Source of the DNA: a virus | IMG/VR virus record: IMGVR_UViG_3300033146_001635 | Span: 30,584 to 94,583 of that record | Length of the DNA stretch: 64,000 nt | Strand: one strand, 5' to 3' | In this document: one piece after another, positions 1-64,000 of the stretch | How positions within the stretch are numbered: position 1 is the stretch's first letter | Layout of the letters: each line of letters starts with the position of its first letter | Translations under genes and position numbers: made by a program | Notes under the pieces: generated by a model | What the model was told of the DNA's origin: nothing | Databases searched by the model: none | The model's input: only the letters and a program-made list of their open reading frames with translations

Positions 1-2287
1 TTTGCATATCAATTGTATAATTTTCTTTCATTCTAACATCTAAATCAATTTTTAATGGTATTTCATAAATTGGTTCAATCCAATCACATGATGTATATAA
101 ATATTTTTTATTTGTATTTCTTGCATATATAAAATCATCCATTTCTGGTTTAACATATGTCCAATCAATTTCACCTGAAGTTGTATCAATACTAATACAA
201 GTAGCAATATAACCAATTTTATCTTGCCATTCAGGAAATTCTGTTCCATTTATAATATATCTTTCATTAATTTGTGGAACCCAATTAACATATTCTAAAT
301 CAATATAATCCACGGGCAACCGTGTTTCTTTATTTAATAACATATTTCTTAATTCTTTTGATGTATTTGCAAATTTTAAATTTACAAAATCTGTCATCAT
401 TCTTATATCTTCAAAATTAATATTATCAATAATTCGTTGAATGACATAATATTCAAAATCAGCTTTATTAGCAATCAAATCATAATAATCTTTTCTAATA
501 ACAGGAATATCATATATAGAAATACTACCATCTTTATTTATTACCGTATTAGATAACATTGTGTGATTTAAATTTTTTCTAAAAATAAATGATATCGAAT
601 ATTGATTTAATCTTCCTTTTGTTGGATGATAAAATGTAAAATAATATGTTTCTTTGTTTTCAGGTAATAATTCATATGGTGTAAAAGATATTTCAAAAAA
701 TCGACCAACAGTATTAATTGTCATATTCTGATGAACAAGAGTGTTTGTAACTTCTAATAAACATTCAACTTCATCAAAATCAGTTTCAGTTGTTTGAAAA
801 TATACTTTTAAATATACAGTAGTATAATCTGTTTCAACCAACAAACTTGTTGCAAAAAAATTATATTCTTCTAAACTTAATCCAACTGAAATTAAATTTA
901 AATCATATATAACTTCTTTAGAAGTATATTTGTATCTTGTTATTTCTAAATCTTTATCTATTTCAATATTAAATGGTAAAATATATATATCCCCCAAATA
1001 TGAAATTTCTTGATATTTAGGTATTTTTATAATTCCATCATTAAAATCACATTGTATATTTTCACATGCAGTTGAATCAAGTGTTATATGAACATTTTCT
1101 GTTGGAACAATTTCATTTTTATACATTAAGATAGAATAAATTTGCATTTCATTGGTACGAATATCTGATCGTTTTAATACAGGATATGTATTTTTAGCAA
1201 GTGGGGTATCTTCAGCTAATGATCCAACTACCTTATAATCATTTTCAGAAACAAGTCTGTGTAATGCGGTTAAGTTATTAATTGCGTTAGCTTTGATAAC
1301 TTCTAAACTTGGTTCATCTTCTCCACCTTGTGCGGGTGAAGGGTTAGATACAGAATAATTGATTTCAACTCTTTCACCTGTGCCAGTTACACCATAAATA
1401 TTATCTGTTATAATATTCTGACCAGATATAATATTACCTCTTTCACCTAATGTAGTAAAAGCTGTTACATATATAATACTATTAACAGGAGGTTGATAAC
1501 CTATTAATCCATTACCAAAATATATTTTTTGTCCTATATCACTTTTTCTAATTACAAAACCCCTATCATTTGGAGACATGAGATATATTGATGAAAACTG
1601 GTCATAAATATATTCTATATCATTACCAGGTTCCACAACTTTTACTTCTATAGCAGATAATTGACCATCTAATCTTATTTCATATTCTGTAAATTGATAT
1701 TCTAAATGATTTTTATTAACAGAAAATTCAAATTTTTCTACATTATATTGTTTCGCATAAATCATTATATTGAATGTTGTCATTACTTCATTATCATAAT
1801 CAATATAAACTGATAAATTTTCTGAAACATCTTTATCATATTTATAAGCCGTTACTATATTATTACGTTCAACTACAACCTTGACATTATAATCAATAAT
1901 AAAATTTATATTATCTATTTTAAAATTTGAATATTTTGGAATAACAAAAGTAACTAAACCATCTGTGAATCTAAAAGGAAATGACAATATTAAATTAATA
2001 GTTGAATGTTTAGCATTATAAGGAGTGTAGCCAATACTAGCTGCTAAATCCATTACACTATTATTTAATTGAGCTTTTGTTAAGAAAAATTCTTTATAAA
2101 CAGAAATTTGATAAAATAAAATATTAGATGTTAATGTTGATAATATATTTATAATATAAGATAAAAAAGAAGATTTGGTTAAATCAACATCAACAAGATC
2201 TAAATATTGTTTAATCTCTTCTATTAACTGTGTACGGATTGCTTCACGAGATAAAAATATTTCATTTGATAGAGGTGATATTGCCAT
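1..2287 (-). CDS. Baseplate wedge protein, T4 gp6-like (partial at window edge)
   Basis: The frame is open from an ATG at 2287 to the left edge of the window, so the C-terminus is missing (at least 762 codons present). The N-terminal 100 residues have the layout of T4-like gp6 wedge subunits: a start like MAISPLSNEIFLSREAIRTQ, an LIEEIKQYL helix, a segment reading LSYIINILSTLTSNILFYQI, and SVMDLAASIGYTPYNAKHST. In T4, gp6 forms the ring linking baseplate wedges. It is the last gene of the leftward baseplate series here, directly after a wedge-type gene and a gp25-like gene, which supports the call. The assignment rests on pattern and gene order. Confidence 0.75.
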   Translation of the reverse strand, partial: MAISPLSNEIFLSREAIRTQLIEEIKQYLDLVDVDLTKSSFLSYIINILSTLTSNILFYQISVYKEFFLTKAQLNNSVMDLAASIGYTPYNAKHSTINLILSFPFRFTDGLVTFVIPKYSNFKIDNINFIIDYNVKVVVERNNIVTAYKYDKDVSENLSVYIDYDNEVMTTFNIMIYAKQYNVEKFEFSVNKNHLEYQFTEYEIRLDGQLSAIEVKVVEPGNDIEYIYDQFSSIYLMSPNDRGFVIRKSDIGQKIYFGNGLIGYQPPVNSIIYVTAFTTLGERGNIISGQNIITDNIYGVTGTGERVEINYSVSNPSPAQGGEDEPSLEVIKANAINNLTALHRLVSENDYKVVGSLAEDTPLAKNTYPVLKRSDIRTNEMQIYSILMYKNEIVPTENVHITLDSTACENIQCDFNDGIIKIPKYQEISYLGDIYILPFNIEIDKDLEITRYKYTSKEVIYDLNLISVGLSLEEYNFFATSLLVETDYTTVYLKVYFQTTETDFDEVECLLEVTNTLVHQNMTINTVGRFFEISFTPYELLPENKETYYFTFYHPTKGRLNQYSISFIFRKNLNHTMLSNTVINKDGSISIYDIPVIRKDYYDLIANKADFEYYVIQRIIDNINFEDIRMMTDFVNLKFANTSKELRNMLLNKETRLPVDYIDLEYVNWVPQINERYIINGTEFPEWQDKIGYIATCISIDTTSGEIDWTYVKPEMDDFIYARNTNKKYLYTSCDWIEPIYEIPLKIDLDVRMKENYTIDMQ

Positions 2288-2298
2288 TTTATAAAACC

Positions 2299-2955
2299 TT
2301 ATAATAAATAAAAACCAGAATTAGAATCAAATCTGTTTTTAACACTAGCTTTTAATTTTGAATTCATATCCATTAAATTTAATAATAATGTAGCATTTTC
2401 AATGGTATGAAGTTGTTTGTCATATTCAAAAAACATATATGTGTCATTAGTTTGATTTTCAACTTCTTGTATAGTTCGTGATTGGTCAACTTCTATTTTC
2501 AGTTTCCAAAAACGTCTATCGGTATTGGGCGCAATTTCAACACCTGATACATGATATAGCGGATGTTGATTAGGCTGCATTTGTAAATAATCTTGTTCAA
2601 ATTGAATTATATCATGTGGATATGGTATAAATTTATATTCAGATGGAATAACAAAAAATGATTCAGTTAATTTATTTTGACCAATTTCACTTGCATCAAA
2701 TGAAACTATTGAAACATCTTCAATGAAAAAAATAGGAAGTAATAAAAATTTATCCCATCTAATTCCTGTTAAATCACCAATTTCTTCATATGCACCACCC
2801 ATTACATATTCATTATCCCAAATAGTTTCTTCTTTATTTAGATGATAATATGTAACAAGAAAAGCGACAGCGTCTTTAGCATAATACTCATATACCAAAT
2901 ATTGATATTCATGAATATAATGATAAAGACGCTGCCATAATTGTGGAGAACTCAT
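2299..2955 (-). CDS. Baseplate wedge-type structural protein
   Basis: 218 residues with no signal peptide or TM segment. Aromatic-rich and acidic, as is usual for baseplate proteins, with a segment around residues 45-75 (DNEYVMGGAYEEIGDL, then TGIRWDKFLLLP). It starts 4 bp inside the end of the gp25-like gene, so the two are translationally coupled, and it is followed 12 bp later by the gp6-like gene. T4 has gp53 in this part of the wedge set and that is a possible equivalent, but I cannot show homology from sequence alone. Virion baseplate location is inferred from context. Confidence 0.5.
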   Translation of the reverse strand: MSSPQLWQRLYHYIHEYQYLVYEYYAKDAVAFLVTYYHLNKEETIWDNEYVMGGAYEEIGDLTGIRWDKFLLLPIFFIEDVSIVSFDASEIGQNKLTESFFVIPSEYKFIPYPHDIIQFEQDYLQMQPNQHPLYHVSGVEIAPNTDRRFWKLKIEVDQSRTIQEVENQTNDTYMFFEYDKQLHTIENATLLLNLMDMNSKLKASVKNRFDSNSGFYLL

Positions 2956-3374
2956 TGAGCAGTATCCTTAATTTTTACCGTTAATGTAGATTTTTCACCG
3001 TGATAATTAACTATTATATCAACAATAAATCCTTTTCCCGGTGGTTTAGCAAATTTTACTTTAACATCTTCAATGGAAGCTCTATTATCATAATAATAAA
3101 TGCTATTATAAATTTCTTCCCTGATTTGTGACATTGTTTCAACATCAGCAGGTTGGTATAATAAATCATATAAACCACTTCCATAAGGAGGATCATGGTC
3201 ATATGTTCCTCTTGGAGTTAATAAAATATTATTCCAAGAATTCATAATAACATTTAAATTTTCAATTCTTTTAAAATCACCAATAGGTGATATTGCAGAA
3301 ACATAATCAATGTATTTAACTGACTCAGTTCTGGTTCGTGGAGTTAAATTAAACCGTGATAATGGATTAGCCAT
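2952..3374 (-). CDS. Baseplate wedge protein, gp25-like
   Basis: 140 residues, the usual size of the T4 gp25/GPW family. The hallmark region is present: a middle segment ILLTPRGTYDHDPPYGSGL, followed by a helix with EEIYNSIYYYDNRASIEDV and a C-terminal beta part. In contractile tails gp25 sits in the wedge and contacts the first sheath ring. An AGGAGAT-type ribosome site precedes the ATG at 3374. It overlaps the next baseplate gene by 4 bp. Confidence 0.85.
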   Translation of the reverse strand: MANPLSRFNLTPRTRTESVKYIDYVSAISPIGDFKRIENLNVIMNSWNNILLTPRGTYDHDPPYGSGLYDLLYQPADVETMSQIREEIYNSIYYYDNRASIEDVKVKFAKPPGKGFIVDIIVNYHGEKSTLTVKIKDTAQ

Positions 3375-3388
3375 TTAATATATCTCCT

Positions 3389-3598
3389 TTAAATTGTTAC
3401 CTTATCCTGAGCATCATTCATTAATTTTTCTTTTTCTTTTTCTAAATTAGACTTCCATTTTAAATATTCTGTTAATTTAGATACGGGCATTTTAACAATA
3501 CTTTCATATTGTTGATGCCCCGCTTCCATAGCGGCAAAAATCAATTCATTTTGAGCTTCTATAAACGATTGTCTATATTCACTACTGGTACATTGCAC
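3389..3598 (-). CDS. Small helical baseplate-assembly type protein
   Basis: 69 residues, predicted almost all helix with a charged C-terminal half (LEKEKEKLMNDAQDKVTI). The start is a GTG at 3598, lying 17 bp inside the 3' end of the zinc-ribbon gene, so expression probably depends on coupled translation. T4 has small hub-assembly proteins near its hub genes and this gene has a similar position, but the sequence does not allow a firm match. Confidence 0.4.
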   Translation of the reverse strand: MQCTSSEYRQSFIEAQNELIFAAMEAGHQQYESIVKMPVSKLTEYLKWKSNLEKEKEKLMNDAQDKVTI

Positions 3599-4370
3599 GA
3601 AAGAAATTATCGACTAAGTCGATATCTATCACCTCCGTATGCCCACATTTTGTACAAGTGTTTTTCATTTTAAGTGAAATTTGATATTTGCCAAAATTGT
3701 CAATATACGATTTGTTAATAATTTTTTTGTCTTTAGCAGGTAATGACAAATAAGCTCTGATAACTTCATCCCTATCTTCAATTATCATAGGTTCTTTAGC
3801 TTCTTCTGCATGATCCCATATAAATTTATCAATAATAAGTGTTTCAGCAATTAATTCATTTGAATAATTTTGAAAGGTGAATCGTTTCATAGCTTCATTT
3901 TCATCTTTCAAAGTCGGTTGTTTAATAACAACTTTAACTGTTTTAAGAATTTTTAAATCTTCTGTAACTCTTTTTTTAAGAATTTCATTTTCTTTACCAT
4001 CATATAATTCCATTGAAAAGGTATCGGAAGCATTAACAGTGACATCTTGGTTTGCACCACAATTACCACATGTAATAGTGTAATTACGGATTTCTTCATA
4101 TGTTATATGATAAAGACCATATAACAATGCTTCTCTATCTTTAAGGGTAACAGTTGATAAAAATTCATCTAAGGTATATTTTTTATTTTTTTCGGCAATA
4201 GCATCATATATACATTTATTTAAATGATTAAGAATTTTCTTTTCATTTACTAATGATGCTTTCATCTTTTCTTCATCAGCAATTGTTAAACTTTTTAAAA
4301 GAAAAGATTGTTTTGTTTGAGGTGTGATTACTTCATAAGTTGGTAATGCGACGTTAAACGATGTAAACAT
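3582..4370 (-). CDS. Zinc-ribbon baseplate hub protein (gp26-like candidate)
   Basis: 262 residues. Two CxxC pairs (C101/C104 in TCGNCGANQD and about C239/C242 in NTCTKCGHTEV) flank a central helical region and would form one zinc site. This arrangement, together with its position just upstream of the gp25-like and wedge genes, resembles the T4-like hub protein often labelled gp26. A late-promoter motif lies about 65 bp upstream (4435-4451) and an AGGAG-type ribosome site precedes the ATG. Role in hub assembly is inference. Confidence 0.5.
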   Translation of the reverse strand: MFTSFNVALPTYEVITPQTKQSFLLKSLTIADEEKMKASLVNEKKILNHLNKCIYDAIAEKNKKYTLDEFLSTVTLKDREALLYGLYHITYEEIRNYTITCGNCGANQDVTVNASDTFSMELYDGKENEILKKRVTEDLKILKTVKVVIKQPTLKDENEAMKRFTFQNYSNELIAETLIIDKFIWDHAEEAKEPMIIEDRDEVIRAYLSLPAKDKKIINKSYIDNFGKYQISLKMKNTCTKCGHTEVIDIDLVDNFFRAMYQ

Positions 4371-4434
4371 GTTTTTTCTCCTTATCTTTGAGTTTTACAC
4401 TACTATATCTTCTCGAAATATAAAGTGGTATCTA

Positions 4435-4451
4435 TATCGATATTATGTTCC
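4435..4451 (-). promoter_or_regulatory. Late-promoter motif upstream of zinc-ribbon hub gene
   Basis: Minus-strand match to the recurrent RRGAACATAWWAWTGAW motif (here GGAACATAATATCGATA). It is one of ten copies in the window, each just upstream of a minus-strand unit. Confidence 0.55.
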
Positions 4452-4475
4452 TATCTTAAAAGAAATTTTTATGAT

Positions 4476-4553
4476 TTATTTGTTACGTAATTTAGATATC
4501 TTATTTTGAATCTGTTGTCTACATTTTAATGGATCTGTAGATTTTTTACACAT
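4476..4553 (-). pseudogene. C-terminal remnant of the Cys-helix paralogue family
   Basis: A 25-codon frame beginning MCKKSTDPLKCRQQIQNK and ending KISKLRNK. It is nearly the same as the last 26 residues of the neighbouring 360-residue paralogue (MCKKSSNPIKCRHEIQQK...). It lies 7 bp after the stop of the 226-residue paralogue. The best reading is the tail of a family member whose body was replaced or deleted by recombination between paralogues. It could still be translated as a micro-peptide. Confidence 0.7.
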
Positions 4554-4560
4554 AATAAAC

Positions 4561-5241
4561 CTATTTTTTGATTTTCTTTTGAATCTTTTTTATTTCACTC
4601 TGTATTTTTTCTCTATATTTAGAAGGATTTTTTGTTTTATTAGATAAATCAAGAGATTTTTTCAAAGTTTTAATTTTCATTTGATATGCTTTATTTTGAT
4701 AATTAGTTATACAAGCCTGTTTTTCATCACCAGTTTTACCTTTACAATATTGTGCAGCTTTTGAAAAATAATTTTTATATATTTTATAAGCACCCGCGAT
4801 AGCAATAGCAGCCAAAACAGTCCAACCTATTTCAGTAGAATGATCTTTAATAACATCTAAAATAGAATGAGGATGATTTACATCGGGTACTATTGAATGT
4901 GAATTAACTGTAGGATGTGGTTTATTTTCAACATAATCTTTATGCAAGTTAGTTGGAACAATTGATTTTGTTCCAGTATCAGTTTTATGGAATTTTTTAG
5001 GAATTATACTTTCTGATAATAAAATATCAAAATCATGTTTCAAATCTTCTATTAAATACGTAACTACAGATGGACCAAAAACATCTATACATTCAAATAA
5101 ATTATTTTGTAAAAATAAAGCAGCTTGCCCTAATTCTGCAATTTCTTCATGAATATTTAACCATTCTAAATCTGGATTAGTTTCAAATATATCTTTTTCA
5201 TTTCTATGAATATAATGCACTGATTCATATAAGATGCCCAT
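4561..5241 (-). CDS. Cys-helix family virion-type membrane protein, paralogue A
   Basis: 226 residues. The N-terminal half is acidic and unlike the other paralogues. A single hydrophobic segment (about residues 140-158, WTVLAAIAIAGAYKIYKNY) is followed by the family's C-terminal module: YFSKAAQYCKGKTGDEKQAC, then basic helices with the NPSKYREKIQSEIKKIQKKI pattern. The second cysteine pair of the module is lost here (NPSKYR where relatives have NPxKCR). Function unknown. It lies between tail and baseplate genes, so a virion or ejected protein is plausible. Confidence 0.6.
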   Translation of the reverse strand: MGILYESVHYIHRNEKDIFETNPDLEWLNIHEEIAELGQAALFLQNNLFECIDVFGPSVVTYLIEDLKHDFDILLSESIIPKKFHKTDTGTKSIVPTNLHKDYVENKPHPTVNSHSIVPDVNHPHSILDVIKDHSTEIGWTVLAAIAIAGAYKIYKNYFSKAAQYCKGKTGDEKQACITNYQNKAYQMKIKTLKKSLDLSNKTKNPSKYREKIQSEIKKIQKKIKK

Positions 5242-5253
5242 CAGTAATCTCCT

Positions 5254-6336
5254 TTAAATCCTATTACGTAATTTAATAATTTTTTGTTGAATTTCATGTC
5301 TACATTTTATAGGATTGGATGATTTTTTACACATTCCTATTGATTTTTGTAATACTTTTATTCTTTCATTAATAGCTTTTCTTTTAAATTGTATTATACA
5401 ATCATTCTTTTCTGCACCACTTTTATTACTACAAGCTTGCCCAGCTTTTGAAAAATATCGTTGATATGCTTTATACGATAAATACCCGGCTACACCAACT
5501 AAAGCAGCTACCCCAATTGTTGTTCCGTGATTTTGAACAAATTGATATACTTTTGGAAAATTATCCTGTAATTTATGTGCTAAATTTGTAAAAAATCCAT
5601 CTGTTTCTTTTGGTTCAAGAACATGTGGGGAAGGTTTTGTTTCTATAATTTTAGGAGTATTTTTGATTTTTTTTGGTTCAGATGGTTTTTCTTTACTTGT
5701 ATCATTATTAGAGCCAGTAGCTAATTTATGTAAATTTTTTAAAAAAGTTTTTCTCGATTCGTCACTTGCCTTAACAGATTGTTCCATTGATGAAGATTCT
5801 TTTGGTTTAAAGCCAACTTTTTCAGGACCCTGACCTATATTAAAAGCCTTTTTAAAATTATCCACCATTTTTTTGTTAGATGGATTTTTCAAATCTTTGT
5901 TAACCAAATTTAAATTTTTTATTTTTTTAAACATTCGTTGATTTGATGGTTTTTTCAAATCAGATTTAATCATATTAGTTATATCAGTAGCTATATCTTC
6001 ATTAAGAATATTTTTACTTGTAATACTTTTTAATGATCCAATTTCATGAATAAAATTATATATAACATCATTATCAATAATTTCAGTTAAATTATAACTA
6101 TAATCAATAATATGATTTTTTAATTTGTTTAATAAAATATTCTCATATAATTCTATATTCACATTTTTAGGAGATTTTTTTCCAATTATAGCATAAGACA
6201 ATACATCTGTATCTGATAAATTATTTATAGATTCAGATATAGTAATATTATTTTTAAAATTTTCTTTTAATGCTAATCGAATAAATTCAATTAATAAAGA
6301 ACTTTCAAAAATATTTATATGTTTATTAATAAACAT
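5254..6336 (-). CDS. Cys-helix family virion-type membrane protein, paralogue B
   Basis: 360 residues. An N-terminal helical domain of about 85 residues contains the family motif LSDTDVLSYAIIGKKSPKN. Residues 128-165 hold two imperfect repeats (DLKKPSNQRMFKK and DLKNPSNKKMVDN). A Lys/Pro-rich linker follows, then a TM segment (IGVAALVGVAGYLSYKAYQR), then the four-cysteine C-terminal module (AGQACSNKSGAEKNDC ... MCKKSSNPIKCRHEIQ). Close relatives lie on both sides, so this is a tandem expansion. No known function. Confidence 0.65.
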   Translation of the reverse strand: MFINKHINIFESSLLIEFIRLALKENFKNNITISESINNLSDTDVLSYAIIGKKSPKNVNIELYENILLNKLKNHIIDYSYNLTEIIDNDVIYNFIHEIGSLKSITSKNILNEDIATDITNMIKSDLKKPSNQRMFKKIKNLNLVNKDLKNPSNKKMVDNFKKAFNIGQGPEKVGFKPKESSSMEQSVKASDESRKTFLKNLHKLATGSNNDTSKEKPSEPKKIKNTPKIIETKPSPHVLEPKETDGFFTNLAHKLQDNFPKVYQFVQNHGTTIGVAALVGVAGYLSYKAYQRYFSKAGQACSNKSGAEKNDCIIQFKRKAINERIKVLQKSIGMCKKSSNPIKCRHEIQQKIIKLRNRI

Positions 6337-6358
6337 TTTTTAACAAACTCCTAAAATA

Positions 6359-6398
6359 ATATGTGACCCCATATTAAAAATAATATGGGGCCACATAT
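6359..6398 (-). terminator. Hairpin between paralogues B and C
   Basis: Inverted repeat with 17-bp arms (one mismatch) and a 6-nt loop, GC-rich in the middle (CCCC/GGGG). It follows the stop of the 372-residue paralogue on the minus strand, with a short T-rich run after it. It acts as a terminator or as an mRNA-stabilising hairpin. Confidence 0.6.
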
Positions 6399-6420
6399 AA
6401 CCAAAATAATAAATTATAAA

Positions 6421-7539
6421 TTAAGCTAATTTAGCTTGTAATTTAGAAATTTTAGCAGTTAAATCGGTACGACATTTGGCGGGATTGGTTGCAGCTTTAC
6501 AACCAGATAATGATTTTTTCAGCATATTAATCTGTTGTTTAACAGCTTGCTTTTTAGCATTGGCAATACAAGCTGATCTTTCAGCCCCAGATTTACCTGC
6601 ACATGATTTAGCTGCCTGTGAAAAATATCGTTGATAAGCTTTATATCCAAGAAAAGCCGCCATAGCAACAAGAGCAGTAACACCAATGGCCTTAGCATGA
6701 CCACCACTATGTTGATTTACAAATTGTGTAAAACCTGACCATGCTTTGGAAATATTTTGACCCACATTACCAGCAGCAGCTCTTAAACGGTCTAACCATC
6801 CTGTTGCAGCCACTTCTTTAGGTGGATTTTTAGCAATCTCATCACCAACACCGCCCATATCTGAATGATTATTTTGTTTAGCAATATCATCACCAACACC
6901 ACCCATATCTGATTTATTTGCAGCGCCAGTTGTGCCTGCTGAATTGACCCCTTTAAATTCACCTTTATAAGAAGGGGTATAAACTTTGTGGGTTCCTGCT
7001 TGAGTTGGATTGTCAGCAGCCGCAGATGCATTAGACTGCCGCATAGCTGCATCAACTGCATTTTTTGAATATGTATGACTAGTGCCACCACTAGAATTAA
7101 CACCACTAAATTCACCAGCTCTAGAATTTGGATATCTATTACCAGAATCCGCACCAGCTAATTTACTATATTTTTCAGTTAAAATCCCTTCCTGAATTAA
7201 AGTCATGGAATCGGAATCAACCATTGATAATCCACCAATTTCATGAATAAAATTAGAAGGTGTATAGCCATCATCAAAAGGTAATTCACTAACATGCTCT
7301 AATACAAAATCTTTAAGATTTGACATTAAGTATGTTTCAGCCAGAGCAGGATTATCAGTAGGACAAGCCTTGCCATACATAGCAAGTGATAATACTTCAC
7401 AATCCTTAGCATCTTCTGTGATATACTTGATAGTTTCAGCTGGTGCATCTTTTTCCTTTAGATTTTCAACCAGAGCCTGACGCATGAAACCCATGAAAAT
7501 AGCACTATCTTTGACATTAATTGATTCATTTAAAAACAT
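6421..7539 (-). CDS. Cys-helix family virion-type membrane protein, paralogue C
   Basis: 372 residues. The N-terminal domain carries the family motif (AKDCEVLSLAMYGKACPTDN). The middle is low-complexity with two kinds of internal repeat: GEFSGVNSSGGT / GEFKGVNSAGTTG, and SDMGGVGDDIAK twice. A TM segment (IGVTALVAMAAFLGYKAY) is followed by the complete four-cysteine module (AKSCAGKSGAERSAC ... GCKAATNPAKCRTDL). Base composition is clearly higher in GC than its paralogues, which suggests high expression. It lies next to the tail tube gene, so an abundant virion component is likely. Confidence 0.65.
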   Translation of the reverse strand: MFLNESINVKDSAIFMGFMRQALVENLKEKDAPAETIKYITEDAKDCEVLSLAMYGKACPTDNPALAETYLMSNLKDFVLEHVSELPFDDGYTPSNFIHEIGGLSMVDSDSMTLIQEGILTEKYSKLAGADSGNRYPNSRAGEFSGVNSSGGTSHTYSKNAVDAAMRQSNASAAADNPTQAGTHKVYTPSYKGEFKGVNSAGTTGAANKSDMGGVGDDIAKQNNHSDMGGVGDEIAKNPPKEVAATGWLDRLRAAAGNVGQNISKAWSGFTQFVNQHSGGHAKAIGVTALVAMAAFLGYKAYQRYFSQAAKSCAGKSGAERSACIANAKKQAVKQQINMLKKSLSGCKAATNPAKCRTDLTAKISKLQAKLA

Positions 7540-7593
7540 TTTAATTTCTCCTTAATATTAATATTAAATAATATTACTTTTTTTTGTTAAAAG

Positions 7594-8313
7594 TTACTTA
7601 TTTATTTTTTTTTTCAAAGCTTTTTCAAGTTCATTTTTAATTCTATCACCACTATAACTACGGCATTTTTCTAAAACCCAATCTTCATGCCAAACATAAT
7701 CAACATTGAACTCAATTTCTGGTTCAATTTTACCAACATTTTCAACATCTGAAGATAATAAATCTTGTGGATCTTTAGTTGGAAAAACACCGGTATAACA
7801 AGCATAATATTCAACAGTTACTCCATCAGGCGCAGTAGTCCAATAATATAATCTAGCAGCATACTGTTTTTTAGAATAACCAGTTCTATCATTACCAGCA
7901 ATTAATTTAGATGATACACCAGTTCTATAATCACGAATACCTTTAACCCATTCATGAAAAATCTGACAAATAGGAAGACCTGAATATTCAACAAATTTTA
8001 TGGAAATAGAATCTCCATAATCAATGCTACCCGGCACTGCCCATTTTGTACCACCCAAACCTGTAAATGAAATTTTATTTAAAGTTCCACCGGGTGGTGT
8101 AACAGATAAACAACTACCAGCTAATAAAGCTTGAACTTCCTTATCTGTTAAATTACCTGGCACTGTATTGGCATCTACCTTAACAATTTCTGGAAGATAA
8201 TCAAACCATATATGATGATATCCTGTTACATATGGCTCTGCAATGCCAACTAACGTACCACCCATATTTCTGGTAGCAACTTGTTTTGTAACATTAGTAA
8301 ATGAATTTAACAT
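7594..8313 (-). CDS. Tail tube protein (gp19-like)
   Basis: 239 residues, placed directly after the sheath gene in transcription order as in T4-like phages. The N-terminus (MLNSFTNVTKQVATRNMGGT) and the internal SIKFVEYSGLPICQIFHEWV / GIRDYRTGV segments fit the tube family. A KCRSYSGDRIKNELEKALKK tail ends the protein. The tube forms the inner channel of the contractile tail. It is separated from the sheath gene by a strong hairpin, as expected if tube and sheath need different mRNA levels. Confidence 0.8.
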   Translation of the reverse strand: MLNSFTNVTKQVATRNMGGTLVGIAEPYVTGYHHIWFDYLPEIVKVDANTVPGNLTDKEVQALLAGSCLSVTPPGGTLNKISFTGLGGTKWAVPGSIDYGDSISIKFVEYSGLPICQIFHEWVKGIRDYRTGVSSKLIAGNDRTGYSKKQYAARLYYWTTAPDGVTVEYYACYTGVFPTKDPQDLLSSDVENVGKIEPEIEFNVDYVWHEDWVLEKCRSYSGDRIKNELEKALKKKINK

Positions 8314-8335
8314 AATTTAAATCTCCTCTATATAG

Positions 8336-8365
8336 GAGTGGGTAGGGAATTACCCCTACCCACTC
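8336..8365 (-). terminator. Hairpin between sheath and tube genes
   Basis: Perfect 12-bp GC-rich stem (GAGTGGGTAGGG / CCCTACCCACTC) with a 6-nt loop, just after the sheath stop. Terminator or mRNA stabiliser. Confidence 0.7.
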
Positions 8366-8376
8366 TTATTTATAAT

Positions 8377-10332
8377 TTATTTGATATAGAAATTCAATTC
8401 AATCTTTTCAGTTACCCGAGTCGGGGTTAATGTAACATTGACATGAAAAGTTTTTGTTTTCTTTTCATAATCACTTGCACCAACTTCAATTGAATAACTA
8501 TATAATCCACGTCTAGATGAAACATCTTCCAGAAAACTGGTAATATCATTACCAACACTATCCCAAGTTGTATTATCATTTAATTCAAAAATATAAAAAC
8601 GACAATATCTTTCAAGAGCTTCCTTACAATATAATACAAGACGAACAATATTCAGATCTTGCATTGCACTTGGTTTAGCTTGGGTTGTTAGTTGCCCCCA
8701 AACAGCATAACCAATATTAAATTTAACAATTGGATTTAACTGTCTAAGATACATTTGATCTCTTTGTTCAAGACGAGGATTAAATCTCAATTCTTGAATA
8801 GAATCAATAACACCTCTTTGGAATCCAGCAATAGCATACCAGACTTCTGATACATTATCATTTCTCGGAGCTAAATATGACATATGATACAGAGGGGATA
8901 CCCAAATATCTGCGCCCGTAAATGCATCAAAAATCTTATTATATCCTTCATATAAAGCACATAAATAAGTATTGAAATTATGATCAGAATTTCTTTTGGC
9001 CATAGCTGTATTGAAATCAGTATTATCACCATTGTCTAATAAGGCAACACAATCACGACGAGTATTAACTAATTGAGAAATGGATTGTTTTACTGATGTT
9101 GGATAACCAGCATCAAAAACAATAGTATAATACATTTTTTCTCTATCAAGTATTTCCTCATCTAAAATACCAGCATATCCTTGTGCTAATAAAGTTTCGC
9201 ACATAGGCATATTAACATTATGGTTTATATCATATATAGAACCATCTGAACCTTTTCTAAGAGCGATTTCACCACCGATAAAAGGTTCTGTTAAATCTGA
9301 TAAATCTTTACGAATATAATATTCAACACTATAATCAGTATCGTCAAAAATAGCTGTATCACCAATCCATTCTTGACTAGCGGTTGATAAATCTCTATCA
9401 TTAAAAATATTTACAGTTTCATTGTCAACACCAGAAGAAGCACCTAACCACCCATATAATCTATTACCACGTTGGTCAATTGCAACAATAGCATATGTCG
9501 AAAGCCCAGTTTCAGCTTGATTAGCCCATTCACTAAAATCTTGTTTAAGATCTGTAATAGAAGCTAATCCTGGTGTTCTTTCTGTAGTGCTTGTACCAAT
9601 TCTATTATCATAATTTTTAACGCATAACTGATACCCCGGTGAATATTCACCATTTGGAAGCATACATTCCGCTCTTAATAAACTTGAATATTTTTCAAGA
9701 ATATCAGTAATAAAAATAGAATCACCAGATGAATCTCTGGCTTCTGGGTTAAATGAAACAGAAAATGATTCAACAATTACTTCATCCCCATCAGCTTGTT
9801 TTTCATATATATCTATAATATATACACCTTCAAACATTGGATTGGCATGTCTAGTTAATCGAACTGAAACTAGATTATAATAATCACCACGACCAATTGG
9901 GTGTAAAATACAAATTGGATATGTATCACCAACTTGTACTAAATTTGATTGAATTTCTGCTTGTGTTGAAATACCACTAATATAAGTAGTTAAAATATCA
10001 GCTGTAGAATCTGTACCATTCCAAACAGCATCAATCCTTAAATTAGAGAATGTTGCATCATCTGGCATAACACGCATAAACCATAATGAACCAGATTCAC
10101 CAAGATAGTTATAAGCATTATATAAACCTTGCCCATAATGTTTCCCAAAAGTGGTTATATTAGGTTCACCCCATTCACTAATTAATTCATTTCGTGACCC
10201 AACAAAAATAGCCTCGTTATCACGACCTTTTTTTGTTAGAGCACACATAAAACCTGTTGTAGCAGGAACTGCTGAAACGTATGTAGAAAGATCAATTATC
10301 TTCGTATATACGCCCGGTGAAATATGAGCCAT
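8377..10332 (-). CDS. Contractile tail sheath protein
   Basis: 651 residues, the normal length for a T4-like gp18. The start reads MAHISPGVYTKIIDLSTYV, the typical sheath opening with the PGVY motif. The C-terminal third contains the conserved domain (SAMQDLNIVRLVLYCKEALE ... DITSFLEDVSSRRGLYSYSI) that forms the intersubunit mesh. It polymerises around the tube and contracts on infection. GAGGT-type ribosome site before the ATG. Confidence 0.93.
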   Translation of the reverse strand: MAHISPGVYTKIIDLSTYVSAVPATTGFMCALTKKGRDNEAIFVGSRNELISEWGEPNITTFGKHYGQGLYNAYNYLGESGSLWFMRVMPDDATFSNLRIDAVWNGTDSTADILTTYISGISTQAEIQSNLVQVGDTYPICILHPIGRGDYYNLVSVRLTRHANPMFEGVYIIDIYEKQADGDEVIVESFSVSFNPEARDSSGDSIFITDILEKYSSLLRAECMLPNGEYSPGYQLCVKNYDNRIGTSTTERTPGLASITDLKQDFSEWANQAETGLSTYAIVAIDQRGNRLYGWLGASSGVDNETVNIFNDRDLSTASQEWIGDTAIFDDTDYSVEYYIRKDLSDLTEPFIGGEIALRKGSDGSIYDINHNVNMPMCETLLAQGYAGILDEEILDREKMYYTIVFDAGYPTSVKQSISQLVNTRRDCVALLDNGDNTDFNTAMAKRNSDHNFNTYLCALYEGYNKIFDAFTGADIWVSPLYHMSYLAPRNDNVSEVWYAIAGFQRGVIDSIQELRFNPRLEQRDQMYLRQLNPIVKFNIGYAVWGQLTTQAKPSAMQDLNIVRLVLYCKEALERYCRFYIFELNDNTTWDSVGNDITSFLEDVSSRRGLYSYSIEVGASDYEKKTKTFHVNVTLTPTRVTEKIELNFYIK

Positions 10333-10387
10333 TTCTGACCTCCATTAAATATAAAAACAAAAATTATCTTTTCTATGTATAAAAATT

Positions 10388-11050
10388 TTAGAAAAATATA
10401 TACCAAATAAACAATAATTGGCGTGTATCTACTTTAACAACGGTGGGAAATGTTATACGAGAAAACATATGGAAAGGGCCGGTATGATTAGGTACAGGGC
10501 CATCAACAGCCGTAAATAACGCTGCTTCTGAAATCTGACTTCCATTTGCATCTCCAAGAGAGACTCTTGATACAGTTTTAACAATTAACCACGAATTGTT
10601 GTTATAACCATCTTGTTCAAATTCAATACTTTCAATAGGTTTTTTAAAATAAAATCCATCATGAAAATCACCACATGTAGAATCAATAGCACTAATGGGT
10701 AATTCATTATATAAATCAATATCCGTAGCCACAGGTGATGACGGATTAAAAGGATCACCTACATTAACACCACCTGAGCCGATACCAAACCATGATATAT
10801 ATTCAGCTGGATCTGTTAATACTTGGGTATTCTTTAAATTAAACATTCTCTGGGCAATTAATTCACGCCCCTGATAAACAACTAGATTGTGTTTACCTAA
10901 TAATTTTTCATTACCATTTTCATCTATTTCGAAAATTTCAACCCATCCTTGGGGTCTTCTCGCACCAGATACCTTATTAGAAAATGCATCGACTAAACAA
11001 TTATCACCATAAAAATCTTTGGCAACAATGTTATTTTTTAAATTTTTCAT
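10388..11050 (-). CDS. Tail/baseplate structural protein
   Basis: 220 residues. Layout typical of a family of phage structural proteins: GWVEIFEIDENGNEKLLGKH early, LVVYQGRELIAQRMF, a WFGIGSGG segment, ISEAALF, and a C-terminus FSRITFPTVVKVDTRQLLFI followed by aromatic residues. It carries one copy of the DSTC motif shared with the two upstream genes. A strong late-promoter motif lies about 40 bp upstream. Exact place in the virion unknown. Confidence 0.55.
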   Translation of the reverse strand: MKNLKNNIVAKDFYGDNCLVDAFSNKVSGARRPQGWVEIFEIDENGNEKLLGKHNLVVYQGRELIAQRMFNLKNTQVLTDPAEYISWFGIGSGGVNVGDPFNPSSPVATDIDLYNELPISAIDSTCGDFHDGFYFKKPIESIEFEQDGYNNNSWLIVKTVSRVSLGDANGSQISEAALFTAVDGPVPNHTGPFHMFSRITFPTVVKVDTRQLLFIWYIFF

Positions 11051-11087
11051 ATATTTCCGATACCTTTAGTAAAAATACAAAATAATA

Positions 11088-11104
11088 TTCATTTATATGT
11101 TCTC
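11088..11104 (-). promoter_or_regulatory. Late-promoter motif upstream of 10388-11050 gene
   Basis: Minus strand GAGAACATATAAATGAA, a close match to the window-wide motif. The ATATAAATGA core resembles the T4 late promoter TATAAATA. It would also drive the downstream sheath gene. Confidence 0.65.
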
Positions 11105-11139
11105 ATTTTTTTTAAAAATTTGTAGTTTATATAATCAAT

Positions 11140-12945
11140 TTAATTATCAATAATTTGTATCATACAAATATCATTGGAATATTGTGTATCAAAACAACCA
11201 CCTTCATCAAAATTAGCAAACCCACCTGATTGAGCTGCAAAAAATTCGTTTGGTAAATTAGTAATCACAGATTCAACATATGCTTCTGGTGGTAAAAAAC
11301 CTTTTCGACATGTTAAAGGATCATATACATTATCTGTAAGATACATTTGAAATGCATCTGGTCTAACATCACATGCGCCCCCAATATCATAAAAAGATCC
11401 ACAATCATATGTATCTCTTGCATAATAAAAATTATCACTTTCATCACATGTTGAATCTATACAACATGGTTTACTATTACAAGTATCCCAATCTAATACA
11501 CATTCTTCAACTGAATCTATACCAAAATCTTCTACTATAATTGATTCTTTGTTTCTATCATCAACAACATATGCAATATCATATGAAAGTAATCTAGCAT
11601 GATATGGTTTAAAAAAATTAATCAAATCACCCAATTGATTCATTAATTCGGTTTTGCCAAACAACAAATATCCAATATTCGGCACACCTATTGAAACATA
11701 ACTCGCTACCCATTTCATCAAATCAGCTAAAATATCACCGATTAAAACAACTGGATCTTGTACCGAATATACTTTATTTAAATCATCATATAAATTTGGA
11801 TTAATAGCTTGTAAAACTTCGCCAGCTGAATTGGCATCAATTAAGAAATTATCCAATCTTAATCGATTAAACATATCATAAAAATAAGATTGATTTTCTA
11901 AAATGTCCTGTCTTGTATGTGGAATATCATTTAGATATTTATTAAATTCATCAACAATATTTAAATAATCTGCATTAGTGCCATCATAACAAGTAAAATA
12001 TTTACCATGATCTCCCAATAAAACAGATGTATCATAAATATCATTACTTGGATGTTTAATCGTTATTTCTTCACCATAATATTTATAATAAATATAAACA
12101 GCTGAAATATATGTTTCAAGAACTGACGCTGATGTAGTTACTGCATTAATATAAATTTCTTTATCAGGAATATTAGATATTGGATCACGCCTCCAATATG
12201 CATATTGATCCTGAATACGACGAGATAAAAATTGAATAAATTTAATATAATCATTTAAATTAATATAATGCCGTAATGAAAAATAAGGACTTTTGGTTGG
12301 TAAATGTAATCGAGAATTATTCTGCCCAAAAACAATAGATTCTTCAGATGTTAAATAATGTGGATCCCACCCAGTTGCTTCTTCATATTTTAAAATATCT
12401 GGTCTCGTACTATACCATTTACCCAAATGAGATGCAGATAATGAATGAAATTCAATTTTTTGAGAAGATATTCTTCTAAAAGTCATATATTCCAATAATT
12501 CTATGTTTTGGAATCCATAATATCTTAAAACATTTAAAAGAGTTCTAGGAGACCCTTTTTTCATATATAAATTAACTAAATCATAATAAAAATTAGCTTT
12601 ATTATAATTTACTCGGCTTCCATAAACACCTAATAATGGTGAAAATTCAAAACCACGGCTTCTAAATAATTCATCTAAATGTGCATCTGGTAATCCATAT
12701 ACATCTGATATATTTTTTTGAACTGATGTTAATGTTTTTAAAGATGAATACCAATCTATAAAAAATTTACGTAATCTCAAATATTCATCATCTGAAAAAC
12801 ATAATTGGTCAATAGTAGATATGAATAAATCATTTGTTTTTGATAAATCAGATTTCGCTATAGCTTGTGTTGTATCATTTAAATCAGAGGAATCACCTGA
12901 TTTAATATATTTAAAAACTTTCCAAAAATCTAAAATTTTCCACAT
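11140..12945 (-). CDS. Large tail/baseplate protein with gpI-like segment
   Basis: 601 residues. Residues about 120-160 (DLVNLYMKKGSPRTLLNVLR, then YYGFQNIELLEY) resemble the 'KGTP ... ALELLG' signature of the P2 gpI tail family, a baseplate protein. The C-terminal 100 residues are Cys-rich (CCIDSTCDESDN, DTYDCGSFYDIGGACDV), with the DST motif that recurs in adjacent genes. It starts 20 bp after the previous gene. Baseplate location is inferred. Confidence 0.55.
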   Translation of the reverse strand: MWKILDFWKVFKYIKSGDSSDLNDTTQAIAKSDLSKTNDLFISTIDQLCFSDDEYLRLRKFFIDWYSSLKTLTSVQKNISDVYGLPDAHLDELFRSRGFEFSPLLGVYGSRVNYNKANFYYDLVNLYMKKGSPRTLLNVLRYYGFQNIELLEYMTFRRISSQKIEFHSLSASHLGKWYSTRPDILKYEEATGWDPHYLTSEESIVFGQNNSRLHLPTKSPYFSLRHYINLNDYIKFIQFLSRRIQDQYAYWRRDPISNIPDKEIYINAVTTSASVLETYISAVYIYYKYYGEEITIKHPSNDIYDTSVLLGDHGKYFTCYDGTNADYLNIVDEFNKYLNDIPHTRQDILENQSYFYDMFNRLRLDNFLIDANSAGEVLQAINPNLYDDLNKVYSVQDPVVLIGDILADLMKWVASYVSIGVPNIGYLLFGKTELMNQLGDLINFFKPYHARLLSYDIAYVVDDRNKESIIVEDFGIDSVEECVLDWDTCNSKPCCIDSTCDESDNFYYARDTYDCGSFYDIGGACDVRPDAFQMYLTDNVYDPLTCRKGFLPPEAYVESVITNLPNEFFAAQSGGFANFDEGGCFDTQYSNDICMIQIIDN

Positions 12946-12964
12946 AATATATTATTATCCCCAT

Positions 12965-13723
12965 TTAAAGTTCTACATAATCAGGGCCGATTTCTACCAT
13001 ATATTGAAAAACATTATCAATAACATATATCTCATATAAATACTCAAATAGATATGTACCTATTGGGCCATCTTCCCAAGTATAAAATGAATAATCTAAA
13101 TTAATTTTTAAATTTAAATATATAAAAATAAGTTTTGATAATGATGTTACTAAATTAGAAAAATCAACTGTTAATATCCAATCTTTAGAACCAGGTAATT
13201 GAAATAAATTAGGAGGTTGATTAGAAACTTGTTGTAAAATCTGTACAGATGTTGAATCACATCTATAAATATTTAATGCATCCAACAAAACAAAATCATC
13301 ATGTTGTAATTGAAAAAAATTGGCTGCATTGGTAGAATCATCACAACATAAAGTTTCATCATGACTAATAGTATTTATATAATCAGATGATGTTGCATCA
13401 CATTGTTGATATAATAAATTAAAATTTGTAGAATCACAACATGGTAAAAAATATTTACTATGGGGATAAATTAATAGCCTATCTCTAATAGAAGTAGGCC
13501 ATGAACCCCAATCTTTTATATCTTTATAACAATGAGTATAATTTGGAAAATTCCAATCATCATCAAATAATAATCTTATAAAACTTCTACATTCAAAAAA
13601 ATGGTCATGATATATATCACCGGGAATTGGAACTTCATACCTATCCAACTGATTTGATTTCAAATATTTTGCAAAATATTGTTGCAAATCTGGAAATAAT
13701 TGTGCGGATGCTGGATATGACAT
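12965..13723 (-). CDS. Structural-context protein with four CxST-type repeats
   Basis: 252 residues. Residues 94-170 contain four short units that each begin with Cys and D(S/A)T: CCDSTNFN, CDATSSDY, CCDDSTNA and CDSTSVQI, spaced 15-30 residues apart. The same motif appears in the two following genes. Such spaced Cys/Asp/Thr motifs could bind metal or form disulphides, but no known family is recognised. Its ATG overlaps the TAA of the preceding small gene (TAATG), so the two are coupled. Confidence 0.5.
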   Translation of the reverse strand: MSYPASAQLFPDLQQYFAKYLKSNQLDRYEVPIPGDIYHDHFFECRSFIRLLFDDDWNFPNYTHCYKDIKDWGSWPTSIRDRLLIYPHSKYFLPCCDSTNFNLLYQQCDATSSDYINTISHDETLCCDDSTNAANFFQLQHDDFVLLDALNIYRCDSTSVQILQQVSNQPPNLFQLPGSKDWILTVDFSNLVTSLSKLIFIYLNLKINLDYSFYTWEDGPIGTYLFEYLYEIYVIDNVFQYMVEIGPDYVEL

Positions 13724-13899
13724 TATTTTTTATTCTCTTTTCTAGGTAAACATTCTACAACATATTGTGCGCCTTCTGATGATATATTTTCTTGCCCAGG
13801 TTGAACATTTAAATATTCTTCCTGTTTTCTGCCCATACCATCAAAGAAATAAATATCAATAGGAAATTTCATACCAACTGTATGAAATGACATTTCCAT
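13723..13899 (-). CDS. Short DUF192-like protein
   Basis: 58 residues, start ATG at 13899 (or 13893) directly after the TGA of the previous gene, stop overlapping the next ATG by one base. The sequence GMKFPIDIYFFDGMGRK ... VQPGQENISSEGAQYVVECL matches the core pattern of DUF192 (hydrophobic-PxDxxFxD-xxG then PG then A-YVLE). It is about half the normal family length, so it is either a minimal version or a decayed one. Function of DUF192 is not established. Confidence 0.5.
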   Translation of the reverse strand: MEMSFHTVGMKFPIDIYFFDGMGRKQEEYLNVQPGQENISSEGAQYVVECLPRKENKK

Positions 13900-14082
13900 T
13901 CACGACGGATATGCAAATATATAAGCTGTATCATATGGAATTGAATCATATTTTAATAAACCTTCGTCAAAATCTTCTAACTCGATAATTTCTATATTAT
14001 CAAATTGTTCAAGAAATTTATCAAAATCTGATACATTTTGTATATGTTTTATATAAGCTTCGAATAAAGAAGTTCGTTTCAT
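13900..14082 (-). CDS. Small acidic protein, unknown
   Basis: 60 residues, rich in Asp/Glu (FDNIEIIELEDFDEGLLKYD). No TM and no family recognised. A GAGG ribosome site lies 5 bp before the ATG. It is packed head to tail between the repeat-containing paralogue (14084-14956) and the DUF192-like gene, so it belongs to the same late operon. Confidence 0.5.
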   Translation of the reverse strand: MKRTSLFEAYIKHIQNVSDFDKFLEQFDNIEIIELEDFDEGLLKYDSIPYDTAYIFAYPS

Positions 14083-14083
14083 A

Positions 14084-14956
14084 TTATCCTCTTTTTATTT
14101 TCATAATTTTCTCATCTATCTTCTTTTTAAAAGTATTTGGATCTGTTGTTTTTGTAGCCATTGATTTTGCTCTATTTAATTGACTTATTTGAGCCTGTTT
14201 AGCTTTGTTCACATCCCCTGTTTTGTTTTTCCACATTTTATAAGCTGCATAAGCTAAAGCTGATGCCGCAGCAACACCTAATCCTATTTTTAAATTTTGC
14301 CCATGATTATGCATAAAAAAATCTTTAAAATTATGCATTGCTGTTTGAAATCCACCACTATCAGCTTTGGGATTTTGTTTTGGTTCATCATCTAATTTAC
14401 TCATATCAATTCTGGTTATATTATCAGGTCTGGCTGCATCTTTCATAATTTTTTCATATTCATCTCGTGTTACCGGTGTACCATCTGGGTGTCTAGGAAT
14501 ATTATGTGAACCTTTTTGTGGTGTAAAATATGTTTCCCTATTTTTTGGTGTAAAATATGTTTCTTTTTTTGCAGGTGTAAAATATGTATTTCTATTTTTT
14601 GGTGTAAAATATGTTTCTTTTTTTGCAGGTGTAAAATATGTATTTCTATTTTTTGGTGTAAAAAAAGTTTCACGTTCATATAAATATTTTTTATAACTAT
14701 TACTATCAGATTCTATTATAAAATTTAAATTTTCTTGCATATAATCAGAATATTTAGATATTAAACATTCGACATACAATTGCTTGTTTTTAATTTGTTC
14801 TGGAATTGCTTTACCAGTCATATATAATGATATAACATCACCATCTGACATTTCTAACATAATTTTGTTTATAAGTGTATCATTTAATTTTTCTTTTAAA
14901 ATATTACATAAATTCAATCTCAATTCTGATATAAAATACATAGATATGGTATCCAT
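14084..14956 (-). CDS. Cys-helix family relative with 9-residue tandem repeats (paralogue D)
   Basis: 290 residues. The N-terminal domain has the family motif (LEMSDGDVISLYMTGKAIPE). Residues 96-149 are six copies of a 9-residue repeat, alternating xTYFTPKNR and xTYFTPAKK, encoded by near-identical 54-bp DNA units. After a linker comes a TM segment (GLGVAAASALAYAAYKMW) and a basic helical C-terminus (KAKQAQISQLNRAKSMATKT, then DPNTFKKKIDEKI) that matches the family module but has lost the cysteines. Probably a virion or ejected membrane-active protein by context. Confidence 0.6.
   Translation of the reverse strand: MDTISMYFISELRLNLCNILKEKLNDTLINKIMLEMSDGDVISLYMTGKAIPEQIKNKQLYVECLISKYSDYMQENLNFIIESDSNSYKKYLYERETFFTPKNRNTYFTPAKKETYFTPKNRNTYFTPAKKETYFTPKNRETYFTPQKGSHNIPRHPDGTPVTRDEYEKIMKDAARPDNITRIDMSKLDDEPKQNPKADSGGFQTAMHNFKDFFMHNHGQNLKIGLGVAAASALAYAAYKMWKNKTGDVNKAKQAQISQLNRAKSMATKTTDPNTFKKKIDEKIMKIKRG
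14524..14695 (-). repeat. 54-bp coding minisatellite
   Basis: Tandem DNA repeat encoding the alternating TYFTPKNR/TYFTPAKK units. The 54-bp period is almost exact, so copy number could change by slippage or recombination without breaking the frame. Confidence 0.8.
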
Positions 14957-14972
14957 AATAAAATCCTTATAT

Positions 14973-15668
14973 TTAAATTGCCAAAACTTTTGTAATTTCT
15001 TCTATAGATTTACAATATGCTGCTATAAGAGCAGCTTCATTAATTGGATCTAAAAAATATTCCAGCTCATTTGAATTATCAATAAAAAACGGTTCTGCAA
15101 TAACACAAGGAGCCTTTGTATATTTTAGTAAATATCCACCTCTATCTTCAACAGTCAACGGAACAATACCTCTATCCCTAGATTCAATTGAATCTGGTTT
15201 AATTGATAAAAGATTTTTTTGAAGTATTGTTGCCATTGTTAAACCCAACCACGATTTATAATAATATAAAACCTCGCACCCTTTAGCTTTGGTATTAAAA
15301 GCATTACAATGTAAACTAATAATAAAATCTGGATTCAATTCATTAATATCATTTGGCAATGATTTATATGTCCGACGATAAATTCTTTGAATTATAATAT
15401 CACTATCATAAAATCTTTTTTCTATTCCCAAAGCAATTTTTTCATTAAATTCGAATTCATATATGTCATGATCTATATTATATGCACCGGGTGATGTTTT
15501 TTTATGACCAATTACCAAAGCGCAAGTTATCAATTCTTTATCTGTTTGATTTTTTGAATCGACCATTTTTTTCATTTCCTCTTGTATAGCAACTGTTTTT
15601 ATTTTTTCTTGCCACCACAATGATGTAAAATTATTAAAAAGTGTTTTAATAAAACTAAACATATTCAA
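14973..15668 (-). CDS. N-acetylmuramoyl-L-alanine amidase (Amidase_3 type endolysin)
   Basis: 231 residues. Zinc ligands of the Amidase_3 fold can be placed: H55 in LVIGHKKTSPGA, a Glu at 71-73 in YEFEFNEKIA, and H120 in PDFIISLHCNAF. The catalytic Glu is E192 in APCVIAEPFFID. It would cut the lactyl-alanine bond of peptidoglycan. The first 25 residues are hydrophobic/aromatic (MFSFIKTLFNNFTSLWW) and may act as a membrane anchor or signal-arrest segment. It lies at the head of the structural unit, under a late-promoter motif, so it could be a lysis enzyme or a virion lysin. Confidence 0.85.
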   Translation of the reverse strand: MNMFSFIKTLFNNFTSLWWQEKIKTVAIQEEMKKMVDSKNQTDKELITCALVIGHKKTSPGAYNIDHDIYEFEFNEKIALGIEKRFYDSDIIIQRIYRRTYKSLPNDINELNPDFIISLHCNAFNTKAKGCEVLYYYKSWLGLTMATILQKNLLSIKPDSIESRDRGIVPLTVEDRGGYLLKYTKAPCVIAEPFFIDNSNELEYFLDPINEAALIAAYCKSIEEITKVLAI

Positions 15669-15700
15669 CGTACCTCGATTAATTTAATAAATTATATTAC

Positions 15701-15717
15701 TTCAATAATATGTTCCC
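15701..15717 (-). promoter_or_regulatory. Late-promoter motif upstream of amidase gene
   Basis: Minus strand GGGAACATATTATTGAA, about 33 bp upstream of the amidase ATG. It is probably the start of the long leftward structural transcript. Confidence 0.65.
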
Positions 15718-15797
15718 ATATTTATAATAAAATACGAAGATTATATATATTATATATTAGAATAAAATAACTTTTAATTTTACACAGGAGGAATGAA

Positions 15798-16451
15798 ATG
15801 GAAAAAAAACAAGAAGAAGAAAAACCGTTTTTTACACATGATTGTAAAAAATGTATCTTTCTTGGAAATTTAATTCATAAAGACAAATATAGAAATTTAA
15901 ATGAGGCTCAGTTTGATTTATATTTTTGCCCATCAAATCATAGAAATAGTTTGGGTAATACCCTAATTGCTAGATATGATAATGATGGCCCAGAATATAT
16001 GTCAGGATTTGAATTTGCATTATCTGGTGTGAATCCAATTTTAATAGAAGCTTTTAATAGAGCTTCAAAAAGAAATTTATTAAATAAACCAATAATATAT
16101 GTAAATCCTGTATTATTGAATTTATATTTAGATGATTTAGCAAATGATTCAATTAAACAAAAAATACCAACTGTGAAACAAGCAATTCTAAAATATTACA
16201 AATATATATATAATATATTCTATCCTGATTTATGGGATAGAATTGATAATTTAATTGGATGCCCTGTGGGAGAAATTGAAGTTGTAACAAAATTTAATAA
16301 TTTTATAAAAAATACATATCAAGATATTACATCATCTACAGATATTATTATGTCTTTAATAAATTATGGAATGAAACAATCAACTGATACTACAGAATTA
16401 AAAAATAATGAAATTCAGTTGGCTTTATTTACATTGAAACAAAAAGAATAA
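15798..16451 (+). CDS. Conserved-type phage protein with Cys cluster, unknown function
   Basis: 217 residues. N-terminal Cys/His cluster (HDCKKCIFLG ... DLYFCP) followed by LIARYDNDGPEYMSGFEF, which looks like a small metal-binding head domain. The rest is helical. AGGAGG ribosome site. First gene of a short rightward pair lying divergently from the structural operon. No function recognised. Confidence 0.6.
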   Translation: MEKKQEEEKPFFTHDCKKCIFLGNLIHKDKYRNLNEAQFDLYFCPSNHRNSLGNTLIARYDNDGPEYMSGFEFALSGVNPILIEAFNRASKRNLLNKPIIYVNPVLLNLYLDDLANDSIKQKIPTVKQAILKYYKYIYNIFYPDLWDRIDNLIGCPVGEIEVVTKFNNFIKNTYQDITSSTDIIMSLINYGMKQSTDTTELKNNEIQLALFTLKQKE

Positions 16452-16464
16452 TTTCATCATCGTC

Positions 16465-16962
16465 ATGAATATTTTAGAAGATTATGAAATTATATCAGAA
16501 GTAGAATTACAATATTTTTTAAAAGATTATAGTGCTGTAATTAAACTAGTTAAACCAGTTGCTATAAAACAAAATATAAAATATTTTTCTACTAATGATA
16601 TTAAAACAATCCAAAATAAAATTGAAGGGAGTGTTAAACCACCTCTTATTAATAAAGAGGATCTTAAAAATATATATCGGGAATTAGCAAAACCACAATA
16701 CAACTTCAAGTTTAAAAATTTTAATTTAAAAAAAGTACGTCGAAAAGCAATTCAATATTTAAATAAAAGAACAAATATAAAAAGAAAAAATGAAGGAATT
16801 ATACGAACATTTGTTATTAATAGAATTCGTCATAAGTATACAAATTATGATGAATTAGTAACTCTTATATCAAAAAATAATAATATTAATGCTATTTTAA
16901 AAAATGAAATGATAAAAATTTTAAAAAAAAGAATCAATACATATATAACAAGGCAATTATAA
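16465..16962 (+). CDS. Basic helical protein, unknown
   Basis: 165 residues, strongly basic (many Lys/Arg, for example FKNFNLKKVRRKAIQYLNK and TNIKRKNEGIIRTFVINRIR), which suggests nucleic-acid binding. 13 bp after the preceding gene, with no clear ribosome site, so probably coupled. Ends at a bidirectional terminator. Confidence 0.55.
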   Translation: MNILEDYEIISEVELQYFLKDYSAVIKLVKPVAIKQNIKYFSTNDIKTIQNKIEGSVKPPLINKEDLKNIYRELAKPQYNFKFKNFNLKKVRRKAIQYLNKRTNIKRKNEGIIRTFVINRIRHKYTNYDELVTLISKNNNINAILKNEMIKILKKRINTYITRQL

Positions 16963-17011
16963 AAATTTCCTCTCTATATTACATTGAAAAAAATATAGAG
17001 AGGAAATTTTT
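16961..17011. terminator. Bidirectional terminator
   Basis: Perfect 20-bp inverted repeat with A-run/T-run flanks (AAAAATTTCCTCTC ... GAGAGGAAATTTTT) between convergent genes ending at 16962 and 17013. Confidence 0.9.
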
Positions 17012-17012
17012 T

Positions 17013-17801
17013 TCAACTTAATCCAAATAAAGCAATTGTATTAAAAGACATATGTAATAAAACGGCAACAACATAACCAAGAAACGAATGATCGATTTTA
17101 ATAAATTCAGTTTGTATTTTTGCCAAACCCATATGAAGTATAACCCAAATTATTCGAGCAATTAATAAACAAACTGTTAAATTACCATGAATAACCCAAT
17201 TCATTATATAATAAAAAAATTCAGCAGATGCAAATATAAATGTATATGTCAAACCAGCTTTAATATTGGATTCTAAAAACCAATGTTTAGCATATTCTTC
17301 TATTATGGGACCTATTAATAACACAGCTATATATGTAGCCAAAGGAGGATTTTTGGTTAAAATTGTTATCACTACAAAAGCTAAAGTATTTAAATAAAAT
17401 ATTAAAACGAATACTGCAATTGATGCACCAAAAGTATCTGCAAATGTATTAAATGATTCACCAACAGCATCATCTAAATTTTTAAAAATTTTATTTTTAA
17501 TATTTTCAGAAAATTTTGATGGTGGTATTTTTTGTTTATACGCTTTTTTTAAATCAATTGATATAGTTTTACCAATTTTTTTAGCTTGTAAAGAAATCCT
17601 ATTTATATTAATATTATTCTTTTTTAAATAAGATTTTATAAGATTATTATATTGTTTATATTCTGTAATTGCTTTTTTAACATTAATTTCTTTAATTATT
17701 TTTTTTATTTTATCTGGTAATTCAATTGAATCTTCTATTTTATTTAAAAAATCAAACTCTAATAAATCTATTTCATTTTTATTAATAAATATAAAACTCA
17801 T
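17013..17801 (-). CDS. PrsW-like intramembrane protease
   Basis: 262 residues. About 120 N-terminal residues are soluble, basic and helical. The rest has five to six TM segments with the PrsW-type motifs in order: GPIIEEYAKHW (E168, E169, K172), SAEFFYYI (E194), a TM His (H223 in VILHMGLAK) and LLHMSFN (H250, N254). PrsW proteins are membrane metallo-type proteases, and the related CPBP family has similar EE/H/HxxxN motifs and is the main alternative. The fused N-terminal domain is unusual. It is the last gene of a unit with two other membrane proteins. Its substrate is unknown. Confidence 0.65.
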   Translation of the reverse strand: MSFIFINKNEIDLLEFDFLNKIEDSIELPDKIKKIIKEINVKKAITEYKQYNNLIKSYLKKNNININRISLQAKKIGKTISIDLKKAYKQKIPPSKFSENIKNKIFKNLDDAVGESFNTFADTFGASIAVFVLIFYLNTLAFVVITILTKNPPLATYIAVLLIGPIIEEYAKHWFLESNIKAGLTYTFIFASAEFFYYIMNWVIHGNLTVCLLIARIIWVILHMGLAKIQTEFIKIDHSFLGYVVAVLLHMSFNTIALFGLS

Positions 17802-17808
17802 TATTAAT

Positions 17809-18279
17809 CTACCTTATATATAACTTTTTTAAAATTTGAATTTTTTCATTATTATTTTTAATATTTTCTTTTAAATCATTAATTTTTTTATCAATTTGTT
17901 TTGTATTTTTACCTTTTTTTTGATATTCCTTTTTTATTTGTAAAAGTATTTTTATTTTTTTATTAGTAAAATCAATTTTGCTTTGTAAAATACATATATC
18001 TCTATCATTTGATATAGTAAAAATACCACATTTTTTCTGGTGTTCACTAAATGCTGCTAAAGCTATCCTCCAAGCAACCCATATATAAGGTTGAAAAATA
18101 AAAAAACCTAATATATTACCCGCCACACCTGCCTCTTGAATATATTTATCAAGATTTAGTCTCTTACATAACAAATCTATTTTAGAATCAGGTAAATTTT
18201 TAATTAATTCTGGTTTAATTTTTTTTGAATATGATTCACATAAATTTATTAAAATAAATCTTTTTCTATCAATATCCAT
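17809..18279 (-). CDS. Membrane protein with helical Cys tail, distant Cys-helix family relative
   Basis: 156 residues. The N-terminus contains NLPDSKIDLLCKRLNLDKYI, then one hydrophobic stretch (VAGNILGFFIFQPYIWVAWR), then a Cys pair (KKCGIFTISNDRDIC) and long Lys/Ile-rich helices. The order TM, paired Cys, basic helices is that of the phage family at 4561-7539, although sequence identity is low. It precedes the PrsW-like gene by 7 bp. Confidence 0.5.
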   Translation of the reverse strand: MDIDRKRFILINLCESYSKKIKPELIKNLPDSKIDLLCKRLNLDKYIQEAGVAGNILGFFIFQPYIWVAWRIALAAFSEHQKKCGIFTISNDRDICILQSKIDFTNKKIKILLQIKKEYQKKGKNTKQIDKKINDLKENIKNNNEKIQILKKLYIR

Positions 18280-18293
18280 TTTATAAAATTCCC

Positions 18294-18824
18294 TTATAGG
18301 TCATATTCATATTCGTTAATATATTTTTGAGTTATTAATTGATAAGTAACCAAAATGAAAAACCAAAAAAGAGGTATTAATAAAATACCTTTAATTGTAA
18401 TAATTAATAATAATGTACCCATAAAAGCTATAATAAAAAGAGCTATAACTGATAAAATTAATTTACCTTCACTAAAACGGTTTTTTATATCATATTGTGA
18501 TAATTCTTTTTTAATATCATTGCCAATTGATTTAATAAATTTTTTAGCATTATTCATATTAGCATCTGATAATTTTTCTATTTTTATTTTATTTTTATAT
18601 TTGTTAACAATTTTATTAATTATTTTATCTATTGTTTGTTGATTAAATCCATTTCTTTTTAATTTATCAATAGCTTTATCTTTATTTGATAACAATTTAT
18701 TTTTCATATCTACCATTGACATTGAAGCTAATTTATTTTGAAATGATGATATTAAATTTTCATGAAATAATATATTTACATCTTCTGATAAATAAATATA
18801 TTCTTCAATTAAGTATATATTCAT
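18294..18824 (-). CDS. Two-TM membrane protein, unknown
   Basis: 176 residues. The N-terminal 115 residues are basic and helical. Two adjacent TM segments follow (ILSVIALFIIAFMGTLLLII and LLIPLFWFFILVTYQL) with a short charged tail. The layout (soluble helical N-half, membrane C-half) is shared with the proteins at 48004-48543 and 51204-51854. Overlaps the preceding gene by 4 bp. Function unknown. Confidence 0.5.
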   Translation of the reverse strand: MNIYLIEEYIYLSEDVNILFHENLISSFQNKLASMSMVDMKNKLLSNKDKAIDKLKRNGFNQQTIDKIINKIVNKYKNKIKIEKLSDANMNNAKKFIKSIGNDIKKELSQYDIKNRFSEGKLILSVIALFIIAFMGTLLLIITIKGILLIPLFWFFILVTYQLITQKYINEYEYDL

Positions 18825-19231
18825 ACTTCAACACCTTTTATTTCTCTATTGATAAAATTTATACATGATTCTACATCTTTAAATATATAATCTGAATTAC
18901 CAATGATCCAAGGATCATTTGAAACTATTGGATTATTTGAAATAATTAAAACATGTTTGTTATTATCAAAAGCATAACACACTTCCATAATTGTGCCAGC
19001 TGTGAATTTTTCTATTTTAGCAACTAATACATCACATGATAATATTAATAATTTATCAGTTTCTACTAATCTATCTGGACGTAATTTCTGATTAACTAAT
19101 TCAAAAGGATTAATTAATTCTACGTGTATAGACCCTTTATAATGATTTTTAAAAATTTCTCGATATTCAGATTCAATAATATTACCAGCTAAATAAATTC
19201 GTTTAGACAATCTCAATTGCATATCTCCCAT
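18821..19231 (-). CDS. Nucleoside 2-deoxyribosyltransferase-like protein
   Basis: 136 residues. Starts with RIYLAGN (strand plus nucleotide loop) and contains CDVLVAKIEKFTAGTIMEV followed by CYAFDNNKHVLII. The GTIME segment puts E83 at the place of the catalytic Glu in the family. These enzymes exchange bases on deoxyribonucleosides (salvage), and a broader group (DUF4406-like) has unclear activity. The upstream methyltransferase frame overlaps by 29 bp, so the true start may be the ATG at 19222. Confidence 0.65.
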   Translation of the reverse strand: MGDMQLRLSKRIYLAGNIIESEYREIFKNHYKGSIHVELINPFELVNQKLRPDRLVETDKLLILSCDVLVAKIEKFTAGTIMEVCYAFDNNKHVLIISNNPIVSNDPWIIGNSDYIFKDVESCINFINREIKGVEV

Positions 19232-19760
19232 AGCTATCTAATGTAGAATCCTGTAAATTATTAATATTTAAATTATTTTCAGTACAATAATTAATGACAC
19301 TATTATGATATTCTATATTATGCATATCATCTACAATCATAACACCATTTTTTCTTTTATATGTTAATATTTCAGGGAAGCGTGAAAATCTATTAGAAGT
19401 AGCATCCATATCATATAAAATTAAATCTTGTTTATATTTTTTTAATTCTATAAAATCATCAAAAAGATATAAATTATCCGTATTCAATTTTGATCTTTCT
19501 AAAAATAATTTTGTAGTATCCAACCATGTTTTTGAAGTATCAACAGTTGTTATAATAGCATTTTGATTAATTTCTTTTTGATAAAAACGAAATAACCATG
19601 AACTAAATCCACTTCCTAAATCCAAAATTTTAGTAGGCTTGTTATTAACTAAATAATACCATAAATAATTAGTTAATTCACTTGATATAGCCATTACTTT
19701 ATTTGAATATATAGATGTATAAATTTTATGTTTTTTTCGTATTTTTTTAGATGCTTTCAT
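19203..19760 (-). CDS. SAM-dependent methyltransferase
   Basis: 185 residues with the class I fold: motif I ILDLGSGFSSW (45-55), an acidic end of strand 2 (TTVDTSK), a strand-4 LILYDMDA and VMIVDDMHN near the end. No target-recognition domain is visible, so the substrate (small molecule, protein or glycan) cannot be told. Follows a small zinc-ribbon gene by 2 bp. Confidence 0.65.
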   Translation of the reverse strand: MKASKKIRKKHKIYTSIYSNKVMAISSELTNYLWYYLVNNKPTKILDLGSGFSSWLFRFYQKEINQNAIITTVDTSKTWLDTTKLFLERSKLNTDNLYLFDDFIELKKYKQDLILYDMDATSNRFSRFPEILTYKRKNGVMIVDDMHNIEYHNSVINYCTENNLNINNLQDSTLDSYGRYAIEIV

Positions 19761-19762
19761 AA

Positions 19763-19936
19763 TTATATAGTCTCACTTAAAATAGTTCTACCATCCGTTG
19801 ATTTTGGGGTATATTGATTATTTTCATTGATATTTTGTTTAACACAATCACATTCTTTAACATATGGAGAATTAACTTTTCCACATAAAGGGCATTGCCA
19901 TCCTTTATTATTTTCTGATAAATTATTTTTATCCAT
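19763..19936 (-). CDS. Small zinc-ribbon protein
   Basis: 57 residues. One zinc site from CPLCGKVNSPYVKECDC (C20, C23, C34, C36). Such WxCPxCGxVNSPY mini-proteins are common in large phages with no known role. GGAG ribosome site 9 bp before the ATG. Confidence 0.65.
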   Translation of the reverse strand: MDKNNLSENNKGWQCPLCGKVNSPYVKECDCVKQNINENNQYTPKSTDGRTILSETI

Positions 19937-19952
19937 AACAAAACTCCATTGA

Positions 19953-19989
19953 AAGGGGTTGGGTTAAATAAAAATTAACCCAACCCCTT
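19953..19989 (-). terminator. Terminator hairpin after the secreted protein gene
   Basis: Perfect 15-bp inverted repeat (AAGGGGTTGGGTTAA and its complement) with a 7-nt loop, directly after the stop at 19995. Confidence 0.75.
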
Positions 19990-19994
19990 ATACA

Positions 19995-20960
19995 TTAATA
20001 TCGTCTACCAATATAACTAGAAAACCCATTATTATTTCCAAAGAAACATATACCATCCATCGGAAAATTACCAATTACTTTAATCCAACAAGATCCTTTA
20101 TAATTTTCATTACTCATTAATTCATCAATTGTAAACGTATATACCCCACCACCAACAACAATTTTTTGAAAACTATATGTATTTGTGGGAGTTACAATCT
20201 CAACAGTACATGTTCCAACAACATCAGATAAATTAGCAATTGCAACACCAGTCCACCAATCCATCTGTCCACATAACGCATATGGGAATATAGTTTTAAA
20301 AGATTCGGTGCATGATAATTTACCAACATCTTTAATGTTACAACATATTACACTACCACAATCAGGGCATATTGAATTTCCATCCAAAACACCAACTGAT
20401 AATAATGCATGTTTTGTTGGATCTACTTCTGATTTATCATATGTAAATGGAGGCACTTCCACTAAATAATATGAATATCCAGCTTGCACCAAATCAGTAT
20501 CTATATTTGAAATTAATTGCTGTGTATCGGGTCCATGTGCATATGTAAATACAACTGATAATTCAATACCATTAATTCCATTATTTAAATCTTCTTCAGA
20601 TGCAAACATTTTTACAGAATAACTAACTGGTGTAGCTGACGTAGCGGGATCTAAAAATTCAAATCCATCTGACCACAATTTTAAACCAATTCTATATTTA
20701 TTACCCGGAATTAATTTATCTTTGTTAGAACATTTTGTAACATCTAACGAAAGTCCACATAAATTAGTGGGGGGAATACAATACCCTTCACCAGTTTGAA
20801 TATCAATTTTCGGTGGAGGTGGTGCAGCTGCTTCATAGAAAATACTACCACTTGAAAATCTTTGGCATGTACATGCTTTTTGACATGCATAACTAGTAAC
20901 AGTAAAAAATACTAAACTAATAAAAATAGCTAAACTTACATACAATATGTTCTTCTTCAT
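19995..20960 (-). CDS. Secreted Cys-rich protein with signal peptide
   Basis: 321 residues from the ATG at 20960, which has an AGAGGTG ribosome site; a longer GTG start is less likely. The N-terminus is a clear signal peptide (MKKNILYVSLAIFISLVFFT, then VTSYA). The mature part has about 17 cysteines and a C-terminal beta domain with WWTGVAIANLSD, VGGGVYTFTIDEL and GSCWIKVIGNFPMDG, a pattern seen in bacterial surface proteins. Export of a phage-encoded protein to the periplasm or surface is unusual. A role in superinfection exclusion or surface change is possible but unproven. Confidence 0.6.
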   Translation of the reverse strand: MKKNILYVSLAIFISLVFFTVTSYACQKACTCQRFSSGSIFYEAAAPPPPKIDIQTGEGYCIPPTNLCGLSLDVTKCSNKDKLIPGNKYRIGLKLWSDGFEFLDPATSATPVSYSVKMFASEEDLNNGINGIELSVVFTYAHGPDTQQLISNIDTDLVQAGYSYYLVEVPPFTYDKSEVDPTKHALLSVGVLDGNSICPDCGSVICCNIKDVGKLSCTESFKTIFPYALCGQMDWWTGVAIANLSDVVGTCTVEIVTPTNTYSFQKIVVGGGVYTFTIDELMSNENYKGSCWIKVIGNFPMDGICFFGNNNGFSSYIGRRY

Positions 20961-20981
20961 GATTCTCACCTCTTAATAGTT

Positions 20982-21980
20982 TTACTTATCAGTTCGTTTT
21001 GCAAAAAATTCCATTTGCTGTTGATAAGTATCTTGCTCAGTTAATTGTTGTGGATACAACATTTGTTTTAAAGTATCAAAAATTTCCTCATCTGACTTCG
21101 CGCCTTTGTTGATTGCATGATTAATCATTCTTTCATGTGTAGCCTCCGATGTCATTCCAACTGATTCCATCAACATTTTAATAGTTGTCCTGTTAATTTC
21201 CTTAACATTATCAATATCAAATTTAGATGATGAATCAGTTTCTTGAATAAATTGTTGTTGTGATTGTTTTTTATCCCATGCTTCTTGTAAAATTTTTCTA
21301 ACTTTAGTTCTCAATTTTAATTGTTCTGGATTATCATGTTTACCTGTTTCTGAAATAGGAATACTATTTTTAACAGCATCTTCTTCAATTTTAGTTATTT
21401 CTTTTATAAATTTTCTTTTATCAAAAGTTACTTTTGGTTTAGAAACAATTTTCTTTTTAACAGATGGTTTTTTAACCACTTGTTTTTTTGTTTCTTCTAA
21501 TAAAATTTGATCATTTTTAGTTTCTGTAAATCCATGTATTTCATCATTAGTTTGTAATTGATTTTTTAATTTTTTCAAATATTGTAAATCTTCATCTAAT
21601 AAAAATTTATTTTCTTTTTTAGTATCTTCTGCAATAATATCATTTTTATGTTCATCTGTATCTTCAACAATTGGATTCGATGCATCTACATATGCACTAC
21701 GTTCAACTGTTATTTTTGTTGTCCAAGGTTCTAAATGAAAACCTTCACCAACAAGTTCTAATGAACAAGAAATTTCATCTGATTCTGATATTCGTTTTTT
21801 AATAACACTTTGTAAAGCTGGGATTTCAACTTCAACACGATCTTTATATATTTTTGTAGGAAAGCCATATGATACGCCTTCATACACAAATTCTAGACGT
21901 CCTTTTAAAGTACGATAATCAATCCCATCAATATTTACATTAAATTGAAAATATTTTGGTTTGGTTACATCTACATTCAT
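20982..21980 (-). CDS. Unknown protein with N-terminal beta domain and helical C-terminus
   Basis: 332 residues. The first 110 look like a compact beta domain (YFQFNVNIDGIDYRTLKGRL ... CSLELVGEGFHLEPWTTKIT). The rest is charged and helical with KKPSVKKKIVSKPKV basic stretches and a C-terminal HERMINHAINKGAKSDEEIF segment. Composition like that of head scaffold or core proteins, but no family recognised. AAGGAAT ribosome site. Confidence 0.45.
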   Translation of the reverse strand: MNVDVTKPKYFQFNVNIDGIDYRTLKGRLEFVYEGVSYGFPTKIYKDRVEVEIPALQSVIKKRISESDEISCSLELVGEGFHLEPWTTKITVERSAYVDASNPIVEDTDEHKNDIIAEDTKKENKFLLDEDLQYLKKLKNQLQTNDEIHGFTETKNDQILLEETKKQVVKKPSVKKKIVSKPKVTFDKRKFIKEITKIEEDAVKNSIPISETGKHDNPEQLKLRTKVRKILQEAWDKKQSQQQFIQETDSSSKFDIDNVKEINRTTIKMLMESVGMTSEATHERMINHAINKGAKSDEEIFDTLKQMLYPQQLTEQDTYQQQMEFFAKRTDK

Positions 21981-22002
21981 ATTTTATTCCTTACAAAAAT
22001 AT

Positions 22003-22215
22003 TTAATTCGACGTTATGACTTTTGTAATTTTAATTGAAATATCATCTGATTCATTTAAACCTGATTTAGAATCACTTGTTTTAACTTTAATTACATTAA
22101 TCTTTGGTTTTTCTAATTGTATGTCCCTTTCATGGTATCCACCACCACCACCAGATACAATTGTGGTTGTGCCAGTACATAACATACCTCTTGTAACTAA
22201 AGATAAACTAGACAT
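22003..22215 (-). CDS. Small structural-type protein
   Basis: 70 residues with a Gly run (VSGGGGGYHERD) and beta-prone ends. Stop and start are close to its neighbours (3 and 22 bp), so it belongs to the same operon. Unknown function. Confidence 0.45.
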   Translation of the reverse strand: MSSLSLVTRGMLCTGTTTIVSGGGGGYHERDIQLEKPKINVIKVKTSDSKSGLNESDDISIKITKVITSN

Positions 22216-22218
22216 AAA

Positions 22219-22719
22219 TTAAACCTTTTCTACATTATATGATGTCATTTGATTACCAGAATATGTGGCTATCATATTATATGTTGCAACAACACCATTA
22301 TTAGATCCCACATTAGATGCAACATCATACACTCTAATACGAGATGAAATTAGATTGCCATCAACATCATATGTAGTTTGGTCAACAGAATAATTTTCCT
22401 GCATTAATCCAATCATTCTAGATAATATATTTAAATCACTTGTATATATTAAAGCTGAATTTGATTTACCATATGGAAAATAAACAGGGTGTGTGACAGT
22501 TATAAACCATGTTCCTATTGTATCCGGTGTAAATTCACACCGATATGCACCATTTCCCATTTCATAAAAATTTATCGTTCCATTATATAAATTTCTATCA
22601 TTATCATAAATAAATGCTGAAAATTCAGTTAAATCTATTCCAGTAACAAATCCTGCACCCGTTGAATCAATTACAATAAAATCTTCATATACGGGTTGAT
22701 GGACTGTGCCTAAAATCAT
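22219..22719 (-). CDS. Ig-like virion-type protein
   Basis: 166 residues. Residues 1-95 look like a beta sandwich (GTWFITVTHPVYFPYGKSNS). The C-terminal part contains GLMQENYSVDQTTYDVDGNL, a segment type seen in phage structural genes of unknown role. Probably a virion decoration or tail accessory protein. Confidence 0.45.
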   Translation of the reverse strand: MILGTVHQPVYEDFIVIDSTGAGFVTGIDLTEFSAFIYDNDRNLYNGTINFYEMGNGAYRCEFTPDTIGTWFITVTHPVYFPYGKSNSALIYTSDLNILSRMIGLMQENYSVDQTTYDVDGNLISSRIRVYDVASNVGSNNGVVATYNMIATYSGNQMTSYNVEKV

Positions 22720-22753
22720 AATAATAAAACCTTATTATAAAACTATATACAAT

Positions 22754-22966
22754 TTATTTTTCAAAATAAGTAGAAGGTTTAGGGACTCTGTTTTTCAATT
22801 CTAAAATATCTTCTAATGTAGGTTCGCCCTCTATATTCCAATCTTTAACTAATTGCATAGCCATTGGAATACCATGCCTCAGAATTAATTCTGAAATTGT
22901 TAATACCAAAGTTAATTCCATTTGTTGACCGTCCTTCTTAATTGGGGTTTCTGTATCATTACTCAT
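22754..22966 (-). CDS. Small helical protein in lysis-like cluster
   Basis: 70 residues. Central LTLVLTISELILRHGIPMAM, then QLVKDWNIEGEP, and a C-terminal PKPSTYFEK. Short proteins of this type lie near lysis genes in some phages. It follows a lipoprotein gene by 12 bp. Function unknown. Confidence 0.45.
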   Translation of the reverse strand: MSNDTETPIKKDGQQMELTLVLTISELILRHGIPMAMQLVKDWNIEGEPTLEDILELKNRVPKPSTYFEK

Positions 22967-22978
22967 CTTAACACCTAT

Positions 22979-23374
22979 TTACTTATTTAAATTTTCTTGA
23001 CTAATTTCTAAAAATTCAACCAAAGCATTGTCCATACTTTTCACTATTGTATCTAATCTATCTTTATTAGCGGTTGTTTTTTGTCTCATATATATTTCAT
23101 ATGCTAAAACAGCAGAATGATATGTTTTCCAATAAATATCAGCTTTTTGAATAATTTTTTCTTTTGTTTTTTCATCAATCAAACCTTTTTTATAAGCTTC
23201 ACCAATTGTTTCCATTGTACTTTCATATGTTGTTGCAGCCATATTTAAACCTTTATAAACATTTTGTTCATAAGTCGCTGTATTGACTGCACAACTAATT
23301 AATAAACAAGAAGCAATGGTTGTAATAACAAGATAAAAATAGATTGATGTAAAATATGATTTGATTTTATACAT
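22979..23374 (-). CDS. Small lipoprotein (outer-spanin-like candidate)
   Basis: 131 residues. A basic N-terminus and hydrophobic segment end in a lipobox (LLISC, Cys28), so the mature protein is probably lipidated. The mature part is helical. A lipoprotein in a phage late unit fits an o-spanin or another envelope-disrupting role and implies a two-membrane host. No i-spanin partner is certain, but the TM protein at 23572 is adjacent. Late-promoter motif about 40 bp upstream. Confidence 0.6.
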   Translation of the reverse strand: MYKIKSYFTSIYFYLVITTIASCLLISCAVNTATYEQNVYKGLNMAATTYESTMETIGEAYKKGLIDEKTKEKIIQKADIYWKTYHSAVLAYEIYMRQKTTANKDRLDTIVKSMDNALVEFLEISQENLNK

Positions 23375-23414
23375 GACTTGAACCTCGACTAATCCTTATA
23401 AATTAAAAATTAAC

Positions 23415-23431
23415 TTCATTATTATGTTCTT
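23415..23431 (-). promoter_or_regulatory. Late-promoter motif upstream of lipoprotein gene
   Basis: Minus strand AAGAACATAATAATGAA, full match to the window motif, between a terminator on one side and the lipoprotein ATG on the other. Confidence 0.65.
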
Positions 23432-23445
23432 AAAATTAAAAAAAA

Positions 23446-23483
23446 CCCCGACCATATACAATCTTAATAGTATATGGTCGGGG
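23446..23483 (-). terminator. Strong intrinsic terminator
   Basis: Perfect 14-bp stem (CCCCGACCATATAC and its complement), 10-nt loop, followed on the minus strand by a run of 8-9 T. Ends the transcript of the GAF-cassette unit. Confidence 0.9.
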
Positions 23484-23491
23484 TATAAGAA

Positions 23492-23573
23492 AATTAAAAA
23501 TCAATCCCTTAATTTTTTTAGTTTCCACTCCCTGATTGAGTGCATGGTGTAATATTGGAATTGATTTTTAATT
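23492..23573 (-). ncRNA. Structured 3' element (nested hairpins)
   Basis: A perfect 14-bp outer stem (23492-23505 with 23560-23573) encloses a 54-nt loop that holds a 5-bp hairpin with a 7-nt loop (CACTC-CCTGATT-GAGTG on plus). The outer arm overlaps the stop codon of the gene at 23572. Could be an mRNA 3' structure or a processed small RNA. It is not a tRNA: the T-arm and consensus bases are missing. Confidence 0.4.
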
Positions 23574-24033
23574 AATCTTTAAAAAAAACAAACCAAGACA
23601 TAATAGCTGTTACTATAGCTATTACAGCATTAACTGCTGAAATAGTTACAAAATATTTAAAAATTTTATCTTTAATAGCTAATAAATCTTTGCCTATCTC
23701 AGATAAAGAAGTCTTGGTCGAAGTATAATGGCGAGTATTTTCATCTCCCTTTATTTTTAATACTTCAATATTTGATTTTAAAAATTCTATTATTTTTTGA
23801 TTATTTGAGGAAATATCTTTCTGAAGGTCTTCTATAATAGCTTCTAAATTTTCTTGTTTTTCCGAATTTAAAATGGCAACTTTACTCATCTCTTGTACTA
23901 GTTTTTCTGTTCTATTTAATCCATCTTTCATATGCTCGAATAAACTATTCAGAAGTCTTTCAGATAAAACGAGGGTTGTATCCTCATCCAAATCAACCCT
24001 CGAATATCGCTGAAAATCTTTATTATCCGACAT
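23572..24033 (-). CDS. C-terminally membrane-anchored coiled-coil protein
   Basis: 153 residues. Long helical, coiled-coil-prone region (residues 30-115), then one TM segment at the very C-terminus (VTISAVNAVIAIVTAIMSWF). Overlaps the GAF gene upstream by 11 bp. The layout suits an adaptor that tethers a complex to the inner membrane. Either a partner of the GAF proteins or an inner-membrane lysis component. Confidence 0.5.
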   Translation of the reverse strand: MSDNKDFQRYSRVDLDEDTTLVLSERLLNSLFEHMKDGLNRTEKLVQEMSKVAILNSEKQENLEAIIEDLQKDISSNNQKIIEFLKSNIEVLKIKGDENTRHYTSTKTSLSEIGKDLLAIKDKIFKYFVTISAVNAVIAIVTAIMSWFVFFKD

Positions 24034-25288
24034 TTTGTGGTTTCCTTTTCTGTAGATAAGATGATAAAATTGTATCCATCTTTCCTTTTAATCTGTTAAA
24101 TATTTTATTATTTTCTTCATTTTCATGTTGCCATTCTAAAATCTTATCTAATATATATGCTTCCTTTTCTTTTGTGGCTTTGTATGGCTGATACCTTTTT
24201 ATTGCCTCTGCTATATAGCATGACAACACTGTAAGTGTTTCAATTAAATCTTTTTTAAATGAGGAATATTCAAAAATTTGTGAAAATCCTAATACACCTA
24301 TAGTAATATTATTATCTTTAAAATTATCAATAATAGGTATTAATAAAATAGATTTAATTTTTTTAACATTTTTTAAATAATCAATCTGTTGTTTTAATGT
24401 TAAATATAAATCACTATCCTTTTCTATATTTACTTTGTCTGCTAATATTTCTAATTCCTCCCCCACATTTTCTATATGAATAGGCACAACTTCATCATTG
24501 AATTTATAAATAATATGGTTCCACGGAAATAAATTTATATCAGCTTCTTTATCTTGTAATAATAATGAATCAACTCCATCTGCACACCATTCGTTTGTTT
24601 TAATCATTTTTTGATTTTCATAATCAACAATGAATAAATAACCCCTATCAATTCCCCACAATTTACAAGTTATTTCCAAACATTTATCAATATATGAAAG
24701 CATTTCTGAATTTTTTGTTTTATATAGCAAAGATGATAAATCATTTAAATTTTTTCTAAAAATATGTATTTTTTTTAATTTTTGTTTCATACGTTTAGAT
24801 TTTTCTTGTGAGGCGATAATATTAGCAGCTAATTCATAATAATGAATATCTACCTCACTAAATAATTTATATCCTAACGAATTATATAAATACAAACCAA
24901 CTAAACAACCTATGAATTTATCTTTTAATTTTACACGAACTATAATTACAAATGACCCATCCTCACATTGAAAAATTTGATTTAATTCTTTATCCCTATA
25001 TATAATTTCACTTTTAGTTAATTTATCAGCATATTTAATTAATTTTTCATATGTTCCATTTGTAGATAATACATCTCTTGTTTTTTCTAAAGGAGCAATA
25101 ACATTGGATTCAGTGTTTAATTTCTTTTCTTTTTGAACATAAACAACTGCATCACATTTACAAATTTTATGTATTTGTTTTAATAATTTCTCAACATTAG
25201 GTAATTCATCTTCCCCAAATTCAGCATAAATCTCTGTTATTTTTAGAGCTTTATCTAAATTAATACAAACAGGCCTTTCTTCTAACAT
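24023..25288 (-). CDS. Tandem GAF-domain protein A
   Basis: 421 residues. Two GAF-like domains: residues about 10-150 (CDAVVYVQKEKKL ... FVIIVRVKLKDKFIGCLVGL) and about 185-365 (GYLFIVDYENQKMIKTNEWC ... SILLIPIIDNFKDNNITIGV, then LSCYIAEAIKRYQ). A helical tail with EWQHENEENNKIFNRL follows. GAF domains bind small molecules or sense signals in bacteria and are rare in phage operons. No output domain (GGDEF, kinase, HTH) is present. Confidence 0.6.
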   Translation of the reverse strand: MLEERPVCINLDKALKITEIYAEFGEDELPNVEKLLKQIHKICKCDAVVYVQKEKKLNTESNVIAPLEKTRDVLSTNGTYEKLIKYADKLTKSEIIYRDKELNQIFQCEDGSFVIIVRVKLKDKFIGCLVGLYLYNSLGYKLFSEVDIHYYELAANIIASQEKSKRMKQKLKKIHIFRKNLNDLSSLLYKTKNSEMLSYIDKCLEITCKLWGIDRGYLFIVDYENQKMIKTNEWCADGVDSLLLQDKEADINLFPWNHIIYKFNDEVVPIHIENVGEELEILADKVNIEKDSDLYLTLKQQIDYLKNVKKIKSILLIPIIDNFKDNNITIGVLGFSQIFEYSSFKKDLIETLTVLSCYIAEAIKRYQPYKATKEKEAYILDKILEWQHENEENNKIFNRLKGKMDTILSSYLQKRKPQNVG

Positions 25289-25302
25289 GATAAATTCCTT
25301 TA

Positions 25303-26349
25303 TTATTTTGTCATGCTCTGTAAATTCTTAATCAAGTTAAAACTATCAGATGCAACTTGCTTCGACTCTTGTTCCCATTTTCGCAATTTACCTTTTAACA
25401 ATCTTTCGATAGCCTTATTTTTTTTATACATCGCTTTTTGACAAATAATTTCATAAAGAATATGAAAAATTATTTCTATTCTAACTAATGCTATATCATC
25501 TAAATCTATATTTTCATGATTATTTGACATTGTAAATAATATATTTATATCTCTATATTCCAACGGTAATGCATAAACAGTTTTGGGCATATTATCATTT
25601 ATAAAATATTTAGAAAATTTTTCTGGTACGTCATATAAATAAACATAATTAGTATGTGATTGATTTAATATAGTGTGTATGGTAGGCCACGGTCCATATG
25701 GATCCGAAATTTCAAAATCATATAAACCATATAAACATTGTGCATTTTCAGTAGCATATGAAACAAATGGATAATATCGATTATTTCTATTTTCACTAAT
25801 ATGAGCACAAGTCATATTAAAATAAGTACACATTATTCCTAATACTTTTTGTAAAAAATCATCTGTATCATCATCTGATTTATAAAAATCGTTATTAAAA
25901 ACGTCATTAATAGTTTTATTAAAACTTTCAATAATATGTACTTTTTTTCTATATAAAAAATAATTTATTTTTAATTCAAATAATTTTGTAAAATCATCAA
26001 TATTTTTAATATTTTTTTGTGGTTCTTTTTCAAAAACAAAAATTAGATAATTACAATATTTATGTTTTAATTCAATATTTACCTTTTTATATATAGTAAA
26101 ATATTTATGCCCCAATGACATAAAAAAATTATCATCTGTATACAGATGATTTAAAATAATATTTTTAATATCTAATTCACCAATTTTTTCAATCCATTTT
26201 TTCGGAATGTTTTTGGTGTGATATATTTCAGAAAAATTATCCATAATATAAATACAATCTATATTATGAAGTAATTCAAAATTATCGATTAATGCTTTAG
26301 GAAGGGATGAATTATCAGTGATATTTAAGATTTCATTAACACTAATCAT
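25303..26349 (-). CDS. Tandem GAF-like protein B, paralogue of A
   Basis: 348 residues from the ATG at 26349 (a longer TTG start at 26388 would overlap the previous gene). Same length class and layout as protein A: an N-terminal GAF-like half (NIDCIYIMDNFSEIYHTKNI), a second GAF-like half (NMTCAHISENRNNRYYPFVS ... YALPLEYRDINILFTMSNNH) and a matching helical tail (KWEQESKQVASDSFNLIKNL). Probably an old duplication. No catalytic motif seen. Confidence 0.5.
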   Translation of the reverse strand: MISVNEILNITDNSSLPKALIDNFELLHNIDCIYIMDNFSEIYHTKNIPKKWIEKIGELDIKNIILNHLYTDDNFFMSLGHKYFTIYKKVNIELKHKYCNYLIFVFEKEPQKNIKNIDDFTKLFELKINYFLYRKKVHIIESFNKTINDVFNNDFYKSDDDTDDFLQKVLGIMCTYFNMTCAHISENRNNRYYPFVSYATENAQCLYGLYDFEISDPYGPWPTIHTILNQSHTNYVYLYDVPEKFSKYFINDNMPKTVYALPLEYRDINILFTMSNNHENIDLDDIALVRIEIIFHILYEIICQKAMYKKNKAIERLLKGKLRKWEQESKQVASDSFNLIKNLQSMTK

Positions 26350-26356
26350 GGCAATA

Positions 26357-26647
26357 TCAATAATACGAAGATAAAGATTGTTTTTCAAATAGTTCTGACA
26401 GTTTAGATCCGTTTGTTACTATTGATTCACCTTGATTATATTTTTCTAAATTCGTTTTTAATATATTTAAACTTTCTTGAACTTTATATATATTTTCTAA
26501 AATATATAATTCATTTTGAGAAGGATCTATTTTATTTTCCAACATTTCAGATAAATTTTTTAATCGATCCATGAAATCGTGGCCATTTTGTCCACTCATT
26601 TCTAATAATGTTGCACGAATACGATTTTTTATTTTTTCTTCACTCAT
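26357..26647 (-). CDS. Small helical protein of the GAF unit
   Basis: 96 residues, all helical, with an NGHDFMDRLKNLSEMLENKI stretch. It ends 7 bp before the GAF protein B start. Likely a partner protein. No family recognised. Confidence 0.45.
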   Translation of the reverse strand: MSEEKIKNRIRATLLEMSGQNGHDFMDRLKNLSEMLENKIDPSQNELYILENIYKVQESLNILKTNLEKYNQGESIVTNGSKLSELFEKQSLSSYY

Positions 26648-26670
26648 AATAAAATAGATCCTACCAAAAG

Positions 26671-27069
26671 TTATTTTACAGGTTTCTGGTTATCATCTTG
26701 AAAGACAAATGCTTTCTTAGATGGTTCAAACTTATATCCATCTGGAATATTATATGTTTCTACGATTCTTTGAATAAGAGCATTAACTTCATTAATTTCT
26801 TGTTGATACTGTTTAATAAATTCTTTGTATTGAATTTCTAATTGTTGTTTTTTTAATTGTTGTACTTCTAATTTGAGTAAATGATTTTCTAAATTTAAAC
26901 TAGCAACATCATCAATTTTATATTCATCTTTTTTAACTTGATCAGTTTTTATTTCTTCTTTTTCAATCGTTCCAAAATCTTGTACAGGCGCAATACTTTC
27001 TTTTTGTTCTTGCCCGTTTAAGGTTTCCATAGTAGTTAAATCTTGCATGGTAGTTAAAACTTCTTCCAT
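26671..27069 (-). CDS. Coiled-coil protein, first gene of GAF unit
   Basis: 132 residues. Disordered, acidic N-terminal half and a Gln-rich coiled coil (LENHLLKLEVQQLKKQQLEI). C-terminus NIPDGYKFEPSKKAFVFQDD. Late-promoter motif 41 bp upstream. Unknown function; might be structural. Confidence 0.45.
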   Translation of the reverse strand: MEEVLTTMQDLTTMETLNGQEQKESIAPVQDFGTIEKEEIKTDQVKKDEYKIDDVASLNLENHLLKLEVQQLKKQQLEIQYKEFIKQYQQEINEVNALIQRIVETYNIPDGYKFEPSKKAFVFQDDNQKPVK

Positions 27070-27109
27070 TTCAGCTCTCCTTAATTTGGTTTTTTAAAAG
27101 TAAAAATTG

Positions 27110-27126
27110 TTCATTTTTATGTTCTT
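27110..27126 (-). promoter_or_regulatory. Late-promoter motif upstream of GAF unit
   Basis: Minus strand AAGAACATAAAAATGAA, a full match to the motif, 41 bp upstream of the 27069 ATG. Confidence 0.65.
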
Positions 27127-27151
27127 ATTATTTTATAAATAATTGACTTTA

Positions 27152-27691
27152 TTATTCAATGACAAAAATTTCAGGTCGTGAATCAACAAAATTTTCTAAT
27201 TGTTCTCTTGTCATAGTAGATAATGAATCTTTTATTGCTCTACCTTCTGCTAACTTAGTTGCAGTCCAATACATAAATTCATTAAATAATGTTTCAAAAT
27301 AAGTAGCATCTTCCATTACTAAATATTGTGTTACACCATCTTTTGTTTCACTTGCTTTTAAATAATAAGGATATGGTAAATTGCCTCTAATTGCAGATAA
27401 TTGTGAAACATTAAATTGCCATTCTTGTGTTGCCCAAATATCAGTTGTTGAATCAATTGATGTATGAAAACCATACTGAATTAATATAGAAGTTCTATAA
27501 TTAATTTCCACAATAATTTCACGAATAACCCATACTAAACATTCTGTTTCAACTTCTTCCCATGTAGGTTTAGGTCTATCATCTAACCACACTAAATTAT
27601 TATATTCATCTTCGGTGTGATTAATAAATCCACCTTTGAATAAAGGACCCTCCACTAATGAATTAAGTCCTGTATAAATATTAAATCTCAT
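27152..27691 (-). CDS. DUF4376-like tail-fibre accessory protein
   Basis: 179 residues. The pattern YGFHTSIDSTTDIWATQEWQ ... AIRGNLPYPYYLKASETKDG ... YLVMEDATYFETLFNEFMYW fits the DUF4376 region found next to tail-fibre genes. It directly follows two fibre-like genes. It may help fibre assembly or form part of the fibre base. Confidence 0.55.
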   Translation of the reverse strand: MRFNIYTGLNSLVEGPLFKGGFINHTEDEYNNLVWLDDRPKPTWEEVETECLVWVIREIIVEINYRTSILIQYGFHTSIDSTTDIWATQEWQFNVSQLSAIRGNLPYPYYLKASETKDGVTQYLVMEDATYFETLFNEFMYWTATKLAEGRAIKDSLSTMTREQLENFVDSRPEIFVIE

Positions 27692-27701
27692 AAATCGCCT
27701 C

Positions 27702-28769
27702 TTAGATTGTTTCTATTAAAATATTGGATTGTCTCCATATTGTAGAAACTTTTTTTGTATATCCAAATTTTGAAGAATTATAAGCAATTTTAGTGTGTAG
27801 TCTAATTTCATCACCATCTGTTACATTCAATAAAATACCGGGGCATGTTACTGCACCATTTTGTCCATATTTATAACTTCTGGTATATGCAAATGAAATA
27901 CTATCAGTTACTTCATTCCAATTTTTACTTAACAATGCTTGCATTTGAATTCGATTATATTCAGAATTTATAAAATTAACTTTATATGATATTTTAATCA
28001 TACCAGAATAATTATTAATTAATATTACATCATACCCTATTTCATCTTTTATATCAGCTTTTTTCATAGAGAAAATATCATCTGATTTAATAAAATCATC
28101 CCATATAATAACTAATTCTTTTTGACGTTGATGGCTCTGCCATGTTTCATTAATAGCATATAAATATTTAATTTGAGTTGGTTTAATTGGAGCAGGAATT
28201 TCTGAAAAAACTTCCTGTAAAGAATGTGGTATCTCACCACAAGAATTATATTCATAATCATAATATTTTGCATCATTCATTGCCTGTACTTTATCAAAAT
28301 ATAAACTTCGTATACTATTCAACCAATTTAAAATATCTATTGCTTTTTTATTATTTGCAGAAGATAAAGAATATAAAGCAGTAACATCAGATGGTGTTAT
28401 TCCAAAATGCTGCTCATAATCAACACGTTTTTCTAATAAATATTTTTCTTGATCTAAATTATTATAAGCATATAAAAAATCTCTATTTATATCAACTGGA
28501 TATACATCACCACGATAATAAATTATCATTGTTTCTTGAGATTTATATTTAATAAAAGTTTGAAAAATTTCAAGAATACATGGTTCACATTGCATTGACA
28601 AAATAAAAATTGGTGAATTGCTTATTACAAACCCCAATAATTTATTAGTATCTTTATCTATAATTTTTAAATCAACATTATCTGTTATTTCTTTAATTTG
28701 ATCTTGATGTAAAATAGCTTGATTATCAAGAGCTTCTTGTTTATTTGAATCTTGAAATAATATATTCAT
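27702..28769 (-). CDS. Tail-fibre-associated protein with fibre-like C-terminal domain
   Basis: 355 residues. The N-terminal 200 residues are unlike known fibres (CEPCILEIFQTF is near residue 80). The last 110 residues (SFAYTRSYKYGQNGAVTCPG, then ILLNVTDGDEIRLHTKIAYN) match the C-terminal beta domain of the adjacent collagen-like fibre, residue pattern for residue pattern. The two genes overlap by 4 bp. The shared domain suggests a trimeric receptor-binding or knob domain. Confidence 0.55.
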   Translation of the reverse strand: MNILFQDSNKQEALDNQAILHQDQIKEITDNVDLKIIDKDTNKLLGFVISNSPIFILSMQCEPCILEIFQTFIKYKSQETMIIYYRGDVYPVDINRDFLYAYNNLDQEKYLLEKRVDYEQHFGITPSDVTALYSLSSANNKKAIDILNWLNSIRSLYFDKVQAMNDAKYYDYEYNSCGEIPHSLQEVFSEIPAPIKPTQIKYLYAINETWQSHQRQKELVIIWDDFIKSDDIFSMKKADIKDEIGYDVILINNYSGMIKISYKVNFINSEYNRIQMQALLSKNWNEVTDSISFAYTRSYKYGQNGAVTCPGILLNVTDGDEIRLHTKIAYNSSKFGYTKKVSTIWRQSNILIETI

Positions 28770-30382
28770 GTTACTGTCCTAGGAACTTGTTGTATTAATA
28801 TCCAAGTTTGTGAACTACCAATAACAGGTGCTTGTATATCATCATCTCTTACATATGCAACTTCTATATAATCACCATTATCTAATTCAACATAAGTCAA
28901 TGGGCATGAACAATTGCCATATTTATTATAATTATATCCTCTAGTATAGGCAGCGGTTTGAGAATAATCAATTTTTGTACCATTTACTTGAAGCCATGCT
29001 GTTATTGTGTTTCTAGCATTATCACCCGAATCAAGTGTCATAAAAATATTATACGCAATTAATAATTTCAAATCATCATTAGCTGTTATTCTACCAGTTG
29101 ATGTATTTAATGATAATTTAGAATGTGATTTAATCACATCATCAAAAGGCACAACTCTAATAGTTGAATCAACTACTTGTGTACCAGTCATACCATATGA
29201 AACAGTAAATGGAGGTTTTGGAACTCTGATTCTAGCAACACCACCACCTCTATCATCTGCAACTATATCACCAGTAAAATTCAATGTACTATGTGGGGTA
29301 TTTGATAAATTAACACCATCTTCCTGAATTGTAATTGATGTGCCTGAACCATCCGCACCTTTTTGTGCAACTAAATCCCAATTAGATGAAGGTGGTTGGT
29401 CATTTAAAGTATTATTCGTTTTGCACACATAACAAGATCCATCTGATTCAACAGTATCATTTATATTGTAGGTAGTAGATGATGAATAAGCACCTTTCCA
29501 ATCTAAATCACCAGATGGGCCAGTTGGTCCCGTTGCACCAGTATCACCTTTAGATGCCATTAAACTCCAATATGTTGAATTAGATGGATTTTGATTTGTT
29601 GTTGTATCTTGAATACATACATAAGCAGACCCATTATATTCAACAGCTTGGTTTTCAGTATAATTTTGATTTTGCCACGCACCGTGCCATGTTATATCAC
29701 CATCACTACCTTTAGGACCCTGACTTCCTTGTGTATTAAAAAGTGTTACTACACATTTATTAGCAATTGTTGTAAGAGTATTAGACCCATTATATCGAAT
29801 AATTTGAACTCTTATTTTGTCACCAGTTTGAAATTTAATTGGATATATATGTGAACCAGATAATCTACCATTGTTTTCAGTTCTGTGGTACATACTAATT
29901 TCAAAATTATTTACATCAGCATAACCACTTCCACTATCAAGTTGTAAATATGCGGTGCTTCCACTTCTTGTAGTACCGGAATCAACATCTACATTTAAAG
30001 AAACACCTACCAATAAAGTTATATTTTTATTAATTGTAATTTCATTTGAACTTAAAGATGCAAATGTTGATGAAATATCAGTTGTATTTAACGCAATAGA
30101 AATTCTAGAATTGGTAAATGTTTGTGCAGTTGATGCATAACATGAAAAAAGAACATCTTCTTTATTTTCAGTCCAATATGTTGTAGCTATATCAGGTGTT
30201 TTTGATAAATCACCTTCGGTACTTCCTGTTACAGCAGATATGCATCTATATGTTTTTGCTTTCCAAATAACAATATCACCAATTGCATAATTTGCAGTTT
30301 CATCATATAATCCCAATGATGAAATAAAACTAGCTCCAGTTAAATTATGATCTGCTATTTGGTGTTTCTTTATTTGTGTCAT
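28766..30382 (-). CDS. Collagen-like tail fibre with three carbohydrate-binding-type modules
   Basis: 538 residues from the ATG at 30382 (CGGAG ribosome site; a GTG 27 bp upstream is less likely). Three modules with the W-x-YxxGDxVxxxxxxYxC pattern of small chitin-binding-type domains: ETANYAIGDIVIWKAKTYRC, WHGAWQNQNYTENQAVEYNG and WKGAYSSSTTYNINDTVESD. Short Gly-X-Y stretches (GDTGATGPTGPSGD) lie between them. A beta-rich C-terminal head ends the protein. Likely binds host surface glycans. Confidence 0.75.
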   Translation of the reverse strand: MTQIKKHQIADHNLTGASFISSLGLYDETANYAIGDIVIWKAKTYRCISAVTGSTEGDLSKTPDIATTYWTENKEDVLFSCYASTAQTFTNSRISIALNTTDISSTFASLSSNEITINKNITLLVGVSLNVDVDSGTTRSGSTAYLQLDSGSGYADVNNFEISMYHRTENNGRLSGSHIYPIKFQTGDKIRVQIIRYNGSNTLTTIANKCVVTLFNTQGSQGPKGSDGDITWHGAWQNQNYTENQAVEYNGSAYVCIQDTTTNQNPSNSTYWSLMASKGDTGATGPTGPSGDLDWKGAYSSSTTYNINDTVESDGSCYVCKTNNTLNDQPPSSNWDLVAQKGADGSGTSITIQEDGVNLSNTPHSTLNFTGDIVADDRGGGVARIRVPKPPFTVSYGMTGTQVVDSTIRVVPFDDVIKSHSKLSLNTSTGRITANDDLKLLIAYNIFMTLDSGDNARNTITAWLQVNGTKIDYSQTAAYTRGYNYNKYGNCSCPLTYVELDNGDYIEVAYVRDDDIQAPVIGSSQTWILIQQVPRTVT

Positions 30383-30427
30383 AAAAATAAACTCCGATGA
30401 TACCAACACAATAATAGAATAGAATAA

Positions 30428-30444
30428 TTCATTTATATGTTCTT
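30428..30444 (-). promoter_or_regulatory. Late-promoter motif upstream of tail-fibre unit
   Basis: Minus strand AAGAACATATAAATGAA, identical to the consensus, 46 bp upstream of the chosen fibre ATG. The rest of the gap to 30558 is AT-rich and must hold the divergent promoter for the rightward genes. Confidence 0.7.
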
Positions 30445-30557
30445 ATATTTTCATAGAAAATTACATTATTGAGTTTATAATAAAATTCCAAAGTTATATA
30501 TATTCAATTATAATTTATACTAGATATTATTATTTTTTATGGAGGATAATTTTAACA

Positions 30558-31082
30558 ATGATAGAAGCAGCAGATTATATAACAATTACAGAATGTTCAA
30601 AATTATTTAATTTGAATCCATCTACTGTTAAAACATATATAGGTGGACCTGATTATCCAGGTTTTAGATGGAGTAAAAAAAGAGTATATAAAGTCTTAAA
30701 AACATATCAACGAAATTGTGCTAAATGTGGAAAACCATTTATTCTACATAAAAATAATACTAAACATTCAACACTTTGTGCAGAATGTAGAATAATAAAA
30801 AAAGTAAAAGTATACAAACGAATATGTCCCAAATGCAAACAACCATTCACAACAAAAATAAAAGAAAATAAAATCTGTTTCCAATGTTTGTCTAATCCTT
30901 CTATTAACAAAAAAAATGATCCATTTGGTGTAATGAGAAAACCAACTTATCGTGGGAGAACATGCCCTTGTGGAAGTGGTATTCCATTACCAACTGGTAT
31001 ATATAGATGCAATGAATGTAATGACAAATTTCAATATGAAAGAAATGAGTATGTAGATGATTTTGTTTATTATTTTAACTAA
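30558..31082 (+). CDS. Multi-zinc-ribbon protein with N-terminal HTH-like segment
   Basis: 174 residues. Residues 1-40 (YITITECSKLFNLNPSTVKT) look like a MerR-type or excisionase-type helix-turn-helix. Zinc ribbons follow: NCAKCGKPF ... LCAECR, then ICPKCKQPF ... CFQCL, then CPCGSG ... CNECN. Probably DNA-binding, perhaps an early regulator. GGAGG ribosome site; first gene of the rightward block. Confidence 0.6.
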   Translation: MIEAADYITITECSKLFNLNPSTVKTYIGGPDYPGFRWSKKRVYKVLKTYQRNCAKCGKPFILHKNNTKHSTLCAECRIIKKVKVYKRICPKCKQPFTTKIKENKICFQCLSNPSINKKNDPFGVMRKPTYRGRTCPCGSGIPLPTGIYRCNECNDKFQYERNEYVDDFVYYFN

Positions 31083-31091
31083 GAGGAAATA

Positions 31092-31616
31092 ATGTTAAAT
31101 TTAGCTATTGAATACGCAACTGAAAAACACAAAAATCAAAAAAGAAAATATATTAATTTACCATATATTATACATCCATTAACTGTTATGGAAATTATCC
31201 GAGGTACAGTTGAGAATCACACAGAAGAAATGCTATGTGCAGCTGTATTACATGATGTAGTTGAAGATACAGATACCACAATTATAGATATTAAAAATAA
31301 TTTTGGTGAAGATGTTGCGGAATATGTATATTATTTAACAGATATTTCCAAACCATCTGATGGTAATAGAAAAATTAGAAAAGAATTAGATAGACAGCAT
31401 ATAGCAAAAGCGGGATATGAAGCACAAACAATTAAATTAGCTGATTTAATTGACAATTCTGCTTCTATTCTTTTATATGATAAAAATTTCTCTGTAGTAT
31501 ATATTAAAGAAAAAATGAAACTTTTAGAAGTTTTAACAAAAGGTGACAAAAGACTTTTAGAAGTTGCTAATCAAATTGTAATGGATTATTATTTACAAAA
31601 AAATATAATTACATAA
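31092..31616 (+). CDS. Small alarmone hydrolase (HD domain, Mesh1/SpoT-like)
   Basis: 174 residues. HD-family metal ligands are clear: H28 (YIIHPL), H54-D55 (AVLHDVVEDTDT), D118 (KLADLIDN). The E58-D59 pair and the FGEDVAEYVYYLTD segment are typical of (p)ppGpp pyrophosphohydrolases. No synthetase domain is present, so it would only degrade the alarmone, which would blunt the host stringent response during infection. AGAGG ribosome site. Confidence 0.85.
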   Translation: MLNLAIEYATEKHKNQKRKYINLPYIIHPLTVMEIIRGTVENHTEEMLCAAVLHDVVEDTDTTIIDIKNNFGEDVAEYVYYLTDISKPSDGNRKIRKELDRQHIAKAGYEAQTIKLADLIDNSASILLYDKNFSVVYIKEKMKLLEVLTKGDKRLLEVANQIVMDYYLQKNIIT

Positions 31617-31693
31617 CAAGGGAGGGTGATGCCATGTACCTTTATTTTCATCCCATCTGACGTATTAACCTTTAAAAAAAAAGGAGTTTTTGG

Positions 31694-32011
31694 ATGGGTA
31701 AAACAATTAGAAGGAAGAATTCTAAACCGGATTATCTGCTCAATTACCATGACCCCATGTTCGACCACAATGAGGCGAAGTGGTATTGGAGAAATCATCA
31801 GATTAAATATATGGGCAAAGAGCATCAGCGCCGTATTGCCCGATATTTTTCTGATGCCGGAACTACGATGAATCAGGCCCCTAGTTGGTATAGGAAAATG
31901 TTGAATCGTAAATTCCGTCGCAAGAATTCGCATATTCTTGTGAAAATCCAGAAAGGGCATGATAAAGAATTCATCCCGTTTAAGAAAAATCTTCTGTGGT
32001 TGTGGTGGTAA
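31694..32011 (+). CDS. Small basic Trp-rich protein
   Basis: 105 residues, basic, with APSWYRKMLNRKFRRKNSH and a Trp-rich end (LLWLWW). Base composition (about 43-45% GC) is far above its neighbours, and the codons look like those of highly expressed or recently acquired genes. AAAAAAGGAG ribosome site. A second start region with a GGGAGG site at 31620 could encode an 8-residue leader peptide. Probably nucleic-acid or ribosome binding. Function unknown. Confidence 0.55.
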   Translation: MGKTIRRKNSKPDYLLNYHDPMFDHNEAKWYWRNHQIKYMGKEHQRRIARYFSDAGTTMNQAPSWYRKMLNRKFRRKNSHILVKIQKGHDKEFIPFKKNLLWLWW

Positions 32012-32028
32012 GTATTGTTTACCACCAG

Positions 32029-32080
32029 AAATCTCCCCATTATTCTATTAATTTAGAATGATGGGGAGATTTTCTTTTTT
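32029..32080 (+). terminator. Intrinsic terminator
   Basis: 19-bp stem (AAATCTCCCCATTATTCTA with one G-U) followed by TTTCTTTTTT, after the basic protein gene. A smaller hairpin (TGGTGGTAA...TTACCACCA) overlaps the stop codon just before it. The downstream gene has its own GGAGG site, so some read-through or a new promoter is needed. Confidence 0.85.
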
Positions 32081-32089
32081 GGAGGTTAA

Positions 32090-33031
32090 ATGTATACAAC
32101 AATTGATAGTATCAATAATGTGCTTACATCATATAAAAATGGAAACTACAATGTTATTATTTTAAAAGATGGTACTAAAATTAGACAAACAATTGATAAT
32201 GAATTTCAACCAGATTTTCCAGAATCAATGGATGTTAAAATAACAAATAGATGTGATTTAAATTGTAATTATTGCCATGAAAATTCTGTAGAAAATGGTC
32301 GGCATTGTAATATTGAACAATTAATTTCAGTTTTAAAAAATTTTCCAGTACCCGGTGTTGAATTAGCCATTGGTGGTGGTAATCCATTGGAACATCCATA
32401 TCTTATTGATTTTTTACAATGGGCTAAATCTAATGGATTTATTTGTAATTTAACAATAAATGGTAAACACATAAATCATATTTTAAATAAAATTATAGAA
32501 AAAAATCTAATTCATGGATTAGGTATTTCATATACAAATGAAACAGAAAAATTAATTGAATATCCCCACACAGTCTGTCATTTAATTGCAGGTATTCATT
32601 CTATTAAGAATATTCAACATGCATTAGATATATATGGAAAAGTTTTAATTCTTGGATATAAAAATGTAGGGAGAGGATCTACTTTTGGAGTTAAAAACAA
32701 TAAAGAAATAAATAATAATATTCTACAATTATCAAATAATTTATGGAAATTATTTCAACACGAAGGTATTATAAGTTTTGATTGTTTAGCAATTGACCAA
32801 TTACATTTAAAAAAATATTTTACTAACCATGAATGGGAAACATTTTATATGGGCGATGATGGAAAGTTTTCTATGTATTTTGATGCTGTTAATATGATAT
32901 ATGGTAGAAGTTCAACATTACAACACAGAGAAATGGAATTTTGTAAAGATATTCATATATTTAACTTTTTTAAAAAAATATCCAATATAAAAAGAGACAT
33001 AGATGAGGTGATTAATAATGTTAATAAATAA
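32090..33031 (+). CDS. Radical SAM protein
   Basis: 313 residues. Canonical CxxxCxxC iron-sulphur motif (C55, C59, C62 in NRCDLNCNYCHE), a GGN-type motif (LAIGGGNPLEHP) and a likely beta6-barrel core. The C-terminal 120 residues are not a recognised SPASM domain, although a late Cys is present (FCKDIHIF). The reaction is unknown. It overlaps the next gene by 14 bp. Confidence 0.8.
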   Translation: MYTTIDSINNVLTSYKNGNYNVIILKDGTKIRQTIDNEFQPDFPESMDVKITNRCDLNCNYCHENSVENGRHCNIEQLISVLKNFPVPGVELAIGGGNPLEHPYLIDFLQWAKSNGFICNLTINGKHINHILNKIIEKNLIHGLGISYTNETEKLIEYPHTVCHLIAGIHSIKNIQHALDIYGKVLILGYKNVGRGSTFGVKNNKEINNNILQLSNNLWKLFQHEGIISFDCLAIDQLHLKKYFTNHEWETFYMGDDGKFSMYFDAVNMIYGRSSTLQHREMEFCKDIHIFNFFKKISNIKRDIDEVINNVNK

Positions 33032-33575
33032 ACGTATTGGTATATTTGAAACAAATTCATCTTCTTCTCATTCAGTATCTGTTTCTATAAACAATAATAA
33101 TTTAAAATGTTGTTTAAAAAAATATGATGAAGATGGTTTTATAGTTATCCGTACTGAGGGTGGTGAATTTGGATGGGAGGTTGATTACTTTCAAGACGCT
33201 GAAACAAAATTATCATATTTGATTACATATATTTTTAGAAATTTTGATATATCAGATATAGATGAAGATATAAATAAAATGACACCTAGTGAACAATGTA
33301 AGATATTAAACAGTTTAAATTTACCAAAATACCTAAATAAATCAGATTATGAATTATATCAGAAATTAGAAAAAATAATTTGTAAATTTTGCACATGTGA
33401 TAAATTACGAGTAGAAATAAAATCTAAATTTTATCTTTTTGGATATATCGACCATCAGAGCACAAATATAGCATATGATATATTACAATCTAATGAAGAA
33501 TATATTTTAAATTTTATTTTTAATCCAGAATCTATCTTAAAAACTGACAATGATAATCGATGGGATATACAATGA
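33018..33575 (+). CDS. FETNSSSSHS-family protein
   Basis: 185 residues. The N-terminus is KRIGIFETNSSSSHSVSVSI, the signature of a family found in phages and bacteria with unknown function. Internal Cys cluster (IICKFCTCDKLR). Its overlap with the radical SAM gene makes a functional link likely: it could be a substrate or partner. The ATG has a GAGGTG site inside the upstream gene. Confidence 0.6.
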   Translation: MLINKRIGIFETNSSSSHSVSVSINNNNLKCCLKKYDEDGFIVIRTEGGEFGWEVDYFQDAETKLSYLITYIFRNFDISDIDEDINKMTPSEQCKILNSLNLPKYLNKSDYELYQKLEKIICKFCTCDKLRVEIKSKFYLFGYIDHQSTNIAYDILQSNEEYILNFIFNPESILKTDNDNRWDIQ

Positions 33576-34336
33576 ATAAAATATATTGTAATAAATGTAA
33601 AATTGCAATGAAACCTGGTATTGCATTAGAAGAAAATATATCAGCAGGAATACCAGATTTTATTGGTGATGACCAAATTGATAATCTTGATTTACGGGGT
33701 CAGACCTTATCACCAGATGGAACAGCGCATATTATAAACTGTTGGAAATGTCCATCTTGTGGGCATAGTATTTTGATTGGAAGAGATAAAATATTAGAAC
33801 TAAAATATGATAAAATTGCTATATGTGGATATGCATGTGCTGGAAAATCCGAAGTATATAAATTTTTAAAATCTATTACAAAAGATTCTATTCATATTCA
33901 TCTTCTTAAATTTGCTGAACCTCATTATCAAGTTTTAAATATATTACAACAAGAAACTAAAAATAGATTATTTCTACAAGATTTTAGTGATTTGGCTAAA
34001 AAATATTTTGGAAAAGATATTTTTGTTAAAATATTTCTTCAAAAAGCAAAACATGATATGTATATTCAATATACAGTATGTGATGACCTAAGATATAAAA
34101 TAGAATTTGATGCTGTTAAAGAAAATGGGTGGTTTACTATTTTTGTAGATGCAGATGAAAATCTAAGAAAACAAAGAAGTGATGAATTGGGTTATGTATG
34201 GAATCCTAATCATAATTCTGAAAAAGAATTACATTTATTTAAAAACCAATGTGATGCTATTTTTGATAATAATTCATCTTTTCAACATTTATATAATCAA
34301 ATTATGCAAACTTGTGTTAAGGAAGGATATGTGTAA
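33572..34336 (+). CDS. Zinc ribbon fused to deoxynucleoside monophosphate kinase
   Basis: 254 residues from the ATG at 33572, which overlaps the upstream TGA (ATGA). Residues 1-70 form a zinc-binding region (YCNKCK, then NCWKCPSCGHS). Residues 80-254 are a P-loop kinase: GYACAGKS (86-93), FAEPHYQVL, then VCDDLRYKIEFDAVKENGWF and DADENLRKQR. The kinase part resembles T4 gp1-type dNMP kinases, which supply dNDPs for phage DNA synthesis. The zinc-ribbon fusion is unusual. Confidence 0.7.
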   Translation: MNKIYCNKCKIAMKPGIALEENISAGIPDFIGDDQIDNLDLRGQTLSPDGTAHIINCWKCPSCGHSILIGRDKILELKYDKIAICGYACAGKSEVYKFLKSITKDSIHIHLLKFAEPHYQVLNILQQETKNRLFLQDFSDLAKKYFGKDIFVKIFLQKAKHDMYIQYTVCDDLRYKIEFDAVKENGWFTIFVDADENLRKQRSDELGYVWNPNHNSEKELHLFKNQCDAIFDNNSSFQHLYNQIMQTCVKEGYV

Positions 34337-34521
34337 TGGCTAAAACTAAAAAAAATGAAAAAAAAGAATTTAAAAGTTTGGCTGAAAAAATGAAAGAAGA
34401 TAAAAATTTTTTAGATTTATGTAACAAAGCAGAATATGAACCTAATAAAAGACAATATTCCAAATATTTAATGAAAAAAGGACTTGTGTATAAAACACAA
34501 GTCCTCAAAGTAGAACTGTAA
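34336..34521 (+). CDS. Small Lys-rich protein
   Basis: 61 residues, very basic N-terminus (MAKTKKNEKKEFKSLAEKMK). Start overlaps the kinase stop (TAATG). Unknown. Confidence 0.45.
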   Translation: MAKTKKNEKKEFKSLAEKMKEDKNFLDLCNKAEYEPNKRQYSKYLMKKGLVYKTQVLKVEL

Positions 34522-34564
34522 GAAACTGGCCCCTATATATCTTTCTTTATAGGGGCCAGTTTCT
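34521..34564. terminator. Bidirectional terminator
   Basis: Perfect 17-bp stem (AGAAACTGGCCCCTATA and its complement) with a 10-nt loop, between convergent genes ending at 34521 and 34565. Confidence 0.9.
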
Positions 34565-34984
34565 CTAAGTTAGCTTACCGGGAATGATAGTAATCTCCCC
34601 AGAATAATTCTCCCACGTATCTTTCATTCTTTGAATTACGTCCGATGGGACGTTATGAATTGATTCAAATTCCCCCTGGATGCTATATATATAGCATGGT
34701 ATATGTAGCTTATTAGCTAAATCTACATATTTAAAAACCTCCCAACACTTTACAAAAGTATTGGCAACAACAACACCAAAACCATTATTCAAATAAATTT
34801 CGGTTGTTTTAAAACACCAATCATGTGCTGACACTATGTTTTCTGGTTTATACTGATACACCCCACATACCATGTGATACATATCAGCTTCCAGTAACAT
34901 ATGATCAGAAAAATGATTTTTAGCATAAGTTGACTTACCAGATCCAGGAATTCCCCTAAGTAAAACCAATTCTGTGCGTTTCAT
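34565..34984 (-). CDS. PNK-like P-loop kinase
   Basis: 139 residues. Walker A GIPGSGKST at 11-19, a LLEADMYH segment, and a C-terminal VPSDVIQRMKDTWE lid similar to the 5'-kinase domain of T4 polynucleotide kinase. No phosphatase domain. May phosphorylate 5' ends of RNA or DNA during repair. It is the only minus-strand gene inside the early block and is isolated by the terminator. Confidence 0.7.
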   Translation of the reverse strand: MKRTELVLLRGIPGSGKSTYAKNHFSDHMLLEADMYHMVCGVYQYKPENIVSAHDWCFKTTEIYLNNGFGVVVANTFVKCWEVFKYVDLANKLHIPCYIYSIQGEFESIHNVPSDVIQRMKDTWENYSGEITIIPGKLT

Positions 34985-35067
34985 AAAACCTCCTTGTTAA
35001 AGTTAAATCAAAGATTATTTTTAAAAATAAATATATATAGCTAAACAGTTTAAATAAGGAAATAATT

Positions 35068-35358
35068 ATGGATGTAAATGAATTTGTCGAATGTATAAAT
35101 TGGATTGATAGATGTTTATTTCCTGAAGATTTTATTAATGATTTAGTATCTTTGGGAATGGATATAGATCTAGCTAATCATATTATATGGAATTTATATA
35201 AAACTAAACAATTATCTATTATGAACTGCTATAAATATTTTCGAAGTGATATGGGAGATAAAAATATTATTCTTAAATATATAACAAATAATTACAAAAA
35301 CTTCCAATTATATAAATCAGGAGATAACAAGGATGGATCTCAATATACCAAATCCTAA
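35068..35358 (+). CDS. Small helical protein, unknown
   Basis: 96 residues. Aromatic and acidic N-half (ECINWIDRCLFPEDFINDLV) that looks like a small three-helix domain. Overlaps the next gene by 26 bp. Upstream 35000-35060 is AT-rich with a TATATATA stretch that may be a promoter. Confidence 0.5.
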   Translation: MDVNEFVECINWIDRCLFPEDFINDLVSLGMDIDLANHIIWNLYKTKQLSIMNCYKYFRSDMGDKNIILKYITNNYKNFQLYKSGDNKDGSQYTKS

Positions 35359-35890
35359 TATGGAATATGCCTCTGTTATAATGGATTTAAAAATTAAAGT
35401 TTTAAAAGATGTATTTAAAATGGATAAAGAAATATTAGACAAATATTATCCATCACAATTGCCAAAAAACGAAAATGAAATATTGCCAAAAGATGTATGG
35501 CAAAATTATATGTTGGAGTCTTTTTATATGCAGTTTACTCCAACATTTTATAAACAAGATAAACCATGTGTATACACAGATTGTATGATTTTTGATGCTT
35601 TCTGTACAACATATGATAGTTGCCCTTTTTGTATAGCAAATCGAATTAGAAATATTAAATATCCGGGAGAGGGAAAGGGAATTTGTTATACATGTTCATA
35701 TGGTAAAAATTTCGGAATTTGTACCAAGATGTATTCATCATATAATTCCGCAATATATATAAAAAATGATAAAAAAAAATCAATCGATTCAAAAATTATA
35801 TTTGATAAATTTATCGAATCAATTGATTTAACTCGTAACCACGAAATTGTTAAACAATTCTGTAAACAATATGGACTAGAAAAATTTTAA
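35333..35890 (+). CDS. Cys-rich unknown protein
   Basis: 185 residues with about ten cysteines, clustered at residues 80-130 (YTDCMIFDAFCTTYDSCPFC, GICYTCSYGKNFGIC). This looks like one or two metal sites. AGGAG ribosome site 9 bp before the ATG. No known family. Confidence 0.5.
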   Translation: MDLNIPNPNMEYASVIMDLKIKVLKDVFKMDKEILDKYYPSQLPKNENEILPKDVWQNYMLESFYMQFTPTFYKQDKPCVYTDCMIFDAFCTTYDSCPFCIANRIRNIKYPGEGKGICYTCSYGKNFGICTKMYSSYNSAIYIKNDKKKSIDSKIIFDKFIESIDLTRNHEIVKQFCKQYGLEKF

Positions 35891-35915
35891 CATTATATAA
35901 TAGGGAGTATATTTC

Positions 35916-36401
35916 ATGGCTACTTGTGATGTACCCGGGGCCAACCCCAATAACAATGACGAATTACATCCCGGATGTTGGGCTGAAGCTGATGACAACT
36001 CTTTAATTTATGTCGAAGGAGTATCAGAAACTGAGAATATTGTTATTTATTCGATATTTGATTTAACTGACCCAAACAACCCTCTGGAATTTAGAGATTC
36101 AATGCCGATAGATGGTTTTGAACAAATATTTAAAAACAGTCCCGATACTTGGACATGGCATGACAAAACAGCTTTTCCGTGGCAAAAAATCATGTCCATT
36201 TTTAAAGATGGTTCCAAAGTACCAAGTGCTGACCAATTGATCAGTGCAGCCCAAAGGATTGTTAAAACAAGAAAAATATATAAATCAAATAAAATAAAAA
36301 AAGATGATATTAAAGAAAAAATTGATAATAGCTACATAACAAAAACAGGCCATGTGATTATTGATAAAATTCAAAGGGCTTTAAATGAATTAAGGAAATA
36401 A
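35916..36401 (+). CDS. Conserved-type phage protein, unknown
   Basis: 161 residues. The N-terminal half has LHPGCWAEADDNSLIYVEGV, IVIYSIFDLTD and TWHDKTAFPWQKIMS, a compact beta domain layout that I associate with conserved phage hypotheticals. Basic helical C-terminus. GC content is higher than its neighbours. GGGAG ribosome site. Confidence 0.5.
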   Translation: MATCDVPGANPNNNDELHPGCWAEADDNSLIYVEGVSETENIVIYSIFDLTDPNNPLEFRDSMPIDGFEQIFKNSPDTWTWHDKTAFPWQKIMSIFKDGSKVPSADQLISAAQRIVKTRKIYKSNKIKKDDIKEKIDNSYITKTGHVIIDKIQRALNELRK

Positions 36402-36404
36402 TCT

Positions 36405-36722
36405 ATGGAAGAACTAATAAGTGGAAAATCAATTCAACGTACAGATATGGAATGCACTGAATGTTATAAAAATTTCATAGCAGAACTTGATTATTCAATT
36501 AATGGTAATCATGTTATCGAATGTCCTTTATGTGGACACGAACATTGTAGAGTTATAGAAAATGGAAAAATAACTAGCGATAGATGGGATTCTCGTAAGC
36601 AACGAGTAAATGCCAAAACAAGAAGAGTTTGGAAAGATTCAGTTTTACAAATTAAAACATCTGCGGCATCTGCATTTATACGTAATAGATGGCTGAATCT
36701 TAATGAAGAAGGTTCATTATGA
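36405..36722 (+). CDS. Zinc-ribbon protein
   Basis: 105 residues. Zinc site from MECTECYKNF and ECPLCGHEHC, followed by a basic segment (SRKQRVNAKTRRVWKDS). Likely nucleic-acid binding. ATGA-type overlap with the next gene. Confidence 0.6.
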   Translation: MEELISGKSIQRTDMECTECYKNFIAELDYSINGNHVIECPLCGHEHCRVIENGKITSDRWDSRKQRVNAKTRRVWKDSVLQIKTSAASAFIRNRWLNLNEEGSL

Positions 36723-37312
36723 GCAACACTCAGATAAGAATACCATACCAAGTGCCAATAAATTATTCTATTACATCTTCCACAGATACAAATTTGACAA
36801 CAACATCAACATCAACATATCCATACATCACTATTGATACAGATACATATAATTATATCACCAATGTAATAGGATTAAATAAAAATAATTCATATAAATT
36901 ACCTAATGGTGGTACATTAAAAATTGATGAATTAGGTAATTTCAAAATTATAGAAAATAACAATATTACTTACAAATCTTGTAATATAAGAGAATTTAAT
37001 AAATACATTAATGCCAGTGATCTTTTGGAAGGATTTATCAATTTTCTCGGAGAGCAAGGCATGAAACAAATAGATGTATTGAAAACTCCGATTGAGATTT
37101 TTATAACTTGGTTAATATTTAAAGCAGCAGAACAAGATAAGATAGATGAAGAAACAACCTTAAAAGAATTGGAAGATAAAACAAAACAATTAAAACATTC
37201 AAATAGATGCTTGTTTTGTGGAAAATTTATTTCTAAAAAGTTTAAAAAATTAGGAATAAATTTTTGCAATACATTGCACTTAGAACGATATATGGAAAAG
37301 GTTCACATATGA
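36719..37312 (+). CDS. Unknown protein with C-terminal zinc finger
   Basis: 197 residues. Thr-rich N-terminus, a middle beta/helix domain (SYKLPNGGTLKIDELGNFKI), and a C-terminal zinc-finger-like CLFCGKFISKKF ... FCNTLHLERYM. Overlaps the next gene by 4 bp (ATGA). Confidence 0.5.
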   Translation: MSNTQIRIPYQVPINYSITSSTDTNLTTTSTSTYPYITIDTDTYNYITNVIGLNKNNSYKLPNGGTLKIDELGNFKIIENNNITYKSCNIREFNKYINASDLLEGFINFLGEQGMKQIDVLKTPIEIFITWLIFKAAEQDKIDEETTLKELEDKTKQLKHSNRCLFCGKFISKKFKKLGINFCNTLHLERYMEKVHI

Positions 37313-37629
37313 TTTTCGATTTGAAAATAACATTTGTTTTAGAACATAATAATGATCCTCCTTTTATAAGAGGTGATTATCATATATGTATTTCAAATAT
37401 ACGCAATAACAATGGAGTTATTATGGATAATGGCCATGTGCATGCTTATTATGAACATGGTATTCAATTATTTAAAGATGAAAACTGCACTATATCTGAT
37501 ACATTATTTAATAAATTAAAAAACTATTTAGAAGAAGATCCATTTAAATATGATTCAATTTTTGAAAAAGCTATTGAAAAATTTAATAATCAATTTCAAT
37601 TGTTTTATGAAGAAAACAATATAAACTAA
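37309..37629 (+). CDS. Small unknown protein before the hairpin array
   Basis: 106 residues from the ATG at 37309 (ATGA overlap, AAAAGG site). Beta-rich N-half (DLKITFVLEHNNDPPFIRGD) and helical C-half. Its codons for EHNND include a plus-strand copy of the late-promoter motif (37341-37357). Last gene before 3 kb of non-coding repeats. Confidence 0.5.
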   Translation: MIFDLKITFVLEHNNDPPFIRGDYHICISNIRNNNGVIMDNGHVHAYYEHGIQLFKDENCTISDTLFNKLKNYLEEDPFKYDSIFEKAIEKFNNQFQLFYEENNIN

Positions 37630-38854
37630 AATAAACAAAAAAATATAATTTGATTATCGAATGTTAAATTTATTAAAAATTGCACAATATTATATTGTGA
37701 AAATACAGGGTGTAACTTATTAATAATCATAAAAATTTGCACATTAATAAAATGTGACCACTCGGATAACAATTGCTATTTATAAAAATAAAATTACACA
37801 ATATTATATTGTGAAAGTAACGAGTGTAACTTATTAATAATCATAAAAATTTGCACATTAATAAAATGTGATCCGATGGACATAGACTATTATTTATAAA
37901 AATAATTATATTGTGTCGAATTGAATAATGTGGGTCCCCTATATATTTAATATTTTATATTTTTGAATTTGCACATCAATAAGATGTGATGTAGTAGATT
38001 CCCGTCTAACAAATATAAAAAAATTTGCATATCAAAAAGATGTGACATGCTTTCCTGGTAGATCCCACTATTGATAGTTATAAAAATAAAATTACACAAT
38101 ATAATATTGTGATTGAGAAATATGGTGACAATATAAAATAATATATTATAAAACTACACATTGTAATAATGTGTCCGAGTGCCGGAGTCGAAAATATTAT
38201 TAGATTTTGCACGTTAATAAAACGTGACTGCGGACTTTAACATCTATTTATAAAAATAAAATTACACAATATTATATTGTGAAAGAAAATAAGGAGCAAA
38301 ACTTATTAATAATCATAAAAATTTGCACATTAATAAAATGTGACCAATGGGGACAATGCAAAATAATATATTATTATAAACTACACATTGTAATAATGTG
38401 TCCGTGTGCCAGGATCGTAAATATTATTAGATTTTACACATTAATAAAATGTGACACAGTCGATATCAACACCTATTTATAAAAATAAAATTACACAATA
38501 TTATATTGTGAAAAAAAATAAGGAGCAAAACTTATTAATAATCATAAAAATTTGCACATCAATTAGCTGTGACATCCCTTCGCTTTCAATCCTTCATAAA
38601 CAATTAATTAATATATTAATAAAAAATAAAATTGCACAATATTATATTGTGAGAGGACAGAATGTAACTTATTAATAATCATAAAAATTTGCACATTATT
38701 AAAATGTAACATTCGTTCCACCTATACGATCTTTCATAAACACTCAATTAATATTAATAAAAATAAAATTACACAATATTATATTGTGGAAAGTAGGAAA
38801 TGTAATTTATTAATAATCATAAAAATTTGCACATCAATTAGATGTGACACACCT

Positions 38855-39554
38855 CCTCGACTTTTACCAACTTCATACATAACAATATATCTAAATTATC
38901 TATTAAATATTTAAATTTGCACATTAATAAAATGTGACCGTTGATGGATGAATTTCATACATAACAATATATCTAAATTATCTATTAAATATTTAAATTT
39001 GCACATTAATAAAATGTGACCATCCTACTGGATGAATTTCATACATAACAATATATCTAAATTATCTATTAAATATTTAAATTTACACATTAATAAAATG
39101 TGACCCATATGTCGTGATTATACTAACTTCATACATAAAACAATATATCTAAGTTATTTATTAAATATTTAAATTTGCACATTAATAAAATGTGACCACG
39201 GTGGGGCAGATATCAACTTCATACATAAAACAATATATCTAAGTTATTTATTAAATATTTAAATTTGCACATTAATAAAATGTGGCCAGGGTTGAACAAA
39301 TATCAACTTCATACATAAAACAATATATTCAAGTTATCTTTTAAACATTTAAATTTGCACATTAATAAGATGTGACCTCGGTTGAGCAGATATCAACTTC
39401 ATACATAAAACAATATATTCAAGTTATCTTTTAAACATTTAAATTTGCACATTAATAAAATGTGACCACCGTGGGGCAGATATCAACTTCATACATAAAA
39501 CAATATAATCAAGTTATTTATTAAATATTTAAATTTGCACATTAATAAAATGTG
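38855..39554 (+). repeat. Sub-array with 82-92 bp units, exact 90-bp period in part
   Basis: Eight type A units share a long flank (TTCATACATAAAACAATATA ... TTAAATATTTAAATTTG). Cores at 39178, 39268, 39358, 39448 and 39538 are exactly 90 bp apart. The flanks are near identical, while the 13-15 nt after the hairpin differ: CACGGTGGGGCAGA, CAGGGTTGAACAAA, CTCGGTTGAGCAGA, CACCGTGGGGCAGA, CTCCCTTCCCCTTC. Confidence 0.9.
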
Positions 39555-39898
39555 ACTCCCTTCCCCTTCTGGATCCTTCATATAATATCAATAAAAATAA
39601 AATTGTACAATATTTTATTATGACAATTTCTGACTAAAACATATTATTATATTTCATATTTTTAAATTTACACATTAATAAAATGTGGCCGGCCTTCTCT
39701 CTTATATATCTTGTTTATTTACAAAATTACAAATTATTTGCATATTAATAAAATGTGACTTGAGCGTGCGGTTGATAAATATTAAGATTTATAAATAATA
39801 AAATTACACAATATTATATTATGATAACCCCGATTAACCAATACATGTTATACAATTATATATAAATTAATACAATATTATCAAAATTTTAAAATTTG

Positions 39899-40608
39899 TA
39901 CATCAAAAAGATGTAACTTGGAAAAATAAGATTGTTTATTATTATTATATATTCAAAAATTTGTATATCAAAAAGATATAACGATGATTGTCATAACTAT
40001 ACATATTTAAATTTGCACATCAAAAAGATGTGACAAACTGGAACCTTGCAAAAAAATATGACAAGCTGGGATTTGAATTAATAAATATATTTAAAATTTG
40101 CACATCAAAAAGATGTGATTGGATGCTTACAACACATAAGTATACAATAAATTATTCTAAATACAGGTGGATGAGATTAATTTACTCACTTGTATTTAAA
40201 ATTTGTACATTAAAAAAATGTAACTTTAAAAAATTGTTTATTATTATATATTCAAAAATTTGTATATCAAAAAGATATAACGATGAAGGTCATAACTATA
40301 CATATTTAAAATTTGCACATCAAAAAGATATGACCCGAAAAAATTGCTTATTATTATATATTCAAAAATTTGTATATCAAAAAGATATAATGACGTGGAA
40401 GGAATACTAACATACATATTTAAAATTTACACATCAAAAAGATGTGGCTATACCGGAGTACACCATACATATTTAAAATTTACACATCAAAAAGATGTGA
40501 CATGTTTTATTCTCCTATCAAATATATAAAAATTTACACATCAAAAAGATGTGACATACTTGATTTCCCCTATCAAATATATAAAAATTTACACATCAAA
40601 AAGATATG
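39899..40608 (+). repeat. Distal sub-array of CAAAAAG-loop hairpins
   Basis: Twelve units with an AAAAA-type loop. Stems include CACATC/GATGTG, TACATC/GATGTA, TATATC/GATATA and TACATT/AATGTA. A block of about 100 bp (39930-40033) is repeated at 40230-40332. Spacing is shorter (about 50-60 bp) than in the 90-bp block. Confidence 0.8.
40159..40197. repeat. Degenerate copy of the 40639-40677 terminator inside the array
   Basis: Sixty bases at 40145-40204 match 40625-40684 with five differences, an offset of exactly 480 bp. The copied hairpin is weakened (two G-U pairs and one mismatch). Shows that the array end was duplicated together with the neighbouring terminator. Confidence 0.8.
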
Positions 40609-40638
40609 GCGGCCAAAGAATATCCAATAAATTATTTT

Positions 40639-40677
40639 AAATACAGGTGGATAAGATTAATTTATCCACCTGTATTT
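40639..40677. terminator. Terminator at array/acetyltransferase boundary
   Basis: Perfect 16-bp stem (AAATACAGGTGGATAA and complement). It overlaps the stop codon of the gene ending at 40676 and would also stop rightward transcription out of the array. Confidence 0.75.
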
Positions 40678-41191
40678 AAAATTTTATCATATATTGGAAT
40701 TCACCAAATTTTTTATCATTAGCACTAAATAAAAATTTAAAACCATTTTTTTTATAAAAAGGCATAATATCTTTTTTACATGATAAACCAATTCCATAAT
40801 CAGAATATTTATATGGTATATTTTCAACAGCTGATAATAATTCAGTACCAATTTTTTGTTTCTGATATTTTTTATCTACGATTAACCAATTAATAACTCT
40901 TATAAATTTTTTATTATATCCAGCTTTTTTTAAAGCATGTTTTAAATCTTGGTGTAATTTAACAATATCTACTACTTTAATTGATATTAAACCTATTAAT
41001 TTTTTTTCAGGATTTTGTGCTAAAAGGATTGAAGCATAAGGTGGGTATTTTTGAGAATAACAGATTTTAGATTTTATTTCTTTTGGAGTCCAATTATTAT
41101 TAGAAGAAACAAAAGAAAAAGATTGATTAAATAAATCAGCAATCTCTTTCTTTCGATCTATACATTCTTCTGGAGATAATTTATTAATCAT
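40676..41191 (-). CDS. GNAT-family acetyltransferase
   Basis: 171 residues. The GNAT core is visible: KKLIGLISIKVVDI (strand 4), NWLIVDKKYQKQKIGTELLS (acetyl-CoA loop, Q/RxxG form) and PFYKKNGFKFLF (C-terminal motif). Substrate unknown. No clear ribosome site before the ATG; a duplicated fragment of this same gene lies just upstream, so the 5' region may have been rearranged. Confidence 0.7.
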   Translation of the reverse strand: MINKLSPEECIDRKKEIADLFNQSFSFVSSNNNWTPKEIKSKICYSQKYPPYASILLAQNPEKKLIGLISIKVVDIVKLHQDLKHALKKAGYNKKFIRVINWLIVDKKYQKQKIGTELLSAVENIPYKYSDYGIGLSCKKDIMPFYKKNGFKFLFSANDKKFGEFQYMIKF

Positions 41192-41226
41192 TTTAATTTA
41201 TTTGTTATATCTATCTCGTACTACAC

Positions 41227-41270
41227 ATTGATATTAAACCTATTAATTTTTTTTCAGGATTTTGTGCTAA
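41227..41270. repeat. 44-bp exact duplicate of an internal acetyltransferase segment
   Basis: 41227-41270 is identical to 40980-41023 inside the acetyltransferase gene. It supplies the last codons and the stop of the adjacent Cys-helix gene in a different reading frame. Confidence 0.9.
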
Positions 41271-41679
41271 TTGGAAGATGATAAAACGATGGTTGAAATA
41301 TTCCTGCTATTCGTTGGTTTTGTTTTAATTGTTGAATAAGTTTTTCTTTTTCTTTTACAAAAGAAGGTTTGTTATAACATTTAAGTCTTTTTTCACGATC
41401 TTTAAGTTCAAAACATCTTGATCTTACTTTTTCTAAAATATATATTTTCTTTTCTAAGAATACTTTTCTAACATCTTGTAAACATTTTTCTTTTTTAATA
41501 CCATCATATTCTTTACATCTTTTTTCACCTTTTTTTAAAATATCATAAACTTTTTTTTGTTTATAATATTGCCTAACCAAATGCAATGAAATACCTATGG
41601 CTAAACCTAATACATTTACAGCTCCAAAATCTTCTGTTATAATTTCATCAAAATATTCTAATAAATATTTATTATCCAT
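41254..41679 (-). CDS. Cys-helix family protein, paralogue E (altered C-terminus)
   Basis: 141 residues. A hydrophobic N-terminal part (VNVLGLAIGISLHLVRQYYK) is followed by KGEKRCKEYDGIKKEKCLQD, VRKVFLEKKIYILEKV and further Cys (SRCFELKDREKRLKC). It is a tandem relative of the next gene (shared KCLxDVRKVFLEKKI). The last seven residues and the stop come from the 44-bp acetyltransferase duplicate, so the original C-terminus has been replaced. Confidence 0.6.
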   Translation of the reverse strand: MDNKYLLEYFDEIITEDFGAVNVLGLAIGISLHLVRQYYKQKKVYDILKKGEKRCKEYDGIKKEKCLQDVRKVFLEKKIYILEKVRSRCFELKDREKRLKCYNKPSFVKEKEKLIQQLKQNQRIAGIFQPSFYHLPISTKS

Positions 41680-41703
41680 TATAAATCACCATTAATTAAA
41701 TAA

Positions 41704-42216
41704 TTAAACTTTTGGTTTAGTACCAGCATGTTTTGTATCAAACCACCCTCTTTTTGCAATATCATAAGATGGTTGGAGTCCAAATCCTGCTACATTTCTA
41801 TCATTCTTTTTTCTTTCTTCTTGAGCTTTGGTTATTTGTTTAGCTATAGTTTCACGACATTTTTTATTATCACCACATTTAGCCATAGCTTGTTGTAATG
41901 CATGTATTTTCTTTTCAAGAAAAACCTTTCTAACATCCATTAAACATTTCTCTTTTTGTTTCCCAGAATATTTATCACATCTTTTCTTACCATTAGCTAA
42001 TATATCATTAACTTTGTATCTATCTATAAAATATCTAGTTAATCTTCCAGCAATAGCACCCACGGATGCAGCCGCAACCATAGATAATAATTCTTCTGTC
42101 AAATATTGATTATCTTCAATTTCGATAGTATTATTTTCAAATTCATTAATTATATTTAAATTTTCTGTTAACCTAACACATTCATCAAAATTTTCTAAAA
42201 TAAATAATTTATTCAT
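41704..42216 (-). CDS. Cys-helix family protein, paralogue F
   Basis: 170 residues from the ATG at 42216 (GGAG site 6 bp upstream). One hydrophobic segment (LLSMVAAASVGAIAGRLTRY), then KKRCDKYSGKQKEKCLMDVR, and a second Cys pair (AKCGDNKKCRETIAKQI). The order matches the family module of the 4561-7539 genes. Function unknown; membrane association likely. Confidence 0.6.
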   Translation of the reverse strand: MNKLFILENFDECVRLTENLNIINEFENNTIEIEDNQYLTEELLSMVAAASVGAIAGRLTRYFIDRYKVNDILANGKKRCDKYSGKQKEKCLMDVRKVFLEKKIHALQQAMAKCGDNKKCRETIAKQITKAQEERKKNDRNVAGFGLQPSYDIAKRGWFDTKHAGTKPKV

Positions 42217-42232
42217 TATAATCTCCATAATA

Positions 42233-42271
42233 TTTTCCCCAGCCTCTAATTTATTTAGAGGCTGGGGAAAA
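42233..42271 (-). terminator. Terminator after the large fibre gene
   Basis: Perfect 17-bp stem (TTTTCCCCAGCCTCTAA and complement) with a 5-nt loop, directly after the stop at 42281. Confidence 0.8.
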
Positions 42272-42280
42272 TCAAATTAA

Positions 42281-45200
42281 TTAAGCTTGGTCATTATAAT
42301 CAATTATTACAACATCACCAGATTGAATAGGTTGATTAGATGTAAATGTGATTTCACCAGTTGAAGTATTTGTCACGGTATAGTCGGTTGTTAATAACTG
42401 TCTAACACCATTCAGATAAACAACTGCATTTACAAAACCATTTGTTGGGGTTGTATCTAACGTAGCAGTTTGATTACCAATATCAAGAGTAGTTGTATTA
42501 TTATATTTTCTTGTAGTGGCTAAATCTTTAACATACTTAACAGTTGCAATAGCTAAATCAACACTACCATCTGGGGATTGCCCAATTCGATATGAATTTT
42601 GAGTTGTTCCAATTTGGAAGTTTGTTGCACCAGCAACTGTAAAAGTAGTACCAACATTAGCAACAAAACCCTGTGTAAGATTCAATCCAAAATTAGATAA
42701 TTCACCACCAGAGGCAGTACCAAAGTATACATTTTCAGCATAATTTGCTTGGTCATTATTCCCCTGAATTGTAAAATCATTATAATTTACATCAACTGTT
42801 GTATCTGTTGATAAGGTTCCACCAAACTGAACATCATTGCCCACCTTAGTTAAACCATTACTAGCTGTCACACCATTTGTAACTTGGTTATCAACATATT
42901 CTTTATCAACTAATGAACGATTAACAAAATTAGTAGAATAATCCGCATAATATCTAATACCTTGAAATGCAGATAATGTACTTCTGATTTCAAAATCAGC
43001 CGGGCCATCCATACTAAGTTTAGTCCAATCGGCACCATCAGAAGTTACCATATCAACATAACCATCTGTATAATTGAGGGTATCAACTGAAAAACTAGCC
43101 CGTTTATTATTTGAATCAAGCCCACCAACTTCAACATAAAAAGTTTGTGAACTACCACCAATATAAAGTTCATGACCATTGACACCAATGGTAGTATCTG
43201 CTGATAAAGTTCCACCCAATTGAATATCAGCACCAACTTTGGTCAGACCATTACTAGCAGTTACACCAGATGAAACCAAATTATCTACATATTCTTTGTC
43301 AACTAAACTTCTATTAACATAATTAGCAGAATAATCTTGGTCATAAATAGCACCAGTCCATGTTGAATGACCACTTAGTGTAATATCTTGTACACCAACA
43401 ACAAGTTGTGTATTAGTATTATAATTAGCATTTGCAGCTTTAATAGTAATACCATTTAAAGTTTCAAGTGAACCAGTTTGTCCTGCACCACTATCACCAT
43501 ACAATCCAAATGTATATGTTCCAGCTTGAATCGAAGTATTTTTAGTTAAGGCACCACCCATTTCAACAACATGGTTGGTCATGGTTAAACCATTCTGAGC
43601 GGTAACTAACCCATCAACATAAGCTTTATCTGGAAGCCATCTATCATTAGTTGAATTATTTGCGGAATAATCTGCGGCATATTGCATACCATTCGCAGCA
43701 CTGGTGGTAACAGTAATATTAGATCCATTTAAAACAATACTAGATTGACCAGTTCCACTACCACCAAGTGTATCATCAAAATTTAATGATATATCAGATT
43801 TTTGAACAATTAATCTATTCAATATATCACTATTGTCAACAGAAGAAATTACATAAGCATCAGTTCCATCAGAATATTCAGTTGTTTTGGCTGTGGTTGT
43901 TCCATCTGTAGATTGAGTATAAACTTCCCATGGTTTTAAATGTACAGTAGAATTACCAGATCCATTTTGTGAATAAATTGAAACCTCTGAATTTGCTAAC
44001 AATGCCATGTGTGACAGGCTACCCATTCCCGGAGCCTGCTCAAATTTTAAGGTTTCTAAATTACCAGTTACAAGTGTATTCTCTATTAAACTACCACCAA
44101 GTTTAATTTTGCCAGATGTTGCATCTTTAGTTAAACCATTAGTGGCATCAATACTATTATCAATAGTTGTATCAACATATTCTTTATCAACTAAACTTCT
44201 ATCAGAATAATCTGCGGAATAATCTGCGGCATATTCAATACCAGTCTGACTTCCAGATGCACGGCCATCAGTAATTGTGGTAGTTTTAGTTAATGTACCA
44301 CCAAGTTCGATTGTACCAGAATTATTTGTTAAACCATTACCAGCATCAATTGTACTAAATTTAGAATCGACATATCCAGTAGTGGCAATAGCTAAACTAA
44401 CAGTTCCATCTGGTGCAGTATCAAGTGACCAGTTATTAGCACCACCACCAAGAATACCACCAGTTCCACCATCAGCTAAAGTATCTTGGATAGTAATAGT
44501 TGAATCACTATATCTAAGAAGAGCTTGTGAATCAGTTAAATAGATACTTCCTAATGAATCATTATTACTATTTGTTTCAACAGCTAAATAAATATATGGT
44601 GTACCACTAGAAGTTCCAGAATTAAAATGGGTGACTATCGAGTCATTATTCGCACCAACATATGAATTGTTACGAATAGTTATCATCTGACCCGTATTTA
44701 ATAACCACTCAAAAGAATCAGTTGTTTGATCACCAAGTGACACCACACCGCTTGTATTAGTTAAACCATTACCAACTGTTAAAGTGGACCCATCAATATC
44801 TGCTTTTAATTCACATAATGCATTAATAACAGCTTCATCAGTAAACTCAGCTCTAAACTGGTCAATTACATCACCATTATTAGTTCCATTACCATTGCCA
44901 TAATCAACAGTCGCTCTAACAGCAAATGGAATTGCAGATGTAGTAGTGGCATTTGAAACTTCATTATCTGTGAAATCAATTTCACCACCAGTTAAATCAA
45001 CATTTCCTGCACCAGCATTAACAACAAAATTACTACCACCTGTATTAAAAGTTCTAGCACCTGTAATGGTTGTAGCTAATTCAACACCAGATGATGTAAC
45101 TTCTAAAGAAGTGCCATTATCATTACCAATATTAACTTGTAAATCATCTGCATTAACAGTAATGGAATTATCTGTAGCTTGAACATTAAAATATGTTCCT

Positions 45201-45757
45201 GATTGCACCATACCTGCGCCGGCATTAATAGTACCAGCACCAGAAAATTGGACAAATACTAAATCGTCAGTACCGACAATATCTGATCCAGTATCATTTG
45301 TACAAACAAATCCCTTATTATCATCAGTACCTTCTATGATAAATACATATCTAGCACCAACAGCTTCACCAGTTTGCCAATCAGGGTGTCTTTCCCAAGT
45401 TCCAGATCGAACAATATATAAACCATCTTCAGTCGAAGTTGATTGCTGGTCTAATAAAATCTGATCTCCATCTTGTAGGGCAACACCATCTACAGTTTGT
45501 AATCCAGATAAAGATGCAACATCACCTTGAGCTCTAACTCTAGCTGTATCTTGACTTTTTAAACCTTGAGCTAATGTATCAACATAAGCTTTTGTAGCAA
45601 CATCCCTATCATTTACAGGATCTTTCACACCAGTAAGGGTAGCATTATTATTACCATTAGTGAGATTAAGATCCTGTCCATCAAGAAAATCACTTTCCAA
45701 TTTTTCCCAGTTTAGAGTACCATCTAAAACCTGGGTATTCGCACGAATTAACGCCAT
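42281..45757 (-). CDS. Large modular tail-fibre protein
   Basis: 1158 residues. The N-terminus (MALIRANTQVLDGTLNWEKL ... DRDVATKAYVDTLAQGL) is a virion-attachment type found in phage fibres. Then come about five cassettes of 90-140 residues, each with a (S/L)xDKxYVD helix, a NGLT segment, a LGG(T/S)L segment and a variable beta region. The C-terminal domain (VNAVVYLNGVRQLLTTDYTV ... GDVVIIDYND) is shared with the protein at 47224-47943. AGGAG ribosome site. GC is higher than in neighbours, consistent with strong expression. Confidence 0.75.
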   Translation of the reverse strand: MALIRANTQVLDGTLNWEKLESDFLDGQDLNLTNGNNNATLTGVKDPVNDRDVATKAYVDTLAQGLKSQDTARVRAQGDVASLSGLQTVDGVALQDGDQILLDQQSTSTEDGLYIVRSGTWERHPDWQTGEAVGARYVFIIEGTDDNKGFVCTNDTGSDIVGTDDLVFVQFSGAGTINAGAGMVQSGTYFNVQATDNSITVNADDLQVNIGNDNGTSLEVTSSGVELATTITGARTFNTGGSNFVVNAGAGNVDLTGGEIDFTDNEVSNATTTSAIPFAVRATVDYGNGNGTNNGDVIDQFRAEFTDEAVINALCELKADIDGSTLTVGNGLTNTSGVVSLGDQTTDSFEWLLNTGQMITIRNNSYVGANNDSIVTHFNSGTSSGTPYIYLAVETNSNNDSLGSIYLTDSQALLRYSDSTITIQDTLADGGTGGILGGGANNWSLDTAPDGTVSLAIATTGYVDSKFSTIDAGNGLTNNSGTIELGGTLTKTTTITDGRASGSQTGIEYAADYSADYSDRSLVDKEYVDTTIDNSIDATNGLTKDATSGKIKLGGSLIENTLVTGNLETLKFEQAPGMGSLSHMALLANSEVSIYSQNGSGNSTVHLKPWEVYTQSTDGTTTAKTTEYSDGTDAYVISSVDNSDILNRLIVQKSDISLNFDDTLGGSGTGQSSIVLNGSNITVTTSAANGMQYAADYSANNSTNDRWLPDKAYVDGLVTAQNGLTMTNHVVEMGGALTKNTSIQAGTYTFGLYGDSGAGQTGSLETLNGITIKAANANYNTNTQLVVGVQDITLSGHSTWTGAIYDQDYSANYVNRSLVDKEYVDNLVSSGVTASNGLTKVGADIQLGGTLSADTTIGVNGHELYIGGSSQTFYVEVGGLDSNNKRASFSVDTLNYTDGYVDMVTSDGADWTKLSMDGPADFEIRSTLSAFQGIRYYADYSTNFVNRSLVDKEYVDNQVTNGVTASNGLTKVGNDVQFGGTLSTDTTVDVNYNDFTIQGNNDQANYAENVYFGTASGGELSNFGLNLTQGFVANVGTTFTVAGATNFQIGTTQNSYRIGQSPDGSVDLAIATVKYVKDLATTRKYNNTTTLDIGNQTATLDTTPTNGFVNAVVYLNGVRQLLTTDYTVTNTSTGEITFTSNQPIQSGDVVIIDYNDQA

Positions 45758-45782
45758 TTCTTTTCTCCTTGTGAAAGAAAAT

Positions 45783-45799
45783 TTATTGGCTAGTTCTTA
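45783..45799 (-). promoter_or_regulatory. Weak late-promoter-like motif upstream of large fibre
   Basis: Minus strand TAAGAACTAGCCAATAA keeps the AAGAAC part of the motif but not the core. Position (about 26 bp upstream of the ATG) is right, the match is poor. Confidence 0.25.
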
Positions 45800-45836
45800 T
45801 TTAATATCAATTTTTCTAAACTATTTTGTTAAAATT

Positions 45837-45932
45837 TTATTTACCATCTTTGATGATAAATTTTTTAATTGTACTAACTACTTTAAAAATAGCTTTTCCT
45901 ATTTTTGCAGATATATCTTTTAATTTTCCCAT
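45837..45932 (-). CDS. 31-residue cationic amphipathic peptide
   Basis: Start ATG at 45932 with a GAGGAAAA ribosome site, stop TAA. The sequence begins MGKLKDISAKIGKAIFKVVS and ends STIKKFIIKDGK. Nine Lys against two Asp (net about +7) and hydrophobic residues every three to four positions (L4, I7, I11, I15, V18, V19, I22, I26) give an amphipathic helix like those of membrane-active peptides. Could be a lysis aid, a pore former or an antimicrobial. It sits 2 bp after the methyltransferase stop. Confidence 0.55.
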   Translation of the reverse strand: MGKLKDISAKIGKAIFKVVSTIKKFIIKDGK

Positions 45933-45934
45933 GA

Positions 45935-46579
45935 TTATTTTCCTCTTGAATACATAACAAACGAACGTTTCCCTTCGGATATATATGATGTTTGATTAAA
46001 ACCATATCTTTTAAAGATGTTGTTATAGTATTCAACATTTTTATTAGATTCACTTCTAGCCCTTACAAGAAAATTATCAGTTAAATTAGACATTATTTTT
46101 ATCATTCGATCTTGTTCAGCTAATTGTTCTTCGGAATTTTTTTTATATTCAAATTTTCCAATATGATACAATACCGAAAAAGCAAAAATATAATCAACTT
46201 TTCCTATAGCATCAAAGTCCACATGAGATATATCTTTATTAATATACGTTATATTTAATTGTTCATTATTTAAGTTTTCATAATAATCTTTTAAAAATAA
46301 TGCTTGTTTAAAAAATATAGGAGTTGTTTCAATACCAATAACAGTTGCACCATTTTGAGCTGCTCGTATAGAATAATATCCAGCATTACAACCCAAATCT
46401 ATAATTTTCTTATTTTTAAAATCTGGAATTAAACTATTGATTTTTTCCCATGTTAATTCAGATTCTTCCATTTTATAGTATGGCGAACCTTTTTCAGAAG
46501 TTAATATTCCTTCAATATTTATTTTTTGATACCATGGATCTAAATTTCTAATTTTATTTTCCAAATTTTTATGCTGCAT
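45935..46579 (-). CDS. SAM-dependent methyltransferase (CmoB/WbdD-type fold)
   Basis: 214 residues from the ATG at 46579, which overlaps the upstream kinase-like gene by 11 bp. Motif I KIIDLGCNAGYYSIRAA (58-74), motif II VIGIETT, and DYIFAFSVLYHIGK. It resembles small-molecule and glycan or tRNA methyltransferases of the CmoB-like group. The tight coupling to a kinase-like gene suggests action on the same substrate. Confidence 0.6.
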   Translation of the reverse strand: MQHKNLENKIRNLDPWYQKINIEGILTSEKGSPYYKMEESELTWEKINSLIPDFKNKKIIDLGCNAGYYSIRAAQNGATVIGIETTPIFFKQALFLKDYYENLNNEQLNITYINKDISHVDFDAIGKVDYIFAFSVLYHIGKFEYKKNSEEQLAEQDRMIKIMSNLTDNFLVRARSESNKNVEYYNNIFKRYGFNQTSYISEGKRSFVMYSRGK

Positions 46580-47222
46580 AGTTTTCCCAATTATAATTAT
46601 ATTTATCAAGTATTTGTTTAATTTTATAAATTTCTTTATATTTTGAATAACCTTTTAAAAACAATTCTATATTTGTTTTATCTTTAATTCTTTTTAATAA
46701 TATTTGAACAATAGATTTATCTGTATTATTTACTAATCTCATTTTACCATGATCTATTAAATAAACTTTTTTATCTTTTGTCCAAATAGCATTTGATAAA
46801 CTAAATTCTGAATTAGTTACAAATTTATTATCAATTTTAATAGAATTCAATCTTGCCATCAATTCACCAGATTTAATAAAAACCTCTGGTATATCAACAA
46901 CATTTAATAACATTGTTCCATCTATCCACTCACTAACTTTATATTTTCCAAAAATACCTATGATACGAGGTATTTCTATATCATATTTATTAACTATTAG
47001 TTGTAATTTAGTTTTTGATTCCAGATGTTTAATATCCAATCTCAAAAGTAAATTTTCATCAGTAATTATTTTATAAGTCTTAATTTTATTAGTTTTATTA
47101 TCTTGAATAGCAATTATATTATTGACACGCAGTTGTAGTTTTTCAAAAAATAATTTACATATTTTATTATATAATTTAGAATCTATATCATAAATATTAA
47201 ATGGATAAAATTCATTGGGCAT
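46569..47222 (-). CDS. Kinase-fold protein (APH/LPS-kinase-like)
   Basis: 217 residues. VSEWIDGTML (hinge), KSGELMARLNSI, NSEFSLSNAIWT and KVYLIDHGKMRL (DFG-like) follow the order of aminoglycoside or lipopolysaccharide kinase folds. The HxD catalytic Asp appears replaced by Glu139 (spacing to N144 is right), so activity is uncertain. N-lobe is short. Upstream partner of a methyltransferase. Confidence 0.5.
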   Translation of the reverse strand: MPNEFYPFNIYDIDSKLYNKICKLFFEKLQLRVNNIIAIQDNKTNKIKTYKIITDENLLLRLDIKHLESKTKLQLIVNKYDIEIPRIIGIFGKYKVSEWIDGTMLLNVVDIPEVFIKSGELMARLNSIKIDNKFVTNSEFSLSNAIWTKDKKVYLIDHGKMRLVNNTDKSIVQILLKRIKDKTNIELFLKGYSKYKEIYKIKQILDKYNYNWENYAA

Positions 47223-47223
47223 T

Positions 47224-47943
47224 TTAATAATAATATTTCACAACTATAGCATCACCTATAGTCAAATTAACATTAGAAGTAAAAGTAACTCTTACCCCTG
47301 ATATAGTATAATCATAAGTAGAACCTTCCATTAATACAACACCATTTAAAATAACGAAATTATGCATTGACAAATTAATAGTTTGGCTTAAATCAACATA
47401 TCCATTTGAAACAATTGCTGAATCCACTATATAATTATCTATTTGTTTATTAGCTGAAAATCCACCTGATGAAACACCTTTACTTCCAATGTATTTATAA
47501 AAAGAAATTTGAGGTGGCATATAAGAAGGGACATTTGAATAGAATGTTAACACACCAGCTTCAGTATCAACAATCCAATCTCCCATTCCAAATGGGATTT
47601 GATCTCCATGTGAATTTTTTAAAAAATAATTATATGAACCATCTCCAAAATTAAAAGGTATCGCATCTTTTAAATTATCATGATAAAATGCATTATTCAA
47701 ACCAGGTACTGGAATCAAAGATAAATCTTCAAAGTATTGAACAACTCCATCTGTTTGACCATCTGATAAAGATGGTGCTGGTAATGGAATTAAATCTGAT
47801 TGGTTCCATATTTGTTCATTATGAAATACCGCCACTCTCCCTAGATATGCTTCCTCAAAAAATTGTTTAATCAAAGTTGTTTCAGCTACACCTTGTAATT
47901 TTTTGAAAAGCTTGCTAGCTTTTTGGTCGGTATTTAATGCCAT
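47224..47943 (-). CDS. Virion/fibre-associated protein
   Basis: 239 residues. The start (MALNTDQKASKLFKKLQGVA) is a structural-protein type. A middle region has LIPLPAPSLSDGQTDGVVQY. A C-terminal domain (MHNFVILNGVVLMEGSTYDY ... IGDAIVVKYYY) is shared with the end of the 1158-residue fibre. Probably a fibre-attachment or collar protein. Late-promoter motif about 36 bp upstream. Confidence 0.55.
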   Translation of the reverse strand: MALNTDQKASKLFKKLQGVAETTLIKQFFEEAYLGRVAVFHNEQIWNQSDLIPLPAPSLSDGQTDGVVQYFEDLSLIPVPGLNNAFYHDNLKDAIPFNFGDGSYNYFLKNSHGDQIPFGMGDWIVDTEAGVLTFYSNVPSYMPPQISFYKYIGSKGVSSGGFSANKQIDNYIVDSAIVSNGYVDLSQTINLSMHNFVILNGVVLMEGSTYDYTISGVRVTFTSNVNLTIGDAIVVKYYY

Positions 47944-47978
47944 AATTTCTTTCCGCTATTTAAAAAAATTTAAATTAT

Positions 47979-47995
47979 ATCAATAATATGTTCCC
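47979..47995 (-). promoter_or_regulatory. Late-promoter motif
   Basis: Minus strand GGGAACATATTATTGAT, upstream of the 47224-47943 gene. Confidence 0.6.
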
Positions 47996-48003
47996 ATAAA
48001 TTC

Positions 48004-48543
48004 CTAAATTGAGATTTTAACTTCTTCCTTTTTTGTTAATGCTAATAATGCTTTCAATGCATCATATAGACACCACGCTCCTATCACAATATCAAGAGCA
48101 ATCATATTAGTATTTTCTTCTTGAATATCAGATACAAGAAAATTCATCATTACTAAAAATAAAATACCATTGAATAAAAGATTTATTTTGTGAGTAGAAG
48201 AATCTTTTTCTAAATTATATTTTTTAGAAACATGATCTTTTGCAATTTTCATTAACAAATCTTTTTGTTGGATCCTATTGGATGTTTTATATTTTTCAGA
48301 TTCAAATTTTTCACCAATTGCTTTAGAATCAGATAATGCATTTTTCATAACTTGTTTAACTTTGTTGGCACCAATTAATTTAGAAACAAACGGAACAAAT
48401 TTATCTTTTACTTTTTTTATGGCCCTTTTTGGATCCTTTAAAAATGACATTTTAAAAAGTTTTTCTTTATATGAATCTGATTCATATAAATGTTGTTGAA
48501 TAGCATAAGTTTCTAATAATTCATTTCTATAATCATAGTTCAT
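48004..48543 (-). CDS. Membrane protein with helical N-half, unknown
   Basis: 179 residues from the ATG at 48543, which has an AGGGGG ribosome site; a longer frame to 48576 lacks one. Basic helical N-half (LKDPKRAIKKVKDKFVPFVS), then two TM segments near residues 125-165 (INLLFNGILFLVMMNFLV and MIALDIVIGAWCLYDALKAL). Layout like the proteins at 18294-18824 and 51204-51854. Confidence 0.5.
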   Translation of the reverse strand: MNYDYRNELLETYAIQQHLYESDSYKEKLFKMSFLKDPKRAIKKVKDKFVPFVSKLIGANKVKQVMKNALSDSKAIGEKFESEKYKTSNRIQQKDLLMKIAKDHVSKKYNLEKDSSTHKINLLFNGILFLVMMNFLVSDIQEENTNMIALDIVIGAWCLYDALKALLALTKKEEVKISI

Positions 48544-48571
48544 TTCAAACCCCCTATAACAAAGATTATTA

Positions 48572-48588
48572 TTCAATTATATGTTCTT
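48572..48588 (-). promoter_or_regulatory. Late-promoter motif
   Basis: Minus strand AAGAACATATAATTGAA, 29 bp upstream of the 48543 ATG. Confidence 0.65.
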
Positions 48589-48633
48589 TATTTTATTTTA
48601 ATATCATCAATTCTATTATATATATATTAATTA

Positions 48634-48805
48634 ATGATACCACAAAAATTAAGTTTTGTGGTATCATCTCCACAAAGGAGAGAACGCTAGCTGGTGCGTT
48701 AAATAAAATTCGGTATTCGGTATCAATCTCCGAATTAAAAAACAAGATTGACCAGAATCAAGTCAGTTTGCAGCTCTGACTTAAAACAAAAGCTGCTTTT
48801 TTTTT
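48634..48805 (+). ncRNA. Candidate structured RNA with repeated hairpin loop and pseudoknot terminator
   Basis: P1: 14-bp stem 48634-48647/48654-48667. Alternative SL1: TTTGTGG (48655-48661), loop TATCATCT, CCACAAA (48670-48676). SL2: ATTCGG (48715-48720), loop TATCAATCT, CCGAAT (48730-48735). SL1 and SL2 have different stems but nearly the same GG-TATCA(A)TCT-CC loop. Further stems AACGC/GCGTT and GATT/AATC. The end is GTCAG (48762) / CTGAC with GCAGCT inside the loop, which can pair with AGCTGC (48791-48796) before nine T: a pseudoknot or terminator. Standalone RNA or a 5' leader of the gene at 48934. Confidence 0.6.
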
Positions 48806-48933
48806 AAGATATAAATACAACTATATATATTATTTTTTGATTAATAAATTTATCTTTAATAAAAGGAGGTTTAACTGAATACTTTAAATCTGTGATTGTT
48901 TTTTATTTAACTTATTAAAAAGGATTTGAGATT

Positions 48934-49257
48934 ATGGAAAAATTTAGTAACACACTTGTTGTAGAAGTATTCGATGCAGAAAATGAATACGATTATATCT
49001 TCACGAATATTGTTGATGATAATAAAGAATTTCAAAAACTTTCGAGGGATGAACAAAAAGAAATAATTGTTGATAAAATTGAAGCAATTAATGCACAGGG
49101 ATGTTTTATCGAAGTTGAAAAAAATACTCGCTTTGATAAAATGAGAATAGGTAACAGTCCCCTTGAAAGTGATTATATTGAAATTCAAGAAGGGGATATT
49201 ATTTTTTATTCGTCAGCATCAATTCAAAGAATATTTGCACCATCCAATAAAAAATAA
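48934..49257 (+). CDS. Small unknown protein downstream of the structured RNA
   Basis: 107 residues. Beta-rich N-terminus (NTLVVEVFDAENEYDYIFTN) and an acidic helical middle. AAGGATTTGAG ribosome site. A second AAAGGAGG site at 48860 upstream has no proper ORF after it. No family recognised. Confidence 0.5.
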   Translation: MEKFSNTLVVEVFDAENEYDYIFTNIVDDNKEFQKLSRDEQKEIIVDKIEAINAQGCFIEVEKNTRFDKMRIGNSPLESDYIEIQEGDIIFYSSASIQRIFAPSNKK

Positions 49258-49283
49258 CTTTGTATCAACAACGGAGGCTTTTT

Positions 49284-50051
49284 ATGAGTATAAGAAAAGT
49301 TGAATACAAATCTGACGAATGGCAATATATAGTAGAACATTATAACATTGATACCTCTGTAACAAAAACAAATGATATTAATGTTTATATACACAAATTG
49401 TATAAAGATAAAGATAAAGATAAAGATTTGACTAATATCTATCTTTTGAAAAAAACAAAAGAATATCATGAATTATTTTATATTGGATATAATGACAAAA
49501 AACTTAAAAAAATATTTCATGCCCAACATATATCAGACGATAAAAATTCTGGATTCTTTTCAGGATTAAGTAAATATGTAAAAATAAAACATATGAATAA
49601 ATGGGCGTTGATTGAAATAAATCCTATGATGCCCACTGACATAATATATCCCATAACAAATTGGTATGATGATATAAAAAATATGGGATGTCTTGTTTCC
49701 ATGAAAAATAATATTATCGTTGGTGAAACTAATGGATATATTGTTTTTGCCAATATATATAATCAATTAACCGAACGATATATTTATTCATCTACATATA
49801 ATACAATTCATGATTGCCGTGGATTAATATATGATGATGAATATTTTATTATTTTAAAAACATTAAATAAATCACCTGTTAAATATAGAATATATACTAA
49901 ATATGGTTATTTATTAGTTGATAAATATTTTGAACATATTCAAATCAATCATAACAAATTTATAATAAGAGAAGATGGTAAATCATTTTATTATTGGGTT
50001 GATAGTAATTATAACATCCACCAAGAATCAGCTCTAAAAAATAATAAGTAA
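49284..50051 (+). CDS. Unknown protein with beta-repeat-like C-half
   Basis: 255 residues from the ATG at 49284 (CGGAGG site). Contains a KDKDKDKDL low-complexity run. From residue 70 on there are segments such as GFFSGLSKYVKIKHMNKWAL, VGETNGYIVFANIY and RGLIYDDEYFIIL, which look like repeated beta strands. No family recognised. Confidence 0.5.
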   Translation: MSIRKVEYKSDEWQYIVEHYNIDTSVTKTNDINVYIHKLYKDKDKDKDLTNIYLLKKTKEYHELFYIGYNDKKLKKIFHAQHISDDKNSGFFSGLSKYVKIKHMNKWALIEINPMMPTDIIYPITNWYDDIKNMGCLVSMKNNIIVGETNGYIVFANIYNQLTERYIYSSTYNTIHDCRGLIYDDEYFIILKTLNKSPVKYRIYTKYGYLLVDKYFEHIQINHNKFIIREDGKSFYYWVDSNYNIHQESALKNNK

Positions 50052-50062
50052 ATTATCCCCAA

Positions 50063-50287
50063 ATGAGTATTGGTATGAATTTATTAGATTTTAAAACATT
50101 TGAAAATGAATTTAAAAAAATAACACCACATGAATATTGTTGTTCATGTGGTAAAAAATTAAATAATAATAACAAAAGTAATAAATTTATAAAACCTATA
50201 AACAAATCAATACCCCAACATTGTTGTATTCAATGTGAGAAAGATGTTGATGAAAATGGATTTTTTGTTGAGGAAATTTTAACTTAA
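50063..50287 (+). CDS. Small zinc-binding protein
   Basis: 74 residues. EYCCSCGKKLNN and QHCCIQCEKDVD form a zinc site. The start may be the ATG at 50063 or the one at 50075. Unknown role. Confidence 0.5.
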   Translation: MSIGMNLLDFKTFENEFKKITPHEYCCSCGKKLNNNNKSNKFIKPINKSIPQHCCIQCEKDVDENGFFVEEILT

Positions 50288-50308
50288 ACTTTTGAGGAAT
50301 TTATTATT

Positions 50309-50593
50309 ATGAAAGGTTTTCCCATAACTCTGAAAATTACCCTGATTGATGGAATATCTACTGAGATCCAATGGAAACTACCACAATATGTTTATGTAGA
50401 TAAACAATACAAACAAGAAAGATACATTAGAAATGCAATGATTAAAATAGCCTCTGATGGTTTCACAGTTAGTGAGCCAGATAATGATTTCCATGATATT
50501 CTAAGATATTATCCACCTAACCAAATTAAAAATATTGATTTTGATTTTACTGAATTTTATGCATCAAAATCTAAAGAATCTTTAGAAGAATAG
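50309..50593 (+). CDS. Small unknown protein
   Basis: 94 residues, beta strands first (FPITLKITLIDGISTEIQWK), acidic end. GAGG ribosome site. Stops with TAG, which helps show that TAG is not recoded here. Confidence 0.5.
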   Translation: MKGFPITLKITLIDGISTEIQWKLPQYVYVDKQYKQERYIRNAMIKIASDGFTVSEPDNDFHDILRYYPPNQIKNIDFDFTEFYASKSKESLEE

Positions 50594-50607
50594 GATAATA
50601 AAATATC

Positions 50608-50811
50608 ATGCCTAATATGGATTATTGTAGATTTCAAAATACTTTTTATGATTTACAAGAATGTTATAAACACATGGATGATACAGATTTATCATCATCA
50701 GAAAAAAATTTTCGAAGAAAAATTATTGAATTATCATCTGCGATTGTCAATGAATATATAGACGAACTGGATGAACCTTTTGAAAGGGGTGATTTTGATA
50801 ATGAATGTTAA
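50608..50811 (+). CDS. Small helical protein before MazG
   Basis: 67 residues, acidic and helical. AGGATAA site. Its last 11 bp overlap the MazG-type gene, so the two are translationally linked. Confidence 0.5.
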   Translation: MPNMDYCRFQNTFYDLQECYKHMDDTDLSSSEKNFRRKIIELSSAIVNEYIDELDEPFERGDFDNEC

Positions 50812-51145
50812 TGATTATATAAACGAATCAGCTAGAACCATGGCTCCCAATATATACCATGAAAGTGTAAATGTAGAAACTTTACATGGTATTATTGGAA
50901 TATCTGGTGAAGCTGGTGAATTAATAGATGCTGCTAAAAAAGCATTATTCTATGGACATGATTTAGATAAGAAAAATATTAAGGAAGAATTGGGTGATAT
51001 ACTCTGGTATATTGCCGCAGTTATTCGAAGTGAAGGATGGACTTTTGAAGAGATCATGGAAGAAAATATTGATAAATTAAAAAAGAGATATCCAGAACAA
51101 TTCACATCTGAATTGGCTAAAGAACGTCTGGATAAAAAAGGTTAA
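50801..51145 (+). CDS. MazG-type nucleotide pyrophosphohydrolase
   Basis: 114 residues from the ATG at 50801 (AAGGGG site). GISGEAGELIDAAKKALFYG carries the first metal-binding Glu pair (E37, E40) and NIKEELGDILWYIAAV the second (E63, D66), with Trp69. MazG-type enzymes hydrolyse NTPs or dNTPs and, in phages, are linked to nucleotide pool or alarmone control. Together with the HD alarmone hydrolase this suggests a second activity on host nucleotides. Confidence 0.8.
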   Translation: MNVNDYINESARTMAPNIYHESVNVETLHGIIGISGEAGELIDAAKKALFYGHDLDKKNIKEELGDILWYIAAVIRSEGWTFEEIMEENIDKLKKRYPEQFTSELAKERLDKKG

Positions 51146-51149
51146 AATA

Positions 51150-51197
51150 AAAAATCTCTCGCCTATTAGTATGCACTAAATTAGGCGAGAGATTTTT
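51150..51197. terminator. Bidirectional terminator
   Basis: 16-bp perfect stem (AAAAATCTCTCGCCTA and complement) between convergent genes ending at 51145 and 51204, with T-runs on both sides. Confidence 0.9.
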
Positions 51198-51203
51198 TTT
51201 TGT

Positions 51204-51854
51204 TTATAAATCTTCTTTTGTAATACCAACACCATCAATATCAAATTTTTTATTTAAAGGATCTGGATCACCATTATAATTCATAAGAACATCTTCTAAT
51301 TTTTTATTTATAAAATCAATCTTATTAGCTAATTCTTTTTTTGGATCTACGTTATCACATGGTTGCGGATTTAAATCTACAGGATCAGACATAAATTCAT
51401 CTTCGGTTAATGCTTTTATTTCAGCCGGTTTTAAACTTCTATATAACAATTTAATACCATTATAGATTGCTTGTAATACTATCCGTGTCATTATATATAA
51501 AGGTGCTATTAGAAAATATCTAATTAAAACTAATATAACAGCTATAACAATTCCTATTTTAACACCTCTCCAAAAATCATCTTTAATACTATTTTGTAAA
51601 ATACTTTTCACACCATTAAATAATTCATCACCTGATTTAGCATTTTTCATTAAAGACATTATTTTCGATTTATTCTTATCAGCTACTTTATATATCTCTT
51701 TAACATTTATCTGTTTATCAGATAAATATTTTTCCATTTTACCTTTCATTTTTTGAAGTTTATTTTTATCTACTTCGACATCATCTTTTTTTGTTTCTGT
51801 TAAAATAGGTTTGTGAATCAATTGTTCTTTTAATAATTGTTTATAATCAGCCAT
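51204..51854 (-). CDS. Membrane protein, unknown
   Basis: 216 residues. Basic helical N-half (KLQKMKGKMEKYLSDKQINV), amphipathic hydrophobic region with one or two TM segments (VKIGIVIAVILVLIRYFLIA), then a helical segment IYNGIKLLYRSLKPAEI and an acidic tail. No family recognised. Next gene upstream is a Cys-helix family member. Confidence 0.5.
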   Translation of the reverse strand: MADYKQLLKEQLIHKPILTETKKDDVEVDKNKLQKMKGKMEKYLSDKQINVKEIYKVADKNKSKIMSLMKNAKSGDELFNGVKSILQNSIKDDFWRGVKIGIVIAVILVLIRYFLIAPLYIMTRIVLQAIYNGIKLLYRSLKPAEIKALTEDEFMSDPVDLNPQPCDNVDPKKELANKIDFINKKLEDVLMNYNGDPDPLNKKFDIDGVGITKEDL

Positions 51855-51866
51855 AATAATATTCCT

Positions 51867-52295
51867 TTATAATTTAATTTTCTTTTGAATTTTATACATT
51901 TTATTTTTTAATATTGTTTTACATTTTTTTGGATTATCAGTTCTATTACACAATGACATTTTCTGTTTTATATAATGAACTTGTTTTTCATGCATTTTCC
52001 TAGTTAATTCATCAATACATTTTTTCTTGTCAATACCAATAAAATGTCCACAATGTTTTTCTAATTCTTTTGCTTCTTCTTTAATTTTTTTATAATGTTT
52101 AGCTATCAAAGCAATTATAAAAGAAATCAACAAAATAACAAATTCATTTAAATAAACTTTCTCATAAGTTCTTTCAATATAATCATCTGAAAATTCATTA
52201 AGAAATTTATCAGCATTTTTATAAACCTCTTCTATTTCAGATGATTGACAAAGTTCATATAAAAAAATTCTTTTATCACCTATCGATGTGTGCAT
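51867..52295 (-). CDS. Cys-helix family protein, paralogue G
   Basis: 142 residues from the ATG at 52295 (AGAAGG site). A TM segment (YLNEFVILLISFIIALIAKH) is followed by EKHCGHFIGIDKKKCIDELT and SLCNRTDNPKKCKTILKNKM, then a basic end. This is the full four-cysteine module seen in the 5254 and 6421 genes. Confidence 0.6.
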   Translation of the reverse strand: MHTSIGDKRIFLYELCQSSEIEEVYKNADKFLNEFSDDYIERTYEKVYLNEFVILLISFIIALIAKHYKKIKEEAKELEKHCGHFIGIDKKKCIDELTRKMHEKQVHYIKQKMSLCNRTDNPKKCKTILKNKMYKIQKKIKL

Positions 52296-52615
52296 AAACA
52301 ACCTTCTTCAATTTGATTTAAAGATTCTTTTAACATTGCTAATTGATAAGGTTTCATTCTTACATATTTATTATTTATATTAAAATCTATTTCATATTCA
52401 GTATGTTCAGATAAATCGTCTATGTTAGAAATAATACTATCAATATCATGTATGATAGTATTAAAATGTTCTTTTAAAAATATTACTTTATTATCATAAT
52501 CATCTTCCAAAATATATTGCCCCATTGAATAATCTTCACGGGTTCCATCAGAAAAATCAATAAACAATTCTGGACAACAACCCTGTCCCCTACATAATGT
52601 CATAATCTTTTTCAT
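52280..52615 (-). CDS. Small acidic protein, unknown
   Basis: 111 residues. Starts MKKIMTLCRGQGCCPELFID, with a CxxxxxCC cluster, and ends with EGCLCTHR. Overlaps both neighbours, so part of a compact operon. No family recognised. Confidence 0.5.
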   Translation of the reverse strand: MKKIMTLCRGQGCCPELFIDFSDGTREDYSMGQYILEDDYDNKVIFLKEHFNTIIHDIDSIISNIDDLSEHTEYEIDFNINNKYVRMKPYQLAMLKESLNQIEEGCLCTHR

Positions 52616-53046
52616 CTATTTTTACTCCTTTCTAACTCAGCTATTTCTTTTTGAAGATTTTCAATTTTACGTTTATATTCCTCTATTTGATTACTATAAT
52701 ATTGCCCTTCACTTTTATTTCCTTGTTGAAATGCTTTTACAGCCCTTCCTCGTTTCAATCCTATCTTATAATGTAAATCTTGAATAGATTCTTTTTTTAT
52801 ACATATTTTCTTTTCGATAGGTGTAAGAGATGGACTATAACATCTATTATTTTTAGCATTTGATGCATATACATGTCTTGCATGAACTGCATCTTTTATA
52901 TTACTTACACCATGTTTAATAGATGAAATAAATCCTTCATATATAATATCAATCTGCTTGTCACTAAATTTATCCAAATATGTTGGTTGAAACTTATCAG
53001 AAAATTCCAATAGGTTTTTTAATAATTCCTTTTTGTTATGTTTCAT
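52612..53046 (-). CDS. Helical protein, possible Cys-helix relative
   Basis: 144 residues from the ATG at 53046 (GGGGATGAC upstream). Basic, with one Cys pair (NNRCYSPSLTPIEKKICIKK) and a strong C-terminal coiled coil (IEEYKRKIENLQKEIAELER). No TM segment. The Cys spacing and helices resemble the phage family, but the match is weak. Confidence 0.45.
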   Translation of the reverse strand: MKHNKKELLKNLLEFSDKFQPTYLDKFSDKQIDIIYEGFISSIKHGVSNIKDAVHARHVYASNAKNNRCYSPSLTPIEKKICIKKESIQDLHYKIGLKRGRAVKAFQQGNKSEGQYYSNQIEEYKRKIENLQKEIAELERSKNR

Positions 53047-53347
53047 TGTCATCCCCATATCGAAGATAATAAATATAATCTTCTATAATATGAATTAAAT
53101 ATGATACTCCACCACCGTACAAAGCAAATAAAAAACAATACACCATCGGTAAATCATATTGATATAATATATAAGGGGATAGTAATAAAGAAATCCAAAA
53201 TCCAGAACAATGATAACATTTAATAACTTTCTCTGAAAATTTAGATTTAATATATTCCCTTATTCCTTTAATTAAAATATGTGGACTTTCAATAAATCCA
53301 AAAGTTAATGAATAACATGCTATTGAATATATAATCAATTCTTTCAT
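53036..53347 (-). CDS. Small membrane protein, DUF1360-like
   Basis: 103 residues with two to three hydrophobic segments and the CYHCSGFWISLLLSP motif. The CxxCxGxWxS motif in a TM loop is the hallmark of DUF1360. Function not known. Confidence 0.6.
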   Translation of the reverse strand: MKELIIYSIACYSLTFGFIESPHILIKGIREYIKSKFSEKVIKCYHCSGFWISLLLSPYILYQYDLPMVYCFLFALYGGGVSYLIHIIEDYIYYLRYGDDNET

Positions 53348-53354
53348 ATCTTAT

Positions 53355-53504
53355 CTATTCCTTTATCAACAATGTTTTCTTATCAGGAATAAATCCCAAC
53401 TGTCTAATTTTTGTATGTTCAGTTATATTAATTTCTAACGTATCTAAATTAAAAGTTTTCTTTTTATATTTGGTCTTAACTTCAATTGGCTTTCTTTTTC
53501 TCAT
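53355..53504 (-). CDS. 49-residue basic protein
   Basis: MRKRKPIEVKTKYKKKTFNL start, then a short beta/helix stretch ending PDKKTLLIKE. AGGAGATGAC-type site before the ATG at 53504, and a consensus late-promoter motif just upstream (53524-53540). Unknown. Confidence 0.5.
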   Translation of the reverse strand: MRKRKPIEVKTKYKKKTFNLDTLEINITEHTKIRQLGFIPDKKTLLIKE

Positions 53505-53523
53505 GTCATCTCCTATTTATATA

Positions 53524-53540
53524 TTCATTTATATGTTCTT
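53524..53540 (-). promoter_or_regulatory. Late-promoter motif
   Basis: Minus strand AAGAACATATAAATGAA, identical to the consensus, 20 bp upstream of the 53504 ATG. It would drive the 51204-53504 gene set. Confidence 0.7.
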
Positions 53541-53562
53541 TGTTTTTATATTTTTAAAATAA

Positions 53563-53626
53563 AAAAAAAGACTGGATATAATCACCCAGTCTTTTTTTAA
53601 ATCCCATTTTTTAATTTAAAATGGGA
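53563..53626. terminator. Two adjacent hairpins
   Basis: First: 13-bp stem AAAAAAAGACTGG/CCAGTCTTTTTTT (53563-53598), a bidirectional terminator. Second: TCCCATTTT/AAAATGGGA (53602-53626), in the leader of the plus-strand gene at 53668. Confidence 0.8.
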
Positions 53627-53667
53627 ACATCATATTGGAAAGAATTTCTTTTTTAAGGAGTTTAATT

Positions 53668-53901
53668 ATGTCTAATTATTTAAACATTGAAAAAATAAAA
53701 ATAAGATTACAATCTATTACATATGAACCATTCACTAGTTTAATTTCATTTCTCTGTAATATACAAGATAAAGAGAGATTTATTGATAAACAAAAATATA
53801 TTAAACAATATTTAAAAGAAAATGAAATTGATGTAAAATTATTAAGAGATGAAGTAATTCGATTAAGAGCTCGTCTTAAAGAATTGTTAGCTAAGTTATA
53901 A
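53668..53901 (+). CDS. Small helical protein, unknown
   Basis: 77 residues from the ATG at 53668 (AAGGAG site). Helical, with a basic Leu/Arg-rich C-terminus (LRDEVIRLRARLKELLAKL) that could be a short coiled coil. The only plus-strand gene in this part; it converges on the next gene with an 11-bp overlap. Confidence 0.5.
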   Translation: MSNYLNIEKIKIRLQSITYEPFTSLISFLCNIQDKERFIDKQKYIKQYLKENEIDVKLLRDEVIRLRARLKELLAKL

Positions 53902-54481
53902 TATTTTTATATTGTATGTTTTCTTGGTTCATCAATTCTTTAAATTTAGCCCCAAGTAATTCTATCTCTCTACTATATTGTTGACCAGTAAAAGAAAAGT
54001 TTCGACTAGTATATTGTTTACCAATAATAAACTTTTCAGGATTGTTGCCATTAACATATAACAATCCTTCAAAATGTAATGTAGAAATAGCTTCCTCTAA
54101 TTCATCTGAAAAAGGTGCAGCTGGTGAGCCTTTAAATCTAAACATATCTAATACATCTTTACAATGTAAATCTCTATTAAATCTAAGATAATACATTATT
54201 TTGTGTAGCCTATGTCTAGTAATAACAAATGTATCTAAACCAGAAGCTTGTAAAATTAAATAAAACATTTGAGTAGCTAATTCATTTCTATGATATTCAC
54301 GTGTCCATTCAGCTTTTTGCTTTAAATTTTTTAAACGCTCATTCATATTATGTTCTTCTATTTTTTTTCTTTGTATATTTTCTTTAAATTTCTTTATGCC
54401 ACTATATATAACATAACAGCTTATAAACAACACAACAAAGGTAAATACTATATTCATAACATCATTCATCATAACCACCAT
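53891..54481 (-). CDS. Membrane-anchored protein with YwgA/SocA-like domain (tentative)
   Basis: 196 residues. N-terminal TM (VFTFVVLFISCYVIYSGIKK) then a charged helix. From residue 85 the pattern LHKIMYYLRFNRDL ... FRFKGSPAAPFSDELEEAIS, then TLHFEGLLYV, resembles the 'KLLY ... F.f..GPYS.EL..aI..L...GLI' layout of YwgA/Panacea-type domains, some of which act as antitoxins or adaptors. The match is by eye only. Confidence 0.4.
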   Translation of the reverse strand: MVVMMNDVMNIVFTFVVLFISCYVIYSGIKKFKENIQRKKIEEHNMNERLKNLKQKAEWTREYHRNELATQMFYLILQASGLDTFVITRHRLHKIMYYLRFNRDLHCKDVLDMFRFKGSPAAPFSDELEEAISTLHFEGLLYVNGNNPEKFIIGKQYTSRNFSFTGQQYSREIELLGAKFKELMNQENIQYKNIIT

Positions 54482-54506
54482 TAATCTTCTGTATAGTACC
54501 GTATAT

Positions 54507-54926
54507 TTACGATTTGGGTACAGCTAATAAATCTATTTTATCTTTACCATCTTTTATTAATATATCATATCCAAAACAACTATGAAATAATAAATCACCT
54601 TCGTTTTCTTTTGTGTCGATAATCATTTTATTAGGTAAATAAGGATTGGTTATCATATCACAAATTGATTTATCAGTTATCATAGATTTAATAAATTCAT
54701 TAAACTCTTCTACATCTGACTCAGATATACGCCCTGAAATACATTCATTATCATCAATATCAAAACCAGCTAACTCTTCTGCTACAAATGCATCTTCAAA
54801 ATCTTCTCTACGCATATCTTCATCAAAATCATACTTACTTCTTAATTGATTAGATATTAAATTATTAATATCCTGTTTATTTTTATCAATCAACAGTTGT
54901 AATATATTATCATTGAAATCCGACAT
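54507..54926 (-). CDS. Acidic unknown protein
   Basis: 139 residues, very acidic in the middle (FDEDMRREDFEDAFVAEELA, then GFDIDDNE). GGGAG ribosome site. Could mimic nucleic acid, as some phage inhibitors do, but nothing specific supports this. Confidence 0.45.
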   Translation of the reverse strand: MSDFNDNILQLLIDKNKQDINNLISNQLRSKYDFDEDMRREDFEDAFVAEELAGFDIDDNECISGRISESDVEEFNEFIKSMITDKSICDMITNPYLPNKMIIDTKENEGDLLFHSCFGYDILIKDGKDKIDLLAVPKS

Positions 54927-54948
54927 ACTAATCTCCCTTAAATAATAA

Positions 54949-55269
54949 TTAATCAGATTGTTTATTATTGTTAATTATTTTATTAAACATTTTTAAATGT
55001 ACATTACGTCGATGTTGTACATCAGGATTGTCTGGGTTATATTCTGGACCTAAATAATCAACAGGAGTTTTCCCTAATGCATTTTTAAACCTATTAAAAA
55101 ATTTCTGATAATTATTCCAATCATCTTTACTTTTATCACTTATATTTGATAATCTAATATTCTCTAATACTAATAAACTATCTAATACACATACAGCTAA
55201 TCTAGCTTCATCTAATGTTGGTAATTTACCTTGTTTACAAATATCAATAATTTCAGATAATGTTTTCAT
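54949..55269 (-). CDS. Small helical protein, unknown
   Basis: 106 residues. Two helices with DEARLAVCVLDSLLVLENIR, and a basic end. AAGGAGT ribosome site. No family recognised. Confidence 0.45.
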   Translation of the reverse strand: MKTLSEIIDICKQGKLPTLDEARLAVCVLDSLLVLENIRLSNISDKSKDDWNNYQKFFNRFKNALGKTPVDYLGPEYNPDNPDVQHRRNVHLKMFNKIINNNKQSD

Positions 55270-55332
55270 TACAAAACTCCTTCACTTCATAGATAGAAAA
55301 ACATGTAAAGAAAAAATTTATTCTTATTCATA

Positions 55333-55506
55333 TTAAAACCAATATCTAAACTCTTCTCTTATATAAGCCATGAAATCTTTATGTTGTTTTAATTTATCAT
55401 CATCAATATCATTATTATTATTATCAAATAATACATCATATGCCTTTGCTTCTGAATTATCATTCTTAGATATTATTGTATTATCATTATATTTCTTCTT
55501 TAACAT
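55333..55506 (-). CDS. 57-residue Asn/Asp-rich protein
   Basis: ATG at 55506, stop at 55333. Low-complexity middle (LFDNNNNDIDDDKLK) and aromatic end (EEFRYWF). No good ribosome site, so expression is uncertain. The 130 bp upstream hold only fragments (see below). Confidence 0.35.
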   Translation of the reverse strand: MLKKKYNDNTIISKNDNSEAKAYDVLFDNNNNDIDDDKLKQHKDFMAYIREEFRYWF

Positions 55507-55640
55507 ATTATTTATATCAAAAGATTATTTATTATTATTTGTCATAAAATCATCCCCACTTATTTCAATTCCAAATAATACTTAGAATCTTTTTTAATAG
55601 TATCTTTCTTTTTCAACAACAGACATAAATAATTAACCTC
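55507..55640 (-). other. Short-ORF remnant region
   Basis: An AGGAGG site at 55636-55641 is followed only by a 10-codon ATG frame and a 20-codon TTG frame (LKKKDTIKKDSKYYLELK). Two further very short ATG frames follow. Reads as a decayed small gene. Confidence 0.35.
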
Positions 55641-55985
55641 CTAAGTATAATCATCTTGTGTTGTCAAACTTATATTTACAATCCAATTTTTTAATAAGGT
55701 GTTATCATATGATGAAAAAAAACCATTATCCATAATATGTTTCATATCATCTATTATTTTATATGTTGCACTTTCTTTCTTCTCATTAATTATAGAAATA
55801 TTATTTTGCAAATATTTAGTATTATTATATATTGGTATATTCCCAATAAAAGAATTCATTTCATTTAATTCACTAAGATCCTTCTTCAATAATAATTTAT
55901 AATCCTCATATGAAATTTTCTCTACAATATGATAATACTTTTTCATAAGCATATCTTTTAAATTAAAGGTATTATCATCTGCCAT
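55641..55985 (-). CDS. Unknown small protein
   Basis: 114 residues, helical, with KISYEDYKLLLKKDLSELNE. Stops with TAG. GGAGATT ribosome site. No family recognised. Confidence 0.45.
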   Translation of the reverse strand: MADDNTFNLKDMLMKKYYHIVEKISYEDYKLLLKKDLSELNEMNSFIGNIPIYNNTKYLQNNISIINEKKESATYKIIDDMKHIMDNGFFSSYDNTLLKNWIVNISLTTQDDYT

Positions 55986-55999
55986 AATACTACAATCTC

Positions 56000-56389
56000 C
56001 TATTTATAATTTCCCTCTTTTTCTTTTATTGCAGTTATAATATCTTCAAATTTAGCATGAGTTGCATAATTATAATTAACTTTAATAGATTTATCTAAAT
56101 CAAATTTAGATTTGAAAGTATTAGCGAGTATATCTAATTGTGCATGTAGATATTGTTCTAATAAACCATTCCTATGTGAAATCTTATTTTCAAGAGCAGT
56201 AGATAATAATGCACTAACAATTCTTCTTTCTGTATATGAGATTTGTAAAATTTCCAATAATTCCTCAATAACAATTTTCAAAAAATTTTTTTCATATTCT
56301 AAGTTGATAATTTCATTAATTGAATTATTATTATTATTACCTCTAATTATCCCACCACCATTACCTGTCACATGTAAAAGATCCATCAT
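56000..56389 (-). CDS. Unknown small protein
   Basis: 129 residues. N-terminal GNGGGIIRGNNNNNS, then helical (VSALLSTALENKISHRNGLL). GGAGG ribosome site. No family recognised. Confidence 0.45.
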   Translation of the reverse strand: MMDLLHVTGNGGGIIRGNNNNNSINEIINLEYEKNFLKIVIEELLEILQISYTERRIVSALLSTALENKISHRNGLLEQYLHAQLDILANTFKSKFDLDKSIKVNYNYATHAKFEDIITAIKEKEGNYK

Positions 56390-56399
56390 ATTCCTCCAT

Positions 56400-56610
56400 C
56401 CTCTTTGCTGTTATAAGAATTGATAATAAACAAAGTTTATATTATTATTACATATATATAGCATAACCCATATACTATATATTACTATGTTGGAATTTTA
56501 TATTATAACAAACTCATATTATAATAAAATAAAACAATTCAATAAATTAAAAAATAGATAGAGTAGAAGGAAAATCAGAAAGGATGAAAATTACAAAATA
56601 GAGTAGAAAT
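56400..56610. other. AT-rich intergenic region
   Basis: Between the unit starting at 56389 and the fibre gene ending at 56617. Mostly A/T with many TATA-like runs. It must hold the promoter for the 54507-56389 genes. No motif match to the late promoter and no strong hairpin seen. Confidence 0.5.
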
Positions 56611-56616
56611 CAATCA

Positions 56617-58122
56617 TCAAACAGCAGTCACATTTATACTTCCAAATCTCTTATTGCTATTACTCGGCAATGCAATTCTAAGATAAACATCACCCGTTCT
56701 AACAGTAGATCCAAATGTAATTCTCTTAGAGGTAGCTGATGACATACTATATACCATAGCATAATCACCATTGTTAGAAGGTGAACCAACACCCGGATAT
56801 GCATGATTGCAATCCAACCATCCAGTCACTCCAAGTACCTGTATATAGATTTGAATACCACTTGTTTCAACACCATTCCATGTGCCAGAAGTATTTGAAA
56901 ATACTAGATTTAATCCAGATTTATTATCTATATGAATAGTCTTGAAGGCAACCCATCTATCATCATTCCCCATACCAGATGAATAATCTGGACCTGCTGT
57001 TGGTAAGTTGCTTGAATAGTTTCCATGTGGGAATTGATATTGCCCATTAAGTAATTGAAGCTCATGGTAATATGAGGAATCTTTGAGAGATATAGTTGAG
57101 TCGTATGTATCACCATATTCATTATCGGAGATTCCGAAGGAGGGATATTGTGTGTTGCCGGAGCGGACTCGGTTTTCTTGGGATATGGTATCTACTCGGG
57201 AGTGAGATTCTATCTCAGAGGATGGCGACTGACCCTTTGAATTATATGGCACACAAACGACACTAACATTCTCATTATACCTATTATTCTGAATAGTTAG
57301 TGTAGTTGCCACATTTATCACATCGCCTTCTGATGGAGGTGTGAGTGGATCGAAATAAACAATATCGGTGTCAACTGAATAAACTCTTGCCACATAATTA
57401 TTATGATAATGTTTTCCCACGGCATTATTCAAATCAGCATGGAATCCCAATGAATCACCAACTTCAAGTGAGGGAACACCGGAAATCCATCTATTGCAAT
57501 TATTTGGAAGAATAACTTGTGCAGATGTAATTGTTGCAGTTTGAGGATTATCAACCCATATTGAATTAATGGAACTTCCTGATTGGGAATGTGTCAGAGC
57601 AAATTCATGTTTATCATATGATAATGGTGAAGTTGGAAGAATCTCAGCTGACAATTGTTTCCATATCCCTTCTTTACCTGATTGTCCAGCATATGGATCT
57701 GAATCATCTATGATAGTTAAATAATCATCATGTTTTCCAGTATCATCATCAGGGGTGATTGTTATAACACCATGAGAGACAGAATCTATTTCACAAGTGA
57801 GAATTCCATCATCACCATTGAAAAAGTTTTCAGCTGTTGCTTTTGGTGTGGTATCATCTGTGCAATTATGAACATCAGATGTTGATTCTTGTCTTGCGGT
57901 ATATATTGATTCGAATACTAATGGAGTTGTTGATAAATCATCTGGCTTTGGTGGCAGCAATTTCAAAAGTAATTCGTTTAAATCATCAAATGCATTTGAG
58001 CATTTATATGCTGGATTCCAATTATTAAAGAATCCATCAGAATAAGTTCCATCATCGGGAGTGCCAATATTACCAGTTCCCGATGATGGACTTTGATTTG
58101 GAGGTAAATTATCGTATAGCAT
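56617..58122 (-). CDS. Tail-fibre / virion structural protein
   Basis: 501 residues. The N-terminus LPPNQSPSSGTGNIGTPDDG is of a type found in phage structural genes. The rest is beta-rich with many Ser/Thr/Asn/Gly, and the C-terminus (DYAMVYSMSSATSKRITFGS, then YLRIALPSNSNKRFGSINV) has the look of a jelly-roll tip. No start-proximal ribosome site is clear. Confidence 0.55.
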   Translation of the reverse strand: MLYDNLPPNQSPSSGTGNIGTPDDGTYSDGFFNNWNPAYKCSNAFDDLNELLLKLLPPKPDDLSTTPLVFESIYTARQESTSDVHNCTDDTTPKATAENFFNGDDGILTCEIDSVSHGVITITPDDDTGKHDDYLTIIDDSDPYAGQSGKEGIWKQLSAEILPTSPLSYDKHEFALTHSQSGSSINSIWVDNPQTATITSAQVILPNNCNRWISGVPSLEVGDSLGFHADLNNAVGKHYHNNYVARVYSVDTDIVYFDPLTPPSEGDVINVATTLTIQNNRYNENVSVVCVPYNSKGQSPSSEIESHSRVDTISQENRVRSGNTQYPSFGISDNEYGDTYDSTISLKDSSYYHELQLLNGQYQFPHGNYSSNLPTAGPDYSSGMGNDDRWVAFKTIHIDNKSGLNLVFSNTSGTWNGVETSGIQIYIQVLGVTGWLDCNHAYPGVGSPSNNGDYAMVYSMSSATSKRITFGSTVRTGDVYLRIALPSNSNKRFGSINVTAV

Positions 58123-58139
58123 ATTTTATAATCTTTATA

Positions 58140-58916
58140 TTAATAATAAATTATACATTTGCCATCTGATGCAATTTGCCCTTGATGGCTATACCAGTGG
58201 TTATCATATGTTTTTAACCAATCACCACCGCCACCTCCAGCACCAGTATTTGCACCCGGTGGCACATTACCACCACCTCCACTATCCCAGTTCATGTGGC
58301 CATTACCACCATTTCCATATGATGCACCTCCACCACCACCCCATATAGTATAAGTACCCGGCGCACCACCGAAACCAAAACCTGGCACTGATTCACCACC
58401 TTCAGCTGGTAATGCAGAAGAGCTAGAAGGTGCTGCTGTTGATATAGGTGTGAATCCTTTGCCACCACGCCCACCATTTAAATACCATGCAATTGATCCA
58501 GAAGATTGAATATCAGTGGATATATTCTTAACAGTGAATGTTTTAAATAATCCTTGTATTTCACTATCACCACCAACTAAATAATCATCCCAAGCATTAG
58601 GAGCAGCAGCACCAATTGTAATAGATAGATTAGCGTCAATATAAATATTGGTGATAAATATAATATCTCCACCAGCACCACCATTTCCACCATAATTAAA
58701 ACCCTCACTGTTTGTACCAGCATCTTGCCCATGTTGACCAGCAGCAACTAAAACAAATCCTATATTGGTTACACCAGATGGCACAGTAAATGTACCAGAT
58801 GCATTGAATTCTTGTTGGTGTTCATATATAGATAAATCACCCAATCCACCAGTTAGTCCACCCGGCATTTTAGAATAGCCACCACTACTACCACCACATA
58901 AATCTGATAATCTCAT
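58140..58916 (-). CDS. Gly-rich adhesin-type fibre protein (gp38-like tip)
   Basis: 258 residues. Starts MRLSDLCGGSSGGYSKMPGG. Several Gly-rich loops (GGNGGAGGDIIF, GGRGGKGFTP, GGGGGASYGNGGNG, GAGGGGGDW) separate short beta strands. This is the pattern of T-even-type gp38 adhesins and other polyglycine receptor-binding tips. GAGG ribosome site. Confidence 0.65.
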   Translation of the reverse strand: MRLSDLCGGSSGGYSKMPGGLTGGLGDLSIYEHQQEFNASGTFTVPSGVTNIGFVLVAAGQHGQDAGTNSEGFNYGGNGGAGGDIIFITNIYIDANLSITIGAAAPNAWDDYLVGGDSEIQGLFKTFTVKNISTDIQSSGSIAWYLNGGRGGKGFTPISTAAPSSSSALPAEGGESVPGFGFGGAPGTYTIWGGGGGASYGNGGNGHMNWDSGGGGNVPPGANTGAGGGGGDWLKTYDNHWYSHQGQIASDGKCIIYY

Positions 58917-58928
58917 TTTATATTCCTC

Positions 58929-59399
58929 TTATATATGTGAAAATATATTTTGTTTGTAATAAACATTCCAACCAATTTCTTTATTTATATATTTCAATAA
59001 AACATATTGGTCTTTAACATCACAAATCAAATCTTCTATTTTTGATAATATTCTATTTCCATTGGAATTAATAATTAGATTATTTCTATTCCAAGAACTA
59101 GCAAAATCTCTTATTTCAATTGTTTGATCTATTTTAGGAAATTGAGGTAATGTTAAAGTTAAACTTCTTAAAAATGTATTATATAAAAAATAATAATTGT
59201 TCTGTGTATTGATTGTATAATCCACAGACATTGTTATCCATGTTTTTTTATCATATTGAAATTTCTCAAATAAGCCATCTTTCTTATAATCAGATATTAA
59301 TTTATTATGCGCATTTGAAAAAGTTGTTTTATCCAACATATGATTAGATGGCATTTTTTCATAATATTTGGTAAATATTTGTTCTTTTAAATTATTCAT
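58929..59399 (-). CDS. Fibre-associated protein with head-fibre-type beta domain
   Basis: 156 residues. Residues 75-150 (TLPQFPKIDQTIEIRDFASS, then NNLIINSNGNRIL) match the 'GDTV.F.D....NLTINGNG..I' module also seen at 59676-60290. Probably a fibre component or chaperone. Confidence 0.5.
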   Translation of the reverse strand: MNNLKEQIFTKYYEKMPSNHMLDKTTFSNAHNKLISDYKKDGLFEKFQYDKKTWITMSVDYTINTQNNYYFLYNTFLRSLTLTLPQFPKIDQTIEIRDFASSWNRNNLIINSNGNRILSKIEDLICDVKDQYVLLKYINKEIGWNVYYKQNIFSHI

Positions 59400-59404
59400 T
59401 ATAA

Positions 59405-59656
59405 TTATATTGTCTTATGTAATGTAACATATATTGGGTTTATATTTTTTATTATTTTTACCAATTTACCTTTTTCATTTAATATATGAGTTTTTTCAAT
59501 TTTATTATATAAAAGATAATCTGGAAATTTTTCATCAATTACACATTGACTAATTACCACATCATCATCTATATAAAAAACATTAATATGTGTATTTAAA
59601 AAATCAGAATCAGCTATTATAGGATTTATTTTATTACCTCTGATTTGAATAATCAT
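59405..59656 (-). CDS. Small fibre-cluster protein
   Basis: 83 residues, beta-rich (NPIIADSDFLNTHINVFYID). GAGG site. Position suggests a tail-fibre or baseplate accessory protein. No match. Confidence 0.45.
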   Translation of the reverse strand: MIIQIRGNKINPIIADSDFLNTHINVFYIDDDVVISQCVIDEKFPDYLLYNKIEKTHILNEKGKLVKIIKNINPIYVTLHKTI

Positions 59657-59675
59657 AATATATTAAACCTCTAAT

Positions 59676-60290
59676 TTATAAAATTTTCCATCCAACTGTT
59701 GAATTACCTGTATATACCAAAGTTATATGACAATTGTTAATATCACAAATTAATGTGCCATCCCCATTTATATTATTTCCATTACCATTAATGGTTAAAT
59801 TGTGTGTTCCCCACGTACCACGTAAATCAGAAAATATAACTGTGTCTCCAACTGTGGGAGAACTATTTAAAGTGAATGTCCAAGCTCCACCAGATGTATC
59901 TGCAAATATTCCATGTGTATGTTCTGTCCATCCAGATGTATTACTATTATTTGATTTCGTTAACCAAGTAATAAGACTATTGGCAACTTTGGAATGTGCT
60001 GATGACCATACTTTTGTAGTTGATAGAACAGTATCATCAATAAATGCAAATTCCTGACTTAGCTTATTAATTGACCAAACTTGAGTAGTTGATGAAATAG
60101 GAGCTTGGTCATTAACTTCTGTGATACCTCCACCTCCACCTCCAATATTAGCATGTAACCAATTTGTTCTTTTAACCAGCTGTTCAATTGGAATATTAGC
60201 TACACCACCAGCATCACCTTCAACTTTGTCACCTTTGCTGACACCTCTTATTGTTGCTACCCATTCAGACAAATTAGGAATATCGTACAT
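59676..60290 (-). CDS. Short tail-fibre protein
   Basis: 204 residues. Virion-attachment type N-terminus (VATIRGVSKGDKVEGDAGGV, then ANIPIEQLVKRTNWLH), a Gly hinge, and a C-terminal module GDTVIFSDLRG ... NLTINGNGNNINGDGTLICD ... GNSTVGWKIL, known from phage fibre and spike proteins. Confidence 0.6.
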   Translation of the reverse strand: MYDIPNLSEWVATIRGVSKGDKVEGDAGGVANIPIEQLVKRTNWLHANIGGGGGGITEVNDQAPISSTTQVWSINKLSQEFAFIDDTVLSTTKVWSSAHSKVANSLITWLTKSNNSNTSGWTEHTHGIFADTSGGAWTFTLNSSPTVGDTVIFSDLRGTWGTHNLTINGNGNNINGDGTLICDINNCHITLVYTGNSTVGWKIL

Positions 60291-60322
60291 AATTAAATAC
60301 CTATATATTTTTTATTTGTTAT

Positions 60323-60796
60323 TTAAACATATCTTATATCATCAAGTTGTGATTGTAAATTATCAATTTGATTTTGTAAATCATTTCGTAAATTATTTAA
60401 CATTGTATCAACTTCTGTTTTTGTATAATAGAAAGTTGGATTAAATGAAGACTGCCCAATACCTGTTGGTGTATATATTCCCCATGCTTTTCCTATACAG
60501 ACACATTGACAAATTTGGTTACTTCGTACAATTGATAATATTCCACCACCAACATTATCATATATTTGTAATGCACCAACTCCAATTGTAGAATTGATTA
60601 TCCAAAACATCATTCCATCAGCTTCATTTGGGTCGGGTAATATAACATCTATCACGCCATCACATGGATTCAATTTTTGTAAGCACGCATCAGATTTTGT
60701 TAAAGTCTTTGTATTTGTTAATTCTTCTTCATTCGGATTTAAACAATATAAAGATTTAATATATGAGCGTGTTAAATTATATGCTCTACCTGCCAT
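60323..60796 (-). CDS. Fibre protein with C-terminal coiled coil
   Basis: 157 residues. Residues 1-115 match the first 115 of the next gene by pattern (LNPN, CLxxLNP, VILP, GMMFWIINS, LQIYD). The C-terminal NLRNDLQNQIDNLQSQLDDI helix would trimerise. No long distal domain, so it may be a fibre base. Confidence 0.55.
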   Translation of the reverse strand: MAGRAYNLTRSYIKSLYCLNPNEEELTNTKTLTKSDACLQKLNPCDGVIDVILPDPNEADGMMFWIINSTIGVGALQIYDNVGGGILSIVRSNQICQCVCIGKAWGIYTPTGIGQSSFNPTFYYTKTEVDTMLNNLRNDLQNQIDNLQSQLDDIRYV

Positions 60797-60825
60797 TTTA
60801 TTATATTCTCCCTAATATATATTTT

Positions 60826-61845
60826 TTATGAAAATACATTTCCACCTTGATTTTGACCAATTCCTAATTCTGCTGATGTTGTGCCAGCCATAACAATTGT
60901 TCCACCATTATCTAAATAATATGCATAATCAGATGGCATCGGTTGTGGATTACTACTTTCAGTTAAAGCTTTTTTACAATCATCCATCATTACATGATAA
61001 TCACCTGATACATATACACAATTTTCTAAATTACCAAAAGATGTATTGATGATATTTATATTATTATGACTTGATAAATTTTTTTCACAATAAATTCCAT
61101 TTCCATGTGTATTTGGAATTGTATTAATTAATCTCGAATCTCGAACATGTAATACAGAATTGATATTACCAACAAAGTGTATATTTGTCGATTCTGATTC
61201 AATATTAAATTTTTCTATAGTAAAACTAATATTTTTATTATCTGATAGATATATGGGGTAAATTGTTGCAGATGTTATCTTGGGCCTACATGTTGGAGTT
61301 GTTGGTAAAATATTAATTAACCCTCCACCATAAAATCCATTTAGTTGAATTCCATAATTAATAAAGTCACCATCAAAATAAAAATTGATTGTTTTATTTA
61401 TATGCACATATCTTTGAATATTCTGAATAACATTATTAATATCAGCAGGAGTCATTGATGGAGTAAATGAATAATTTTCAGTTTCAAATGGTAATGATTG
61501 ATATGATGAATCAAAAGTATTATATGATTGCCATACTTGTCCAAGACAAATAAATTGTCGACTTACACCAGGTCGTAAATCAAACAATTTATTTGTTTGA
61601 TTAAAATCATAAATCTCTAAAATCCCATTTAATGCAGAAGAATTAATTATATTGAATATCATTCCATCACAATATATTTCCTCTGGCAAAATAACTTTAT
61701 AAGTATTATTACCAGGATTTAAACATTGTAATGAAGAATCCAAAGGAATTAAATTTTTATCAGCTGATATAACTTCTACATTTGGATTTAAATATTGTAT
61801 ATTTCCTAAAATAGTTTTAGGTTGTACATATGCTCTAGTTGCCAT
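60826..61845 (-). CDS. Beta-helix tail-spike-type protein
   Basis: 339 residues. N-terminal attachment domain shared with the previous gene, then a region starting FTPSMTPADINNVIQNIQRY followed by an irregular beta-helix-like stretch (INFYFDGDFINYGIQLNGFY, GGGLINILP). Likely a receptor-binding spike. AAAGGAA site. Confidence 0.6.
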   Translation of the reverse strand: MATRAYVQPKTILGNIQYLNPNVEVISADKNLIPLDSSLQCLNPGNNTYKVILPEEIYCDGMIFNIINSSALNGILEIYDFNQTNKLFDLRPGVSRQFICLGQVWQSYNTFDSSYQSLPFETENYSFTPSMTPADINNVIQNIQRYVHINKTINFYFDGDFINYGIQLNGFYGGGLINILPTTPTCRPKITSATIYPIYLSDNKNISFTIEKFNIESESTNIHFVGNINSVLHVRDSRLINTIPNTHGNGIYCEKNLSSHNNINIINTSFGNLENCVYVSGDYHVMMDDCKKALTESSNPQPMPSDYAYYLDNGGTIVMAGTTSAELGIGQNQGGNVFS

Positions 61846-61868
61846 TGTATGTATTTCCTTTATTTATA

Positions 61869-62930
61869 TTATGAATAGATTCTTCCACCGTTTTCATAAT
61901 ATGCATTATCAATAATACCAGAAGGTGAATGATTATCCCATAAATTGATTTCAGATCCATTTAATGAACCAATACCATATTGGGGTTTTGTTGTATCATT
62001 GGCATAACAATCAGTAATAGATATTCTTGACATATTAGTTGCCAATATTCCAAATGCACCTTTATTTGTAAAAGTAGATGTTATAATACCAGATGATTTA
62101 GAATAATAAATATCATTTCCATATTCATCATCACTTCTTATATTGCAATATGATATATCAGTATATTTGGAATTCATAACCACTATTCCACCAAAATTAT
62201 TATTTGATGGATTTGGTAAACTTCCATAATAACAATTTAATCCCTTTATAGAAATATCAATATCACAATTATTTATTTTGAATACTGGGACTTTACTTGA
62301 ATGACTATCTATATTGACATTATATATTTCCGTTGGAAATGTAGGATAGTTGATAGAACTTATTTCAATTGTTCCATCACCATTAAATCTATTAAATTCT
62401 AAAGGTGCATCTAAAGTATATCCACCATCTTCAAATATAAAATGAACTTTTGACTGATAAACAATATTTGGTTTAACTTGATCGATTAAAACTTGCATAT
62501 CAGCTCTGGTCATTGCTGGATTAAAAATAATTGTTAAATCAGATGTAGTTGCACCAATGACTTGTAATTCCTGTTGAATGATTGCAATTTGATTTTTGAT
62601 ATTATTTATTTCATTTAAGATATATCCACTATCTAATGTATAATCATTTAATGAACCACCTGCATATAATGGATTTAGACTTCTTGATATTTCAAGCCAT
62701 TCCATACCATCATATAATAATACAAGTGTATCACCAACTTTTCCTTGAAAATCAACCCCAGCTTGTAATTTAATATCATTGTTAGATTTGAATATAGAAT
62801 CATTTGCAAAGATAAAATATCTTACATCATCAGGATGACCACCAGATAAATTTTCAATAGGTATTGTTGTATCAACAATATAAACATCATCATGAGATAT
62901 ATCTGGATTGGGAACAGGATCTAAAATCAT
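61869..62930 (-). CDS. Beta-helix tail-spike-type protein
   Basis: 353 residues. N-terminal region with GKVGDTLVLLYDGMEWLEIS, then FNPAMTRADMQVLIDQVK, then GGYTLDAPLEFNRFNGDGTI and a right-handed-beta-helix pattern with short repeated strands and Asn/Gly turns. Shares the FxPxMTxADxxxxI start of the helix with the preceding-numbered gene, so a duplication of the spike body is likely. Confidence 0.6.
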   Translation of the reverse strand: MILDPVPNPDISHDDVYIVDTTIPIENLSGGHPDDVRYFIFANDSIFKSNNDIKLQAGVDFQGKVGDTLVLLYDGMEWLEISRSLNPLYAGGSLNDYTLDSGYILNEINNIKNQIAIIQQELQVIGATTSDLTIIFNPAMTRADMQVLIDQVKPNIVYQSKVHFIFEDGGYTLDAPLEFNRFNGDGTIEISSINYPTFPTEIYNVNIDSHSSKVPVFKINNCDIDISIKGLNCYYGSLPNPSNNNFGGIVVMNSKYTDISYCNIRSDDEYGNDIYYSKSSGIITSTFTNKGAFGILATNMSRISITDCYANDTTKPQYGIGSLNGSEINLWDNHSPSGIIDNAYYENGGRIYS

Positions 62931-62987
62931 TTTATTATTTTACCTCTATTTTTATTTTTTAAATAAATATTTATATAGTGAATATTT

Positions 62988-63004
62988 ATCAATATTATGT
63001 TCTT
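62988..63004 (-). promoter_or_regulatory. Late-promoter motif
   Basis: Minus strand AAGAACATAATATTGAT, 58 bp upstream of the 62930 ATG. It drives the spike/fibre unit. Confidence 0.65.
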
Positions 63005-63029
63005 TAAATTTCTTTATTTTCGATATTGT

Positions 63030-63563
63030 TTATGGAGCATCATCTTGCCAGTTTGATGGAACTGTTGATGGTGAATACCAATTTTTAGATCCATCTGAAA
63101 ATGTAATTAAATACCAACCTGATGTTATACTATTTGGATTATTATCTTGTGTTCGAGAAACAGCTTTTCCATGACCTCTAACATAACTCCAGAATGAAGC
63201 ATATGGGTCACTATGACCACTTCCACCACCAGATGAACCTGAACTACTTCCTGAACTACTTGATGAACTAGAAGCGGTTAAATCACCGAAATAATGGAAA
63301 TCATATACATACACTTCACTTACTTTCTTTTCTAATACATTTGATGTAATATCTTTTGTTGGGTCTTTATCTGGATATTCTGTTTCTTCTGTATATACTC
63401 TAACCCATTTAGTCATTTGTAATTCAATTATTAAATTTCTGAAATCAACAGTTACACCATCATCTTCTGGAAATTTTAAAATTTCTTTTATACATTTTAA
63501 ATCATTACTTGTTTGATATGTTTCGACTATTTTTAAAAATGGTTGATAATTTGAATTTCCCAT
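63030..63563 (-). CDS. Structural protein with Ser/Gly linker
   Basis: 177 residues. An N-terminal domain of about 95 residues, a long Ser/Gly linker (about residues 98-117) and a small C-terminal domain with ITSGWYLITFSDGSKNWYSP. The linker-plus-tip layout fits a fibre or baseplate decoration protein. Confidence 0.5.
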   Translation of the reverse strand: MGNSNYQPFLKIVETYQTSNDLKCIKEILKFPEDDGVTVDFRNLIIELQMTKWVRVYTEETEYPDKDPTKDITSNVLEKKVSEVYVYDFHYFGDLTASSSSSSSGSSSGSSGGGSGHSDPYASFWSYVRGHGKAVSRTQDNNPNSITSGWYLITFSDGSKNWYSPSTVPSNWQDDAP

Positions 63564-63574
63564 ATTATTATTCT

Positions 63575-64000
63575 CTATGCATGATTATTAATAAAATCGC
63601 CAAAACCGGGTAATTGTGATGCACCATTTGAATAAACTTGTTTTGCTGATGCAGTATCATCTTTTATTACTTCACCACCATAAACTTGCTTATCTAATTG
63701 TTTATCATAAAACCAAACTTTATAAGAAGTTCCATTTTGTTTGACATACATTAAATATCTATCTTGATCTCCCCACATTTCAAACCATCCTCTTCCCACA
63801 GCCGCATCTATATTAGATGCAGTTTGTTCAGCTATCAAATCATTGATTTCTGGATTGTTTGGATCTGAGGTTATATTGTGAGGTCCGGTTGCACCATTAG
63901 AAGTTGAATTGGGATCTATTTCAGAATCATCAATTGATATTTTTCTACCAGCATTTACTTTAATACATTTATCATATTTTAAATATTCATCAGAATCTTT
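63575..64000 (-). CDS. Structural-type protein (partial, 5' end outside window)
   Basis: The frame is open from the right edge to a stop at 63575 (141 codons present). Sequence includes NAGRKISIDDSEID, NGATGPHNITSDPNNPEIND and a C-terminal VGRGWFEMWGDQDRYLMYVK. An internal TTG at 63838 is not the likely start. Lies in the fibre region, so a virion protein is probable. Family not recognised. Confidence 0.5.
   Translation of the reverse strand, partial: KDSDEYLKYDKCIKVNAGRKISIDDSEIDPNSTSNGATGPHNITSDPNNPEINDLIAEQTASNIDAAVGRGWFEMWGDQDRYLMYVKQNGTSYKVWFYDKQLDKQVYGGEVIKDDTASAKQVYSNGASQLPGFGDFINNHA

What the first reader, a model, noticed from the sequence alone, without database searches (positions are those of the whole stretch)
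37683..40608. Three-kilobase array of about 44 short hairpins with diversified tails
A gene-free stretch in an otherwise tightly packed phage genome holds repeated 17-nt hairpins, most followed by 10-20 nt of variable and locally GC-rich sequence. The order hairpin, AC, variable tail is like a type V crRNA or a family of guide-like small RNAs. Unlike a CRISPR, the sequence before each hairpin is also conserved, so each unit could be its own small RNA gene. Alternatives: protein-binding or replication sites, packaging sites, solitary-repeat anti-CRISPR RNAs.
Basis: partly seen in the sequence, partly recalled or inferred. Interest (0 to 1): 0.9.

Follow-up and report, generated by a model that had tools for sequence, protein, structure and literature searches.

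The report
Phage array of hairpins with hypervariable tails
A large, uncultivated bacterial virus carries a 3-kb gene-free stretch of 43 small hairpins, each followed directly by about 15 letters that differ in almost every unit while the hairpin parts stay alike; it looks like an unknown guide-RNA-like array, but nobody has yet seen it expressed.

Summary
A covariance model finds exactly 43 hairpins (6 bp, 5-nt loop) in the 64-kb window, all on the + strand at 37676-40610. Stems covary (27 cells changed on both sides; 8.4 in shuffles). Each hairpin sits in a conserved frame, AAATTT-purine-[hairpin]-AC, followed at a fixed junction by about 15 nt of near-maximal entropy and 43% GC (other intergenic DNA: 23%). 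Units with handles at least 95% identical share only 36% tail identity (background about 27%). So this is a constant-handle/variable-tail array with diversified tails. The virus is a 94.6-kb fragment of an AR9/phiKZ-like phage with its own multisubunit RNA polymerase. The array follows a + operon with no terminator in between and ends at a 20-bp bidirectional terminator, so + transcription is more likely.

It fails the tested definitions of CRISPR, TIGR-Tas and solitary RNA anti-CRISPRs and matches no Rfam family, though the phage genome is incomplete. No relative of the array and no tail target was found. Best reading (0.45): a transcribed array of short guide-like RNAs with a 5' hairpin handle. 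Expression, processing, partner protein and targets are untested.

The parts
37676..40634 (+). Whole array: 43 units of AT-rich linker, AAATTT, purine, 17-nt hairpin, AC, variable tail of about 15 nt; start-to-start spacing 52-118, median 61.5
37676..38860 (+). Left block (19 hairpins): CACAATATTATATTGTG-type hairpins largely alternating with CACAT-type hairpins; two units with ACACATTGTAATAATGTGT
38861..39598 (+). Middle block (8 hairpins): long tandem units of 82-92 nt, linkers almost identical, tails different
39599..39840 (+). Mixed units (4 hairpins), stems partly mismatched
39892..40634 (+). Right block (12 hairpins): CACATCAAAAAGATGTG and TATATCAAAAAGATATA types, short units of 52-57 nt and longer ones
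37900..37940 (+). Two decayed hairpins (5' arms lost)
   Evidence: read from sequence
40046..40064 (+). One decayed hairpin with its own tail-like stretch
   Evidence: read from sequence
40635..40681 (.). 20-bp bidirectional terminator-like inverted repeat that closes the array and also faces the - strand GNAT gene
40155..40204 (+). Diverged copy of that inverted repeat inside the array; three of four changes leave G-U pairs in + RNA
   Evidence: (family D13), reading of the pairs
37340..37356 (+). Late-promoter-like site TAGAACATAATAATGAT pointing at the array, inside the last gene before it; use unproven
35068..37629 (+). + strand genes of unknown function directly before the array; no terminator-like site between the last one and the first hairpin

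Best explanation
The stretch is a transcribed, non-coding array of 43 short guide-like RNA units. Shown from sequence: each unit has a constant handle (AT-rich block, AAATTT, purine, 17-nt covarying hairpin, AC) and, at a fixed junction, a tail of about 15 nt that changes far faster than the handle and is kept GC-rich. Inferred: the array is read on the + strand as the 3' part of the operon ending at 37629, up to the terminator at 40635-40681, and cut in the AU-rich linkers into RNAs of roughly 40-60 nt; the hairpin is held by a phage or host protein, and the tail base-pairs with a target RNA or DNA. The target is probably foreign (host, competing virus or element), because tails match neither this record nor each other. 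Units multiply by tandem duplication and tails then change, as in an arms race; no spacer-insertion machinery was found.
For: Base-pair covariation. One orientation, asymmetric conserved flanks, fixed handle-tail junction. Tail entropy near 2 bits and GC 0.43 against 0.232 elsewhere. Near-identical handles with near-random tails: 21 pairs at 95% or more handle identity have mean tail identity 0.36; units 39002/39086 differ at 1 of 73 flank+hairpin positions and 11 of 16 tail positions. Tails neither fold nor pair with each other beyond chance, as expected of free guides. Position: no + terminator before the array, strong terminator after it, while other convergent pairs carry terminator-like hairpins between the genes.
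Against: No RNA data. No target found in the own record, three relatives, phage records or E. coli rRNA/tRNA. No partner protein recognised, though the genome is a fragment. Handles differ much between unit families, unusual if one protein reads them all. The hairpins are weak and about a fifth fold poorly in context on either strand, and tails are often predicted paired in the long transcript. Strand not proven: wobble pairs are 4 for + and 5 for -.
Confidence: 0.45

Rival explanations
1. Small RNA genes on the - strand: each RNA has a short variable 5' region followed by the hairpin and a U-rich 3' end, like an antisense sRNA with an intrinsic terminator, each with its own promoter.
For: On the - strand hairpins are followed by YAAATTTTT; four terminator-like sites of this kind on - against one on +. 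The four best sigma-70-like matches (11/12) in the region are on -. Hairpins fold about as well on -.
Against: Stems are short and AT-rich and the U-run starts only after four other bases. Promoter-like counts are at chance overall (49 found, 42.5 +/- 6 in shuffles). The bidirectional terminator at 40635-40681 shields the array from - transcription from the right; no late motif within it.
Confidence: 0.18
2. An array of protein-binding DNA sites (replication, partition, packaging or decoy sites): the palindromes bind a protein and the tails are idle spacers.
For: 43 palindromes clustered in a gene-free, AT-rich region between convergent operons is typical of such sites. Two-sided stem changes could partly reflect inheritance within unit families (limit).
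Against: A dimer would accept mixed half-sites, but mixing is rare (248/258 Watson-Crick). Spacing shows no helical phasing (R 0.18, chance 0.15). Idle spacers should drift to the local 23% GC and not change far faster than neighbouring linkers. Fixed one-way orientation and asymmetric flanks.
Confidence: 0.17
3. Each unit is a promoter for a phage RNA polymerase: AT-rich block, six nt, purine start, with the hairpin at the start of the RNA, or a hairpin promoter in the manner of phage N4.
For: AT-rich block, AAATTT, then a purine in 43 of 43 units resembles the AR9 early layout AAATATATATTAT-(6N)-G (PMC5312081); the phage encodes a multisubunit polymerase. The N4 comparison is from general knowledge.
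Against: A matrix from this phage's other early-type sites scores these blocks 3.8 against 3.1 +/- 0.26 in shuffles but 3.7 on the reverse strand, so it does not discriminate. No gene follows; tail diversification is not explained.
Confidence: 0.09
4. Borrowed or decoy CRISPR RNAs: the units mimic or use the CRISPR repeats of an unknown host, as guides for host Cas proteins or as RNA anti-CRISPRs.
For: Handle-hairpin-guide order resembles a type V crRNA; some huge phages carry arrays without effector genes (PMC7162821); RNA anti-CRISPRs are known (PMC10651486).
Against: Handles differ widely among units; anti-CRISPR RNAs are solitary by definition; a decoy needs no diversified tail; no hit in 84,980 genomes for the commonest handle pattern, exact match only.
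Confidence: 0.08

Closest known systems
CRISPR array with type V-like crRNA order (including cas-poor arrays of huge phages, PMC7162821)
   Same: Tandem constant part plus variable part; hairpin at the 3' end of the constant part; guide-like tail 3' of it; 5' AAUUU before the stem as in Cas12a repeats (from general knowledge)
   Different: Constant part diverges strongly between units and stems covary; tail about 15 nt, changing stepwise as well as wholesale; 43 units; no cas gene found
TIGR-Tas arrays (PMC12045711)
   Same: Phage-borne guide arrays; a stem-loop array variant exists; short spacers; terminator after the array
   Different: TIGR units have two 8-12-nt spacers bounded by box C/D motifs and a Nop-domain Tas gene; here one variable stretch, no second spacer before the hairpin, no Nop protein in the record
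RNA anti-CRISPRs / solitary repeat units (PMC10651486)
   Same: Phage non-coding hairpin RNAs
   Different: Solitary and like a host repeat; these are clustered and follow no known repeat
Type III toxin-antitoxin RNA repeats (ToxI-like; general knowledge)
   Same: Tandem short RNA repeats of about 35-57 nt
   Different: Those repeats are near-identical without a variable tail and stand next to a toxin gene; no such gene recognised here

Membership tests
CRISPR array | Near-identical direct repeats | tested here: not met
   Most pairs of units share less than 70% of a 44-nt handle; only sub-groups are near-identical
CRISPR array | Variable spacers between repeats | tested here: met
   Tail entropy 1.8-2.0 bits; near-random between like handles
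CRISPR array | Associated cas genes | tested here: not met
   No Cas family among about 105 ORFs in PADLOC and Pfam; genome incomplete, and the summary tables list families without their members
CRISPR array | Spacers match foreign elements | tested here: inconclusive
   No match in phage records, single-tail scans uninformative; host unknown
TIGR-Tas | Two spacers per unit bounded by box C/D motifs | tested here: not met
   One variable stretch per unit; the 20 nt before the hairpin are conserved and AT-only (definition)
TIGR-Tas | Nop-domain Tas protein beside the array | tested here: not met
   No PF01798 match in the 94.6-kb record at E up to 10
RNA anti-CRISPR (Racr) | Single repeat unit like a host CRISPR repeat | tested here: not met
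   43 clustered units; likeness to a host repeat not testable, host unknown
Any Rfam RNA family | Score above the gathering threshold | tested here: not met
   No match at gathering; at E up to 5 only sub-threshold matches
DNA iteron / partition / packaging site array | Binding of duplex DNA by a phage protein | not testable with these tools
   Indirect evidence against from covariation and tail diversification
Guide-RNA array of any kind | Transcribed, processed, tail pairs with a target | not testable with these tools
   No RNA data; target searches negative within reach

The most novel reading that the evidence does not exclude
A phage-encoded RNA-guided system of a new kind: single-spacer units of about 15 nt on a 5' hairpin handle, multiplied by tandem duplication and diversified by fast change of the tail rather than by a known spacer-capture machine, used by a giant phage with its own RNA polymerase against its host or its competitors.
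Probability: 0.3. Interest if true: 0.95.

Novelty: categorically new. Interest (0 to 1): 0.78.

Why it matters
A constant-handle/variable-tail array is the kind of signature that marks CRISPR and TIGR systems, yet this one fits neither definition. If transcribed, it would be a further type of guide array, or a large set of fast-evolving antisense RNAs, in a phage that carries its own RNA polymerase, with guide diversity made without a recognised spacer-acquisition machine. It is directly testable by RNA sequencing once a host or the source sample is at hand. If it turned out to be DNA-binding sites instead, the tail-specific diversification would still need an explanation.

Tried and rejected
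Coding sequence: frames differ between tails and ATG-TGA occurs at hairpin ends; only spurious ORFs. tRNA or known RNA families: none. Tails copied from, or aimed at, the own genome or three relatives: as shuffled. Tails against E. coli rRNA and tRNA: as shuffled. Tails in phage records: none. Two 19-nt tail strings in viral contigs gave 0 and 1 stretches and one of them in genome contigs gave 1; too short to mean anything. Tail-tail pairing noticed by eye (CACTCG in unit 37740, CGAGTG in unit 37797) is not above chance overall. Two-hairpin pattern in viral contigs: four loci; the three read are unrelated. Neighbour proteins as baits for syntenic arrays: no relatives. Hairpin-cluster scan and covariance model over about 1 Mb of related phages: chance hits only. 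Early-promoter matrix: not discriminating. Strand by wobble pairs: 4 against 5, undecided. TIGR considered in detail and dropped.

Full report
WHAT IS THERE. The window is positions 30584-94583 of a 94,583-base viral record, 27% GC. The stretch 37630-40675 has no credible gene. A covariance model built from the units finds 43 hairpins, all on the + strand, 27-45 bits; the next match has 17 bits, and the rest of the record adds none. Each hairpin is 17 nt: six pairs and a five-base loop, mostly A. Main types are CACATT..AATGTG, CACATC..GATGTG, CACAAT..ATTGTG and TATATC..GATATA, with single units such as CACGTT..AACGTG and TACATC..GATGTA.

IT IS A BASE-PAIRED ELEMENT. 97% of cells pair; five of six pairs show changes on both sides; 27 cells carry them against 8.4 in shuffles; the covariation score is reached by 0 of 500 shuffles and by none of the slid registers. 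Cells are not independent events; reading the sequences I count about six or seven separate compensatory changes. A dimer-binding DNA site would mix half-sites freely, and mixing is rare. The one-way orientation and asymmetric flanks (AAATTT-purine before, AC after) point to a single strand, RNA or DNA.

THE TAIL IS SPECIAL. Aligned on the hairpin, columns +19 to +33 have entropy 1.8-2.0 bits and GC 0.43; the 20 nt before the hairpin have GC 0.06 and other intergenic DNA 0.232 (binomial p about 4e-29). Pairs of units with at least 95% identity over a 44-nt handle have mean tail identity 0.36, against a background of about 0.27. Units 39002 and 39086 differ at 1 of 73 flank and hairpin positions and at 11 of 16 tail positions (Fisher p about 1e-9; pairs chosen after inspection). 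Linkers are not frozen, since other unit families have quite different linkers, so constraint on the linkers alone does not explain this. Units 39178, 39268, 39358 and 39448 show point changes gathered in the tail (7 of 16 variable columns fall in 14 of 90 positions, p 0.0026), so tails change stepwise as well as wholesale. A few pairs, such as 38265/38494, keep their tails. Tails do not fold on themselves nor pair with each other beyond chance.

SURROUNDINGS. The phage is a myovirus. Its closest sheath relatives are uncultivated contigs of up to 312 kb and, distantly, giant phages such as AR9 and phiR1-37. Pfam finds RNA polymerase beta- and beta'-type domains in the record; by size these are most likely the 922- and 1018-aa proteins at record positions 4402-10238, which are conserved in the relatives. 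A promoter motif RRGAACATAWWATTGAW stands upstream of more than a dozen genes and fits the AR9 late consensus AACA-(6N)-TA/G (PMC5312081). The array holds none; one copy lies at 37340 on +, inside the last gene before it. Genes to the left of the array run +, genes to the right run -. Other convergent pairs in this genome have a terminator-like hairpin between the genes; here the matching element stands at 40635-40681, beyond the array, and no terminator-like site lies between the last + gene and the first hairpin. So the array is most simply the 3' part of the + operon's transcript. A diverged terminator copy at 40155-40204 suggests that the right block was added by duplication.

HOW IT MOST LIKELY WORKS. 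Shown: handle, covariation, hypervariable GC-rich tail, unit duplication. Inferred: + transcription, cutting in AU-rich linkers, a hairpin-binding protein, tail pairing with foreign, changing targets. Confidence 0.45. The - strand small-RNA model (0.18) and the DNA-binding-site model (0.17) remain open; the promoter model (0.09) and the borrowed or decoy CRISPR model (0.08) are weaker.

COMPARISON. CRISPR: handles are not near-identical and no Cas family was found in about 105 ORFs. TIGR-Tas (PMC12045711) needs two spacers per unit and a Nop protein; neither was found. RNA anti-CRISPRs (PMC10651486) are solitary by definition. Rfam: nothing. Relatives of the array: none in phage records, IMG/VR or GTDB genomes by sequence or exact patterns and none in 1.01 Mb of related phages by covariance model. 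In the nearest relative, G004, synteny is lost before the array's position.

LIMITS. One array, one incomplete genome, host unknown, no RNA data, no target. The label categorically new rests on failure to meet the tested definitions, not on demonstrated function; if the system proved to be a decayed or host-dependent CRISPR relative, the label should drop to new variant.

Noticed in passing
window, - strand sites at 11104, 15717, 23431, 27126, 30444, 47995, 48588, 53540, 63004 and others: Strong phage promoter motif RRGAACATAWWATTGAW, 12-80 nt upstream of many genes, fitting the AR9 late promoter consensus AACA-(6N)-TA/G.
   Followed up: partly
record positions 4402-7170 and 7182-10238 (L009, outside the window): RNA polymerase beta- and beta'-type domains, most likely in these 922- and 1018-aa proteins: apparently unsplit subunits, whereas AR9/phiKZ-type phages are described as having fragmented ones (PMC5312081).
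   Followed up: no
divergent intergenic regions, e.g. window 15669-15797, 30410-30557, 34985-35067, 48577-48933: TATATATA cores are concentrated in divergent regions (4.6 per kb against 0.6 in co-directional and 0 in convergent ones): candidate early promoters.
   Followed up: partly
whole record: RNA-repair and unusual genes: RlaP-type nucleotidyltransferase, polynucleotide-kinase-like ATPase (34565-34984), two ThiF/E1-like proteins, a JAB-like domain, folE2-type GTP cyclohydrolase, a radical-SAM protein (32090-33031), MazG.
   Followed up: no
window 41254-41679, 41704-42228, 51867-52301 (- strand): Three small proteins share a Cys-containing motif of the form KRCxxY.GxxKEKCLxDVRKVFLEKKI: a paralogous family of unknown function.
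   Followed up: no
record 79160-79516 (window 48577-48933): A 357-nt divergent non-coding region with several hairpins besides promoter-like sites; it could hold a small RNA.
   Followed up: no

Follow-up and report, generated by a model that had tools for sequence, protein, structure and literature searches.

The window analysed here is a stretch of 64,000 nucleotides (bases 30584-94583) of a 94,583-bp viral contig with 27% GC. It encodes the T4-like terminase of a contractile-tail phage together with the beta and beta' subunits of a multi-subunit RNA polymerase, and the source virus is a jumbo phage. The polymerase beta subunit shares 57% identity with that of IMG/VR contig 3300026544_000002 (G001), the closest relative, and 40-45% with those of many other jumbo-phage contigs. 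The contig probably covers the genome incompletely, since the proteins scanned included no recognisable DNA polymerase. Searches with single proteins for close relatives returned nothing, and a search using FolE2 found no host. The phage also carries ThiF/E1-like and JAB-like proteins and the GTP cyclohydrolase FolE2 (L008 178-4281 and 10238-11095) as well as a radical SAM protein (window 32090-33031); FolE2 may point to 7-deazaguanine modification of DNA or RNA. Two neighbouring small proteins on the minus strand (41254-41679 and 41704-42228), which we could assign to no family, have the segment KRC(D/K)-Y-KEKCL-DVRKVFLEKKI in common and are likely duplicates.

A single gene-free stretch of 3 kb, flanked by convergent genes, holds a tandem array of hairpin units. 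A covariance model places 43 units at 37683-40608, 43/43 of them on the plus strand, and finds none in the rest of the contig; the units are spaced 52-133 bp apart and span 2.9 kb. Read as coding sequence, the array offers short ORFs only, none of them gene-like. Upstream, at 37342-37355 on the plus strand, lies an exact copy of the motif GAACATAWWAWTGA, of which the contig holds 13 exact copies against 0.06 expected and the two closest relatives, G001 and G002, hold eight and five. These copies stand mostly 21-58 nt ahead of start codons and, judged by this placement and abundance, the motif is very probably a phage promoter. Further putative promoters of this kind occur in the window and in L008/L009, e.g. 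at 11102, 15715, 23429, 27124, 30442, 47993 and 63002 on the minus strand; the motif is common to the two closest relatives and nearly absent from those at 40-45% identity. Between the motif and the array lies an ORF of 68 aa (37423-37629, plus strand) with GGAG 5 nt ahead of its ATG, to which we could assign no function. It is in frame with a longer ORF of 107 aa starting at 37309, and the shorter start is favoured by the promoter position and the ribosome-binding site.

Downstream, a bidirectional, terminator-like hairpin with a 22-bp stem (40634-40682; -27.6 kcal/mol, z -8.6) is predicted on both strands and separates the array (plus strand) from a GNAT gene (minus strand). A decayed copy of this hairpin (40158-40198, plus strand; -13.9 kcal/mol, z -4.0) probably marks an earlier array end. 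Since a promoter motif lies upstream, a fold scan between the 68-aa ORF and the array revealed no terminator-like fold, and the terminal hairpin follows the last unit, a single plus-strand transcript is likely. Separate promoters for each unit are unsupported, as 50 sigma70-type promoters were found against 41 expected by chance.

Anatomy and block duplications of the array

Alignment of 42 units on their hairpins defines the anatomy of the array. The common part of a unit consists of AAAWTTR, a 6-bp stem, a 5-nt A/T loop and AC, and is followed by a hypervariable segment of ~15 nt (the tail) and an AT-rich linker. The stem itself occurs in several versions (CACATT, CACATC, TATATC, TACATC, TACATT, CACGTT and CACAAT), and its arms vary as pairs: 97.6% of cells are paired, and 27 cells are changed in both arms compared with 7.9 in shuffles, a count reached by 0/500 shuffles that overstates the number of independent events, as duplication links many of the units. 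Stem length and pairing are kept even across strongly diverged unit types, and the pairing is real. The one-sided departures comprise four G-U, five A-C and one other and do not point to RNA of one strand or the other, so that the pairing cannot separate RNA from single-stranded DNA or a cruciform, nor one strand from the other.

The initial annotation had described five consecutive units with near-identical flanks at exact 90-bp spacing, and these indeed exist, with hairpins starting at 39178, 39268, 39358, 39448 and 39538 and variable segments at 39195-39211, 39285-39301, 39375-39391, 39465-39481 and 39555-39571 on the plus strand; they turn out, however, to be the middle of the far larger array. 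They belong to a series of 82-92-bp units (38872-39577, plus strand) that share 65-67 near-identical bases and carry variable segments 15-23 nt long. The left part of the array (37683-38846, plus strand) is built of unit type A (CACAAT-ATTAT-ATTGTG), which partly alternates with type B (CACATT/C...), and contains block duplications of 114 bp and 229 bp. Sequence inspection additionally revealed decayed half-units on the plus strand, at 37904-37939 with tails and right arms only, and at 40051-40075 with AAAAATATGAC plus the tail AAGCTGGGATTTG. Hierarchical block duplications are clear in the sequence. Within the 90-bp units a period of 270 fits better than one of 90 (scores 957 vs 496).

Hypervariable segments beside constant hairpins

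Variation among the 90-bp units had been reported to follow directly on the hairpin, and this proves correct: 8/15 variable columns of the first four units fall within the 17-column tail (hypergeometric p = 0.001). As had also been noticed, a single base separates the tails at 39195 and 39465 (ACCACGGTGGGGCAGAT and ACCACCGTGGGGCAGAT). As the main example of localized change, however, this pair (units 39178 and 39448) fails, having no tail excess (1/17 in the tail vs 6/93 in the flank); its tail and right flank move together, as expected for a 270-bp block duplication. A role as a plain recent duplicate would also suit an array devoid of function, to which we return below.

It is the array as a whole that carries the observation. 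Over 11 closely related pairs of units, some units being used in two pairs and the pairs thus partly non-independent, 51/192 tail sites differ compared with 44/782 in the rest of the unit. Tails hence diverge 4.7-fold faster per site than the rest (Mantel-Haenszel odds ratio 6.0; circular-shift p = 5e-5), with 10/11 pairs in the same direction; this comparison leaves out the misaligned pair 37740/37854. That pair is included in the profile of differences along the unit, which peaks at 0.38-0.39 from +16 to +35 of the hairpin start and amounts to ~0.03 within the hairpin. The clearest case is the pair 38920/39002, with one difference over 85 flanking columns and tails that are rewritten and differ in length (CGTTGATGGATGAAT and CATCCTACTGGATGAAT). 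Furthermore, the variable segment is sharply delimited, at a place that stays fixed relative to the hairpin across unit types with different linkers.

The base composition sets the segments apart as well. Columns 19-33 of the 42 aligned units carry almost no information and have 41-47% GC, whereas the sequence on both sides, including the AT-rich linker downstream, has 15%. The mean GC content of the tails is 43% vs 23% in intergenic DNA of the phage (p = 2.5e-15), and neutral drift alone in a genome of 27% GC does not explain it. Diversifying selection or directed change, as expected for recognition sequences, had been proposed from the 90-bp units; concentration of change after the hairpin and maintenance of 43% GC agree with this proposal, but there is no convincing excess of target matches. 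Neither directed change nor positive selection can be distinguished from a process in which the flanks are homogenised while selection keeps the tails different.

Relatives, targets and partner proteins

The viral, phage, plasmid and bacterial collections searched yielded no comparable array, nor did the covariance model detect one in 38 jumbo-phage records with a related RNA polymerase, ten named records and 20 further ones. Its sole significant match outside the contig, in G039, is a single one within a coding region and was taken as chance; exact and degenerate matches to the hairpin pattern in viral contigs and bacterial genomes were likewise judged chance or unrelated. A scan for hairpin arrays that is independent of sequence found at most seven similar hairpins in 2 kb in the fetched loci and ~1.9 Mb of relatives, compared with 28 within 2.5 kb in the present array. 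Since no relative with a comparable array was found, the array has no independent conservation to draw on; in the closest relative its homologous place cannot be read, because contig G001 stops at the point matching 33.5 kb of the window, and none of the relatives found extends over this region.

Repeats of other kinds were seen along the way. L169 (IMGVR_UViG_3300012931_000097) carries at 5065-6067 repeated stem-flanked elements with a common AACAGCAATTT, two of which appear to break tRNA-like genes, neither called by ARAGORN. On the minus strand of L147 (IMGVR_UViG_3300031669_004775), a related jumbo phage, four stem-flanked elements with a common GAAGACTTTATGTAATTTCAGA lie at 9902-10730; this repeated element is non-coding, and one copy encloses an apparent partial tRNA. 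In another related phage, L236 (G030, IMGVR_UViG_3300001533_002103) has at 70-3328 a long tandem array of 69-bp units that is possibly coding.

Comparison of the tails with the phage's own contig, E. coli rRNA and 1.8 Mb of related phages gave no convincing sense or antisense excess (largest z ~2), 15-mer tails being too short for database-wide target searches. Neither Pfam nor PADLOC identified cas genes or a Cas effector among the proteins scanned, the PADLOC scans made gave no CRISPR match, and PF07282 had no match in six frames; no Cas12/TnpB effector was recognised in this incomplete contig, and the host might supply one. A Nop-domain Tas protein was sought through PF01798, which had no match in six frames of the contig in a search that did detect control archaea. 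The Rfam 15 covariance models gave 0 matches above the gathering threshold in the 64-kb window, no family match at relaxed thresholds and, with E allowed up to 5, no hit to a CRISPR repeat.

Possible functions and known systems

We favour, at a probability of roughly 0.45, the reading that the array may be transcribed into a precursor from which small RNAs of a guide-like or antisense type arise, every one of them combining a constant hairpin handle with a variable recognition segment. Sequence features suggest it: a constant upstream part, a diverse and exposed downstream part, the GC contrast, one orientation and a dedicated transcript. With no target found and no known effector recognised in this part of the genome, the guide function is one that we infer. 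The phage promoter, the 68-aa ORF, the ~43 hairpin units and the terminator would form one transcription unit, whose plus-strand RNA would be turned into small RNAs by cutting or trimming between units. A protein would recognise the constant 5' part of each (AAAWUUR, hairpin and AC), leaving the exposed variable segment of ~15-20 nt to base-pair with a nucleic-acid target, e.g. RNA or DNA of the host or of a competitor phage. Block duplication would enlarge the array, segments would then diverge under selection for new targets, and exchange between units would keep the handles alike.

A bolder version, in which the array belongs to a new phage-encoded RNA-guided system, with ~43 processed small RNAs that combine a hairpin handle with a fast-diversifying guide of ~15-20 nt and an effector unrelated to Cas, Tas or TnpB whose gene lies beyond the sequenced part or in the host, we consider doubtful. 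If the array does make guide or antisense RNAs, it would be a viral multi-target RNA arsenal with built-in diversification of its recognition segments, which would bear on host takeover by jumbo phages or on their fights with rival phages.

The main rival places the function in the DNA. The palindromes would bind a dimeric phage protein, as in an origin, centromere or condensation array, or extrude as hairpins, and the adjacent 15 nt would be a fast-mutating gap; cutting next to the hairpin followed by untemplated repair is one way this could happen, and it would also pull GC towards 50%. Departures from pairing in both arms without an RNA-type preference, confinement of all sites to one gene-free 3-kb stretch between convergent genes, and change directly beside the hairpin on one side only are all compatible with such a role. 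Yet the outer elements are asymmetric (AAAWTTR left, AC right) and all units share one direction, promoter motif and terminator-like hairpin bracket them on the plus strand, and no initiator or partition candidate was recognised among the contig proteins scanned. We regard a DNA-level array as unlikely; even so, it would be an unusual hotspot in which a fixed hairpin adjoins hypermutable sequence.

Quite unlikely is a tandem repeat without function, amplified selfishly or neutrally, in which unequal exchange homogenises the AT-rich units and the tails are old sequence that escaped it. Clear, hierarchical block duplications, the behaviour of pair 39178/39448 and the restriction of the array to one record across all collections searched speak for it, but neutral tails should approach ~20% GC, and it does not account for stem length and pairing that persist across highly diverged units, nor for a sharp, hairpin-fixed boundary of the variable segment despite differing linkers. 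Finally, an RNA decoy array with tails as unimportant spacers, for which phages offer precedents (Racr, PMC10651486; pseudo-ToxI, PMC3475682) and in which the hairpin and its edges would be the constant part, is improbable given stems too variable for a close mimic, the lack of an Rfam match even at relaxed thresholds, the lack of conserved loop-tail pairing and tails at 43% GC where drift to ~20% would be expected.

We also compared the array with known repeat systems. Like iteron or centromere arrays it consists of dyad sites repeated along an AT-rich region free of genes, but its flanks are strictly asymmetric, the hypervariable, GC-rich segment lies on one side only, and promoter and terminator-like hairpin bracket the whole. 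Phages also carry expandable antitoxin-like repeats, the pseudo-ToxI of type III toxin-antitoxin systems (PMC3475682), and the present array is likewise phage-borne, expandable and tandem, with A-rich stretches separating its structured units; its units are, however, not near-identical 36-mers, each contains a hypervariable part, no ToxI-like pseudoknot is visible, since the A/T loop has no conserved pairing to the tail, and Rfam gives no match to a type III antitoxin. Like the repeat-mimicking Racr RNAs, or solitary repeat units, of phages (PMC10651486), the array is repeat-type, phage-encoded, downstream of a promoter and without recognised cas genes, but it has 43 units instead of a solitary one, GC-rich variable tails and no Rfam CRISPR-repeat match.

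Two systems come closer. Tandem interspaced guide RNA (TIGR) arrays include a stem-loop form (PMC12045711), and the present array, too, is tandem and phage-borne, with short variable segments, variable palindromes, a 3' terminator and two alternating unit types in its left part. It differs in having one variable segment of ~15 nt per unit, where TIGR has two of 8-12 nt, and a period of 52-133 as opposed to ~36 nt; the conserved columns show no box C/D consensus and one variable block per unit (TIGR definition, PMC12045711), and the contig lacks PF01798, the Nop-domain Tas protein expected nearby.

CRISPR arrays occur in phages too (PMC7162821). Like them, the present array strings together many units in which a recurring hairpin handle precedes a segment peculiar to the unit, and units 38920 and 39002 are alike except that the segment next to the repeat is new. 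In the crRNAs of Cas12 (type V), which carry a 5' hairpin handle, the order is AAUUU-hairpin-guide, and the order within the array unit resembles it. Instead of near-identical direct repeats (~23-50 nt) with unique spacers, however, the array has a core and handles of variable sequence, AT-rich linkers of 20-50 bases that differ between sub-arrays and segments of ~15-20 nt, and it came without cas genes, Rfam CRISPR-repeat match or protospacer in the searches made. Altogether, the array is in layout most like a CRISPR or TIGR array but was assigned to neither, and it has the appearance of a collection of small guide-type RNAs that falls into none of the known families.
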